Position numbers and translations under genes: made by a program. Below the pieces are notes generated by a model that saw only the letters and a program-made list of their open reading frames with translations, searched no databases and was not told where the DNA came from. From positions 1 to 43,117 of the forward strand of contig JAGWWT010000011.1 in assembly GCA_018970245.1 (NCBI GenBank): 43,117 bases of DNA, given 5' to 3'. Positions within the stretch are counted from its first letter, which is position 1; every line of letters starts with the position of its first letter. The stretch comes from Patescibacteria group bacterium. GTDB taxonomy: Bacteria; Patescibacteriota; Minisyncoccia; Phycocordibacterales; PALSA-1337. This document shows positions 1-43,117 of the stretch, in pieces.

Positions 1-123
1 GTATACCGCTCGATATGGATCTACAACAACAAAAGGATACACACCGCCCTCAGGATGCCGCCTTCGCTGTTTGCGCTTCAAGCGGCCGCGGCGTATGATT
101 CAGGACACAAGGTTGGTGTATGA
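1..123 (+). CDS. Transposase C-terminal fragment (integrase-core type), cut by window edge
   Basis: Frame 1 is open from the first base to a TGA at 121-123, giving the last 40 residues of a protein. It contains YNNKRIHTALRMPP, which resembles the C-terminal end of the DDE integrase core in IS3/IS481-like transposases, where a tyrosine-asparagine stretch precedes R-(I/P)-H-x-(A/S)-L and a proline-rich end. The catalytic residues would lie upstream, outside the window, so activity cannot be judged. It suggests an insertion sequence ends just inside the left edge. I could not identify a terminal inverted repeat. Confidence 0.65.
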   Translation, partial: VYRSIWIYNNKRIHTALRMPPSLFALQAAAAYDSGHKVGV

Positions 124-298
124 AGAAAAGGGGGAACACCAGGCGGCAATGATCCGACATGGGCACCGGATAAGGATGAAAAAATATACTTCAAAGATTT
201 TAGATTTCAACTGCAGTGACGGTTGTGATCCAGTCGATAAGGAGCCTCTGAGAAATAGTGAGTTGTGGAGTTTAGCTTTAGCCTGGTAGACTTTCGAT

Positions 299-580
299 AT
301 GAAGTATTCATCAGTGTCAAAAGTGCTGGCCTACTTATCTATTTTGCTTCTAGTGTGTGACCCCACTTTCGTACATTCTCTATCCATTGCTAGAGGCGTT
401 ATAGCAGCAGTTGTTATACTTTCTTTTGTTTCGATGTTTTGCGTTTATAGAGCAAGTTCGAAAAATGAAATTACTGACAGTGGGGCGTTGGGTGTTGTTG
501 GTATAGATATAGTGATCATCTTTTTCAGCGCTGTATTACTTTTTGTCACTTTCTGGTCTGAACATCCAGGGTCAATGTAA
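299..580 (+). CDS. Small hypothetical membrane protein
   Basis: A 93-aa protein with about three hydrophobic segments (roughly residues 8-24, 30-50 and 67-87) joined by short polar loops, so probably an inner-membrane protein. I do not recognise a family. The codons are clearly more AT-rich than those of the flanking genes, consistent with foreign origin next to the transposase remnant. No Shine-Dalgarno site is visible before the ATG. It is followed by the RibD-type reductase on the same strand. It could be a chance ORF, but the regular hydrophobic pattern argues for a real gene. Confidence 0.45.
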   Translation: MKYSSVSKVLAYLSILLLVCDPTFVHSLSIARGVIAAVVILSFVSMFCVYRASSKNEITDSGALGVVGIDIVIIFFSAVLLFVTFWSEHPGSM

Positions 581-683
581 TTAAAAATCGGGGATATGTA
601 TTACCGCACCATCCCTACCCTCACACTGTTCTAACATCCTCCATGACGGCACCCCAACATGTTTCTTGTTCGTAATAAGTGTT

Positions 684-1295
684 ATGCGTAAGATCATCAC
701 TACCACATTCGTGTCTATGGACGGAGTCATGCAGGCGCCGGGAGGTCCCGAAGAGGACAAGGCCGGCGGATTCAAGTACGGCGGTTGGACATATACGCAC
801 TGGGACAAGCTCATGGGCGATATCATGACTGGATTCATGGGCATGCCGTTCGAGCTCTTGCTCGGCCGCAAGACCTATGACATATTCGCCGCATATTGGC
901 CGAACGCCAAGACAGACAACGAGGTGGCCATTCCTTTCAACAAGACCAAAAAATATGTAGTCTCGCACAAGGACGTGAAGCTTTCGTGGCAGAACTCCGA
1001 GCTTGTCACCGGCGATGTCGTCGCAAAGCTCCGTGACCTTAAAAAGATGAACGGCCCTGACCTCTGGGTCCACGGTAGCGGCAATCTCATTCAGACTCTC
1101 CTCGAGAACGGTCTCATCGACCGGATGCACCTGTGGGTCTTTCCAATGACTGTGCCGGGAGGCAAGAGGCTCTTCGCCGAAGGCACCCAGCCCAAGACTT
1201 GGAAGCTTGTCGATTCAAAAACGTCCACGACCGGCGTCATCATCTCCACATATGAGCCGGAAGGCAAGCTAGTGACCGGGACTATCGGAGAATGA
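684..1295 (+). CDS. Dihydrofolate reductase family protein (RibD C-terminal type)
   Basis: A 203-aa cytosolic protein of the RibD C-terminal/DHFR fold. It begins with the family's typical start (RKIITTTFVSMDGVMQAPGG) and continues with the nucleotide-binding segment around LLGRKTYDIF and the later GSGNLIQTLLENGLIDR region, where G-(S/G)-x-x-(L/I) contacts NADPH in relatives. I chose the ATG at 684 because it gives the canonical N-terminus; an upstream TTG at 666 would add six residues. Family members reduce pteridine or pyrimidine substrates with NADPH, but the exact substrate is unknown. The gene ends directly against the convergent mscL stop. It may not be the DHFR that serves ThyA: another DHFR-like gene (24261-24770) sits in the folate cluster. 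Confidence 0.85.
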   Translation: MRKIITTTFVSMDGVMQAPGGPEEDKAGGFKYGGWTYTHWDKLMGDIMTGFMGMPFELLLGRKTYDIFAAYWPNAKTDNEVAIPFNKTKKYVVSHKDVKLSWQNSELVTGDVVAKLRDLKKMNGPDLWVHGSGNLIQTLLENGLIDRMHLWVFPMTVPGGKRLFAEGTQPKTWKLVDSKTSTTGVIISTYEPEGKLVTGTIGE

Positions 1296-1646
1296 TCATT
1301 TTTTCGCGGGTTCTTCCGGCGCAGGTTGGCCATACCTGGTGCCCGCGAGCCGGTTCACGACTTTGATCGCCACGAATACCGAGAAGCCTACGATGACCAA
1401 GTTCAGGACGTTGTTCACGAATGAGCCCCACTTGACCGCGCCCCATGCGTAGGCGCTGAAGTCCGGCTGCTGGCCGATATTGGCGATCGCGCCGAGGATG
1501 ATGTCTTTGACGAGCGAGTTCACCACGGCATTGAATGCCGTGCCGATGACCACGCCGATGGCGAGCTCTATGGCGTTGCCCTTGAGGATGAAGGACCTGA
1601 ATTCGCCGAGGAAGCCTTTCACATGTGGAATTATATTCTTACGCAT
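1296..1646 (-). CDS. mscL: Large-conductance mechanosensitive channel MscL
   Basis: A 116-aa protein matching MscL in length and layout. The N-terminal amphipathic helix (GFLGEFRSFILKGNAIELA) is followed by TM1 (IGVVIGTAFNAVVNSLVKDI), a short periplasmic loop rich in aromatic residues, and TM2 (FVNNVLNLVIVGFSVFVAIK). It ends in a charged, proline-rich tail. MscL is a homopentameric inner-membrane pore that opens under hypo-osmotic membrane tension and releases solutes. The reading frame ends flush against the convergent reductase gene, with no terminator between them. A 243-bp intergenic region lies upstream and contains a long hairpin. Confidence 0.95.
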   Translation of the reverse strand: MRKNIIPHVKGFLGEFRSFILKGNAIELAIGVVIGTAFNAVVNSLVKDIILGAIANIGQQPDFSAYAWGAVKWGSFVNNVLNLVIVGFSVFVAIKVVNRLAGTRYGQPAPEEPAKK

Positions 1647-1773
1647 AGCTTCTGCAAGTCCCGCGCATCATTCACGGCGTACCCGTGGGCGTCGTCATTG
1701 AAATAGGCGCAGACGGGAGGGAGACTCACGAATGTGAAGACGGTCGGGGGCGGGCGGCATTCCTTTTGCCTGC

Positions 1774-1825
1774 CTATGCAAAAACGTCGAAAATCTCGAC
1801 GGATTTGCATAGTGTTTGCATAGTG
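1774..1825. repeat. Long intergenic hairpin plus tandem 11-bp repeat
   Basis: CTATGCAAA (1774-1782) pairs perfectly with TTTGCATAG (1804-1812). Inside it, CGTCGA (1785-1790) pairs with TCGACG (1796-1801) around a 5-nt loop, leaving only a 2x2 mismatch. The right arm is then repeated directly: TTTGCATAGTG occurs at 1804-1814 and again at 1815-1825. It lies between two minus-strand genes and has no T tract on either side, so it is not a standard terminator. It could be an operator, a processing site or a remnant of a small element. Confidence 0.6.
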
Positions 1826-1889
1826 AAAGGAAAAGCGATTGCGACCCGGTGCAGATCGCAGCGTTTGGCGATTCTGCCAGGCCCGGCTG

Positions 1890-2309
1890 CTATTTCTTCA
1901 TGGACACGGCCAAGCGGAAGCTCATATACGAGAGATACGCCGCCACGGCCACGCCGATCCAGGAGAGCCAGAGGGGAACTATCCAGCCGGCGATATTCAC
2001 TTCCGCGCTGCTGAATAGCCGGACAAGATGGGCCAGAGCGACGATGCCCATGATTGTGCCGACGAAGGCGAAGTAGGTGCGGGTGCGCAGTGTCGGCGTT
2101 CGGCCGATGTGCCAGCCGTAGTGGACCAAGATGATGAAAAGGGCGGCGTCGAATATCATCCAAGGCAGGATCATGGACGATGTTATGGTCGCGCCGAGGA
2201 AATTCTGCGGGAGCAGATTGGATGTCGACATCCACCAGCCGCAGATGAAATCGGCCAGGACCAAGCCGGCGGCGAACTTGGCGAGATCGTGGAGCTTTTG
2301 GTGTTTCAT
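1890..2309 (-). CDS. Hypothetical four-helix membrane protein
   Basis: A 139-aa protein with about four transmembrane segments: near residues 10-28, 42-62, 77-98 and 108-130. The sequence is rich in tryptophan and aliphatic residues and ends in a short basic tail (SMKK). I do not recognise a named family. It lies on the same strand as mscL but is separated from it by 243 bp with a hairpin, so co-transcription is uncertain. The ATG start follows from the first hydrophobic helix beginning right after MKHQKLHDL. Its role is unknown. Confidence 0.65.
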   Translation of the reverse strand: MKHQKLHDLAKFAAGLVLADFICGWWMSTSNLLPQNFLGATITSSMILPWMIFDAALFIILVHYGWHIGRTPTLRTRTYFAFVGTIMGIVALAHLVRLFSSAEVNIAGWIVPLWLSWIGVAVAAYLSYMSFRLAVSMKK

Positions 2310-2424
2310 TTTGAGAATGATTAAAGAGCTATGCTAGTAACGAGCATATTATAGCAGTAGGGTGGTCGTGATTGCATTCTTTTTTGTGTTAAAATATACT
2401 TGGTTTTACGTCTAAAGCAATATC

Positions 2425-2988
2425 ATGGCCACTCAATTCGACCCCAGAAAATTCATCAATGCGGCCTTATTCTTCGCCAAGAATGACAAGATAGGCATAA
2501 CTAAGCTGAATAAGCTTTTGTATTTCTGCGATTTTGAGCACTTTAGGCTGTATGGAAGGCCGATCATCGGCGATCAGTATGTCAAGATGAAGGCTGGCCC
2601 TGTTCCGGAGCGCGTCTATAGCATCTTCAATTCGAATTTCCGGGACGGTCAGGATGATTCGCTGAAATCGTATTTTGACGTGAAGGATCGAAAAGTCCGC
2701 GATTTTACGGAGAGGACAATCGTTCCGAAAAAGGAGCCTGATTTGTCGTGCTTCAGCCAGTCAGAGATCGAGATCATAAGCCGTATTTCTGACCAGTATA
2801 AGGGTAAGACTGTCGCGTCACTTTCTGGCAAGAGCCATGAAGAGAAACCCTGGAAGAGCACTGATATATTGCAGAAGATCGATTACAGACTCATTCTGGA
2901 CGACAAGGATGACGCCGCTGTCTCCAAGAAATACGTTGATTATCGGAACGATCAGGATGAGGAGTTAGCGAAGATATTAGGAAGATAA
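2425..2988 (+). CDS. Panacea (SocA-like, DUF4065) domain protein, probable antitoxin
   Basis: A 187-aa soluble protein. The segment near residues 20-60, GITKLNKLLYFCDFEHFRLYG followed by a GP-VPxxVY stretch, is the hallmark of the Panacea/DUF4065 domain (also called SocA-like or phage GepA-like). Such domains act as exchangeable antitoxins that neutralise unrelated toxins encoded next door. A same-strand gene begins 10 bp downstream, the usual two-gene layout, and I infer that it is the toxin. Base composition is AT-richer than the core genes, consistent with a mobile defence module. The exact partner and mechanism cannot be read from sequence. Confidence 0.8.
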   Translation: MATQFDPRKFINAALFFAKNDKIGITKLNKLLYFCDFEHFRLYGRPIIGDQYVKMKAGPVPERVYSIFNSNFRDGQDDSLKSYFDVKDRKVRDFTERTIVPKKEPDLSCFSQSEIEIISRISDQYKGKTVASLSGKSHEEKPWKSTDILQKIDYRLILDDKDDAAVSKKYVDYRNDQDEELAKILGR

Positions 2989-2998
2989 TGGCAAACCG

Positions 2999-3442
2999 AT
3001 GGTCCAGCTTCCGCCTGAGCTCTCCGAAGAGCATGTAAGAACGCAATTCAAGAAGGGAGATATCTTGCGCTGGGAGTCTTATCCGGGAAAAATCGAAGTC
3101 AAAGACAGGTTCTTCGTTTTATTGACCTCCTGTTCTGAGAGCGATGATGTGTTGGCTGTTACAGCGACAAAGAAGGTGTCGCTATATATGGACGCAGATG
3201 GAAAAAGAAAGTTTAGAGACTTCCTATTCGTTCCGGCTGGTGATAGCCAATGCTTCGAAAAGGACACAGTCATCGATCTGAATTGGATCGAAAAGTTCAC
3301 GATCGCGGAGATCATCAAACTGCTTGGAGCTGGGATAAGAAGAGTCGGGTCGTTGTCAGCCGAGCAATTGATCAAGTTAGATGAACGGGTGAGTGCATCA
3401 AAGCTCATTGCAGAAGATATCAAGACGAAGATTTTGCAGTAA
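2999..3442 (+). CDS. Partner of Panacea protein, possible MazF/PemK-like toxin
   Basis: A 147-aa soluble protein encoded 10 bp after the Panacea gene. The N-terminal half has a pattern seen in small SH3-like barrel proteins of the MazF/PemK group: FKKGDILRW, then KDRFFVLLTS, then a segment ending in DTVIDLNWIEKF. I cannot see a diagnostic catalytic pair, so the similarity is weak. The second half is helical, with leucine/isoleucine repeats. An ATG at 2988 overlaps the upstream stop but opens only a 16-codon frame, so 2999 is the better start. Position and size suggest the toxin of the pair; a regulatory partner is the alternative. Confidence 0.6.
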   Translation: MVQLPPELSEEHVRTQFKKGDILRWESYPGKIEVKDRFFVLLTSCSESDDVLAVTATKKVSLYMDADGKRKFRDFLFVPAGDSQCFEKDTVIDLNWIEKFTIAEIIKLLGAGIRRVGSLSAEQLIKLDERVSASKLIAEDIKTKILQ

Positions 3443-3444
3443 GA

Positions 3445-4971
3445 CTACGCTTCCGCCATCGCCGTCTCTTCATGTGAAAGCTGGCGTCCCGCGCCGCCGC
3501 CCGGCTGCTTCTTGATGATCAGTATGGCGAAAGCGCCGAGGGCGACTACGCCGGCGGCGATCAGATAGACTTGCGAATAAGCGAGGACCTGGGCTTTGAG
3601 CTCGATGAGGGCGATCGCGGTAGCGTGCTCGGCCGGAGTCGTGGCGTGGATGACGCTATTTTTGGCCAAGTCCAAGACGTTCGTCTCGGCGAAGGTGTTG
3701 ATGAGCGTGCCGAAGACAGCGATGCCGAAGGCGCCGCCCACGTTGCGGACGAGCGCCAGGATCGAAGAGGCGACGCCGATCTCTTCCGGCGGCACCGAGG
3801 CTGCGACCAGGTTCGTGCGCTGAGCCATTCCCGAGCCCATGAAGAGCGCCATGAGCGCCAGCGGCCAGATGATGTCCCAAGCGCTCGAGCGGGGGTCAAT
3901 CCAAGTCAGAAAATAGAATGAGACGGCCGCGCCGAGCGTGCCCCAGAAGATCACCGTGCGCGGCGGGACTTTGCCTAGGAGCAGGCGGCCGAGAATGCCC
4001 GCTGAGATCGGGATGCAGATGCCCATCGGGATGAACAGGAGGCCCGACTGCGTGGCGTCATAGCCCAGGAATGTCTGGGCGAATATCGGGATGGCGAAAA
4101 CGCTGCCCATCATGCCCATGAAGATGATAAAATTGTTGAGGAGCGCCGCATTGAAGACGCGGTTCTTGAAGAATGAAAAGTCGACGACCGGTTCGGGATG
4201 CCGCGTCTCTATCCAATAGAATAGGCCGCTGAAGACGACGATCATGGCATAGCAGAGCCAGGCCGTTCCCGAATTCCAGCCCCAAGTCATGCCTTGGTCG
4301 AGGATGAGGACCATGAATGCCAAAGCCACGCCGATCGTCGTCGCGCCCCACCAGTCGAAGCTGACGGTCTTCTTGTCTGAGACTGATTCATGGACATAGG
4401 CCATGGCCATGAATAGCCCGAGAAGGCCGACTGGCAAATTGATGAGGAAGACCGACCGCCAGCCGAACGTGTCTATGAGCGGACCGCCGATGAGCGGGCC
4501 GAAGACGGCTGCCGACGCGAACGATGACGACCAGATGCCGAGAGCTTGGGCGCGCTCGCGCGGCGTCTTGAAAGTGATCGCCAGGATGGCCATGGCAGTG
4601 GGGTAGTCGGCCGAGCTGGCCACGGCTTGGATGACGCGGAAGACTATCATCGAGGAGAGATTCCAGGCCAGGCCGGCCAGGATCGAGCCGACGATGAAGA
4701 CGGAAAAGCCCATTATATAGATCTTTTTTCTTCCGATCGTGTCGCCGAGCTTGCCCCAGACCGGCACGAATACGGCGTTGGCGATGATGTAGGCGGTGAC
4801 GATCCAGCTCGCCGCCGAAACAGTGATGCCGAAATCGTCTATCATCTTCGGGATGGCCAGGTTCACGACGGTCTGATCCAGCCTGCCCAAGAATGTCCCG
4901 ACGATGACGGTGAGGAGCACCATCCATTTGAGGGAAGAGTTGCCGCTTTGATCTTTTGTCGTGTTGTCCAT
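3445..4971 (-). CDS. DHA2-type MFS multidrug efflux transporter (EmrB/QacA-like)
   Basis: A 508-aa integral membrane protein with about 14 predicted helices, typical of the DHA2 branch of drug:H+ antiporters. GRLDQTVVNLAIP in the first helix and GKLGDTIGRKK between helices 2 and 3 match the family's motifs D and A. It should export toxic compounds using the proton gradient, often with a HlyD/EmrA adaptor. Two such adaptors lie on the same strand at 7187-9398, now separated by a toxin-antitoxin cassette. An in-frame ATG at 5118 would add 49 residues that do not look like the family, so I prefer the ATG at 4971. No Shine-Dalgarno site marks either start. Confidence 0.88.
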   Translation of the reverse strand: MDNTTKDQSGNSSLKWMVLLTVIVGTFLGRLDQTVVNLAIPKMIDDFGITVSAASWIVTAYIIANAVFVPVWGKLGDTIGRKKIYIMGFSVFIVGSILAGLAWNLSSMIVFRVIQAVASSADYPTAMAILAITFKTPRERAQALGIWSSSFASAAVFGPLIGGPLIDTFGWRSVFLINLPVGLLGLFMAMAYVHESVSDKKTVSFDWWGATTIGVALAFMVLILDQGMTWGWNSGTAWLCYAMIVVFSGLFYWIETRHPEPVVDFSFFKNRVFNAALLNNFIIFMGMMGSVFAIPIFAQTFLGYDATQSGLLFIPMGICIPISAGILGRLLLGKVPPRTVIFWGTLGAAVSFYFLTWIDPRSSAWDIIWPLALMALFMGSGMAQRTNLVAASVPPEEIGVASSILALVRNVGGAFGIAVFGTLINTFAETNVLDLAKNSVIHATTPAEHATAIALIELKAQVLAYSQVYLIAAGVVALGAFAILIIKKQPGGGAGRQLSHEETAMAEA

Positions 4972-5210
4972 GAATATATTCAGGCCCGAGACTATCAGGA
5001 TACCGGATACCAGATTTTTGGCAATCGAGGATCTATATGGAATAATAGGGCTCAGCAAAGCCATCACATACTCTTTACAAACATTGACCTTTGTTTTATA
5101 ATCTTCTATAATTGTCATAACAAGAACATTGAATTTAGGTGTTCACTGCAGAATATAGTTTCTAATCGCTTCTGCGTTTAGGGACTGTAGCTGTAGCGAA
5201 CAATCAACAT

Positions 5211-5756
5211 ATGAAAGCCACTATGACTAATCCATTTCTGATTCTTGTCGACGGACCCATGGGTTCTGGCAAGACGACCACGACAAAGCTGCTGAATCAG
5301 ATGCTTCCTGACACTGCACGAGTTGCGCTACCAGACATAAAACGGCTCGTTCCCAACTACAAAGAGAACGAGAAGACGCTTATGGTGATTCGAGAGGTAA
5401 TGAAGGCTATGATCGACAAATATCTAGAATTTGGCGTCAGTGTCATAGTTGAGCAGATAACCAAGGTCGATGGCGTTCAAGCTCTTAGAGAAATAGCCAC
5501 GAAGCGTGATGCGAATTTTTACGCATATAGGCTTACTGCACCAAAAGATGACCGCCTGAAACGGGTCCACGAAAGGACTCGGGTAATGATGGCGGTTGCG
5601 GAATTGCCTCAATCGAAAATTGATGAGCTGTCGGGTTACTTTGAGCCTAACCATCAGTTTTATCTCGACAATCCGATAAATACGATTGAGTCCATAGACA
5701 CACAGAATCTGAGTCCAGAAAAAGTCGCAGAAATCATTATAGGAAAGATCTTATAA
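5211..5756 (+). CDS. P-loop kinase-like ATPase (AAA_33 / zeta-toxin-like)
   Basis: A 181-aa soluble protein with a Walker A motif GPMGSGKTT at residues 15-23, a short hydrophobic strand (FLILVD) before it, and a likely lid region with arginines (RLKRVHERTRV). This is the layout of small nucleoside/polynucleotide kinases and zeta-toxin-like enzymes, which transfer the ATP gamma-phosphate to a small substrate. The substrate is not evident. The gene is followed by an intrinsic terminator and then by a HicBA module on the same strand. AT-rich codons suggest it belongs to the accessory cassette. Confidence 0.7.
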   Translation: MKATMTNPFLILVDGPMGSGKTTTTKLLNQMLPDTARVALPDIKRLVPNYKENEKTLMVIREVMKAMIDKYLEFGVSVIVEQITKVDGVQALREIATKRDANFYAYRLTAPKDDRLKRVHERTRVMMAVAELPQSKIDELSGYFEPNHQFYLDNPINTIESIDTQNLSPEKVAEIIIGKIL

Positions 5757-5789
5757 TGTGCTGTCATTGGACCACGCCGCTCACGAAGG

Positions 5790-5819
5790 CCGCTCGGCTT
5801 TCATCGAGCGGTCTTTTTT
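5790..5819 (+). terminator. Intrinsic terminator after the P-loop kinase gene
   Basis: CCGCTCG (5790-5796) and CGAGCGG (5805-5811) form a 7-bp perfect stem around an 8-nt loop, followed by TC and a run of six T. It ends the kinase transcript, so hicBA downstream needs its own promoter. Confidence 0.85.
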
Positions 5820-5867
5820 ATCTGAAAATTTGTTGTTGCAGATACGTCTTTGTGATAGCATAAGGCC

Positions 5868-6158
5868 ATGAGAAAAGTTGATTTTCAAGCTTCATTGCCG
5901 GTGACATTTCTCCGCGAAGATGACCAATTCGTGGCTTATACGCCTGCGCTAGATCTATCTACTTCAGGCGACACTTTTGAGCAGGCCAAGAAGCGCTTCG
6001 GCGAGGTCGTTCATATTTTCTTTGATGAGTGCCTGAAAATGGGGACGCTTGAGAGCGTCCTGTCCGATCTCGGTTGGAAGAAACAAGATCATGGATGGAA
6101 TCCTCCTACAGTCGTGGCGCAAGATATGCAAAAGGTCAATATTCCCATTCCGGCCTGA
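5868..6158 (+). CDS. hicB: HicB-family antitoxin
   Basis: A 96-aa protein with the HicB fold: residues 12-45 carry a strand-turn-strand pattern with YTPALDLSTSGDTFEQAKKR, the conserved partial RNase-H-like signature of HicB (P-x-L-x-(L/I)-S-T-x-G-x-(T/S)-x-E-x-A). HicB binds and blocks the HicA mRNA interferase and usually represses its own operon. The C-terminal helix-turn-helix of longer HicB proteins is not obvious here. The HicA gene begins 2 bp after its stop. The antitoxin-first order is the reverse of the common hicA-hicB arrangement but is seen in other bacteria. Confidence 0.85.
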   Translation: MRKVDFQASLPVTFLREDDQFVAYTPALDLSTSGDTFEQAKKRFGEVVHIFFDECLKMGTLESVLSDLGWKKQDHGWNPPTVVAQDMQKVNIPIPA

Positions 6159-6160
6159 CC

Positions 6161-6391
6161 ATGCCCGGTTTGGTTCCTATAGATTGGAAGAGATTCGAAC
6201 GATTCCTTTCATTCATCGGCTGTTCTATGCTGCGAGAGAAAGGAGATCACCGCATTTGGGGAAGGGTGGGATTGAAGCGGCCGGTCGTGTTTCCGAAATC
6301 TTCAAAGATCGCGGTTTTCATAATCCGCAATAATCTGCGCGTACTCGGAATATCTGTTCAAGAATATCTGGATATTCTTAGCAAAGTCTAG
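6161..6391 (+). CDS. hicA: HicA-family toxin (mRNA interferase)
   Basis: A 76-aa protein with the compact double-stranded-RNA-binding-like HicA fold. The catalytic histidine lies in KGDHRIW (His30), and a second strand carries the VFPKSS and RNNLRVLGISVQEYL segments typical of the family. HicA cleaves mRNA in the cytoplasm when free of HicB. I chose the ATG at 6161, two bases after the hicB stop. Upstream in-frame ATGs would overlap hicB and add residues foreign to the family. Coupled translation with hicB is likely. Confidence 0.82.
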   Translation: MPGLVPIDWKRFERFLSFIGCSMLREKGDHRIWGRVGLKRPVVFPKSSKIAVFIIRNNLRVLGISVQEYLDILSKV

Positions 6392-6425
6392 TATCACAGC
6401 TACTGTGCTCTAACAGGAGGAGACA

Positions 6426-6566
6426 ATGGCTTGCGTAATTGCGAACAGTTTGCTACGTTATTATATACAACAAGTAAGACCCTATCCGTGGGCTACCGTA
6501 AGGCGGCTCGAACATAAGCGGATGGGGCGTTGTTTATTTATGGATACAGGAACGATTCTTCAATGA
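6426..6566 (+). CDS. Possible 46-aa small ORF with a perfect Shine-Dalgarno site
   Basis: AGGAGG at 6415-6420 lies 5 nt before an ATG that opens 46 codons, ending at a TGA within the 3' end of the convergent DUF3800 gene (29-bp overlap). The product is basic, with several arginines and no clear membrane segment or known motif. A perfect ribosome site is rare in this window, which is the main argument for a real gene. Its length and lack of recognisable homology leave it doubtful. Confidence 0.25.
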   Translation: MACVIANSLLRYYIQQVRPYPWATVRRLEHKRMGRCLFMDTGTILQ

Positions 6567-7170
6567 CATTGGTTTTTATGATGCCATAATAACTCTCATC
6601 ACCATATTCGTATTTACGGTAGATGGACCATGAAACGAAATCGGCGACTTGAAGAGATTTTTCTTCTGCAGGCGTGGCGATTCGCACATCCATGTCGACT
6701 CTGTGATTATTCCTGGCTTGAGATGAAAGATAGTCCTTGAAATTGTTGTTCAGGAATCGGTTTGTCTCGCGCTGGGATGCTATGAGAGTGATCTTGTCTT
6801 TAACGGTAATCGGCTTCTTCGTGAATAGCCGATCAAGCAATATGTTCGTCACGTAATTGTAGAGGATGGTCTTCTCGTTCTGGAGTTTTGTATAGACTTT
6901 CTTCTTATTCAATATGATAGCGAGGATGCCGCAATCTGACTTTCTGACCTGTTTCAGCAATCTCTGACGATCTATCGGCTTTTCGATATATGCGTGAAGA
7001 ACTCCGACTTTTTGGTGCTTCTTGGCCAGTCCTTTGTGCACGGCGCGAGCGATTTTTTCCAGCCGGCGCTTATTCTCGGTGAATATGACAGTCACGATAA
7101 AATATTTCGACGACTGTTTGTCGAAAGAAAAGCCCAGATCACCTGATTCATCGAGCAAAATGTATGCCAT
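6538..7170 (-). CDS. DUF3800 domain protein
   Basis: A 210-aa soluble protein. It starts with YILLDESGDLGF, the acidic first strand of DUF3800, and ends with SLQVADFVSWSIYRKYEYGD, matching the family's conserved QxADxxS/A-W segment. The acidic residues suggest an RNase-H-like nuclease fold, and such genes are common on mobile and defence islands, but no activity is established for most members. It lies between the convergent HicBA module and the adaptor genes, 16 bp downstream of the short HlyD-like gene on the same strand. Lower GC than the neighbours supports acquisition. Confidence 0.8.
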   Translation of the reverse strand: MAYILLDESGDLGFSFDKQSSKYFIVTVIFTENKRRLEKIARAVHKGLAKKHQKVGVLHAYIEKPIDRQRLLKQVRKSDCGILAIILNKKKVYTKLQNEKTILYNYVTNILLDRLFTKKPITVKDKITLIASQRETNRFLNNNFKDYLSSQARNNHRVDMDVRIATPAEEKSLQVADFVSWSIYRKYEYGDESYYGIIKTNVIEESFLYP

Positions 7171-7186
7171 TTGTTTTTACCGCGTA

Positions 7187-7882
7187 TCACTGCGCCTGGA
7201 CCCAGATCCTGGCTGACATGCCGTCCTTGAGCTCGGGGTAGAGGCTCGTGTCGTAGCGGACTTTGACGTCGAAGACCTGCTCTTGGCGCTTGTCGGAGAT
7301 GTTGAAGACCACGTCGCCTGATTGGGCTTCGGGGCTGACTTCGTCGACGATGCCGGAATATTGTTTTGAGCCGAAGGCGTCGACGGTGAAAGTCGCGTAT
7401 TGGCCGACATGGATCCTGTCGAGGCCCTTATTCTCATCGATGTGCCCGACAGCTCGGAGCTGGGAAGGGTCGATCATCGCCACTACGGTTTGGCCTGCAT
7501 TATACGACTGTCCGACAGCGGCGTCGGCTTTCGTGACTATGCCAGCGACTTTGGTCTTTATGAGCTGGTCGCCGACGCGGGCTACGACTTGATCGGCAGC
7601 CACCTTGTCTCCCGCCTTGACGAACATGTCGTTCAGGACGCCGGGAGCGCTCGCAGACAGGTCTATTTCCGGCGCTTCTATGTCCGACTTGTCTATATAT
7701 ACGCTGCGGTTCGTCACGGTGAGATACGCGAAGATCGCGCCGGCGATGGCCAGGCCGATGAGGACGAGCGCCGTCAGGCCGCGTACGGACAAGCGGAGCC
7801 TCTTCAGTTCCTTCTCGTCTCTCGCGAGCTCGCGCTCGATCTTGCGGACCTCTTTTTCGGTTCTTGTGCTCTTGTCTGCCAT
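7187..7882 (-). CDS. HlyD/EmrA-like membrane fusion protein, short form
   Basis: A 231-aa protein. Residues 1-35 form a charged, probably coiled N-terminal segment (EKEVRKIERELARDEKELK), followed by one transmembrane helix (about 36-56). The external part carries two half lipoyl motifs (LSASAPGVLNDMFVKAGDKV and a second around KVAGIVTKADAAVGQSYNAG) and a beta-barrel region. Such proteins link an inner-membrane pump to export. It lacks the long alpha-hairpin of Gram-negative HlyD, which fits a cell envelope without a TolC channel. Its ATG lies 1 bp after the stop of the upstream adaptor gene, so the two form an operon. The DHA2 pump further along this strand is the likely partner. Confidence 0.82.
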   Translation of the reverse strand: MADKSTRTEKEVRKIERELARDEKELKRLRLSVRGLTALVLIGLAIAGAIFAYLTVTNRSVYIDKSDIEAPEIDLSASAPGVLNDMFVKAGDKVAADQVVARVGDQLIKTKVAGIVTKADAAVGQSYNAGQTVVAMIDPSQLRAVGHIDENKGLDRIHVGQYATFTVDAFGSKQYSGIVDEVSPEAQSGDVVFNISDKRQEQVFDVKVRYDTSLYPELKDGMSARIWVQAQ

Positions 7883-7883
7883 G

Positions 7884-9398
7884 TTATTGTTGTCCGCCGA
7901 AGGCGGCTACGGCCTGTCCGGCTTGGATGCCGGAGATCACCTGGGTCCAGTCTCCGTCGGAGATGCCTGTCTGGACCTTCTGCTCATGATAGCTGCCGTC
8001 GGCGCCCACGGCCAGCACATACGATCCGTCGCTCCTCGTGATGATCGCGCTCGAAGGCACGGCCACCGCGCCTTGCACGGAAGCGCCATGGATCGTCACG
8101 TTGGCGGTCATGCCGGTCCGGATGCGCGGATCGGATCCGGATAGATAGACGGTGGCTTTGTATGCGCTCGCGCCGTTCGTGACCGTCGGCGCCAGGTCTA
8201 TCGAGGAGACAGTGCCGGTGGCGGCCAAGCCGCTTCCGTAGGCATCGAAGCTTATGTCCGCCGGATCATTCACGGCTATCAGGGCAACTTCATTCTCGGG
8301 GATCATGACGTCGACCTTGTAGGCTCCGGCGCTGATGAGGTCGATGGCGGGGGTGGCAGCCGGGAAGCTCTCGCCGGCCTTCGGGTCGACGCTGGCCACT
8401 ATGCCCGCCCAGGGAGCGATGAGCATCGTGTCGGAGAGCTGGCTCTGGAGAGAAGCGACGTTGGCCTGCGCCTTGGCTAGCGCTGCCTCTGCCACCTGTA
8501 CGGCTTCGGGAGTGCTCGAGGCTTGGATGACGGCGAGCTGGTCGTTGGCGGCCTTGAATGCCTGCAGAGCGGCGCTGAACTCAGAATCGGCCGCGTTCAC
8601 TTCCGTCGAAGCGCCGTTCACGGCCGAGACGTAGCCGGCTATGGCATCGGTCGTGAGGCCGGAATTGCCTGGCGTCAGGCGGTTCGCCGCCGAAGCGAGC
8701 GCGTCCATGAATGATTTGGCGGCGGCGATATCGGAGACAGCTTCAGAGAGCGTCTGGTCCGATGTCGGGCCCTTGCCGAGAAGGGAATTCCATTTGGCCA
8801 GGCGGCTCGTCATATCGAGGCGGAGGCTATTCAGAGAGATCGCTGTCGATTGCGAATCGGTAGGGATGAGTATGGTCGGGTTGGGGCTCGTGCCGTTCTG
8901 ATACAGAGATGTGATCTTGTTCAGGATGGCGTCCTGGATCTTGAGGTAGGCGTCATTGTCAGCGGTGGCCAGGGAAGAAGCGGCTGCGGAGACGCCCTGC
9001 TGGTAGACGGCGAGCGTCTGGGACGTAGCGCCCTTTTGGACAGCAGCCAGATTGGCTTCGGCTGATGCGACATCGGCATTGGCGCCTTCGAGCGAGGCGC
9101 GCAGCTGGCCATTGTCCTGTTCAGCCAAGATTTCTCCGGCGTATGCATGGTCGCCGACTTTGGCATTCACGGCCGTGACTATGCCGGCTTTCTGGAAAGA
9201 CAATGAGACGCTCTTGTCGGAATCGACGCTCCCGTCGGCTGAGATGGATTCTTGTATATCCATGACCTGGGCCTGGGCCAAGGTGAGCTGTTTGGTCTGC
9301 GGCTTCAATAGGTAATAGGCGCCTCCGGCGGCGACCGCCACGAAAAGGATGATAGCGGCTGTAAGCGTCGCTTTGTGCTCCAATATCCTTGAGAACAT
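7884..9398 (-). CDS. RND/MacA-type periplasmic adaptor subunit (HlyD family)
   Basis: A 504-aa protein with an N-terminal membrane anchor (about residues 10-30). A lipoyl half-motif (VNAKVGDHAYAGEILAEQDN) is followed by a long alanine-rich alpha-hairpin (about 95-320) with coiled-coil character. The second lipoyl half (IAPWAGIVASVDPKAGESF) follows, then a barrel and membrane-proximal domain. This is the MacA/RND adaptor layout, although the hairpin is unusually long and low in complexity. It begins the adaptor operon, with its start region overlapping by 10 bp the frame upstream of queA; the two genes are divergent. The ABC or RND partner is not in the window. Confidence 0.85.
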   Translation of the reverse strand: MFSRILEHKATLTAAIILFVAVAAGGAYYLLKPQTKQLTLAQAQVMDIQESISADGSVDSDKSVSLSFQKAGIVTAVNAKVGDHAYAGEILAEQDNGQLRASLEGANADVASAEANLAAVQKGATSQTLAVYQQGVSAAASSLATADNDAYLKIQDAILNKITSLYQNGTSPNPTILIPTDSQSTAISLNSLRLDMTSRLAKWNSLLGKGPTSDQTLSEAVSDIAAAKSFMDALASAANRLTPGNSGLTTDAIAGYVSAVNGASTEVNAADSEFSAALQAFKAANDQLAVIQASSTPEAVQVAEAALAKAQANVASLQSQLSDTMLIAPWAGIVASVDPKAGESFPAATPAIDLISAGAYKVDVMIPENEVALIAVNDPADISFDAYGSGLAATGTVSSIDLAPTVTNGASAYKATVYLSGSDPRIRTGMTANVTIHGASVQGAVAVPSSAIITRSDGSYVLAVGADGSYHEQKVQTGISDGDWTQVISGIQAGQAVAAFGGQQ

Positions 9399-9436
9399 GC
9401 CGGCATGCTACCATATCGGAGCGCTTTTCCAAAGAC

Positions 9437-10576
9437 ATGGACTCTATGCGAAAGGATGAAGGTTTCGAACTGCCGGACGGGCTCATCGCCGCGGTCCCGG
9501 CCGAGCCGCGCGACTCTTCGCGGCTATTCGTGTATGAGGCGGCCTCAGGAAGGATCCGCTTCGGCAGGTTCGCCGATCTGAGCGCCTACCTGCCGGCTGA
9601 TTCGCTGCTCGTCCTGAACGATACTAAGGTCGTTCCGGCCAGGTTGAAGCTCAATAAGCGGACTGGAGGGAAGATCGAGATGCTCCTCCTTCTCAATGAA
9701 TGGCCAGGCGGCAGCTCGCCGATAGCCGCGCTTTCCGATAGGAAAGCGGCAGTCGGCGACGTTCTTTCCATAGGAGATGATCCTGGAACGCCGATGGGCG
9801 CGGGCAGCACAGGAGCGCCGGCGGGCTACGAAAAGCGAGGATTCGAGGTCGTCGGCCAGGACAAGAATGTCTTCTATCTTAAGCCGCTGTTCAACCCGGC
9901 TTCCATCCACGAGACGCTCTTGAAGCACGGTTCGACTCCGGTGCCCAAATACATAAAAGGCATGCGCCTGGGAGAAGCGGAGCTCCGCCAGAGATACCAG
10001 GCCATCTTCGCCGCCAATCCTTCCTCTGTGGCTGCGCCGACGGCTTCGCTCCATTTCACCGAGGGCGTGTTCAAAAGCCTTGAGGAGCGCGGCATCCAGA
10101 CGGCGAGGATCAGCCTGCATGTAGGGCTTGGGACGTTCGCGCCCGTCACGGAAGAGGACATGAGGAAAGGCGAGCTCCACAAGGAAAGATACTCGATCCC
10201 GGCCGGAGCGCTCCGGGCCATCCAGGACGCAAAAGCCCAAGCGCGGCCGGTCGTCGCTGTCGGCACCACGACTGTCCGCGCCCTGGAATCGGCAGCCCTC
10301 CGCGGCGTGCTCTCAGGCGCGCGGAAGGCAACAGCGACGGCTGCAAGCGCGTCTCTCGATGGGGAGACGAACATCTTTATCAAGCCGCCATTCGATTTCA
10401 AAGCCGTCGACATCCTGATCACCAATTTCCACCTGCCAGGCTCGTCGCTCATGATGCTGGTCCAGGCTTTCCTGGAATACAAGGGCTCGCCCAAGCGGCT
10501 GGCCGAGCTCTATGAGATCGCTATAGCCGAGAGGTTCAGGTTCTATTCATTCGGGGACGCGATGCTGATCCTCTGA
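9437..10576 (+). CDS. queA: S-adenosylmethionine:tRNA ribosyltransferase-isomerase QueA
   Basis: A 380-aa cytosolic enzyme that transfers and isomerises the ribosyl group of SAM onto 7-aminomethyl-7-deazaguanine in tRNA, forming epoxyqueuosine. The N-terminus (FELPDGLIAAVPAEPRDSSR) and LVLNDTKVVPARL are family signatures. HVGLGTFAPV, the invariant C-terminal TNFHLPGSSLMMLV and the final RFYSFGDAMLI are also present. The ATG at 9437 gives the usual family start; the frame extends upstream into the divergent adaptor gene. No tgt gene is visible in this window. A 48-bp inset rich in Gly/Ala (about residues 115-130) is slightly longer than usual. Confidence 0.95.
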   Translation: MDSMRKDEGFELPDGLIAAVPAEPRDSSRLFVYEAASGRIRFGRFADLSAYLPADSLLVLNDTKVVPARLKLNKRTGGKIEMLLLLNEWPGGSSPIAALSDRKAAVGDVLSIGDDPGTPMGAGSTGAPAGYEKRGFEVVGQDKNVFYLKPLFNPASIHETLLKHGSTPVPKYIKGMRLGEAELRQRYQAIFAANPSSVAAPTASLHFTEGVFKSLEERGIQTARISLHVGLGTFAPVTEEDMRKGELHKERYSIPAGALRAIQDAKAQARPVVAVGTTTVRALESAALRGVLSGARKATATAASASLDGETNIFIKPPFDFKAVDILITNFHLPGSSLMMLVQAFLEYKGSPKRLAELYEIAIAERFRFYSFGDAMLIL

Positions 10577-10602
10577 GCGCCCCTATCGGCCATCAGGGCT
10601 GT

Positions 10603-10608
10603 TATAAT
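10603..10608 (+). promoter_or_regulatory. -10 box placing the start at the deacetylase ATG (leaderless)
   Basis: TATAAT ends 7 nt before the A of the ATG at 10615, so a standard start site would coincide with the start codon. No Shine-Dalgarno site is present. The -35 region is weak. Confidence 0.5.
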
Positions 10609-10614
10609 TGCGGG

Positions 10615-11388
10615 ATGAGCAGGCGCAATGAGAAGGCAGAGCTGCTGGATATATCGCAAGAAGCCAGGCTGGGCTTAGGCGGCTTGATCGTTCTCGCGGT
10701 CATAGCGCTCCTTTCCAGCTATGGCCGGCATCCGGCTCCTGCAGCGGCTGGACCCTCTCCCGCAGCCGTTCCCAGAGCCGTCTCTTCCATCGAGATCGCG
10801 CACGGCGATCGCACGAAGAAGCAAGTCATCTTCACTTTCGATGCCGGAGGCGCAACGACCTCGGCAGATGAGATATTGGCTGTATTGGCCAAGCACAGGG
10901 TCAAGGGCACCTTCTTCATGACAGGGAAGTTCGTCCAGGCCAACCCGGGCCTGGTCAGGCGCATCGTCGATTCCGGTTATGAGGTCTTCGATCACACGTA
11001 TTCTCATCCATTCCTGACCCATCTATCTGATGCCGATATCGCCAAGCAGCTGGATATGATGGATGGAGCTCTCGCGGCGGCTGTGCCTGGCGCCTCGTCA
11101 AGGCCGTATTTCCGGGCTCCTTATGGCGATCGCGACAGCCGCGTATTGGCGGATGCCTTCAAGGACGGCTATGAATCAGTCTATTGGACGGTCGATGCGC
11201 TCGACTGGAAAGAGCCTCAGGGCGAAACGGATGCGAGCGTGGAAGCGCGGATATTGGACAGCCTCGCTCCCGGGAACATCTATCTCATGCATGTGGGCGA
11301 CTCCATAACGGGCTCGATCCTGGATGATGTATTCTCCAGGATCGAAGCTCGCGGATATGGGATCGTTTCGCTTAAGGAAGGGTTGTGA
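10615..11388 (+). CDS. Membrane-anchored polysaccharide deacetylase (NodB domain)
   Basis: A 257-aa protein with an N-terminal membrane anchor (about residues 20-36), a proline/alanine linker, and a NodB catalytic domain from about residue 65. The metal-binding and catalytic motifs are intact: TFDAGG (Asp76), HTYSH (His127 and His131) and RAPYG (167-171). The TFDAG form, lacking the second Asp of TFDDG, is typical of the PdaA-like subgroup acting on peptidoglycan. It probably removes acetyl groups from N-acetylated cell-wall glycans on the outer face. Its 3' end overlaps the convergent FN3 gene by 17 bp. Confidence 0.9.
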   Translation: MSRRNEKAELLDISQEARLGLGGLIVLAVIALLSSYGRHPAPAAAGPSPAAVPRAVSSIEIAHGDRTKKQVIFTFDAGGATTSADEILAVLAKHRVKGTFFMTGKFVQANPGLVRRIVDSGYEVFDHTYSHPFLTHLSDADIAKQLDMMDGALAAAVPGASSRPYFRAPYGDRDSRVLADAFKDGYESVYWTVDALDWKEPQGETDASVEARILDSLAPGNIYLMHVGDSITGSILDDVFSRIEARGYGIVSLKEGL

Positions 11389-12286
11389 ACGATCCTTCCG
11401 TGGAAGTGGCGGTCTGGCCGGAAGCGTCAGCTGACACGGCCAGGTAATAGTACGTGGTCGATGTGGCAAGACCGCTAAGGCTGATGTTGTGGATCGTCCC
11501 GGCTGCTCCGGTGGCGATGATGGGCGTCGAGCTGCCCGCGAGGACCGGCGTGCTGGTCGAGTAATAGAGCGCGCTGCCAGCGGTCGTCGAAGTCACCCAG
11601 AATATCGTGGCGCTGGTCGACGACAGGTTGATGGCCGCTGGACCGAAGGTTATGGTCGGCGCTGGGACTGCCGCCTGCGCCTGCGTAGCGAATGACGCCG
11701 AGCTGGTCCCGGTATTGCCGGAAGCGTCAGTGGACGTGAGCATGACGTAGTACGTGGTCGAAGCCGTTAGGCCCGTAATCGTCAGGTGATGGAAGGTCGA
11801 AAGGGTGCTCGAATAGAAGAGCGTGCTCGATGCCGTCGCTGGGTAGCTGGCGCTCACGTACGCCTTGCTGTCAGCGTTCTCCTGGGTCAGCCAATATATG
11901 TCGGCCGATCCGGTCGTGACATTGAAGACGCTGATGGATGAGATGATCGGAGTGGTCGTGGCCGCCGGAGGCGTGGTCGTCCCATTCTGGCCGTCATTGT
12001 CCGTATCGTCATCCTGATCCTGTCCTTGACCCTGTCCGGGATTGAACGGTCCGAAGCGCTTGGCGATGCCCGGAGGCAGAGCCTTTCCGCGCTCGAAGTT
12101 CATCCAGATGCCTGGCGGAAGGCCGGATGAAGCCGCTGCTACATGGGCGTCATTGCCGTTGCCGCGGCCATTGCCGACGCCGTGCTCGCCGCGGTCTTTC
12201 GCGAAGGCTGGCGCTGCCATCGCCGCGGTGATGATAAATGCAGTCGCTATCGAGGCTAACTTCTTGCTGCCGATTTTGTTTTTCAT
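11372..12286 (-). CDS. Secreted protein with two fibronectin type III-like domains
   Basis: A 304-aa protein with a clear signal peptide (basic start, hydrophobic core, AAPAFA cleavage region near residue 29). A Gly/Asn/Asp-rich stretch and a Thr/Pro linker (TTTPPAATTTP) lead to two FN3-like domains (about 115-205 and 210-304). Both domains carry the conserved W in the B strand (YWLTQ, FWVTS) and Tyr-Tyr in the F strand (TTYYVML, TTYYYLA). It is likely exported and perhaps surface-displayed. No catalytic domain is visible. It lies next to the ECF sigma/DUF5667 operon on the same strand and could be one of its targets, which is inference only. Confidence 0.85.
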   Translation of the reverse strand: MKNKIGSKKLASIATAFIITAAMAAPAFAKDRGEHGVGNGRGNGNDAHVAAASSGLPPGIWMNFERGKALPPGIAKRFGPFNPGQGQGQDQDDDTDNDGQNGTTTPPAATTTPIISSISVFNVTTGSADIYWLTQENADSKAYVSASYPATASSTLFYSSTLSTFHHLTITGLTASTTYYVMLTSTDASGNTGTSSASFATQAQAAVPAPTITFGPAAINLSSTSATIFWVTSTTAGSALYYSTSTPVLAGSSTPIIATGAAGTIHNISLSGLATSTTYYYLAVSADASGQTATSTEGSFTTLP

Positions 12287-12314
12287 TTTTATCTAGATAT
12301 TGATAATGGAGGTG

Positions 12315-12346
12315 CAAAAAAGCGCGTCCGGGAGTTAGGACGCGCT
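12315..12346 (-). terminator. Intrinsic terminator of the sigma/DUF5667 operon
   Basis: On the minus strand AGCGCGTCC pairs with GGACGCGCT (9-bp stem, 8-nt loop) and is followed by a run of six T. It lies 26 bp after the DUF5667 stop and just upstream of the FN3 gene. Confidence 0.9.
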
Positions 12347-12371
12347 CCTCGCGATCTTATTACGCCGATCG

Positions 12372-13685
12372 TCAATTCTTGTGGTTTTTCGGCTCGATCA
12401 GGGGCAGAGAATGGTGCCTATCGCTATTTTCTAAGCCATTATTCGCATCCGCAGCATTTGTCGACCCGCCATTCGGGCCCGCGGCTCCCTTGATAGCATC
12501 GGCTGCAGCCGCTTCCTGGCCGGCGTTGCCGCTCGTGCCAGGATCGCCGCTCGTGCCAGGATCGCCGCGGGAATGGGAGCGGAAGCCGGAATATGAAGTG
12601 GTGGCAGAGCCGTTCTCTGTCTCGGATGAAGTCGACGTGGCGGAAGCTTCGGTGCTCGACGCGGTCGTGGTGGAGACCGGCGATGATTCTAAAGAAGGTA
12701 AAGGCGGTATCATGTTCGGAGCCTTCATGCCGATGCTGTGCCTTATCTGGACTTGGATCGAAGCTTCGGTGGCCTTCCTGTCGGCTCGGCCGAAGAGGGC
12801 GATGGCGTCTCCATATGCGCCGGAAGCCAGCTTGGCGGTCCCTTCAGAGAGATAATCTTTTGCTTGCGACAGCTGGTCAGCGATCGAGGCGCCCGCCTGC
12901 ACGGCTGCGCCTGAACCGCTCACGACAGGTTCGGCAGAGGCGACGGCCTCCGCGGACCTTTTTTCCGCTTCTTTGGCGGCCAAGGCGACATTGTTCGGGT
13001 CAGTGGAAGTGCTCAAACTGTACTCTGCGGAGGTCCGGAGCTGGGCGGCGGCGATGAGGGCGTTCGTGACATTGCGGGCGATCGATCCCGAGCCTGGGAT
13101 CGTATCGAGCACGTCGCGATGGGCTGAGAGGATGCTCTCCAGGTCATTCGAAAGGGAAGCGGCTTGATCGGCATTTCCGGAAGCCTGTATGGAATCGATC
13201 GCTGTAATGGCGGCGTCGGCATGCGCGTTGAAGTTGGCCTCGGCCAATGCCGTCTTATCCGGCGACAGAGACCCTTCGGATGAGAGCTTCTCGATCTCAT
13301 TGAGCCTGGCTTCGGCTTGAGAGGTCTGCAAGGCAGCTTGCGCCTGCGGCGATGAAGCGAGCAAGTCGGCCACCTTCTCGTTCACGCCGAGCTTCCAAGG
13401 GTAGAGGAGATCGCCCGGCAGGGCCCCTTCGGCCGCCTGGGTAGCCGCGGCGCCCGCTCCAAGCACGAGGATCAGGATGAGGAGGGGCACGAAGATCGCC
13501 CTGCGGCCGGAGGCGTAGGCGAAGATCGCGGCGTATGGCGAAGGCCGTCCGTGAGAGCCGAGATCCGCGGAGGCCATTATCCTAGACCAGACCTCTGATC
13601 TCTCTGCCGGGGACATGCCGAAGCTGCGGGCAGCCTCAAAGATCCTGTCCTCGACGTCTTTCGATTCGTTATCGTTTCTGTTCAT
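12372..13685 (-). CDS. DUF5667 membrane protein, probable partner of the ECF sigma factor
   Basis: A 437-aa protein. The cytoplasmic N-terminus (1-60) has a helical segment that could bind a sigma factor. A transmembrane helix follows (about 64-84), and then the DUF5667 hallmark PGDLLYPWKLGVNEKV. The external part is an alanine-rich helical region and a Ser/Thr/Gly-rich tail with tandem GDPGTS units (an 18-bp direct repeat at about 12530-12565). The gene overlaps the end of the sigma gene by 17 bp, implying coupled translation and a functional link. By analogy with anti-sigma factors, it probably senses an envelope signal and holds the sigma factor. No zinc anti-sigma motif is seen. Confidence 0.82.
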   Translation of the reverse strand: MNRNDNESKDVEDRIFEAARSFGMSPAERSEVWSRIMASADLGSHGRPSPYAAIFAYASGRRAIFVPLLILILVLGAGAAATQAAEGALPGDLLYPWKLGVNEKVADLLASSPQAQAALQTSQAEARLNEIEKLSSEGSLSPDKTALAEANFNAHADAAITAIDSIQASGNADQAASLSNDLESILSAHRDVLDTIPGSGSIARNVTNALIAAAQLRTSAEYSLSTSTDPNNVALAAKEAEKRSAEAVASAEPVVSGSGAAVQAGASIADQLSQAKDYLSEGTAKLASGAYGDAIALFGRADRKATEASIQVQIRHSIGMKAPNMIPPLPSLESSPVSTTTASSTEASATSTSSETENGSATTSYSGFRSHSRGDPGTSGDPGTSGNAGQEAAAADAIKGAAGPNGGSTNAADANNGLENSDRHHSLPLIEPKNHKN

Positions 13686-14181
13686 GATAGAAAAGATTCC
13701 TCAGCTTCTCGAGACCTCTGTGGATGTGCACGGCTATCGTGTTCTCGCGCTCTCCCGTTATCCCGGCGATCTCTTTCAGCGACAATTCTTGCACATATCT
13801 CATGAATACCGCCTCTCCGTACGGCGCAGGAACTTTCTGGAGTAGGGCCACCGCTTGGGTGCCGTCGATCGTATCGAACCAGCGGTCCGTGTCGTCGAAC
13901 GATGGGTCGAACCCGTCCTCGCGCATCGTTTCGAGCGAATCGATCGGCTTCCTTCGCCGATACTCGTCTATCACCAGATTGGTCATGATCTTGTACAGGA
14001 AGGCCTTGAAATTATCTACGGCCGAGTCGTCCTTCGCAAGGTATTGCCAAGCTCGTACGAATGTCTCCTGGAGCATGTCCTTGGCGAGCTCGCGGTCGTT
14101 GATCTTGAAGACGCAGTACCTGAAAAGCGCGTCGGAATGATCCGCATAGGCCTTTTCGAATTGTTGCTGTTTGCTGCTCAT
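13669..14181 (-). CDS. ECF-type RNA polymerase sigma factor (sigma-70 family)
   Basis: A 170-aa cytoplasmic protein with sigma region 2 (about residues 8-78, including DMLQETFVRAWQYLA and FLYKIMTNLVIDEYRRRK) and region 4 (about 108-165). Region 4 carries the helix-turn-helix ELSLKEIAGITGERENTIAVHIHRGLEKLR. It lacks regions 1 and 3, as expected for extracytoplasmic-function sigma factors, and should direct RNA polymerase to a small regulon. The downstream DUF5667 gene overlaps it by 17 bp. A divergent gene encodes a thioredoxin-like exported protein, so an envelope-stress role is plausible but not shown. I could not define its promoter motif. Confidence 0.92.
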   Translation of the reverse strand: MSSKQQQFEKAYADHSDALFRYCVFKINDRELAKDMLQETFVRAWQYLAKDDSAVDNFKAFLYKIMTNLVIDEYRRRKPIDSLETMREDGFDPSFDDTDRWFDTIDGTQAVALLQKVPAPYGEAVFMRYVQELSLKEIAGITGERENTIAVHIHRGLEKLRNLFYHEQKR

Positions 14182-14318
14182 GGGTTAGACGCGAGGCTCG
14201 TTTGCGCATTACAGCCCGAATGGCGCATATGTTCTTTACGAGCTAGGCCTAAAATCGGTTGCCTTGCCCGTAATGGCTGCGTCGCTTATAATCAGGACCT
14301 AACTATCCCATATCAGCC

Positions 14319-14975
14319 ATGAATAAAAGGCGCATATTGTTTTGGAGCGGTTTCGTGATAGTCCTCGGCCTCATCGTCTGGGGGCTCGTGGCTTCAATGA
14401 ACCAGCCATCAGCCGGGCTTTCCCTGGCCGAACCGGCGCCTGTCACTGCCAAGGACCATGTCATCGGTCCGGCCGATGCCCCGGTGACGCTCATAGAGTA
14501 CAGCGATTTCCAGTGCCCGGCCTGCGAGGCATACTACCCGATAGTCACCCAGGTCTTCCAGGAATCTTCTTCGACCATGCGGCTGGTCTACCGCCATTTC
14601 CCGCTGCCCCAGCATCCCAATGCCGTTCCAGCGGCCGTGGCTTCGGAGGCGGCGAACGTCCAGGGCAAGTTCTGGGGCATGTACAATATGCTCTTCGAGA
14701 ACCATGCCGATTGGACGGAGCTTTCGGACCCGACGCCGGTCTTCGTGGGATATGCAGAGAAGCTCGGCTTGGATGTGGCCCAGTTCAAGGCTGACCTGGC
14801 CAGCTCGACGATCCGCGGCATAGTCACTGCCGATGAAGACGAAGGCATCCATATCGGCATCGACCACACGCCGACCTTCTTCCTGAACGGGAAGGAGCTC
14901 CAGCCCCAACAGATCCAAGATTATGCATCATTTAAAGCAGCTGTGGACGCGGCGGCTTCATCAAGTCCCCGTTAG
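14319..14975 (+). CDS. Membrane-anchored DsbA-like thioredoxin-fold protein
   Basis: A 218-aa protein with an N-terminal signal anchor (about residues 6-26) and a DsbA/thioredoxin_4 domain. The redox motif is CPAC (Cys66-Cys69), preceded by LIEYSDFQ. The cis-proline loop is TPTFFLNG (about 186-193). It should form disulfide bonds in proteins on the outer side of the membrane. Its 3' end overlaps the VKOR gene by 53 bp in another frame, so the two are translated together; VKOR would re-oxidise it. A -10-like TATAAT lies about 26 nt upstream of the ATG. Confidence 0.92.
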   Translation: MNKRRILFWSGFVIVLGLIVWGLVASMNQPSAGLSLAEPAPVTAKDHVIGPADAPVTLIEYSDFQCPACEAYYPIVTQVFQESSSTMRLVYRHFPLPQHPNAVPAAVASEAANVQGKFWGMYNMLFENHADWTELSDPTPVFVGYAEKLGLDVAQFKADLASSTIRGIVTADEDEGIHIGIDHTPTFFLNGKELQPQQIQDYASFKAAVDAAASSSPR

Positions 14976-15396
14976 TCTCATCATAGTCGTTCTGGCCGTC
15001 GCCATCATCGGCTTCGCCGATGCGGGCTACCTTTCGATCGAGCATTTCAAGGACGTCATCCCGCCGTGCTCGATCACCGGCGGATGCGAAAAAGTCCTGA
15101 CCAGCCAGTTCGCCGTGATCCTGGGCATACCGGTCTCGCTCCTTGGCGCTGCTTATTATTTCTCGATATGCTGCGGGCTCTTCGCCTTTCTCGAGAGCCG
15201 CAACCATGAAGTCCTGCGCGTGACCCTGCTTCTCACAGTTCTCGGATTCTTGGCTTCGCTCTGGTTCGTCTTCCTCCAGGCATTCGTCATCCATTCATAT
15301 TGCGCCTACTGCCTAGGCTCGGCAGCCACCTCGACGGTCTTGTTCATATTGGCGGCCGTCATATTAGGGCGGTATAAGGAGCCAGCTTCGATATGA
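14923..15396 (+). CDS. Vitamin K epoxide reductase-family protein (VKOR)
   Basis: A 157-aa integral membrane protein with four or five helices. It has the two VKOR cysteine pairs: Cys49/Cys55 in PPCSITGGCEKV (loop) and Cys127/Cys130 in HSYCAYCLG (active-site CxxC). Bacterial VKOR passes electrons from DsbA-like proteins to quinone, completing oxidative protein folding. The 53-bp overlap with the upstream DsbA-like gene supports that pairing. The first 14 residues may be partly spurious; a later start is possible. Its stop overlaps the next gene's ATG by 4 bp (ATGA), extending the operon. Confidence 0.93.
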   Translation: MHHLKQLWTRRLHQVPVSLIIVVLAVAIIGFADAGYLSIEHFKDVIPPCSITGGCEKVLTSQFAVILGIPVSLLGAAYYFSICCGLFAFLESRNHEVLRVTLLLTVLGFLASLWFVFLQAFVIHSYCAYCLGSAATSTVLFILAAVILGRYKEPASI

Positions 15397-16352
15397 TGAA
15401 GCGGACGAATGCGCAAAAAGCGTCTGAAGCCGAGGCAAGCATCGCTGTCACGCGGCCTTCGGCTGACTATGAGCTCCTCGACTCCGGGGAGGGCGAGAAG
15501 CTGGAACGATTCGGGCAGACCGTCCTCTCTAGGCCTGATCCGCAGGCTCTCTGGCACAAGTCTCTGGATGCCGCCGCATGGAAGAGGGCTGATGGGCATT
15601 TCAGCGGAGACTGGCGGCTCAAGCCGCACGTCCAGGCCAAGTGGGAGATCTCGTTCGCGGGCCTGAAGCTTTGGGTCCGGCCGAGCTCGTTCAAGCATGT
15701 GGGGCTCTTTCCGGAGCAGGAATCGAACTGGAAATGGATGCAGGAGCTGGTCGGCTCTGATGGCCCCGGCTCTGGTGGCCCCGGCTCTGATGGCCCCGCT
15801 TCCGCGCCCGAGGTCTTGAATCTTTTCGGCTATACCGGAGGGGCCACTCTTTCCTGCGCGAAAGCGGGAGCCAAAGTCGTGCACGTCGATGGGTCGAAAG
15901 CGGCGATGGGTTGGGCGCGCGAGAATGCCGAGCTCTCTGGATTGGCGGAAAAGCCGGTGAGATGGATCTTGGACGACGCGCGAGCTTTCGTCAGGCGGGA
16001 AGCGAAGCGCGGCCGCCGATATGACGGGATAGTCATGGATCCGCCGGCTTTCGGGCACGGTCCGGGCGGCGAGCTTTGGAAGATCGAGGAGCATCTGCTC
16101 CCGCTCATAGATGATTGCATGCAGATCCTGAAGGATGAGCCCCTTTTCTTCTTGATAAATGGATATTCGGCGGGCTACTCGGCGCTGGCATACGAGAACG
16201 CGCTTTTGCCGCTCGCGCGGCGGGCGGGAGGCAAGATCGAGGCGGGAGAATTGTCTATAGAAGAGTCTGGCCCTGAAGGGCAGAGAATTGGGGGGCAGAG
16301 CATTGGGGAGCGGCTGCTTCCTGCTGGCATATTCGCTCGCTGGTCGAAGTGA
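15393..16352 (+). CDS. Class I SAM-dependent methyltransferase (RlmI/RlmK-like)
   Basis: A 319-aa enzyme. The SAM-binding motif I (VLNLFGYTGGATL, about residues 146-158) is followed by an acidic motif II (VVHVDGSKAAM) and the motif IV IVMDPPAFGHG, where DPP-x-(F/Y) is typical of the RlmI/RlmL group that methylates 23S rRNA cytosine or guanine. The likely substrate is rRNA. It overlaps the VKOR gene by 4 bp, although functional coupling is unclear. A glycine/proline-rich insert (GSDGPGSGGPGSDGP) made of three 15-bp DNA repeats lies just before motif I, and another low-complexity stretch lies near the C-terminus. Confidence 0.85.
   Translation: MMKRTNAQKASEAEASIAVTRPSADYELLDSGEGEKLERFGQTVLSRPDPQALWHKSLDAAAWKRADGHFSGDWRLKPHVQAKWEISFAGLKLWVRPSSFKHVGLFPEQESNWKWMQELVGSDGPGSGGPGSDGPASAPEVLNLFGYTGGATLSCAKAGAKVVHVDGSKAAMGWARENAELSGLAEKPVRWILDDARAFVRREAKRGRRYDGIVMDPPAFGHGPGGELWKIEEHLLPLIDDCMQILKDEPLFFLINGYSAGYSALAYENALLPLARRAGGKIEAGELSIEESGPEGQRIGGQSIGERLLPAGIFARWSK
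15753..15797 (+). repeat. In-frame 15-bp tandem repeat inside the methyltransferase gene
   Basis: Three copies of GGCTCTG(A/G)TGGCCCC, each encoding Gly-Ser-Asp/Gly-Gly-Pro. It lies at the junction between the N-terminal part and the SAM-binding domain. Confidence 0.85.
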
Positions 16353-16401
16353 AGCGCTGTCTCCAAGGTTTCCTCTATTGCTCTCCTGGGAAAATAGAGC
16401 C

Positions 16402-16455
16402 GAGAGCAGCGATAGCGGTGAGAGCACCGAGGGTAGTGAGAGCGCCGCGGGTAGA
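16402..16455 (+). repeat. Three imperfect 18-bp tandem units, intergenic
   Basis: Three units beginning GAGAGC (16402, 16420, 16438) share the pattern GAGAGCnnCGnnGGTAGT. They lie in a 333-bp gene-free stretch between the methyltransferase gene and folD. Confidence 0.6.
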
Positions 16456-16475
16456 GAGCCTCATGTATAGATCTG

Positions 16476-16575
16476 ATCGAAACGTTGATCTGGTCGTTCG
16501 TGTTGTATAATTTTTCCACACAGTGGCTCAACCAAGCCGTTGATTTTGTCATGGAAATGGATTTCCGTAAATGAA
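16476..16575 (+). repeat. Dispersed ~100-bp intergenic repeat, copy A
   Basis: Aligns without gaps to 32112-32211 at about 76 of 100 positions. Identical blocks include ATCGAAACGT at the start and AATGGATTTC near the end. A small hairpin (GGCT...AGCC, extended by two G-T pairs) is preserved in both copies. This copy also contains TATAAT (16506-16511), which might act as a promoter for folD. Confidence 0.6.
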
Positions 16576-16685
16576 AAAGGGAATGTCCACACACATATGG
16601 CGGTTTTCTCCTAGGATGGACGGTTCGTTGGTGGGGCAATGGCGGCGGGGTGGGGACGGCCTCGAAACGGCAAAGATGCATAAAG

Positions 16686-17663
16686 ATGCATATTTCAAAG
16701 AACCTCGCCTCGTGCTATCGTGATTCCGTGTTCAAACCGACGACTAAACGAGCGGCGAACCCACAGTCGCCCCGGAAAGCTGGGCCGACCATCCTCGACG
16801 GCCGCGCTTGCCGAGAAGCCCTCATGCCGCGCCTGTCCGAGCGCGTCAAAGCCCTTCCAACAGTTCCGACCTTGGCCATCATCCAGGTGGGCGATCGTCC
16901 CGACTCGACCTCATTCATAAACGCGAAGAAAGCTTTCGCCAGGAAGCTCGGCGTGAATGAGAAGCACATCAAAGCCTCTGAGGACGTCTCTCAGTCAGAG
17001 CTCATCGACATCATCGGGGAATGCAACAGGGACGCAGCCATAAAGGGCATCATCGTCCAGCTCCCGCTCCCGGTCGGCCTGGACAAGGACGCCGTCATAG
17101 AAGCCATCGACCCGCGGAAGGATGTGGACGCCCTCACGGCTGTCAGCGTGAAGGGCTGGCTCGAAGGCAGGGAAGATGCCATCTTGCCTGCAACCGCCAG
17201 AGGCATCCGAACCCTCCTCGGCCATTACAAGATAGATCTTTTCGGCAAGCGCATAGCGGTGATCGGCCGCTCCATGCTCGTCGGCAAGCCGATCGCCGCG
17301 ATGTGCCTGAATGAGAACGCCACAGTCTCTGTCTGCCACTCGAAGACTCCTGACCTGGCTGCCGAGCTCAAGGCAGCCGATATCATCATCGTCGCTGCCG
17401 GGCGCCCGGGCCTCGTCGGCGGCAAGCATGTCCGCAAGGGCCAAGTCGTCATCGACGTGGGCATCAACCGCCCGACAGGCGAGAAGCTCGACGAGGAGAT
17501 CGAAGAATCGGGCGGTCAAAAAGAGGCTCCGGCCCTTGTGGGCGATGTAGATTTCATATCCGCTGCCAAAAAAGCGTCCGCCATCACCCCGGTGCCTGGC
17601 GGAGTCGGCCCCATGACGGTCTTTTCGCTCTTCGAGAACCTCATTGATTTATGCCAGAAGTAG
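16686..17663 (+). CDS. folD: Bifunctional methylenetetrahydrofolate dehydrogenase/cyclohydrolase FolD
   Basis: A 325-aa cytosolic enzyme interconverting 5,10-methylene-, methenyl- and 10-formyl-tetrahydrofolate with NADP(H). The signatures are GIIVQLPLP, KDVDAL, the Rossmann-type GRSMLVGKP and the C-terminal PVPGGVGPMTV. The catalytic lysine is in SFINAKKAFA, but the tyrosine normally four residues before it is phenylalanine here. The conserved protein begins at about GPTILDGR; the ATG at 16686 leaves about 32 residues of unconserved leader. The GTG at 16728 is an alternative start. It supplies one-carbon units together with GlyA and ThyA encoded at 27.5-30.1 kb. Confidence 0.92.
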   Translation: MHISKNLASCYRDSVFKPTTKRAANPQSPRKAGPTILDGRACREALMPRLSERVKALPTVPTLAIIQVGDRPDSTSFINAKKAFARKLGVNEKHIKASEDVSQSELIDIIGECNRDAAIKGIIVQLPLPVGLDKDAVIEAIDPRKDVDALTAVSVKGWLEGREDAILPATARGIRTLLGHYKIDLFGKRIAVIGRSMLVGKPIAAMCLNENATVSVCHSKTPDLAAELKAADIIIVAAGRPGLVGGKHVRKGQVVIDVGINRPTGEKLDEEIEESGGQKEAPALVGDVDFISAAKKASAITPVPGGVGPMTVFSLFENLIDLCQK

Positions 17664-17702
17664 AGTTACCATTGCGTCATTAGCATCTAACAATCAAATA
17701 TA

Positions 17703-18509
17703 ATGAACGCACCTTCTAAGTTCTGGACCGTGGCGACGTACTTTTTGGTCGTCCTTATCATCGGAGCGGTCTTGGTCGGCATCCGTGTCGCCAAGTCCAT
17801 CGCTTACGTCGGAGCCAATCCGAACCTTACCAACACCATCAATGTCGACGGCACCGGCGATGCTTATGCCGTCCCTGATGTGGCGACCTTCTCATTCTCG
17901 GTCATAGAAGATGCCAAGACAGTGGCTGACGCCCAGACTGCCGCTACGGCCAAGAGCAATGCCGCTCTGAAGGCCGTTAAGGACGCCGGCGTCGCCGACA
18001 AGGACATCCAGACGACTGGGTACAGCATAACGCCGCAGTACGAGTACCAGAACGCAGTTTGCCCTCAATCCTCTTCGGTCGGCTCCCCGGTATACTGTCC
18101 CTCCGGCCGTCGCATCCTCACCGGCTATGAAGTCAGCCAGACCACTACGGTCAAGGTACGCGACCTCTCCAAGGCCGGCGACCTATTCTCGGCCATCGGC
18201 GGCCTCGGCGTGCAGAACGTGAGCGACCTGCAGTTCTCTGTCGACAATCCTGATTCGGTCAAAGCCGAAGCCAGGGACAAGGCTATAGCCGATGCGCAGT
18301 CCAAGGCGAGCGAGCTTGCAAAGCAGCTTGGCGTCAGCCTGGTCCGCATCGTCAGCTTCACCGAATCCTCCGGCCCTCAGCCCATCGTCTACGGCTTGGG
18401 CATGAAGGCTAACGCCGCCATGGCTCCGAGCGCGGCTCCGGTCCCTGAAGTCAATCCTGGCCAGCAGAAGGTGACCGACAACGTAGAGATCACGTATCAG
18501 ATCGAATAG
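17703..18509 (+). CDS. SIMPL (DUF541) domain protein, membrane-anchored
   Basis: A 268-aa protein with an N-terminal transmembrane anchor (about residues 8-28) and an external SIMPL domain. The domain starts with INVDGTGDAYAVPDVATFSFSV, the typical G-x-G-x-(A/V)-x-x-x-P-D-x-A beginning, and includes DIQTTGYSITPQYEY and a helical ARDKAIADAQSKASELAKQLG segment. Two cysteines in a short insert (about 122-134) could form a disulfide, fitting the DsbA/VKOR system upstream. The family's function is poorly known; some members are periplasmic oxidative-stress proteins. Confidence 0.88.
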   Translation: MNAPSKFWTVATYFLVVLIIGAVLVGIRVAKSIAYVGANPNLTNTINVDGTGDAYAVPDVATFSFSVIEDAKTVADAQTAATAKSNAALKAVKDAGVADKDIQTTGYSITPQYEYQNAVCPQSSSVGSPVYCPSGRRILTGYEVSQTTTVKVRDLSKAGDLFSAIGGLGVQNVSDLQFSVDNPDSVKAEARDKAIADAQSKASELAKQLGVSLVRIVSFTESSGPQPIVYGLGMKANAAMAPSAAPVPEVNPGQQKVTDNVEITYQIE

Positions 18510-18601
18510 CCTGGATCAGCGGATCGGCAGGCGTCTGGATCAGGGGATTGCAGCCGGAGCGGCATGTGCTAAAGTAGCCCGCAGAAACAGAAAGGAACTG
18601 G

Positions 18602-19111
18602 ATGAAAATGGTTACTGAAGTACTCTGCCAGCTATACGTCGAGCTGGTCAACAGCTTCGACATCGCCTGCTGCGGATCATTGCCGGAGGATGGGCAGCAT
18701 TTCGCCCCGCTCGTCTCTGTGGCTGAGAATGGCCTTTGGGCTGGACTGGAGATCGAGCATGGGCGGTCTGCTAAGCTCCGAATATATGACCCTGACGGGT
18801 CTCTTGGCCCGGGCACGGAGTTCGGCCGGGTCTACCTGCAGGTGAATGGCTTGAAGACTGGCACCATACGAGACGTCCATAATCGGACGTCGATAGGCGA
18901 GCAGTTCCTCGAGGCATTCGTACAGAAGAGCGGCGGCACGGCCGATCAAGCGAAGATCGATGCCTGCGAGTCGATCATGGAGAGGGTGATCTCTTTGGCC
19001 AAAGACTGCCCGAAATTCATAAAGGCCGATCCCTCCGTGTCCAGCGGACGTCCTGGCGAACGAAGCGAACAAGACCAAAGCGTTCCCGTTGACTCCGCCT
19101 CCTCTGCGTGA
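18602..19111 (+). CDS. Hypothetical soluble protein
   Basis: A 169-aa protein I do not recognise. No signal peptide or membrane helix is visible. The middle (about residues 35-90) looks like alternating beta strands, followed by helices (IGEQFLEAFVQ, AKIDACESIMERVISLA) and a disordered Ser/Pro-rich tail. An AAAGGA site 5-6 nt before the first ATG supports the start; a second ATG lies two codons in. It has its own strong terminator downstream and sits just before secE. Function unknown. Confidence 0.65.
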   Translation: MKMVTEVLCQLYVELVNSFDIACCGSLPEDGQHFAPLVSVAENGLWAGLEIEHGRSAKLRIYDPDGSLGPGTEFGRVYLQVNGLKTGTIRDVHNRTSIGEQFLEAFVQKSGGTADQAKIDACESIMERVISLAKDCPKFIKADPSVSSGRPGERSEQDQSVPVDSASSA

Positions 19112-19119
19112 TACACTTG

Positions 19120-19148
19120 CCCCTGCATATCCCCTGCAGGGGTTTTTT
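19120..19148 (+). terminator. Intrinsic terminator upstream of secE
   Basis: CCCCTGCA (19120-19127) pairs perfectly with TGCAGGGG (19135-19142) around a 7-nt loop and is followed by six T. It isolates secE from the upstream gene. Confidence 0.9.
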
Positions 19149-19187
19149 AATAGAGAAAAGGCCGCAAGGCTTGATAACAATCACAAG

Positions 19188-19370
19188 ATGAGCCGATTTG
19201 GGAACTACATAAAGGATACGCAGGCCGAGATGAAGCACGTCAACTGGCCGTCTCGCGAGCAGACAGCCCGCTTCTCTTCGCTGGTAATCGCCGTCTCTCT
19301 GGCTACGGCCGCCGTCCTCGGCATCGCCGATTTCGTCTTCTCGAGGCTGCTCACCCTATTATTCCACTAG
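19188..19370 (+). CDS. secE: Preprotein translocase subunit SecE
   Basis: A 60-aa single-span SecE of the short bacterial type. The amphipathic cytoplasmic helix with EMKHVNWPSREQT is the family signature, followed by one transmembrane helix (about residues 33-55). SecE clamps SecY in the inner-membrane translocon. The ATG at 19188 gives the normal length; the frame extends upstream only through the terminator. The stop codon TAG is the first three bases of a tandem TAGTATT array. nusG follows, as in most bacteria. Confidence 0.93.
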   Translation: MSRFGNYIKDTQAEMKHVNWPSREQTARFSSLVIAVSLATAAVLGIADFVFSRLLTLLFH

Positions 19371-19423
19371 TATTTAGTATTTAGTATAGCTACGAATGTC
19401 CATACCAAATACCAAATACCAGA
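19368..19423 (+). repeat. Two facing heptamer arrays between secE and nusG
   Basis: TAGTATT x3 (19368-19388, last unit TAGTATA) starts on the secE stop codon. TACCAAA x3 (19403-19423, last unit TACCAGA) follows after 14 bp. The arrays are nearly inverted copies of each other, with one mismatch per 7 bp, so the spacer can form a hairpin. Confidence 0.75.
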
Positions 19424-19443
19424 CACTAGATACTGATTTCAAA

Positions 19444-19989
19444 ATGACTAAACAGAACACAACCGGCGAGCGCAATTGGTACGCGATACATACGTACGCG
19501 GGCTATGAGAACGCGGTCGCCCGCAACCTGAAGCAGCGCATCGAGTCCCTCGGCATGGAGGACAAGATCTTCGCCGTGATCGTCCCGACCGAAAAGAAGA
19601 TCAAGGTCAAGGGAGGGAAGCGCGTCGAGGAAGAGGAGAAGATCTACCCGGGCTACGTCCTCGTGGACATGATCGTCACCGACGACAGCTGGTACGTGGT
19701 ACGCAACACGCCTCGAGTGACAGGTTTCGTGGGCGCGGGCGTTTCGCCTGTACCTCTGGACGCCAAGGAAGTCGAGACGCTGTTCGCCAGGATGCAGAAA
19801 GGAGAGACCGAACACGCCATCGATCTTACGGCAGGCGACCTGGTCAAGGTAGCAGACGGCCCGTTCAAGGATTTTGAAGGCAAAGTGGCCGAAGTCGATA
19901 CCCAGCGCGGCAAGATCAAGGTCCTCGTCTCCATGTTCGGCCGCGAAACGCCCGTCGAGCTTGATTTCTTGCAGGTCAAGAAAGTTTAA
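19444..19989 (+). CDS. nusG: Transcription termination/antitermination factor NusG
   Basis: A 181-aa cytosolic protein with the NGN domain (NWYAIHTYAGYENAVARNL through PGYVLVDM and the RNTPRVTGFVG loop) and a C-terminal KOW domain (DLVKVADGPFKDFEGKVAEVD). NusG binds RNA polymerase and couples it to ribosomes or Rho. I chose the ATG at 19444 because it precedes the conserved domain; an upstream ATG at 19396 lies in the repeat-derived spacer. rplK normally follows, but here a RelBE-type module and a DGR intervene. Its stop overlaps the convergent RelE-like gene by 4 bp. Confidence 0.95.
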   Translation: MTKQNTTGERNWYAIHTYAGYENAVARNLKQRIESLGMEDKIFAVIVPTEKKIKVKGGKRVEEEEKIYPGYVLVDMIVTDDSWYVVRNTPRVTGFVGAGVSPVPLDAKEVETLFARMQKGETEHAIDLTAGDLVKVADGPFKDFEGKVAEVDTQRGKIKVLVSMFGRETPVELDFLQVKKV

Positions 19990-20315
19990 ATCCTCGGTCC
20001 AATCAATCGCCGCTCAGCGATTTTGTATACGTCTTTTCTGTTGCCTATGGCGAGAACATATACTCGTTCCCTTTCAGGCTTGAAAATGACGCGGTAATCG
20101 CCGACGCGTAACTTCCAAAAATCTTTCAGAGTTCCACGCAATTTGATCCCGAACACTTCAGGGTGGCTAGTAAGCTTATTATCTATCGAAAGCTTGATTT
20201 TTTTCCGGTCCTCCATCATGATGCCCGAAATATCGCGGGGAAGGACGCTTGGATGATAATCGATCTTCAACGGCGATCTATTTCTTTCCGAGGGCTTTTT
20301 CCCAGAATTCGTCAT
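19986..20315 (-). CDS. RelE/ParE-family toxin
   Basis: A 109-aa protein. The C-terminal 75 residues match the RelE/ParE fold: a helix with DRKKIKLSIDNKL, then GIKLRGTLKDFWKLRVGDYRVIF, where G-x-(W/L)-(K/R)-x-R-x-G-x-(Y/F)-R-(V/I) is the family core, and a final strand with YVLAIGNRKDVYK. Members are ribosome-dependent mRNA interferases or gyrase poisons. The gene overlaps the antitoxin gene upstream by 38 bp if the ATG at 20315 is used; a TTG at 20270 would remove the unusual N-terminus. It is convergent with nusG. Confidence 0.85.
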   Translation of the reverse strand: MTNSGKKPSERNRSPLKIDYHPSVLPRDISGIMMEDRKKIKLSIDNKLTSHPEVFGIKLRGTLKDFWKLRVGDYRVIFKPERERVYVLAIGNRKDVYKIAERRLIGPRI

Positions 20316-20520
20316 GCGGGATCCATTTGATATCCTTCATTTTCATGCGCGCCTCGGCAATCTTGCCAAAATGAAGGTCTTCGTCTATTTCCAAAGCCAT
20401 TCTTAATAGATCGCTTGCCGCAGATGCCACTGGGACTTGATCGCGCTTGGCTCGAAGCCGCAGGGCTTTCCCCATATTCTTGTCTAGCGTCACCGCTATT
20501 CTTTGTTTTGTCGTTGCCAC
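20278..20520 (-). CDS. Antitoxin of the RelE/ParE-like module
   Basis: An 80-aa protein starting (GTG at 20520) with ATTKQRIAVTLDKNMGKAL, a ribbon-helix-helix-like DNA-binding beginning. A helical middle (VASAASDLLRMALEIDEDLHF) follows and then an acidic/aromatic C-terminus that would wrap the toxin. An ATG ten codons upstream is also possible. It should neutralise the RelE-like toxin and repress the pair's promoter. The gene is divergent from the DGR target gene, whose promoter begins 36 bp away, so cross-regulation is conceivable. Confidence 0.8.
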   Translation of the reverse strand: MATTKQRIAVTLDKNMGKALRLRAKRDQVPVASAASDLLRMALEIDEDLHFGKIAEARMKMKDIKWIPHDEFWEKALGKK

Positions 20521-20555
20521 GCCATAAGTGTAGCAAAAGTGTGACACCGCGCAAG

Positions 20556-20584
20556 TTGACAGATGTAATGAAAGGGTGTATAAT
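20556..20584 (+). promoter_or_regulatory. Perfect sigma-70 promoter of the DGR target gene
   Basis: TTGACA (20556-20561) and TATAAT (20579-20584) are separated by exactly 17 bp, a full consensus match. The start would be near 20591, giving a leader of about 94 nt. A Shine-Dalgarno AAGGAG (20673-20678) lies 6 nt before the target ATG. No other gene in the window has such strong signals. Confidence 0.9.
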
Positions 20585-20684
20585 CCCGTTGTAGTACGTT
20601 GAAAGCTGTGGCGAAGAGTCCAGCGAACATAAATCAGAGCATGCCTGTATAAGGCCGGCTCACATCAAAAGAAAGGAGCACGCT

Positions 20685-21413
20685 ATGAGTAGCAAGCTTC
20701 AAGTCATACTGGAACCTGGAATTGCACAGAAACTGCAATTTGCCATCAACCGCACCGATGGCACCTATGAAGACGTCGAGTATCTTTCTACCGGCGATAA
20801 CTTCCGCGCAGTCACATTGCTGCGGACAGGGAAAGCCAAGCTCGTCGAGGTTTCCGAGAATGGGTCCGAAGGCGCAGTCATTCCGACCGCACCGACGCCC
20901 GCCGAATGGACTGTTGATGGGGATGGCAACATCCACTTTACTGTCACCTCGAACGGCTTAACCCCCGAACAGTGGGAACGCCATCTCGAAAGCCGTGGCT
21001 TTCGCCTCTCCGATTACGCACGCAACGTGCTTCGTCGGGCAAGCGAAGCCGCGACCAACGGCGTGGCCTACCACATCGTGGTCCGTCCCGGCAGCAAGAT
21101 CAGCTCGCGTGATCGCATCACGAAGAAGATTCGGGCGCATGCCACGGAAAAAGGCTGGAAGACTCCCCATTGGGAAGTCGCCTGCCTCATCCGCGACACC
21201 TTCACGGACGAGCAGCTCGAGAAGATGGGCCTCTGGTGGATCGTCACCATGCATGGACCGATCACCGATTCCGGTGGCGATCCGAACTTGCTCCACTCGT
21301 TCCGCGGCGGCGGTGGCCGTTGGCTCGTTGCCGACTGCGGCAGGCCTGACGACGAGTGGGGCGACCGTGGCGGTTTCGCGTTCGTTGTCCCGCAAGTTAG
21401 TCCTCAAAACTAG
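20685..21413 (+). CDS. DGR target protein with C-terminal variable region
   Basis: A 242-aa protein whose last ~48 residues are encoded by the variable repeat. Compared with the template, 13 codons differ: residues 197, 204, 206, 208-210, 215, 217-219, 224, 226 and 228. Seven come from AAY (Asn) template codons. The constant frame GRWL...RPDD.W....GGFAFVVPQ resembles the C-type-lectin-like variable domains of known DGR targets. The upstream part (PHWEVACLIRDTFTDEQLEKMGLWWIV in pieces) looks conserved and structural. No signal peptide or membrane helix is visible, so the product may stay in the cytoplasm or use a non-classical route. The strong promoter and ribosome site imply high expression. 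Ligand unknown. Confidence 0.9.
   Translation: MSSKLQVILEPGIAQKLQFAINRTDGTYEDVEYLSTGDNFRAVTLLRTGKAKLVEVSENGSEGAVIPTAPTPAEWTVDGDGNIHFTVTSNGLTPEQWERHLESRGFRLSDYARNVLRRASEAATNGVAYHIVVRPGSKISSRDRITKKIRAHATEKGWKTPHWEVACLIRDTFTDEQLEKMGLWWIVTMHGPITDSGGDPNLLHSFRGGGGRWLVADCGRPDDEWGDRGGFAFVVPQVSPQN
21268..21395 (+). repeat. DGR variable repeat (VR)
   Basis: 128 bp aligning without gaps to the template repeat at an offset of 464. All 18 differences are at template adenines: 13 A-to-G, 3 A-to-T, 2 A-to-C. The 97 non-A template positions are all identical. The last 28 bp, from TGGCGG to CCGCAA, are unchanged and should hold the mutagenic-homing initiation site. A 19th A-to-G change may lie at 21267 if the repeat extends one base further. 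Confidence 0.97.
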
Positions 21414-21426
21414 GTCCCTTAGGACT
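21399..21426 (+). other. Small inverted repeat immediately after the VR
   Basis: AGTCCT (21399-21404) pairs with AGGACT (21421-21426), starting 3 bp after the VR. Other GTCCTTAG-like copies follow up to 21451. DGR targets often carry a hairpin just downstream of the VR that aids homing; this one has a longer loop (16 nt) than the phage example. Confidence 0.4.
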
Positions 21427-21450
21427 CCGGTCCTTAGAAACTTAGTCCTT

Positions 21451-21488
21451 AGCCCTGTTCCGATTCGTCGGAGCGGGGCTAAATTTTT
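21451..21488 (+). terminator. Strong intrinsic terminator with TTCG tetraloop after the DGR target
   Basis: AGCCCTGTTCCGA (21451-21463) pairs with TCGGAGCGGGGCT (21468-21480): 13 consecutive pairs including two G-U, around a TTCG tetraloop, then AAATTTTT. It separates target and template transcripts, and could double as the target-side hairpin used by DGRs. Confidence 0.9.
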
Positions 21489-21514
21489 GCATGAAAATAA
21501 GATATACTTGTGCC

Positions 21515-21893
21515 GGCAGTAGGTGATTATGCGGGCGGTTACGGCTTCCCGCTACCGAACCCAGTATCCATGCATCGAGAGTATCCACGGTCACGGCTTT
21601 GGATAGAGTGGTGCATGCAGCTGTTTAAAAAACGAAGATACTTGGCACGGGGCACTAAGGCATTACGATGCCGGATTCGATTCAGCTCTGAGAGTATTCA
21701 AGGGGCAGTGACTCTGGTGGTGTCTCGTGCAATTCCGATGGCGATCCGAACTTGCTCAACTCGAACCGCAACGACGATGGCCGTTGGCTCAATGCCAACT
21801 ACGACAGGCCTGACGACAAGTGGAACGACAATGGCGGTTTCGCGTTCGTTGTCCCGCAACTCTCTTCATTTCTCTCCCTATTTCTTGGGAGAG
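21515..21893 (+). ncRNA. Predicted DGR template RNA
   Basis: The stretch from a -10-like TATACT (21503-21508) to the terminator hairpin at 21872-21893 would give a ~380-nt RNA carrying the template repeat near its 3' end. Upstream of the template it can form two hairpins: GCGGG/CCCGC (21531-21552), and a longer one with CATGCA/TGCATG (21569-21617) enclosing TATCCA/TGGATA. The -35 is weak, so the 5' end is uncertain. It is the likely substrate for the reverse transcriptase with Avd. Confidence 0.55.
21732..21859 (+). repeat. DGR template repeat (TR)
   Basis: Non-coding copy of the VR with 31 adenines, 18 of which differ in the VR. It carries eight AAY codons in the VR-matching frame, the usual device that yields many amino acids but no stop codons when A is mutated. 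It overlaps no convincing gene; the 68-codon frame through it is the template's own echo of the target. Confidence 0.95.
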
Positions 21894-21898
21894 TTTTG
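21872..21898 (+). terminator. Hairpin terminator 12 bp after the TR
   Basis: CTCTCCC (21872-21878) pairs with GGGAGAG (21887-21893) around 8 nt, then TTTTG. It would end the template RNA. The loop also contains the stop codon of the minus-strand avd-like gene. Confidence 0.75.
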
Positions 21899-22219
21899 TT
21901 TTGTAAGCTGTCCGTTCCATCCACCGAGCATCTTACCGGCTTCATCGAGGATCACTGACAAGGCGATATACTTTTTGTCATCGAAAGATTTCGTTTCCCA
22001 CAAAATCATTAAAAGCACGCGCAGAGTATCGAGCTTCTTTATGGCCAGACGAACATACGGTTGCTTCTCCTCTCGTGAAAGAAAACTCGCAGCAGAGATC
22101 GCTTCAATCACTTCGAAGAACAAAGTATCAACGCGTTGACCGAGAGAATGTCTGTGCGCCTTCGGGATATCCTGATAGAACCTGAACCATTTCAGGTATG
22201 ATTCCTTGATTTTGCTCAA
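21878..22219 (-). CDS. avd: Avd-like four-helix-bundle protein of the DGR
   Basis: A 113-aa, almost wholly helical basic protein. Helix patterns such as YLKWFRFYQDIPKAHRHSLG, VDTLFFEVIEAISAA and AIKKLDTLRVLLMILWE fit the accessory variability determinant family, a pentameric barrel that binds the reverse transcriptase and template RNA. Such proteins resemble the 23S intervening-sequence four-helix family, also seen here at 42722. It is encoded antisense to the template and RT direction, with its 3' end in the template terminator and its 5' end 68 bp from the RT start. In the phage prototype avd lies on the same strand as the RT, so this orientation is notable. Confidence 0.85.
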   Translation of the reverse strand: MSKIKESYLKWFRFYQDIPKAHRHSLGQRVDTLFFEVIEAISAASFLSREEKQPYVRLAIKKLDTLRVLLMILWETKSFDDKKYIALSVILDEAGKMLGGWNGQLTKQNSPKK

Positions 22220-22235
22220 GACTGTTAAGATCTTT

Positions 22236-22277
22236 GGCGGCTGGCGGCTGGCGGCTGGCGGCTGGCGGCTGGCGGCT
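22236..22277 (+). repeat. Six tandem GGCGGCT heptamers between avd and the RT gene
   Basis: Six perfect copies of GGCGGCT (42 bp) followed by a partial GGC. They fill most of the 68-bp spacer between the divergent avd-like gene and the RT. A TTG at 22234 would read through them into the RT frame, so copy number could affect either promoter spacing or an alternative start. Confidence 0.9.
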
Positions 22278-22287
22278 GGCCCTGATC

Positions 22288-23292
22288 ATGTCCAATATCC
22301 AATTCCGACATAACTATAATGATATCATTTCGCTCGATAATCTTCTCGAGGCTTGGCGCGAATTTGTTCGCGGCAAGCGGAATCGCAAGGACGTTCAGGA
22401 ATTTGGACGCAATCTTATGGCGAACATCATTTCGCTTCATCATGATCTCGCCGCCAGAACTTATCGGCATTCCGCCTATCATGCTTTCAAGATCTCTGAT
22501 CCCAAGCCGCGCGAGATTCATAAAGCGAGCGTCAGGGACAGGCTATTGCATCATGCGGTTCACAGGAAGTTGGCGCCATTTTTCGAGAGAACGTTCACAT
22601 CAGATTCCTATTCCTGTCAGATGGCTAAAGGGACACATCGCGCGATTAATCGATTTAGGGAGTTCGCCGGAATCATTTCAAGGAATAATACCCGGACGGC
22701 TTGGGTGCTCAAATGCGACATCAGGAAATTCTTTGCCAATATTGACCAGGAGACGCTTCTTAATATTGTTGATCCGTATATTCTTGATAAGGATATCGTG
22801 TGGTTGTTGTCGGCTATTATAGGTAGCTTCCACTCGAGTAGGAAAGGAATTGGCTTACCACTTGGCAACCTGACATCGCAACTCCTCGTGAATATTTATA
22901 TGAACGAATTTGATCAATTTATCAAGCATCGGCTCAAAGCCAAATATTATATCCGCTACGCCGATGATTTTGTCGTTTTGTTGCCTGATCGAAGTCATCT
23001 CGAACGGATTTTGCCTATGATGAAAGATTATTTAGCGGACAATCTCAAGCTCACGATGCACCCCGACAAGATCTCAATTCAGACAGTTGCGTCCGGAGTA
23101 GACTTTCTCGGCTGGGTCCATTTTCCGGACCATCGCGTCTTGAGGACGACGACAAAAAGACGGATGCTCAAGAGGTTGAAAGCGACGGCTTGCACGCCAG
23201 CCACTCTGCAATCATATTTGGGTCTGATGAGTCATGGCAATTGCCACAAGCTCCGTGAAATTTGCATAAAAAGCGCCGCTATAGTAGAGTAG
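22288..23292 (+). CDS. DGR reverse transcriptase
   Basis: A 334-aa reverse transcriptase made of the RT finger/palm region with no maturase or endonuclease domain. Catalytic aspartates lie in [13 protein letters not shown] (about 141-153) and YADD (224-227). Motif 4 is [10 protein letters not shown] (189-198), ending in SQ as in DGR enzymes rather than the SP of group II intron RTs. FLGW (273-276) marks the thumb boundary. With Avd it copies the template RNA with adenine infidelity into cDNA that replaces the VR. I prefer the ATG at 22288; a TTG at 22234 would add a repeat-encoded Gly/Trp leader. No Shine-Dalgarno site is visible. AT-richer than the flanking ribosomal genes. Confidence 0.95.
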
Positions 23293-23315
23293 CCAGACAT
23301 TTTCTGTATCCATCC

Positions 23316-23738
23316 ATGGCCAAGAAAATAGTCAAAAAAGTCAAAGTGATCGCTCCGGCAGGGAAAGCCACGCCTGCGCCGCCATTGGGCCCGACCCTCG
23401 GCCAAGCCGGCGTCAATATCGGCGATTTCACCAAGAAGTTCAACGATGCCACCAAGGCGATGATCGGCGATATGATCCCGGTCCTCATCACCGTCTACGA
23501 GGATCGCACCTACGATTTCAAGCTCAAGACCCCTCCGGCCTCGAGCCTCATCCTCAAGGCTTTGAAGAAAGAGAAGGGTTCTGGCAAGCCGAACCTCTCC
23601 AAGGTCGGCACGCTCTCGAAAGCCCAGCTCAAGGAGATCGCCGAGAAGAAGATGCCAGACTTGAACGCTAATACCGTCGAGGCGGCTATGAAGATCGTCG
23701 CCGGCACCGCCCGCCAGATGGGAGTCGATGTAAAGTAG
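23316..23738 (+). CDS. rplK: 50S ribosomal protein L11
   Basis: A 140-aa protein of the large ribosomal subunit's GTPase-associated centre. The N-terminal domain starts [26 protein letters not shown], with the proline-rich thiostrepton-site helix. The C-terminal rRNA-binding domain includes [13 protein letters not shown] and the final [10 protein letters not shown]. The ATG at 23316 gives the normal length. In most bacteria it directly follows nusG and precedes rplA. Here it is 3.3 kb from nusG, and rplA does not follow, so the operon is rearranged. Confidence 0.96.
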
Positions 23739-23795
23739 CCGCTGCTTTTTTGCGGTTGAATTAAAGCCCTCGCGGTGCTAATCTGCTCTGCAGAT

Positions 23796-24248
23796 ATGGA
23801 CACTATAAGCACCATATTCCTCACGCACAGCGTCGAGGCCCCGTCCACGTTCCTGATCAGGATGAAGGCATTAGCCAAGTCGTTAGCTGAGTATTTCAGT
23901 CCAGCCAGCGTCTTGCCATGCTACTTCCTTCCCCCTAACAGGACTTTCATCCAGCCCAATGACAATGGCAACAATGTCATTCTCTGCAACCACATGGTCG
24001 CGGTCGTGGATTACGCTTCGAAGCGGGTCCAGGAGGAGATAGAGAAGCGCCTGCTCATTAAGCGGCCGCTCTTCGTGTTCGCCAGCGCCGCCACGCGCAT
24101 ATCCGAAAAATCTCACAGGCTCCTCGAAGCCGTGCAGATCATCAGGTATGCGGACGATGAAGACCTTTACGTGAAGAGCGTCGAATCCATAATCGCCGCC
24201 GAAAGGGCCGAAGAGAGGCGTCTTCGACAGTCTGTCCGCATCCGATGA
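23796..24248 (+). CDS. Hypothetical soluble protein
   Basis: A 150-aa protein I do not recognise. The first part alternates strands and helices (FLIRMKALAKSLAEYF), the middle carries FIQPNDNGNNVILCNHMVAVVDYAS, and the C-terminal third is a charged helix (ESIIAAERAEERRLRQ). No membrane segment or catalytic motif is evident. The ATG at 23796 is preferred over an upstream frame start at 23775. It follows rplK by 57 bp, where rplA would normally be, and ends in its own terminator. Confidence 0.65.
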   Translation: MDTISTIFLTHSVEAPSTFLIRMKALAKSLAEYFSPASVLPCYFLPPNRTFIQPNDNGNNVILCNHMVAVVDYASKRVQEEIEKRLLIKRPLFVFASAATRISEKSHRLLEAVQIIRYADDEDLYVKSVESIIAAERAEERRLRQSVRIR

Positions 24249-24262
24249 GGTGCGGCTTTTTT
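24236..24262 (+). terminator. Terminator overlapping the end of the hypothetical gene
   Basis: CCGCA (24236-24240) pairs with TGCGG (24251-24255), then C and six T. The stop codon lies in the loop. It also overlaps the 3' end of the convergent DHFR-like gene. Confidence 0.7.
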
Positions 24263-24770
24263 ATCTATCCAGCTTTTCGTAGCGGAGGAGCAGCGTGCCG
24301 CCTTCGGTGCGCTCCATGTCCGCGAGCCGCAAAGAGAAGCCCATCTCTTCCTTGAACAGCCTGATCCCGTCGCCGAAGACGACAGGCTCGATCGTGAGAT
24401 AGAGCTCGTCCACGAGGCCGGACTTCATGAACATGGTGTAGATCTGCGAGCCGCCGCAGATGGCCGCCTCGCTGTAGCCGCGCTTTTCCAGGTCGGCCAG
24501 AAGCTCGGCTGGCGTTTTCGAGGTCGTCTCGGCACTCTCGGGCAGGCCAGGAATGGGTTCGGGCGAATATATGACGTTCAGCCGGTCCTTGAGCGGCTTG
24601 CCTCCGAATGTCTTCCAGGTATTGAGGCCGGTCACGATGACGCCGGCTTTCTTGGTGAGCTCGACGAAGCGCTTCTTGTCTTCCTTCGAGGTCCAGACAG
24701 TGGACGGCGATTTCGGGTCTTTGGCGATGTAGCCGTCAGCCGACATCGCGACAATAATGAAACATTTCAT
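24261..24770 (-). CDS. Dihydrofolate reductase-like protein
   Basis: A 169-aa cytosolic protein of the DHFR/RibD fold. It starts KCFIIVAMSADGYIA, the DHFR-family first strand and loop. GVIVTGLNTWKTFGGKPL follows, where T-G-x-x-T-(W/F) binds cofactor, and then AAICGGSQIYTMFM, the conserved GG-x-x-(I/L)-Y segment. I use the ATG at 24770; the frame extends upstream into the divergent gene's leader. In this genome it is the best candidate to regenerate tetrahydrofolate after ThyA, which lies 2.8 kb away. The acidic active-site residue is not certain, so a pterin or riboflavin substrate remains possible. Confidence 0.85.
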   Translation of the reverse strand: MKCFIIVAMSADGYIAKDPKSPSTVWTSKEDKKRFVELTKKAGVIVTGLNTWKTFGGKPLKDRLNVIYSPEPIPGLPESAETTSKTPAELLADLEKRGYSEAAICGGSQIYTMFMKSGLVDELYLTIEPVVFGDGIRLFKEEMGFSLRLADMERTEGGTLLLRYEKLDR

Positions 24771-24834
24771 GGCGATTTCAATATTGTAGCATGCTAACCG
24801 ATGTGATACGTTTGAAGGCACACAAGCCACTATC

Positions 24835-25461
24835 ATGACCATACGGCGACTCACTTCTAATGGCGGCATCTTCGGCATCGGCTCGAACTTCAAGGACAGA
24901 TTCGTTCCCGACTACGGGCGGCTGAAAAAGCTCGTCGATCATTGCAAGGGCATCGGCCTCACCATCGTGCTCACGCAAGGCACCTATGACATGGTCCATA
25001 TCGGCCACGCTCGTTATTTCGAGGAGGCCAAGAAGCATGGCGATGTCCTGGTCGTGGGCGTCGATAGCGACAAAAAAGTCCGCATGCGCAAGGGCCCAGA
25101 CCGTCCGCTGGTGCCTCAAGCCGAGAGGTTGGAGATGGTCACGCATCTGCGCCCAGTAGATATAGTCACTGTGAAGGAACACGACATGCCGCGCTGGCAT
25201 CTCATACGCACTGTCCGTCCCGACGTGCTCATCGTCACCAAAGAAACGGTGGACAAGTATGGCAAAGCCAAGATGAAGCAGATGGCGCAGTTTTGCGGCA
25301 AGGTCCTCATCCTTGAGCCGATGGCCACGACCTCGACTTCGGCAAAGATCCGCCGCATGCAGCTCAAGCTCGCCAAGAAGTTCGAGAAGGCCATCATACC
25401 CAAGATCGCGGATATGATCAGCGATACGCTGCTCGGGCGTTCGAACGTCGCAAAAAAATAA
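24835..25461 (+). CDS. Cytidylyltransferase-like nucleotidyltransferase
   Basis: A 208-aa protein with the nucleotidyltransferase signature GTYDMVHIGHARYFEEAKKHG at about residues 49-69 (split here by the family HxGH: His-Ile-Gly-His), followed by LVVGVDSDKKVR. This is the TagD/RfaE-C/FAD-synthase-like fold that joins CTP or ATP to a phosphorylated substrate. The C-terminal third, rich in Lys/Arg helices, is not typical. Its stop overlaps the ATG of the deaminase gene by 1 bp, so the two are co-translated and may share a pathway. The substrate cannot be assigned. Confidence 0.85.
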   Translation: MTIRRLTSNGGIFGIGSNFKDRFVPDYGRLKKLVDHCKGIGLTIVLTQGTYDMVHIGHARYFEEAKKHGDVLVVGVDSDKKVRMRKGPDRPLVPQAERLEMVTHLRPVDIVTVKEHDMPRWHLIRTVRPDVLIVTKETVDKYGKAKMKQMAQFCGKVLILEPMATTSTSAKIRRMQLKLAKKFEKAIIPKIADMISDTLLGRSNVAKK

Positions 25462-26390
25462 TGCCTGCCAAAAAGCGCGCGCCGCGTTCGAATTCGGCAC
25501 CGATCATCCTGGCCTACATACCAGTCCTTCATGAAGGCTACCGGCGTTTTTTTGAGAATCACCCGGAGGCGAAAGAACTTTTCATTCTCGGTAAAGACGT
25601 AACGAATCAATACCGGCCGCTCGTCAAGGATATACGTGCTCTTGATCCCGAATTGATCAAGAGCTCGCTTGAAGCCTGGCAGCGGTTCGATTCCATTCGC
25701 GTTGCCGACGAAACGGTTCTGAAATCATTGAGGTCGTCGAGACAAGCGATCATCATGCCTGACGAAGGCGTGATGCGCGAGCTAAAAGAGAAATACTTTC
25801 CGAGTTCGAGAGTGAAATTCGATACGATCTTCCTGCGCTGGGATAAGCACAAAGCTTTTGAGAATAATCCGGTCGAGGCTGATCAAACTGTCTCGACTTC
25901 GAGCAAAGACCAGAAGATGATGGAGCTTTTGAAAGAAGAGGCCGAGAAGAGCTCGGACAATTGGCGGCATATCGGCGCGGCGGTCGTGAAAGGAAACAAG
26001 ATCTTATCCGTGGTCCATAATCATGCGGTGCCCTCGGAGCACCTGCCGTATGACGAGGGCGACCCGCGCTCGGACTTCCACAAAGGCGTGGCTATCGAAT
26101 ATTCCACCGCCTTCCACTGCGAAGCCCAGCTCATCGCCGAAGCGGCCGAAAAAGGCGTTTCGCTCAAAGGCGCCTCCATGTACGTGACCACATTCCCATG
26201 CCCGGCCTGCGCCAAGCTCGTGGCGTATTCCGGCATCAAGGACCTCTATTACGCCGACGGCTATGATGCTCTCGATGGCGTCCGCATCTTGAAGAGCAAG
26301 GATGTGAAGATCATCCATGTGAAGATGAATGCGCGAACAAAAAATGGGGACGCGCATGCGTCCCCTTGGGTGGAGCCGGATACTAAATGA
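25461..26390 (+). CDS. dCMP deaminase-like zinc enzyme with extra N-terminal domain
   Basis: A 309-aa protein. The C-terminal half is a cytidine/deoxycytidylate deaminase domain with the zinc motifs HCE (His219, Glu221) and PCPAC (Cys247, Cys250), and YYADGYDALDG after them. The N-terminal ~125 residues start IILAYIPVLHEGYRRFFE, which resembles a nucleotidyltransferase strand-helix start with a degraded HxGH (HEGY). A dCMP-to-dUMP role would feed ThyA, encoded 1.2 kb away. It overlaps the upstream nucleotidyltransferase gene by 1 bp and the convergent HIT gene by 8 bp. Confidence 0.83.
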   Translation: MPAKKRAPRSNSAPIILAYIPVLHEGYRRFFENHPEAKELFILGKDVTNQYRPLVKDIRALDPELIKSSLEAWQRFDSIRVADETVLKSLRSSRQAIIMPDEGVMRELKEKYFPSSRVKFDTIFLRWDKHKAFENNPVEADQTVSTSSKDQKMMELLKEEAEKSSDNWRHIGAAVVKGNKILSVVHNHAVPSEHLPYDEGDPRSDFHKGVAIEYSTAFHCEAQLIAEAAEKGVSLKGASMYVTTFPCPACAKLVAYSGIKDLYYADGYDALDGVRILKSKDVKIIHVKMNARTKNGDAHASPWVEPDTK

Positions 26391-26988
26391 GCCGGTCCTT
26401 TACAAGTTCAAACTCTTCAGGGGGCAGAGCACTGGGATTCATACCAGTCGTTCGAAGCTTCTCAAAGATGATAGCTCGTGCAACACCAGCCGCTTCTTCT
26501 TCTGGTGTCTTGCAGAACGGTGACTCCACACGTCCGGTACCATCTGGCACCATCATGTGGATGTGCAGGTGCTGGATGGTGCCCGCCGATTGGGTAGCAT
26601 CGCCGTCGCGGATCAAGATTCCGCGGAAGTTGAAGTTGAACATGGCTGGCAGGGAATTCCAAATGCTCTTCAACTGATCCCATTCATCAGCATCGAGGTC
26701 GCGGCTATCGGTAATATGTCGGACCGGGCTCATCAGGAAGTGGAGCCGGGTAAACTTCTCTGGTGGGTTGCAATGCCAGATTCTCCACAGCGTGACGCCT
26801 GGAATCTCGATGAATCCTCGCCGTTCCGGATTGGGGTTTCGATTCGAATCGAGGCTGCAGATTGTGCACTTGCCAGCCAATGCGTCATTCACATAGGTGA
26901 CGTACTGGCTGTACTTACGCGCTCGAGCAATGCATGCAACTCTGGCCGGGTCGGTCATGCCCGGAATAACTAACTTTTGTTCAGTCAC
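26383..26988 (-). CDS. HIT-family hydrolase
   Basis: A 201-aa cytosolic protein. The histidine-triad motif is QHLHIHMMVP (H-x-H-x-H), and a CTIC pair near residues 41-44 may bind zinc. HIT proteins hydrolyse or transfer nucleotides, acting for example on AMP-lysine-like or dinucleoside polyphosphate substrates. The start is GTG at 26988, with AAGG upstream on the minus strand. The conserved acidic/phenylalanine segments around the triad are present, but the substrate is not evident. It overlaps the deaminase gene's end by 8 bp. Confidence 0.83.
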   Translation of the reverse strand: MTEQKLVIPGMTDPARVACIARARKYSQYVTYVNDALAGKCTICSLDSNRNPNPERRGFIEIPGVTLWRIWHCNPPEKFTRLHFLMSPVRHITDSRDLDADEWDQLKSIWNSLPAMFNFNFRGILIRDGDATQSAGTIQHLHIHMMVPDGTGRVESPFCKTPEEEAAGVARAIIFEKLRTTGMNPSALPPEEFELVKDRLI

Positions 26989-27074
26989 AAACGAGCCTTT
27001 CTATTTTCTATTGTTGGTTTTTATACGAACCCGTAATCATACTACTGAGCAGCCGGCGCTTGTCAATGAATCGC

Positions 27075-27548
27075 TTATTTCCTCGCTTTATAGTCCTTGG
27101 GCTGGCCGAACTTGAAGCGCCAGGCTTCGTCGGATGCGAGCGCTTTCAGGTCTGGCTCGAAGAGGTGAGCGTGGATGTGGAGAACCGAGCTGCCGTAGTT
27201 GCCGTCCTCGCTTGAGCCGAAGCGCATGGCCAAGCCGCCGCCTTGGATGTGGCGCTTCTTTGATTCTTCCTGGAACATTTCGATGAGCTCGGCGCCGGCT
27301 GCCGGATCCATCTCATTCAAATGCTCGATGTGCGTCTTATATATGGCGAGCAGCTGATGCTTTGTATGCTCATACGGCCATTGATTCTCGGTGAGGAGCC
27401 AGAATTTTCCTTCTTTGATGATGGGATTCTTGTGATATTTAGAAAGGTTCTCACGACAGAAAGGGCAATGATCGTTCTTTTCGATCTCTTCCATGACCTT
27501 GCGCTGGTCTTCTCGGCGTATGGCGGCGGTGTTTATGAAACGGGTCAT
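27075..27548 (-). CDS. HIT-family hydrolase
   Basis: A 157-aa protein with the histidine triad VLHIHAHLFEP and a likely zinc pair CPFC (about residues 28-31). The segment FWLLTENQWPYEHTKHQLLAI fits the HIT substrate-binding strand. It is shorter than the neighbouring HIT protein and not a close copy. It sits 18 bp after thyA on the same strand and may be co-transcribed with it, suggesting a role in nucleotide housekeeping. The ATG at 27548 is the only reasonable start. Confidence 0.83.
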   Translation of the reverse strand: MTRFINTAAIRREDQRKVMEEIEKNDHCPFCRENLSKYHKNPIIKEGKFWLLTENQWPYEHTKHQLLAIYKTHIEHLNEMDPAAGAELIEMFQEESKKRHIQGGGLAMRFGSSEDGNYGSSVLHIHAHLFEPDLKALASDEAWRFKFGQPKDYKARK

Positions 27549-27566
27549 GCTGGTCGTCAGCGATCG

Positions 27567-28493
27567 TCAGATTGCCACAGGGATCTTCTTTATGCCAGGG
27601 TGGGGATCGTAGTCCGACAAAGCGAAGTCTTCTCGGCGGAAATCGAAAAGGTCGGTCTTTTTCAGAGCTTCCGGCGTGAGCGATAGGGTAGGCAGCTTGC
27701 GCGGCTCTCTTTCAAGCATGGTCTTCACGGAGTCGACCTGGTCGACATAGATGTGCGCATCTGAAATGCTGTGGATGTATTCATGGGCTTCGGTTCCAGT
27801 CACGTGGGCGATCGCGAGCGCGAGCGCGGCATATTGTATGAGATTCTGCGGCATGCCTACTGGTACGTCGCATGAGCGCTGGATCATATGGAGCGTCAGC
27901 TTGTTCTCGATCACTCGGATATGGACCCATCCATGGCAGGGGCAGACGACGACTTTCTGCTGGCGGTCTTTGACCCTCGAAGTATACTGCGGTATCCACG
28001 GCGAGATGAAATGCGTCCGAAGATGCGGCCGTTCCTTTATCTGTTCGATGATGGTCTTGAATTGGTTGAAGTTCTCGCCTTCAGCGGTCGGGAAGTCATG
28101 AAAAGCCGCGCCATATGATCCAGGTCCCAGATCGCCTTCCTCGAGACCTCGCTTCTCGCATTTTTCCTTCGTGACCCACCAGCGCCACCAGTAGCAGCCG
28201 AATTTCTCCAGTTCTTTTTGGGTGCGCGCTCCATTGATGAAGGCCAAGATCTCGCCGATAGCCTGCTGCCATACCGTGACAGGCAGCGTCTCGGTAGTCT
28301 TGGGGCTCATGTTCCTCTCGGTGATGAGAGGGAATCCGTTCTCGAGCTTGAAATGGAGGGGTTTCGGAGCCATGAGAGTCAAAGCGTCTACTCCTTGCTG
28401 GCTGGGCGTCCTCACGCCGTGTTCGAGTATGTCTCGCAGAAGGTCGCGGTATTGAGTGTCGGGCACGCGATCAGTGAAGGGCTTGATGTTCAT
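27567..28493 (-). CDS. thyA: Thymidylate synthase ThyA
   Basis: A 308-aa cytosolic enzyme making dTMP from dUMP with methylene-tetrahydrofolate. The nucleophilic cysteine is in CPCHGW (Cys186), the phosphate-binding RSCD is at 206-209, N217 follows in PQNLIQYA, and the dUMP-binding D-A-H-I-Y is at 245-249. The sequence departs from the E. coli type in several places (VPVGMPQN for the usual LGxPFN), resembling phage or CPR forms. A TATAAT ends 10 nt before the ATG, so the mRNA probably has almost no leader. It is divergent from glyA across a structured 404-bp region. Confidence 0.92.
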   Translation of the reverse strand: MNIKPFTDRVPDTQYRDLLRDILEHGVRTPSQQGVDALTLMAPKPLHFKLENGFPLITERNMSPKTTETLPVTVWQQAIGEILAFINGARTQKELEKFGCYWWRWWVTKEKCEKRGLEEGDLGPGSYGAAFHDFPTAEGENFNQFKTIIEQIKERPHLRTHFISPWIPQYTSRVKDRQQKVVVCPCHGWVHIRVIENKLTLHMIQRSCDVPVGMPQNLIQYAALALAIAHVTGTEAHEYIHSISDAHIYVDQVDSVKTMLEREPRKLPTLSLTPEALKKTDLFDFRREDFALSDYDPHPGIKKIPVAI

Positions 28494-28502
28494 AGTAGGA
28501 CG

Positions 28503-28508
28503 ATTATA
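28503..28508 (-). promoter_or_regulatory. -10 box of thyA (near-leaderless)
   Basis: TATAAT on the minus strand predicts a start at about 28496, three bases before the ATG at 28493. No Shine-Dalgarno site is present. Confidence 0.5.
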
Positions 28509-28559
28509 TCACCAATTTTTCTGGCTGCACCGGGAGGCGAACTAGATCCCGCTTAAGGT

Positions 28560-28882
28560 GTGGATAACCTGGGGATTGATTTTAATCCCGGGGAGAGTAA
28601 GCTCTCCTTTAGATTTCCCTTCGGAAGGGAAGCATGAACGGGTACCTTCTTGGTCCCCTGGCGCATGGCGTTGCGATACGTCAAAACCCCATGTTCGCCG
28701 AACATAAAAAAAGCGGGCGCGCGATAAAGGAGGCAGTCACACAAGCATATGCGATCTGCCACCCGGTAACCGTAAGCCCGCCGATTTCTCGCCCAGAATG
28801 AGCATTCGTTGAGGTGTTGTGGTTAGTAAGCCCGTTGCATTTCTCCGCTGTTCGGAGTTCAGTGCAACGGGCTGTTTTTTTT
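28560..28882 (+). other. Structured region between thyA and glyA, candidate RNA or attenuator
   Basis: Within this stretch are three consecutive hairpins: GGGATT/AATCCC, GGAGAG/CTCTCC and TTTCCCTT/AAGGGAA (28572-28631). A palindrome, ATGTTCG-C-CGAACAT, is followed by a run of seven A. A paired region GCGGGC...GCCCGC encloses GGCAG/CTGCC (28713-28781). On the minus strand the last one ends in seven T. GTAAGCCCG occurs twice (28772-28780 and 28827-28834 region), and both copies could pair with the CGGGC of the terminator at 28829-28882, so alternative folds are possible. I could not match it to a known riboswitch or housekeeping RNA. Confidence 0.4.
28829..28882 (+). terminator. Strong terminator directly upstream of glyA
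   Basis: AGCCCGTTGCA (28829-28839) pairs perfectly with TGCAACGGGCT (28863-28873), with an inner CTCCG/CGGAG hairpin, and is followed by G and eight T. It lies 15 bp before the glyA start codon, so it ends an upstream RNA or acts as an attenuator. Confidence 0.9.
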
Positions 28883-28884
28883 GC

Positions 28885-28890
28885 TACGAT
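28885..28890 (+). promoter_or_regulatory. Possible extended -10 of glyA (leaderless)
   Basis: TGCTACGAT (TGn plus TACGAT) lies just after the terminator T tract. It predicts a start at 28897, one base before the ATG. Confidence 0.4.
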
Positions 28891-28897
28891 TCTTGCC

Positions 28898-30097
28898 ATG
28901 AAAGACATCCAGATCAAAAAGCTCATCTCCGCCGAGAAGGCCAGGCAGAAGAAGGCCATCAACCTCATCGCCTCCGAGAATTACGTATCCAAGGACGTCC
29001 TCGAAGCCCTTGGCTCTGAGCTAACCAACAAATACGCTGAGGGCTACCCCGGCAAGCGCTATTACGGCGGCAATGAGATCGTCGACAAGATCGAGCGGCT
29101 CGCCCAGGAGCGCGCCCTCAAGCTGTTCGGACTTTCGCCGGAGGAGTGGCATGTCAACGTCCAGCCATTGTCCGGCTCGCCGGCCAACACCGCCGTCTAC
29201 ACCGGAGTCGTGCCTCCAGGAGGCAAGATCATGGGAATGGCGCTCGACCAGGGCGGCCATCTCACTCACGGCCATAAGGTATCGGCCACAGGCAAATTCT
29301 GGCAGCAGGTCCCTTACGGTCTCGACCAGACGACCGAGACGCTCAATTACGACCAGCTCCGCGAAACGGGCATGAAGGAAAAGCCGGCCGTCATCGTCTC
29401 CGGTTTCACTGCCTATCCGCGCACGATCGATTGGGCGCGCATGAAGGACGTCTGCGAGTCCGCCGAGAGCCTGATGATGGTCGATATGTCCCACTTCGCC
29501 GGATTGGTCGCCGGGGGCGCATATCCTTCGCCGTTCCCGTTCGCCGACATCGTGACCACTACGACCCACAAGACATTGCGCGGCCCGCGCGCGGCGCTCA
29601 TCTTCTCGAGGAAAGACTCCCGTGAATTGTGGAAGAAGATAGACAAAGCCGTTTTTCCCGGCCTGCAGGGCGGTCCCCACGTCAACCAGATCGCCGCTGT
29701 CGCAGTGGCATTGAAAGAAGCGGCGTCGCCCGCCTTCAAGAAATATGCTGCGCAGGTCGTGAAGAACGCCAAAGCCCTCGCCGAAGAGCTCCACGGGAAA
29801 GGCTGGAGGCTCATTTCGGGAGGCACGGATACGCATCTCATCCTAGTCGATACTTGGGACGACGGAAAAAAAGACAGCCGAGGGGCAGGGGGCATCCCAG
29901 GAAAAGAGGCCAGTGAAAGGCTCGAGAAGCGCGGCATCATCGTCAATAAGAACGCCATACCTTTCGACACGCGGCCGCCTGCTGATCCATCGGGCATCAG
30001 GCTCGGGACAGCTGCTGAGACGACGCGCGGCAAGAAAGAGAGCGATTTCCGCAAGATCGGAAAGGAGATAGACAGGATCCTCAGAGCAAAAGTTTAG
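28898..30097 (+). CDS. glyA: Serine hydroxymethyltransferase GlyA
   Basis: A 399-aa PLP-dependent enzyme converting serine and tetrahydrofolate to glycine and methylene-tetrahydrofolate. The PLP lysine is in TTTTHKTLRGPR (Lys225). NLIASENYVS, KRYYGGNEIVD, NVQPLSGSPAN and VDMSHFAGLVAGG are family motifs. The ATG at 28898 begins the conserved protein; the longer frame from 28814 runs through the terminator. A short Gly-rich insert (about 328-335) is the only oddity. Together with ThyA, the DHFR-like enzyme and FolD it closes the folate cycle. Its stop is the first base of a 10-bp stem-loop. Confidence 0.96.
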   Translation: MKDIQIKKLISAEKARQKKAINLIASENYVSKDVLEALGSELTNKYAEGYPGKRYYGGNEIVDKIERLAQERALKLFGLSPEEWHVNVQPLSGSPANTAVYTGVVPPGGKIMGMALDQGGHLTHGHKVSATGKFWQQVPYGLDQTTETLNYDQLRETGMKEKPAVIVSGFTAYPRTIDWARMKDVCESAESLMMVDMSHFAGLVAGGAYPSPFPFADIVTTTTHKTLRGPRAALIFSRKDSRELWKKIDKAVFPGLQGGPHVNQIAAVAVALKEAASPAFKKYAAQVVKNAKALAEELHGKGWRLISGGTDTHLILVDTWDDGKKDSRGAGGIPGKEASERLEKRGIIVNKNAIPFDTRPPADPSGIRLGTAAETTRGKKESDFRKIGKEIDRILRAKV

Positions 30098-30098
30098 G

Positions 30099-30237
30099 GG
30101 CGTCCTAGGATCAGGACGCCCCCGGGTCTGGGTTCTATGGCGATGAATGCTATCCACCTCCGTGCGGCAGGCTCCTAGGAGTGCCCGTAGGATCGTTCGG
30201 TAGCGGGCCGCTTGGCATCCACCATTGAGAACCTTTC
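30099..30237 (-). ncRNA. Candidate minus-strand structured RNA between glyA and argS
   Basis: Supported by a promoter on the minus strand (30244-30272), a closing stem pairing GGTTCTCAATGG with CCATAGAACC at its two ends, two internal hairpins (CCCG...CGGG and GGCA-CTCC...GGAG-TGCC in complement form), and a final 10-bp hairpin GGGGCGTCCT/AGGACGCCCC (30097-30122) followed on the minus strand by a weak T-rich tail. The length is about 140 nt. It does not match 5S rRNA, SRP RNA, RNase P, tmRNA or a T-box as far as I can see. Confidence 0.35.
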
Positions 30238-30243
30238 TTCTTA

Positions 30244-30272
30244 ATATTAGCACGTCTGATCGATTTTTTCAA
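30244..30272 (-). promoter_or_regulatory. Minus-strand promoter in the argS upstream region
   Basis: TTGAAA and TAATAT (minus strand) with a 17-bp spacer. It points away from argS toward the candidate RNA. No minus-strand protein gene follows, which is why an RNA is proposed. Confidence 0.55.
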
Positions 30273-30282
30273 GTTTTTCGGC

Positions 30283-30288
30283 TAGAAT
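30283..30288 (+). promoter_or_regulatory. -10 box placing the start at the argS ATG (leaderless)
   Basis: TAGAAT ends exactly 7 nt before the A of the ATG at 30295. No Shine-Dalgarno site. Confidence 0.5.
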
Positions 30289-30294
30289 CACTCC

Positions 30295-32028
30295 ATGAAG
30301 GAAAAGATACATGATAGGCTCGCGGCCGTAGCCGGGGATTGCGGCATCGATCCCGGCACGATCCAGCTCGGATATCCGGAAGACCCCGCTCACGGCGATC
30401 TGACCACTAACCTGGCCATGGCCAACGCCAAGCGCCTCAAGGCTGACCCGCGCGCGCTGGCCGAGAAGGTCATCGCCGAGTTCATGAAGGGCGCGCCCTC
30501 TGAAGTCGAGGCGGTCGAGATCGCCGGGCCCGGCTTCATAAATTTCAAGGTCAAGGATGCCTGGTTCGCTGAAGAGGCTCTCAAGATCGCTGATGATGCT
30601 CATTATGGGCAGTCTCATAGCCTCAAAGGCCAGAAGGTCATGGTCGAATACACCGACCCGAATCCATTCAAGGTCTTCCACATAGGCCATCTCATGTCCA
30701 ATGCCATAGGCGAATCGGTATCTCGGCTCATCCAGTCGTCCGGCGCAGAGGTGATCCGCGCCTGTTATCAGGGAGACGTCGGATTGCATGTGGCCAAGAC
30801 GATATGGGCGATCATGAAAAAGGGCGTGCCGGCGGATCTTGCGGCGGAGAAGGCGGAGGATGAGAAGGCGGTCAAAGAAAAGGTGGCCTGGCTAGGGGAG
30901 AGATATGCCGAGGGCGCGTCGCATGATGACGATCCCGAGGCCAGGAAGGAGATCTTGGAGATGAACAAGAAGATCTTCGACCGGTCCGATGATGGCATCA
31001 ACCGCATATACGACTACGGCCGGAAGGTCAGCCTGGAATATTTCGACAGCATCTACGCGCGCCTGGGGACGAGATTCGACCGATTCTTCTTCGAGAGCGA
31101 GGTGGACGAGAATGGTCTCGCTGCCGTGAATGGATTCTTGGACAAGGGAGTCTTCGAGAAGAGCGACGGCGCTGTCGTATTCAAGGGAGAGAAGCATGGG
31201 CTGCATACGCGCGTCTTCATCACGTCTCAAGGCCTGCCGACATACGAGGCGAAGGAGCTCGGACTGAATGCCGAGAAGTTCAAGCTGTATCCCGATCTCA
31301 GCCGATCGATCATCGTGACCGCTAATGAGCAGAGCGACTATTTCAAGGTGCTCCTCAAGGTCTTGTCGCTCATCCGTCCGGATATCGCCGAGAAGACGCG
31401 GCACATGAGTCACGGCATGCTGAGGTTCGCAACGGGGAAGATGTCATCGAGGAAGGGCAATGTGATATCAGCCGAGCAGCTGATCGACGATATCCGGAAG
31501 CTCGTCAAAGAGCGGATAGAGGATGAAGAGGTCTGCGATGAAGTGGCCATCGCGGCGATAAAGTACACTATCCTGCGCCAGGCGATCGGCGGCGACGTTA
31601 TCTTCGATTCGGCTTCGTCGATCTCGTTCGAAGGCGATTCGGGCCCATATCTCCAATATTCGGCAGTCCGCGCGAATTCTGTTATAGAAAAAGCAGAATC
31701 CATAAAGTCTATAAAGTCCGGAAAGTCTATAAAGTCCATAAAGTCCGGAAAGTCTATAAGGGTGCCGGAGAAGGTCGGCAATTTGGAGAGGCTGTTGTCG
31801 AGATTCCCGGATGTGGCGGAAAGGGCCAGACAGGCCTATGCGCCGCAGATAGTGGCGAACTATCTGACCGCGCTGGCGGCGGAGTTCAACAGCTTCTATG
31901 GGCGGCAGGTCATTCTGGACGAAAATGACCCGCTTTCGCCCTATCACGTCGCGCTCACGCGCGCGTTCAAGACAGTGATGGCGAACGGCCTATGGCTTCT
32001 GGGCATCAAAGTCCCGAGGAAGATGTGA
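30295..32028 (+). CDS. argS: Arginyl-tRNA synthetase
   Basis: A 577-aa class I enzyme charging tRNA-Arg. The N-terminal Add-1 domain (1-95) is followed by the catalytic domain with HIGH (129-132, in FKVFHIGHLMSN) and KMSS (382-385, in TGKMSSRKGN). The C-terminal DALR-type anticodon domain ends in the typical ...GLWLLGI.VPRKM. A 21-residue Ser-Ile/Gly-Lys repeat (469-489) made from seven 9-bp DNA units interrupts the junction of catalytic and anticodon domains, right after YLQYSAVRANSV. It is in frame and probably surface-exposed. A G-rich stretch able to form a G-quadruplex follows the stop. Confidence 0.96.
   Translation: MKEKIHDRLAAVAGDCGIDPGTIQLGYPEDPAHGDLTTNLAMANAKRLKADPRALAEKVIAEFMKGAPSEVEAVEIAGPGFINFKVKDAWFAEEALKIADDAHYGQSHSLKGQKVMVEYTDPNPFKVFHIGHLMSNAIGESVSRLIQSSGAEVIRACYQGDVGLHVAKTIWAIMKKGVPADLAAEKAEDEKAVKEKVAWLGERYAEGASHDDDPEARKEILEMNKKIFDRSDDGINRIYDYGRKVSLEYFDSIYARLGTRFDRFFFESEVDENGLAAVNGFLDKGVFEKSDGAVVFKGEKHGLHTRVFITSQGLPTYEAKELGLNAEKFKLYPDLSRSIIVTANEQSDYFKVLLKVLSLIRPDIAEKTRHMSHGMLRFATGKMSSRKGNVISAEQLIDDIRKLVKERIEDEEVCDEVAIAAIKYTILRQAIGGDVIFDSASSISFEGDSGPYLQYSAVRANSVIEKAESIKSIKSGKSIKSIKSGKSIRVPEKVGNLERLLSRFPDVAERARQAYAPQIVANYLTALAAEFNSFYGRQVILDENDPLSPYHVALTRAFKTVMANGLWLLGIKVPRKM
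31699..31761 (+). repeat. Seven 9-bp tandem units inside argS
   Basis: Units alternate TC(C/T)ATAAAG and TCCGGAAAG, coding SIK or SGK in frame. The same TC(C/T)ATAAAG unit recurs in the intergenic array at 42646-42718. Confidence 0.92.
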
Positions 32029-32111
32029 GGCGCTGCGGGGCGGGGATGTGGGGCGGGCCATGAGGGGCGGATGACGCGGGGCCCGCGAGGTCTGTCACTT
32101 CTCTTCAATTC

Positions 32112-32211
32112 ATCGAAACGTCATTCTGGTCGCTCGTATGTTGTAATTTTTCTGCGGGACGGCTCAACTAGGCCGTTAATAATGTCATGCAAATGGATTT
32201 CTGTGAATAAA
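32112..32211 (+). repeat. Dispersed ~100-bp intergenic repeat, copy B
   Basis: The second copy of the element at 16476-16575, in the same orientation, about 76% identical without gaps. Here the central hairpin is ACGGC/GCCGT. It lies between argS and the convergent small membrane gene. The surrounding 265-bp gap also holds a G-rich run (32037-32066) and a direct repeat of ACGCCGCG. Confidence 0.6.
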
Positions 32212-32293
32212 AAATCGGGCGACTAAATCAATTACCCCGTGGCGAGCCGCGGGGCACGCCGCGTGATAATACGCCGCGATGACGTATTTAAGC

Positions 32294-32458
32294 TTATCTG
32301 ACGATCGCGTTCAAAAAGACGCCGATGTAGTACGGCCAGATGATGATGGCTATGACCGCCTGCCAGAAGCCTAAGGACAGGAAGCCGATCGTGAATAGCC
32401 AGCCGATCATCCAGATCCCGCCAAGGAAGCTGTGTTGTTCGACTTTTACTAGTGCCAT
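32294..32458 (-). CDS. Small membrane protein (54 aa)
   Basis: A 54-aa protein consisting of a short polar start (ALVKVEQHS) and two hydrophobic helices (about 11-29 and 33-50). The frame extends upstream through ileS in antisense, but only the part from the ATG at 32458 looks like a protein. It is divergent from ileS, 96 bp away. No family is recognised with certainty; similar small two-helix proteins are common in Parcubacteria. Confidence 0.65.
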   Translation of the reverse strand: MALVKVEQHSFLGGIWMIGWLFTIGFLSLGFWQAVIAIIIWPYYIGVFLNAIVR

Positions 32459-32554
32459 ATGACCATAGTAGCACGAATGGCGTTTGGCGGCAGGACGCAT
32501 GGCCGCGGCGCGCTGATGATTGAAATGGCATCGAAATTGCCGTAAGCTGTGTGC

Positions 32555-35500
32555 ATGCCGAAAAGCCCTAACGCCGAAAGAGAAGAGAAGACGCTGGCCT
32601 ACTGGAGAGAGAAGAAGATATTCGAAAAGACCTTGGAAAAGACGGCCAAGGGCAAGGAATTCGTCTTCTACGAAGGGCCGCCGACCGCGAACGGCCGGCC
32701 TGGCATCCATCACCTGGAGGCCCGCGCATTCAAGGACGCCATCCCGCGATACAAGACCATGCGCGGATTTTACGTGCGCCGCAAGGGCGGTTGGGACACG
32801 CACGGCTTGCCGGTGGAGCTCGCTGTCGAGAAGGAGCTCGGCCTCAAGTCCAAAAAAGAGATCGAGCAGTACGGCATCGCCGCGTTCAATGAGAAATGCA
32901 AGGAGAGCGTCTGGCAGTTCGTCCATGAATGGGAAGACTTCACCGACCGCATGGGCTATTGGGTCGATCTCAAGCATCCTTATATAACGTACAAGCCTGA
33001 ATACATCGAGTCAGTCTGGAACATCGTGAAGACGGTCGACCATGAGCGCCTCCTATATAAAGACTACAAAGTCGTGCCGTGGTGCCCGCGCTGCGGGACG
33101 GCTCTGTCCTCGCATGAATTGGCGCAGGGCTACGAAGACGTAAAGGACCTTTCCGTCTACGTGAAGTTCAAGGTCCTTGGCGGGGCGCCGGCGATCGCCA
33201 ACGTGGCAGGCGGCCAAGGCAGCGTCTACTTCCTGGCCTGGACGACCACGCCTTGGACTCTGCCTGGCAACGTGGCGCTGGCTATCGGCGAGAAGATGGA
33301 TTATGTCGCGGGCCGCTTCGAAGGATCTGGGGATGTCCTCATCATGGCCAAGGAACGGTCGGAAGCCGTAGCCAAAGCATCCTCAAAGGACGGCGCGCCA
33401 GCGGGCTTCCAGATACTATCCGAATTCAAAGGCAAGGACCTGATCGGCGCCTCGTACGAGCCGCTGTATCCATTCATGGGCAGCATCGCCGGCCCCGAAA
33501 AGGACAAGCTTGCCGATGCTTTCAAAGTCTACGCTGCCGATTTCGTCACGACGGCTGACGGTACGGGCATAGTCCATACGGCGGTCATGTATGGCCAGGA
33601 CGATTTCGAGTTGGGCACGAAGGTCGGCCTTCCTAAGCATCATCTGGTCGGCGAGGACGGCACATTCAAGCCGGAAGCCGGCTTCTTGGCCGGCAAGTTC
33701 GTCAAGGACGAAGCCACCGACGTCGAGATCATCAAGGACCTGGCGGGGCGCGGCTTGCTCTTCGCCAAGGAGAAGTACCAGCATTCATACCCGTTCTGCT
33801 GGCGCTGCCACACGCCTCTCATCTATTACGCGCGCGATTCCTGGTACATAAAGATGTCCGCCCTCCGCCAGAAGCTGATCAAGGAGAATCAGCCGATACA
33901 TTGGGAGCCCGAGCATATAAAAGACGGCAGATTCGGGGAATGGCTGCGCGAAGTGAAGGACTGGGCTGTCTCGCGCGAGCGATATTGGGGGACGCCGCTG
34001 CCGATCTGGGTCTGCGAGCATTCGAACGGCGGATGCGGCGAGCGCCGCGTGGCCGGCTCGATAGCCGAGATATCGAAGAAGCCGCGCAATACCTACTGGG
34101 CCATGCGGCACGGCCAAGCCGACAACAACACCAGGAACATCTTGGATTCTGAAGCGCGCGACAAGGCGATGCCGTCCAGGCTCACGGCCATCGGCAGGGA
34201 TCAGGCGATCTCGGCGGCTTATGACCTGAAGAAGATCAAGCCCGATCTCGTGTACGTCTCTCCTTTGGAGAGGACGAAAGAGACCGCTGCCATCATCAAA
34301 GAGACGCTCGGCCTCGAAGACAGCCAGGTGATATCCGACGACCGCATAAGGGAGATGGATATGGGCGAGTGGAACGGCAAGGACATAAGGTTCTTCTACG
34401 AGCAGTGCCGTTTCGAGGAGCGGTTCACCAAGGGTCCCAAGGGCGGCGAGACTTATGCGGACATAAAGAAGCGCATGGGCGAGTTCCTCTATGATCTGGA
34501 ATCCAAGCACGAGGGCAAGAAGGTGCTCATCATCTCGCATGAGACGCCGATATTCCTCCTTATGGCGGCGGCGCAGGGGCTGGACCGCGCGGAGTCTCTC
34601 GCGATGCGCGGCGGCAAGGATTATATAGACAACGCAGAGGTCAGGCAGGTGCCGTTCTCGATATTGCCGCACAACCCTGAGTTCGAGCTCGAACTTCACA
34701 GGCCATACATAGACGAGGTCCGGCTTCCGTGCGCATGCGGCAAGGACATGAAGCGCGTCCGGGAAGTCATGGATGTCTGGTTCGATTCCGGAGCGATGCC
34801 GTTCGCGGAAGACCATTGGCCGTTTAAGCAGAGATCAGAGATTAGAGATCAGAGATTAGAGATTAGAGATGAGAGATCAGAGATTAGAGAGCAGAGATCA
34901 GAGAAAAGAGAGCAGAAGCTGAGGTATCCGGCGGATTTCATCTCTGAGGCCATCGATCAGACTCGCGGGTGGTTCTACACGCTACATGCTATCGGCGTCC
35001 TCATGGGCAAAGGCAAAGCTTACAAGAACGTCGTCTGCCTGGGCCACATCCTCGACGCCAAGGGCCAGAAGATGTCCAAGCACATAGGCAATGTCCTGAA
35101 CCCATTCGAGATGATGGACAAATACGGCGCCGATGCCTTGCGCTTCTGGATGTATTCGGTCAACCAGCCTGGAGAATCCAAGGATTTCGACGAGAAGACG
35201 GTCGACGAGATCGTCAAGAAAGTCTTCAACTTGGCCGCGAATGTGCTGTCTTTCTATAAGCTGTACGAGAGGGCAGAGATTAGAGATGAGAGATTAGATA
35301 TTAGAGATGAGAGATTAGAGATTAGAGATGAGAGATTAGAGAATGTGCTGGATAGGTGGATAATGGCGCGGCTGGACGAGCTGGTAGGCACGGTCACGGA
35401 TGGGCTGGATTCTTACATCTTCCTAGAGCCGACGCGCGCCATCCGGGAATTCGTGGCTGACCTTTCGCAATGGTACCTCCGCCGCTCCAGGGACAGGTTC

Positions 35501-36118
35501 AAGGGCGATGATCTCGCCGACAAGGAAGCGGCTTTAGCGACCACCAAGGAGGTCTTGCTCACCCTCGCCAAAGTCATGGCGCCGTTCGCTCCGTTTTTCG
35601 CAGAGCATCTTTACAAAGAGGCCGGCGGCCCGCTCGAGAGCGTGCATCTAGAAAAATGGCCAGCCGCCAAGAAGGCGGACAAGGAGCTGATAAAAGCCAT
35701 GGGTCAAGCGCGCAGCATCGCATCGAAGGCCCTTGAAGCTAGGATGGCCGCGAAGATCAATGTCAGGCAACCGCTGTCGTCATTGAAGATCGGCCTGAAG
35801 CTGTCCGACGAGCTCGCTGCCGTACTTAGGGAAGAGATCAACGTCAAGTCTGTCGCTGTCGATGCCAAGCTAGAAGGCGAGATCGCTCTAGATACGGATA
35901 TCACGCCGGCGCTGAAAGAAGAGGGCGATTTCCGCGAATTAGTGCGCAGGATCCAGGACGCTCGCAAAGAGAAAGGGATGACCATTCTTGATGTAGCGAG
36001 ATTGACGCTGGCTTCAGGCGAGCTCCCGTTGGCGCAGAAATATGAGCAGCAGCTCAAAAAAGCCACGAATATAGGCGAGATCAAGCAAGGGGAAGCTTTC
36101 TCTGTAGACAAGGCCTAG
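32555..36118 (+). CDS. ileS: Isoleucyl-tRNA synthetase with embedded histidine-phosphatase domain
   Basis: A 1187-aa protein, longer than the ~900-1050 aa usual for IleRS. The synthetase parts are complete. The HIGH-type motif is GIHH (50-53, after PPTANGRP), and CPRCG marks a zinc ribbon. The CP1 editing domain (TTTPWTLPGN and HTAVMYGQDDFELG), WVSRERYWGTPLPIW-like core, DVWFDSGAMPF and KMSKH (839-843) follow. Residues ~511-708 are an inserted phosphoglycerate-mutase/histidine-phosphatase domain with RHG (518-520), SPLERTKET, EMDMGEW (600-606) and SHET (His662). Two heptad insertions (about 759-787 and 907-930) derive from AGAGATT DNA repeats. I start at the ATG at 32555; a GTG lies two codons upstream. 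recO follows by 6 bp. Confidence 0.96.
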   Translation: MPKSPNAEREEKTLAYWREKKIFEKTLEKTAKGKEFVFYEGPPTANGRPGIHHLEARAFKDAIPRYKTMRGFYVRRKGGWDTHGLPVELAVEKELGLKSKKEIEQYGIAAFNEKCKESVWQFVHEWEDFTDRMGYWVDLKHPYITYKPEYIESVWNIVKTVDHERLLYKDYKVVPWCPRCGTALSSHELAQGYEDVKDLSVYVKFKVLGGAPAIANVAGGQGSVYFLAWTTTPWTLPGNVALAIGEKMDYVAGRFEGSGDVLIMAKERSEAVAKASSKDGAPAGFQILSEFKGKDLIGASYEPLYPFMGSIAGPEKDKLADAFKVYAADFVTTADGTGIVHTAVMYGQDDFELGTKVGLPKHHLVGEDGTFKPEAGFLAGKFVKDEATDVEIIKDLAGRGLLFAKEKYQHSYPFCWRCHTPLIYYARDSWYIKMSALRQKLIKENQPIHWEPEHIKDGRFGEWLREVKDWAVSRERYWGTPLPIWVCEHSNGGCGERRVAGSIAEISKKPRNTYWAMRHGQADNNTRNILDSEARDKAMPSRLTAIGRDQAISAAYDLKKIKPDLVYVSPLERTKETAAIIKETLGLEDSQVISDDRIREMDMGEWNGKDIRFFYEQCRFEERFTKGPKGGETYADIKKRMGEFLYDLESKHEGKKVLIISHETPIFLLMAAAQGLDRAESLAMRGGKDYIDNAEVRQVPFSILPHNPEFELELHRPYIDEVRLPCACGKDMKRVREVMDVWFDSGAMPFAEDHWPFKQRSEIRDQRLEIRDERSEIREQRSEKREQKLRYPADFISEAIDQTRGWFYTLHAIGVLMGKGKAYKNVVCLGHILDAKGQKMSKHIGNVLNPFEMMDKYGADALRFWMYSVNQPGESKDFDEKTVDEIVKKVFNLAANVLSFYKLYERAEIRDERLDIRDERLEIRDERLENVLDRWIMARLDELVGTVTDGLDSYIFLEPTRAIREFVADLSQWYLRRSRDRFKGDDLADKEAALATTKEVLLTLAKVMAPFAPFFAEHLYKEAGGPLESVHLEKWPAAKKADKELIKAMGQARSIASKALEARMAAKINVRQPLSSLKIGLKLSDELAAVLREEINVKSVAVDAKLEGEIALDTDITPALKEEGDFRELVRRIQDARKEKGMTILDVARLTLASGELPLAQKYEQQLKKATNIGEIKQGEAFSVDKA
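34830..34913 (+). repeat. Twelve AGAGAT-type heptamers inside ileS (array 1)
   Basis: Twelve 7-bp units, mostly AGAGATT or AGAGATC, coding a charged 7-residue repeat (RSEIRDQ-like). A unit ending in T creates TAG with the next unit. The four units whose last base opens an in-frame codon (34850, 34871, 34892, 34913) end in C or G. Confidence 0.95.
35275..35344 (+). repeat. Ten AGAGAT-type heptamers inside ileS (array 2)
   Basis: The same heptamer family 360 bp downstream. Units whose last base opens an in-frame codon (35288, 35309, 35330) end in G, while the other six of the first nine end in T. It encodes RDERLEI-type heptads near the anticodon-binding domain. Confidence 0.95.
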
Positions 36119-36124
36119 CGGCAT

Positions 36125-36730
36125 ATGTATCAGATACACACGACCCCGGGCTTCATCATCGATTCGCGGCCATACGGCGAGGCCGACAAGATCTTGTCCA
36201 TATTCACGCGCGAGCTCGGATTGGTCACGGCGACAGCGCGCGGGATCAGACTGGAAAGGTCGAAGCTCCGATATCACGCGCAGGACATGTCCTTCGGGAC
36301 TTTTTCGCTGGTCCGCGGCAAAGAATTCTGGAGGCTGACGTCGGTGAGGGAAGAGAGGAGAGATGAGAGATTAGATATTAGAGAAGAGAGAACAGAGATT
36401 AGAGATGAGAGAGAGCTGGTGGCTAGGCTGGCCTTTCTATTGAAACGGCTACTTCATGGCGAAGAAGCCAACTCTAGGCTGTTCGATGCGATCGCATCGG
36501 CGGCGGATTTCTTGGACGGGCACGGATCGACTGGCGAGCAGTTGAAGACGCTGGAGTCTGTGACGGTTCTGCGGATGCTCGATGCCCTCGGATATATAGG
36601 ATCCGGCTCCTCGATCGACGAGCAGATGAGGTCTGGTCCGATAACAACGGAGCTCCTGGAGTCGCTGGGGCCGAAACGGCTCGCCATGAACAGGCAGATC
36701 AATCAGGCCCTGAAGGAAAGCCATCTATGA
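36125..36730 (+). CDS. recO: DNA repair protein RecO
   Basis: A 201-aa protein. The N-terminal OB fold starts YQIHTTPGFIIDSRPYGEADKIL, with TRELGLVTATARGIR, the RecO signature. A helical C-terminal part follows. RecO helps load RecA onto single-stranded DNA. A charged heptad insert (about 76-97) from AGAGATT DNA repeats follows the OB fold, at the hinge before the helical domain. The usual zinc cysteines of RecO are absent. The gene follows ileS by 6 bp, and its TGA stop is the first three bases of a 13-bp tandem array. Confidence 0.85.
   Translation: MYQIHTTPGFIIDSRPYGEADKILSIFTRELGLVTATARGIRLERSKLRYHAQDMSFGTFSLVRGKEFWRLTSVREERRDERLDIREERTEIRDERELVARLAFLLKRLLHGEEANSRLFDAIASAADFLDGHGSTGEQLKTLESVTVLRMLDALGYIGSGSSIDEQMRSGPITTELLESLGPKRLAMNRQINQALKESHL
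36352..36414 (+). repeat. Nine AGAGAT-type heptamers inside recO
   Basis: The same family as the ileS arrays. Units whose last base opens an in-frame codon (36365, 36386, 36407) end in G; TAG formed by other units is out of frame. Confidence 0.9.
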
Positions 36731-36805
36731 GCCTATTCTATGAGCCTATTCTATGAGCCTATTCGATGAGCCTATTCGATGAGCCTATTCTACGAGCCTA
36801 TTCGA
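36728..36805 (+). repeat. Six 13-bp tandem units beginning at the recO stop codon
   Basis: Six copies of (T/C)GAGCCTATTC(T/G)A. The first TGA is the recO stop. The array fills most of the gap before the next gene. Confidence 0.92.
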
Positions 36806-36835
36806 TGAGCTATTTAAAAGATAGCTCTGATGCGG

Positions 36836-36841
36836 TAGAAT
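36836..36841 (+). promoter_or_regulatory. -10 box supporting the GTG start of the surface-protein gene
   Basis: TAGAAT predicts a start at 36848, one base before the GTG. No Shine-Dalgarno site. Confidence 0.45.
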
Positions 36842-36848
36842 TTACGCT

Positions 36849-38786
36849 GTGCCCCCGGAGAACGACAAAAGCCGCATCGAAGGCCTGAAGGAGACGCTCT
36901 ACTCGCGCAATGCGCCGGACATCCGGACCAAGCGCAAGCTCCGCTATACCGACGAGGAAACGTCGGTAAAGACCGATTGGGAGCATCCGCCAGAAGAGGA
37001 TGTCAGGCCCGCCGCTCTCAATCAGGAATACAAGGATCATCGCATGTCATTCACGACAAAAATCCTCATCGCTTCCGCGGTCTTCTGCATACTGGCAGTC
37101 GGCCTGGGAGCCTATCTTTTCTTCAACGGCACGAACCTCATCTCTGCGAACAATATCGAGATCGACATCAGCGGGCCCGTCTCCATTCCTGGCGGCGCGC
37201 CCGTCACTTTCGACGTCACCGCCATAAACAAGAATAACGTCGACCTCCAGGCGGTGGACATGTCCGTAGATTTTCCCGACGGGACAGTCGATCCGGCCGA
37301 TCCTTCCAAGCCCCTTACGAGGCACCAGGAGCTCATCGGCGATATGCCCGCCGGCTCGACAGCCCACAAATCCATCCAGGCCATGATCTATGGCGAGCAG
37401 AACCTCCAGAAGGAGATAACGGTGACTCTGACTTACGGCATAAAGGGCTCCTCGTCCGTCTTCACCAAGACCCAGACCTATGACGTCCTCATCAATTCTT
37501 CGCCGATCAACGTCACGGTCTCCGGCGTGAATGAGGCGGTATCTGGCCAGGACTTCGATATGACCGTCGACCTGAAGTCCAATTCAGATCAGACGCTCAA
37601 GAACATCGTCCTCAAGGCCTCGTATCCGTTCGGGTATGTCTTCAAATCCTCGGACCTGCCCACGATCTCTGACAACGCCACATGGAAGATAGGCGACATC
37701 CCGCCGGGCGGAGACAGGACGGTCACGCTCCACGGCAACCTGACGGGCGAGAACACGGACCTCAGAGCCTTCCATTTCAGCGTCGGTTCGGCATCGGCTT
37801 CCGATCCCAGCAAGATCGGGACGGAATTCATGTCCATCGAGCAGGATGTGACCATCCAGAAGCCGTTCGTCTCTCTCGGGATAGGCATCGATAACGACCA
37901 AGGCACGGCCGATCACGTCGGCCAGTTCGGCCAGACCGAGCATGTGGAGATCGACTGGTACAACAATCTCCCCGTGGCCGTCTCCAACATGATCATCTCG
38001 GCCAAGCTCTCCGGATCGGCGTATGACAAGAATTCAGTCTCGCCGGAGCAGGGGTATTTCGACTCGTCCAACGACACGATCGTCTGGAATCCCCAGACCG
38101 ACCCGGAGCTCGCATCCGTGGCCCCTGGCGCGAGCGGCAAGCTCTCATTCATGGTCACTCCTCAGGATCAGAGCACGCCGAACAACCCGGTCGTCGACCC
38201 GACATTGAAGATCGATGTCAGCGTCTCGGGGACGCGAGCCCAAGAGGCCAATGTCCCGGAGAGCGTCACGGCTGCCGCATCCAGGACCACCAAGATCTCG
38301 TCGAGCGTAGCCCTTTCGGGAAGGGTCGCCAGGAGCACCGGGCCATTCATGAATACGGGACCGATTCCGCCCAAGGCTGAGCAGGCCACGACCTATACGA
38401 TCATATGGAACGTCACCAACGCTTCGAGCGATGTCGGCAGCGCCGTCGTGACCGCTCAGCTGCCGGCTTACGTCAAATGGCTCGGGCAGGTCAGCCCCTC
38501 GACCGAGAACGTCGTCTATGACGCGAATAGCGGCACGGTCACCTGGAATATCGGCAATGTGAGCGCGTACGCGGGGACGAGCAACAGGCGCGAGCTGGAC
38601 TTCCAGGTCTCTCTCAAGCCCAGCGTGTCGCAAGTGGGGCAGTCGCCGGTCCTTGTCGGCCAGGCGACCCTCTCCGCGACGGACAGCTTCACTGGAGCCT
38701 CTCTCACCAGCCAACAAGACCAGCTCACCACTCGATTCAGCACGGACCCGGCCTATCAGAGCGGCGATGAGACGGTAGTGCGATAA
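36849..38786 (+). CDS. Membrane-anchored surface protein with Ig/DUF11-like repeats
   Basis: A 645-aa protein. A charged cytoplasmic N-terminus (1-68) is followed by a transmembrane helix (about 70-92) and then about 550 external residues. That part contains several beta-sandwich modules with patterns like VTFDVTAINKNNVDLQ, TWKIGDIPPGGDRTV and TVTWNIGNV; the N-G-(D/N)-x-x-P-G-G pattern is typical of DUF11/CARDB-like domains. It is probably a cell-surface structural or adhesion protein widespread in Parcubacteria. The GTG start is supported by the -10 box placement. No catalytic site is apparent. Confidence 0.85.
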   Translation: MPPENDKSRIEGLKETLYSRNAPDIRTKRKLRYTDEETSVKTDWEHPPEEDVRPAALNQEYKDHRMSFTTKILIASAVFCILAVGLGAYLFFNGTNLISANNIEIDISGPVSIPGGAPVTFDVTAINKNNVDLQAVDMSVDFPDGTVDPADPSKPLTRHQELIGDMPAGSTAHKSIQAMIYGEQNLQKEITVTLTYGIKGSSSVFTKTQTYDVLINSSPINVTVSGVNEAVSGQDFDMTVDLKSNSDQTLKNIVLKASYPFGYVFKSSDLPTISDNATWKIGDIPPGGDRTVTLHGNLTGENTDLRAFHFSVGSASASDPSKIGTEFMSIEQDVTIQKPFVSLGIGIDNDQGTADHVGQFGQTEHVEIDWYNNLPVAVSNMIISAKLSGSAYDKNSVSPEQGYFDSSNDTIVWNPQTDPELASVAPGASGKLSFMVTPQDQSTPNNPVVDPTLKIDVSVSGTRAQEANVPESVTAAASRTTKISSSVALSGRVARSTGPFMNTGPIPPKAEQATTYTIIWNVTNASSDVGSAVVTAQLPAYVKWLGQVSPSTENVVYDANSGTVTWNIGNVSAYAGTSNRRELDFQVSLKPSVSQVGQSPVLVGQATLSATDSFTGASLTSQQDQLTTRFSTDPAYQSGDETVVR

Positions 38787-38800
38787 AGCCTGATTTGGTG

Positions 38801-38806
38801 TAATAT
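38801..38806 (+). promoter_or_regulatory. -10-like box placing the start at the glyS ATG (leaderless)
   Basis: TAATAT ends 7 nt before the A of the ATG at 38813. No Shine-Dalgarno site, weak -35. Confidence 0.35.
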
Positions 38807-38812
38807 CGCGCT

Positions 38813-40156
38813 ATGTCTAACAAGAAGGACAGCAAAGCTCCGAACGGCTCGGACAAGATGGAGAGCATCATCTCTCTGGCCAAGAGGCGCGGCTTCATAT
38901 TCCAAGGATCGGAGATCTACGGCGGCTTGGCCGGGACGTGGGACTATGGCCCGCTCGGCGTGGCTCTCAAGAACAACGTCAAGGCGCTGTGGTGGAAGCG
39001 CTTCGTCAGCGATCGCTCCGACATGTTCGGGGTCGATGCCGCCATCCTCATGAATCAGAACGTCTGGCAGGCCAGCGGCCACGTGAGCGGCTTCTCTGAT
39101 CCGCTGGTCGAATGCAAGAAGTGCCATCATCGCTTCCGCGCCGATCAGCTGGAAGACGCCAAGAAGTGCCCGGATTGCGGCGGCGCGCTCGGGGACGTGA
39201 AGCAGTTCAATATGATGTTCAAGACGAGCGTCGGCGCAGTCCAGGACGATTCATCGGTCTCATATCTCCGGCCTGAGACTGCCCAGGGCATGTTCGTCAA
39301 TTTCAAGAACATCCTGGATTCTCTCCATCCGAAGCTGCCATTCGGCATGGCTCAGATAGGGAAAGCCTTCAGGAACGAGATCGCGCCGCGCGATTTCCTC
39401 TTCCGAGCGCGCGAATTCGAGCAGATGGAGATAGAGTATCTGGTCAAGCCGGCAGAGTGGCAGAAGGCGTTCGAGCATTTCGTCGGCGAGGTCCATGGCT
39501 TCATCAAGGATGTCGGCTTGGACGAGAAGGATGTCCATGAATTGGAGGTGCCTGACGGCGAGCGCGCCCATTATTCGAAGAGGACGATCGATTTCGAGTA
39601 TGACTGGCCGTTCGGAAAGAAGGAGCTTTACGGATTGGCATATCGCACGGATTTCGATCTCAAGCAGCATTCGGAGCGCAGCAAAGTCGACCTTTCTTAC
39701 TACGACGAGGAGACGAAGGAGCGCTTCATACCCCACGTGATCGAGCCGTCATTCGGGCTGGACCGGACGATCCTGGCTATCCTTTGCGGCGCCTACACCG
39801 AGGATGAGCTCGGAGGCGAAGGCGAGAAGCGCGTCTATCTGAAGCTAGCGCCGGCCGTGGCGCCGTACAAAGTCGCCGTCTTTCCGCTCTTGCGCAATAA
39901 GCCGCAGCTCGTCGAGAAGGCGCAGGAGGTGTATCGCGCGGTCAAGAAAGCCATACCGGCTGCCGCCTTCGACGACAATGGCAACATCGGCAAGCGCTAT
40001 CGCCGGCAGGACGAGATCGGCACGCCGTTCTGCGTGACCGTGGATTTCGACACGATCGAGAAAGGCGCAGGCGTGACGGTCCGGGATAGGGACACAGGCA
40101 AGCAGGAGAGAGTGGCAGAGAAGGATCTGATCGAGCGCTTGTCGAGAGGCTTATAG
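38813..40156 (+). CDS. glyS: Glycyl-tRNA synthetase (single-chain, alpha2 type)
   Basis: A 447-aa class II enzyme of the homodimeric type found in archaea, eukaryotes and some bacteria. The motifs include GFIFQGSEIYGGLAGTWDYGPLG, a zinc-like CKKCHHRF...CPDCGG insertion, LRPETAQGMF, the motif 2 region FRNEIAPRDFLFRAREFEQME, and motif 3 VIEPSFGLDRT. The C-terminal anticodon-binding domain (PYKVAVFPLL...) follows. It is an essential single-copy enzyme and lacks the separate beta subunit of E. coli. No repeat insertions are visible, unlike argS and ileS. Confidence 0.96.
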   Translation: MSNKKDSKAPNGSDKMESIISLAKRRGFIFQGSEIYGGLAGTWDYGPLGVALKNNVKALWWKRFVSDRSDMFGVDAAILMNQNVWQASGHVSGFSDPLVECKKCHHRFRADQLEDAKKCPDCGGALGDVKQFNMMFKTSVGAVQDDSSVSYLRPETAQGMFVNFKNILDSLHPKLPFGMAQIGKAFRNEIAPRDFLFRAREFEQMEIEYLVKPAEWQKAFEHFVGEVHGFIKDVGLDEKDVHELEVPDGERAHYSKRTIDFEYDWPFGKKELYGLAYRTDFDLKQHSERSKVDLSYYDEETKERFIPHVIEPSFGLDRTILAILCGAYTEDELGGEGEKRVYLKLAPAVAPYKVAVFPLLRNKPQLVEKAQEVYRAVKKAIPAAAFDDNGNIGKRYRRQDEIGTPFCVTVDFDTIEKGAGVTVRDRDTGKQERVAEKDLIERLSRGL

Positions 40157-40217
40157 AGCCGGCGCCCTCCCGCGCTCACGCCCACGCGCGGGCTTGGCGA
40201 CACCAGCCGACCTCTGG

Positions 40218-40223
40218 TACATT
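40218..40223 (+). promoter_or_regulatory. -10 box placing the start at the M16 peptidase ATG (leaderless)
   Basis: TACATT ends 7 nt before the A of the ATG at 40230. A TTGGCG lies 18 bp upstream of it (40194-40199). Confidence 0.5.
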
Positions 40224-40229
40224 TAACCC

Positions 40230-41501
40230 ATGAGATTCAAGAAGACCACGCTATCGAACGGCTTGCGGCTAGTGACCGTCCCGATGCCCGACAATCCGTC
40301 CGTGACCGTCCTCGTAATGGTCGAAGCCGGCTCCAAGTATGAGACGAAGGACCTCAACGGCCTCTCTCATTTCCTCGAGCACATGGTCTTCAAGGGCACG
40401 ACCAAGCGCCCTAAGGCGAGCGACATATCCCGCGAGCTCGATTCTATCGGCGCGCATTACAATGCTTTCACCTCTCAGGAGTTCACTGGATACTACGCCA
40501 AGGCCGATAGCCGCCATTTCGAGGCCATACTGGATATCGTCTCCGATATGTATCTCGACCCGCTCTTCGAAGGATCCGAGATAGCCAAAGAGAAGGGGGT
40601 GATCGTCGAAGAGATAAAGATGTACCGCGACATGCCCCAGAGCCGCGTTCACGACCTATTCATGTCCCTCTTATACGGCGACAAGCCGGCTGGCTGGGAC
40701 ATCGCCGGAACGGAAGCCAATGTCCGCTCGTTCACCAAGGACGACCTCCGCCGCTATCGCGGCCAGCATTATGTCGCCAGCGCCACGACCGTCATAATCG
40801 GCGGCTCGTTCGACGAGGCTGAAGCGGCCAAAGCCGTCGAAGAAGCGTTCGCCAAGATCTCCAGTGGCAAGAAATCAGGCAAGCCATCGACGGTTGAAGA
40901 GCAATCCGAACCGGCTATCATGACCGAATTCAAGGAGACCGACCAGACGCATCTCGTCATCGGGGCGCGGAGCTTCGCTGTTAAGGATCCTAGGATGCCG
41001 GCGATGATGGTCCTCTCGACCATCCTCGGCCGAGGCATGAGCTCGAGGCTATTCTCGAAGATGCGCGACGAGCTCGGCATCTGCTATTACATCAAGTGCG
41101 ACCAGGATTCATATACCGACCACGGCGTCCTCACGATATCGGCAGGAGTCGACAACTCTCGAGTGAGCGAGGGCATCAAGGGCATTTTGGGGGAGTGCGA
41201 GCGCATGAAGTCCGAGCCGGTTTCGGACGCCGAGCTCAAGAAGGCCAAGGACTATATCGCCGGCACGACCATGCTCGAGCTGGAGACCTCCGATGCCCGC
41301 GCCGAATTCTGCGGCTACCAGGAGACGATGAAGCATGAGATCCAGTCGCCTGAAGAGATCATAGCCAAAACAGCTGCCGTCACGGCCGCCGATGTCCAAA
41401 AATTGGCGCAGGATGTGTTCGTGAATAAGGGGTTGAACCTGGCGATCATCGGCCGTTTCAAAGACGCCGAGGCATTCAAGCCGTACTTCAGGTTCGTATG
41501 A
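40230..41501 (+). CDS. M16-family zinc metallopeptidase (insulinase-like)
   Basis: A 423-aa protein with the inverted zinc motif HFLEH (His47, Glu50, His51) and a distal glutamate in VEEIKMYRD. It has the two-lobe layout of bacterial M16B peptidases, the second half (from about residue 215) being the inactive lobe. It probably degrades or processes peptides. No signal peptide is visible, so it should be cytosolic. Length and motif spacing are normal for the family. It precedes the AI-2E exporter gene by 44 bp. Confidence 0.93.
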   Translation: MRFKKTTLSNGLRLVTVPMPDNPSVTVLVMVEAGSKYETKDLNGLSHFLEHMVFKGTTKRPKASDISRELDSIGAHYNAFTSQEFTGYYAKADSRHFEAILDIVSDMYLDPLFEGSEIAKEKGVIVEEIKMYRDMPQSRVHDLFMSLLYGDKPAGWDIAGTEANVRSFTKDDLRRYRGQHYVASATTVIIGGSFDEAEAAKAVEEAFAKISSGKKSGKPSTVEEQSEPAIMTEFKETDQTHLVIGARSFAVKDPRMPAMMVLSTILGRGMSSRLFSKMRDELGICYYIKCDQDSYTDHGVLTISAGVDNSRVSEGIKGILGECERMKSEPVSDAELKKAKDYIAGTTMLELETSDARAEFCGYQETMKHEIQSPEEIIAKTAAVTAADVQKLAQDVFVNKGLNLAIIGRFKDAEAFKPYFRFV

Positions 41502-41545
41502 GCACGCTTCCATAACTCGCCGCTTGGCGCTATACTTCGGCTAAC

Positions 41546-42643
41546 ATGGCCGACTCCTCCAGAGAATTGAACATCCGCATAAACACCGGCACGATCATCC
41601 GGGCCGTGATCGTCGTTATCCTGATACTGGCCTTGTGGTATATGTTCGATATCGTCCTGGTCGTGCTAGCGTCTGTCGTCATCGCCTCGGCCATTGAGCC
41701 GGTCATCCGCAGGCTCAAGCGCAAAGGGGTGCACAGGATCATATCTGTGATCCTGGTCTTCATCGTCCTCGCGGCCATCATCGCCGGCATCATGATATTC
41801 ATCGTTCCGCTGGTCACGCAAGACGCCATAAGCTTCCTCAACAGCCTGCCTAAGAACATATCTCTCGAAGACATCTGGAACCCCATGTCATCGGCTGGCG
41901 TAAGCCTCGGCACTGGCATGGGCCAGTCGATCGCCAGCAGGACGGTATCGCTCTCCGATCTCATCTCCGGGCTCCAGCAGCTCATAGTCGGCACGTCGGC
42001 GGGCGTGTTCCAGACGGCGAGCGTCCTTTTCGGCGGCCTCTTCTCGTTCATACTCATCGTGGTCCTGTCGTTCTATCTGGCTGTCCAAGAAGAGGGAGTA
42101 GCGGACTTCTTGCGCATTATCGCGCCGGTCAAGCATCATGAATACATCACCAACCTCTGGGCCAGATCGCAGAGGAAGATCGCTCTGTGGCTCCAGGGCC
42201 AGATAATCCTCGGCATATTGATAGGCGTGCTCGTCTATCTCGTGCTCATGGTCGTCGGCATACCTCATGCGATCCTCCTTGCCATATTCGCCGGGCTTTT
42301 CGAGATCATCCCAGTCTTCGGACCGATCATCTCTTCCGTGCCGGCCATCCTGATCGCATTCGCTGATAAGGGCGTGGGCACCGGGCTCCTATTGATCGGC
42401 CTCTACATCATCATCTATCAGTTCGAGAGCCAGCTCTTCTATCCGCTAGTCGTGAAGAAGATCGTCGGCATCTCGCCGATCGTGGTCATCTTGGCGCTCG
42501 TCATAGGCGGCAAGCTGGCCGGGCTCCTGGGCGCCCTCATAGCGGTCCCGCTCTCGGCGGCGCTCATGGAATACATCTCCGACATCGAGAAGTACAAGAA
42601 GCAGGAAATAGCCGAAAGGGCGACTGCGAATAAGTCGATATAA
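41546..42643 (+). CDS. AI-2E family transporter
   Basis: A 365-aa membrane protein with about eight helices: two near the N-terminus, a loop with DISLE/W-N-P, then TM pairs with IGVLVYLVLMVVGIPHA, LFEIIPVFGPIISSVPAIL and the final GLLGALIAVPLSAALME. The FEIIPxxGP segment is the family signature. Members export varied small molecules or ions (AI-2, Na+). A TATACT box would place transcription start 3 nt before the ATG. Its TAA stop lies in the first unit of the 42646-42718 repeat region. Confidence 0.92.
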   Translation: MADSSRELNIRINTGTIIRAVIVVILILALWYMFDIVLVVLASVVIASAIEPVIRRLKRKGVHRIISVILVFIVLAAIIAGIMIFIVPLVTQDAISFLNSLPKNISLEDIWNPMSSAGVSLGTGMGQSIASRTVSLSDLISGLQQLIVGTSAGVFQTASVLFGGLFSFILIVVLSFYLAVQEEGVADFLRIIAPVKHHEYITNLWARSQRKIALWLQGQIILGILIGVLVYLVLMVVGIPHAILLAIFAGLFEIIPVFGPIISSVPAILIAFADKGVGTGLLLIGLYIIIYQFESQLFYPLVVKKIVGISPIVVILALVIGGKLAGLLGALIAVPLSAALMEYISDIEKYKKQEIAERATANKSI

Positions 42644-42645
42644 AG

Positions 42646-42718
42646 GCGAAAGTCGAAAGTCTATAAAGTCCATAAAGTCGAAAGTCAACATAGTCGAAAG
42701 TCCATAAAGTCCGTAAAG
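42646..42718 (+). repeat. Mixed 7/9-bp tandem array between AI-2E and four-helix genes
   Basis: Units are TCGAAAG (7 bp) and TC(C/T)ATAAAG or close variants (9 bp). They begin at the AI-2E stop and end 3 bp before the next ATG. The 9-bp unit matches the array inside argS. Confidence 0.88.
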
Positions 42719-42721
42719 TCG

Positions 42722-43066
42722 ATGACGATCGAGAAATTCGAAGACATTGTCGCTTGGCAAAAAGCGCGAGCCCTCTCGACGCTTATTTACGGTCTTTTTC
42801 GTGACAACAAGGATTTTAAATTCAAAGACCAAATACAATCTGCTGCGGTCTCGATCTCTAGCAACATCGCCGAAGGATTCGAAAGGAAGGGCGACAAAGA
42901 GTTCGGTCATTTCTTGTACATTGCGAAGGGATCGAGCGCTGAGGTCCGTTCTCTGCTGTACTTGGCGATGGATTTGAAGTATATTTCAGAAGCAGATTTC
43001 CAAAAGTGCGTAAGCCTGGCTTCAGAGACATCAAAGATATTGTCAGGATTCATCAGATCGCTCTGA
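42722..43066 (+). CDS. Four-helix-bundle protein (23S intervening-sequence/S23 family)
   Basis: A 114-aa helical protein with the family start IEKFEDIVAWQKARAL, the central FKDQIQSAAVSISSNIAEGFER and the tail with SSAEVRSLLYLAMDLKYI. The family is encoded in 23S rRNA intervening sequences and elsewhere; its function is unknown, but it is structurally related to DGR Avd. It is free-standing here, preceded immediately by the 7/9-bp array. The ATG at 42722 gives the typical start. It could provide an additional Avd-like subunit, although the DGR has its own. Confidence 0.9.
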   Translation: MTIEKFEDIVAWQKARALSTLIYGLFRDNKDFKFKDQIQSAAVSISSNIAEGFERKGDKEFGHFLYIAKGSSAEVRSLLYLAMDLKYISEADFQKCVSLASETSKILSGFIRSL

Positions 43067-43117
43067 CACATGCCTTTGATCCGCGGCCTCTCGTTACGGG
43101 CTTTTGACATTACGGAC

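What the first reader, a model, noticed from the sequence alone, without database searches (positions are those of the whole stretch)
20685..23292. A complete diversity-generating retroelement with exclusively adenine-directed variation
Seen: the last 128 bp of the target gene (21268-21395) align gap-free with 21732-21859 and differ at 18 sites, all of them adenines in the downstream copy; the 97 non-A template sites are identical. A reverse transcriptase with YADD and GNLTSQ and an Avd-like protein are next to it. Known: this is the defining signature of DGRs. Inference: the element has been active recently, because no neutral mutations have accumulated outside adenines. The target protein outside the VR is not one I can name.
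Basis: partly seen in the sequence, partly recalled or inferred. Interest (0 to 1): 0.92.

Follow-up and report, generated by a model that had tools for sequence, protein, structure and literature searches.

The report
Patescibacterial DGR with structured template RNA
This is a genuine, recently active gene-diversifying element in a tiny uncultured bacterium; comparison with about 60 relatives shows that its group wires the template RNA, the helper gene and the target signal differently from the one well-studied example, which makes new mechanisms testable.

Summary
VR 21268-21395 and TR 21732-21859 differ at 18 of 128 sites, all TR adenines. The locus is a diversity-generating retroelement (DGR) of a Patescibacterium: target gene, TR, Avd and DGR-type reverse transcriptase, inserted with a toxin-antitoxin pair between nusG and rplK. 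That site is empty in 29/29 same-genus genomes.

Beyond the finding, 61 related loci share an architecture unlike phage BPP-1: (1) Avd antisense between TR and RT; (2) a covarying structured RNA leader directly 5' of TR, whose P1 helix ends at the TR start; (3) a long-range helix joining leader and TR 3' end; (4) a terminator-like hairpin after TR; (5) CTTNG pentamers every 7-8 bp behind VR. Rfam holds only a distant relative (RT-7, far below cut-off). Priming from the leader is inference.

The target's C-terminal part is C-type-lectin-like; its N-terminus is an exchangeable module. Target+leader+TR and avd+RT have different histories. DGR: known kind; this architecture: apparently an undescribed variant.

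The parts
20556..20584 (+). target-gene promoter (TTGACA-17-TATAAT, 12/12)
   Evidence: consensus match; about 1 promoter-like site expected by chance in the region
20599..20684 (+). target 5' UTR conserved in several DGR targets of the genus
   Evidence: seven other loci, 74-86% identity over 35-104 nt
20685..21413 (+). target gene, 242 aa: exchangeable N-terminal module (about aa 1-72) plus C-type-lectin-like C-terminal part (aa 74-239)
21268..21395 (+). variable repeat (VR)
21410..21452 (+). array of six CTTNG-like pentamers spaced 8,7,8,8,7 bp directly behind VR (candidate recipient-recognition element)
   Evidence: 57/61 loci have >=3 copies versus 7.8 in dinucleotide shuffles
21409..21446 (.). 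potential DNA hairpin/cruciform with 4-nt loop behind VR (AGGAC-TCCG-GTCCT core)
   Evidence: z -3.96, includes the terminator hairpin; 27/61 loci versus 4.3 shuffled
21449..21482 (+). terminator-like hairpin of the target gene
21503..21508 (+). inferred -10 box (TATACT) of the TR noncoding RNA
   Evidence: TATAAT-like hexamer conserved in the alignment; a strict pattern with GGNAGTAGG fits 24/61 loci
21515..21629 (+). leader domain I: two covarying hairpins; distantly like the 5' domain of Rfam RT-7
21630..21644 (+). P0 5' strand (AAACGAAGATACTTG)
21645..21730 (+). leader domain II: P1 (21645-21656 with 21719-21730), P2, P3; the 3' arm of P1 ends 1 nt before TR
21732..21859 (+). template repeat (TR)
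21857..21871 (+). P0 3' strand: last 3 nt of TR plus 12 nt (CAACTCTCTTCATTT), pairs with 21630-21644
21872..21902 (+). terminator-like hairpin and T-rich tail of the TR RNA, overlapping the 3' end of antisense avd
   Evidence: (58/61 loci versus 8.6 shuffled)
21878..22219 (-). Avd accessory protein, 113 aa, opposite strand
22235..22280 (.). 7-bp tandem repeat (TGGCGGC x 6.6) between avd and RT starts
22288..23292 (+). DGR reverse transcriptase, 334 aa from ATG (frame open from 22234)

Best explanation
A complete chromosomal DGR of the Patescibacteria-type lineage. Shown: adenine-specific TR>VR rewriting since species divergence; conserved covarying RNA leader upstream of TR; long-range pairing of leader with the TR 3' end; antisense Avd; terminator-like hairpin behind TR; CTTNG array behind VR. 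Inferred mechanism: a separate roughly 380-nt noncoding RNA starts near 21515 and ends near 21900. Its leader recruits RT-Avd. P0 clamps the TR 3' end next to P1, so TR is a loop between two helices. Reverse transcription starts near the P0/TR junction, copies TR with errors at adenines and stops at P1, which fixes the other end of the cDNA. The cDNA replaces VR, and the array (and hairpin) behind VR mark the recipient so that TR itself is spared. The result is diversification of about 20 codons of a lectin-like domain, up to 1e17 proteins, probably a binding protein. The confidence given is for 'complete DGR, active since species divergence, with this RNA architecture'; the leader-priming step alone I put at about 0.5.
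For: VR/TR pattern; G032 comparison; enzymes. Same order VR-TR-RT in 61 loci; over the 62 pairs scored (one of them a second, distant DGR) 1047/1935 TR adenines changed versus 26/5749 other sites. Avd antisense in all 73 loci with a match. Leader: 23 pairs, 94.9% of cells paired, 327 double-sided changes versus 99 shuffled, and sliding partners by 1-3 columns destroys it. P0: duplex score 17.6 versus 14.3 +/- 0.37 permuted, 678 pairs versus 614 +/- 6.6, held-out loci 18.2 versus 16.8 +/- 0.36; MFE fold of the window RNA recovers P0-P3. Leader model: of the 45 top hits placed in loci, all but two (L190, L195) lie by target, avd or RT matches; avd or RT itself is missing also in L154, where the contig ends. 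Leader and antisense Avd go together with RTs of >=46% identity, 6/6 viral-labelled contigs, while the leader is absent at <=38% and in BPP-1 and BalMu-1. TR adenines in the last 10 nt are changed at 0.16-0.20 versus about 0.58 elsewhere, as expected if that end is priming or homology sequence.
Against: No transcript, cDNA or priming data. The leader model was built on loci chosen by RT similarity, and the held-out loci are consensus-like. The permutations keep column make-up but not relatedness, so their z-values overstate significance. The energy of the single-sequence fold is not exceptional (z -1.3); the case rests on covariation. Low variation at the TR 3' end is partly built in, because the repeat is defined to end in identity. 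The -10 box is weak. The window is a metagenome-assembled contig.
Confidence: 0.85

Rival explanations
1. An ordinary DGR that works as in Bordetella phage BPP-1, with the RNA 3' of TR (read through the avd antisense region) recruiting RT-Avd and priming, and the leader only regulating transcription or RNA stability.
For: RT is closest to the BPP-1-type RT structures 8ub7-8ube (that these are the BPP-1 bRT-Avd-RNA entries is from memory); transcripts could read through weak terminators.
Against: 58/61 loci have a terminator-like hairpin within 70 nt of the TR end; the region further 3' is antisense avd coding sequence; the covarying noncoding structure is 5' and is tied to the TR 3' end.
Confidence: 0.2
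2. The DGR is a dead or slow relic; VR resemblance to TR is retained by gene conversion or youth rather than by reverse transcription.
For: Roux et al. 2021 report lower-than-average activity for DGR clades 2 and 3 (PMC8144416); no population data here.
Against: A-specific divergence cannot come from plain gene conversion; VR tracks TR changes at non-A sites in two lineages; RT, Avd and target frames are intact.
Confidence: 0.07
3. The mixed ancestry (target+leader+TR from the genus, avd+RT from another DGR lineage) is an assembly chimera at the TR.
For: The identity drop lies at 21872, just behind a repeat, where short-read assemblies can misjoin; the bin has 4.4% contamination and 1.42 Mb.
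Against: Both flanks (nusG 97%, rplK 91%) are closest to the same genome G017, and RT lies 24 bp before rplK, so the enzymes belong to this locus; module exchange fits the N-terminal swaps and the enzyme-less cassettes.
Confidence: 0.15

Closest known systems
Bordetella phage BPP-1 DGR (mtd/avd/TR/brt)
   Same: A-specific TR>VR transfer, VR at the target C-terminus, Avd, related RT, lectin-like variable protein, possible hairpin behind VR
   Different: BPP-1: avd on the same strand between VR and TR, and a 144-nt spacer 3' of TR that folds, recruits bRT-Avd and primes (PMC12875486); its VR is followed by a GGGGCC-GAAA-GGCCCC hairpin and no CTTNG array. Here the structured RNA is 5' of TR, avd is antisense 3' of TR, and an array follows VR.
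Patescibacteria (CPR) DGRs, 'DGR clade 2' of Roux et al. 2021
   Same: host phylum, chromosomal, target with unrecognised N-terminus
   Different: nothing excludes membership; the RNA leader, P0, array and antisense Avd are not mentioned in the text read, but supplements and the 2017 and 2018 CPR/DGR surveys were not available
Rfam RT-7 RNA (RF03028)
   Same: its 5' hairpin resembles leader domain I; sub-threshold matches lie beside R1 hits or DGR genes in G100, G165 and G115
   Different: 20.7 bits in the window versus a cut-off of 116.8; no match in 20 related loci
same-genus DGR of G032 (between tpiA and pgk)
   Same: target, leader and TR 89% identical overall (TR 126/128)
   Different: Avd and RT only about 60% identical in DNA; different chromosomal site

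Membership tests
Diversity-generating retroelement | TR/VR pair with changes at template adenines | tested here: met
Diversity-generating retroelement | DGR-type reverse transcriptase next to TR | tested here: met
   motif GNLTSQ seen in the sequence
Diversity-generating retroelement | Avd accessory protein | tested here: met
   (below the NCBIfam cut-off, above Pfam's)
Diversity-generating retroelement | VR at the C-terminus of a C-type-lectin-fold target | tested here: inconclusive
   VR is at the C-terminus. Fold: Z about 5, nearly all top rows C-type lectin or FGE folds, but Z under 8 and Foldseek E above 0.2; likely, not proved
Diversity-generating retroelement | mutagenic homing demonstrated | tested here: inconclusive
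   evolutionary evidence only; no reads or experiment
BPP-1-type RNA architecture | folded noncoding spacer 3' of TR, avd co-directional | tested here: not met
DGR clade 2 (Patescibacteria) | RT groups with clade 2 in the RT phylogeny | not tested
   no tree against the published set; nearly all of the 80 closest RTs come from Patescibacteria-type or unclassified MAGs, one MAG being labelled Spirochaetia
Rfam RT-7 RNA | covariance-model score above the gathering cut-off | tested here: not met

The most novel reading that the evidence does not exclude
A large DGR lineage primes and bounds its mutagenic cDNA from a 5' leader RNA (P0 clamp at the TR 3' end, P1 stop at the TR 5' end) rather than from a 3' spacer, marks its recipient by a 7-8-bp-phased CTTNG array, and trades target+leader+TR modules between enzyme sets, with some enzyme-less cassettes served in trans.
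Probability: 0.45. Interest if true: 0.78.

Novelty: new variant of a known kind. Interest (0 to 1): 0.58.

Why it matters
DGR mechanism is known in detail from one phage. Patescibacteria carry many DGRs and cannot easily be grown. A defined RNA with testable helices, a minimal promoter-to-terminator template gene and a candidate recipient signal would let the system be rebuilt in a laboratory host and show whether the BPP-1 mechanism is general. The apparent module exchange suggests that the RNA-enzyme interface is conserved enough to mix parts, which would be useful for targeted protein diversification.

Tried and rejected
Pfam, NCBIfam, PHROGs and PDB sequence searches with the target gave nothing significant; Foldseek alone gave no match below E 0.2. 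Rfam at gathering threshold: none. A second VR or target in the own genome: none; the weak hit on contig C58 was not followed. MAFFT alignment of the post-TR region gave no consensus structure because hairpin lengths vary, so it was tested per sequence. The Nature 2025 DGR RNA structure paper, Paul 2017, Wu 2018 and Weinberg 2017 are not held. A nusG-rplK hot spot was considered and rejected: 29/29 same-genus sites are empty. A conserved GRNA loop as in phage DGR hairpins was not found.

Full report
Observation. The VR (21268-21395) and TR (21732-21859) align over 128 bp with 18 differences, all at TR adenines; the 97 other sites are identical (P = 5e-14 for that placement). The target ORF (20685-21413), the RT (22288-23292) and Avd (22219-21878, minus strand) are intact. 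20 codons contain adenines, with only one able to become a stop, giving about 1e17 possible proteins.

Setting. The window lies in a 1.42-Mb metagenome-assembled genome (98% complete, 4.4% contamination). That it is a Patescibacterium is inferred from the close RT relatives, nearly all Parcubacteria-type MAGs, and from the small genomes of its genus. The DGR and a minus-strand pair (ParE-like toxin, Pfam 1.4e-6, and a small partner ORF without a family) sit between nusG and rplK. In 29 of 29 other genomes of the genus with the site readable, nusG and rplK are adjacent, so this is an insertion specific to this lineage. Both flanks are closest to the same relative, G017.

Activity. Same-genus genome G032 has a DGR between tpiA and pgk (named by eye from the start of the proteins) whose target, leader and TR are 89% identical to 20605-21872 (TR 126/128). 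The two TR differences are at non-A positions 9 and 124, and each genome's VR agrees with its own TR at both. The VRs differ at 19 of 31 TR-A sites and 2 of 97 others. Thus VR was rewritten from TR after the split. At the boundary 21872 identity falls to about 60% for avd and RT, although in other relatives the RT is better conserved than the target. Target+leader+TR and avd+RT therefore seem to have different histories; an assembly chimera is the main alternative.

Architecture of the lineage. In 61 loci the order VR-TR-RT and the spacings (medians about 345 nt VR-TR, 405 nt TR-RT) are nearly constant, and Avd is always antisense between TR and RT. The noncoding VR-TR interval contains, in order: a CTTNG array and hairpin behind VR, a terminator, a weak -10 box, leader domain I with two covarying hairpins, and leader domain II with helices P1-P3, whose P1 3' arm ends 1 nt before TR. 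The segment just 5' of P1 pairs with the TR 3' end and the 12 nt behind it (P0), with covariation among loci and in held-out loci. A terminator-like hairpin follows immediately. A covariance model of the leader finds hits in 87/286 genomes of the class and 66/380 of a phylum-wide draw; of the 45 top hits placed in loci nearly all lie by DGR genes. It hits 6/6 viral-labelled DGR contigs with RT identity >=46%, and none of those at <=38% nor BPP-1 or BalMu-1.

Comparison. In BPP-1, avd precedes TR on the same strand and a 144-nt spacer lies between TR and brt, which folds, recruits the enzymes and primes (PMC12875486). Here the folded RNA is on the 5' side of TR and is tied to its 3' end by P0. 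The suggestion that priming occurs at this junction and that P1 stops the RT is inference; low variation of the last TR adenines fits but is partly built into the repeat definition. Rfam RT-7 shares a hairpin with domain I at sub-threshold score, near DGR genes, so related RNAs have been catalogued, though not this family above cut-off. Roux et al. 2021 (PMC8144416) define a Patescibacteria clade (clade 2), note that its targets lack recognisable domains, and do not mention these RNA features in the passages read; key papers could not be read, so novelty is provisional.

Target. AlphaFold (mean pLDDT 76.8) gives a confident core for about aa 80-190 and a weaker VR region; the second-look structural list is made almost wholly of C-type lectin and formylglycine-generating-enzyme folds at Z about 5, moderate evidence for the usual DGR fold. 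The N-terminal 70 aa recur on targets of the genus with an unrelated C-terminus (L025, G028), so domains are shuffled.

Noticed in passing
L213 (G452:C4 near 129.2 kb) and L214 (G643:C7 near 106.4 kb): Leader-RNA hits without avd or RT nearby; in G452 the cassette has a clean TR/VR pair (26 A changes, 0 others), and an RT-bearing DGR lies about 44 kb away on the same contig: possible enzyme-less DGR cassettes served in trans.
   Followed up: partly
20599-20684: 5' UTR of the target is conserved among several DGR targets of the genus, even some with different target C-termini; role unknown.
   Followed up: partly
21410-21452: CTTNG pentamers with alternating 7/8-bp spacing behind VR, in 57/61 loci and rare behind TR; no known counterpart found.
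   Followed up: partly
32549-36118: Isoleucyl-tRNA synthetase (TIGR00392) with a histidine-phosphatase domain (PF00300, aa 517-686) inserted in its middle, and 7-bp AGAGAT-type tandem repeats inside the gene.
   Followed up: no
22235-22280: TGGCGGC tandem repeat (6.6 copies) between the divergent avd and RT starts.
   Followed up: no
19986-20547: ParE-like toxin and partner ORF on the minus strand, the toxin ORF overlapping the last bases of nusG; may have arrived with the DGR.
   Followed up: no
25461-26390, 27567-28493, 28814-30097: dCMP/cytidine deaminase-like, thymidylate synthase and SHMT genes close together downstream of rplK.
   Followed up: no
L198 (G165), RT-7 match at 1501-1564: Rfam RT-7-like hairpin beside a DGR-like RT of 49% identity: RT-7 may be the template-RNA leader of another DGR group.
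   Followed up: partly
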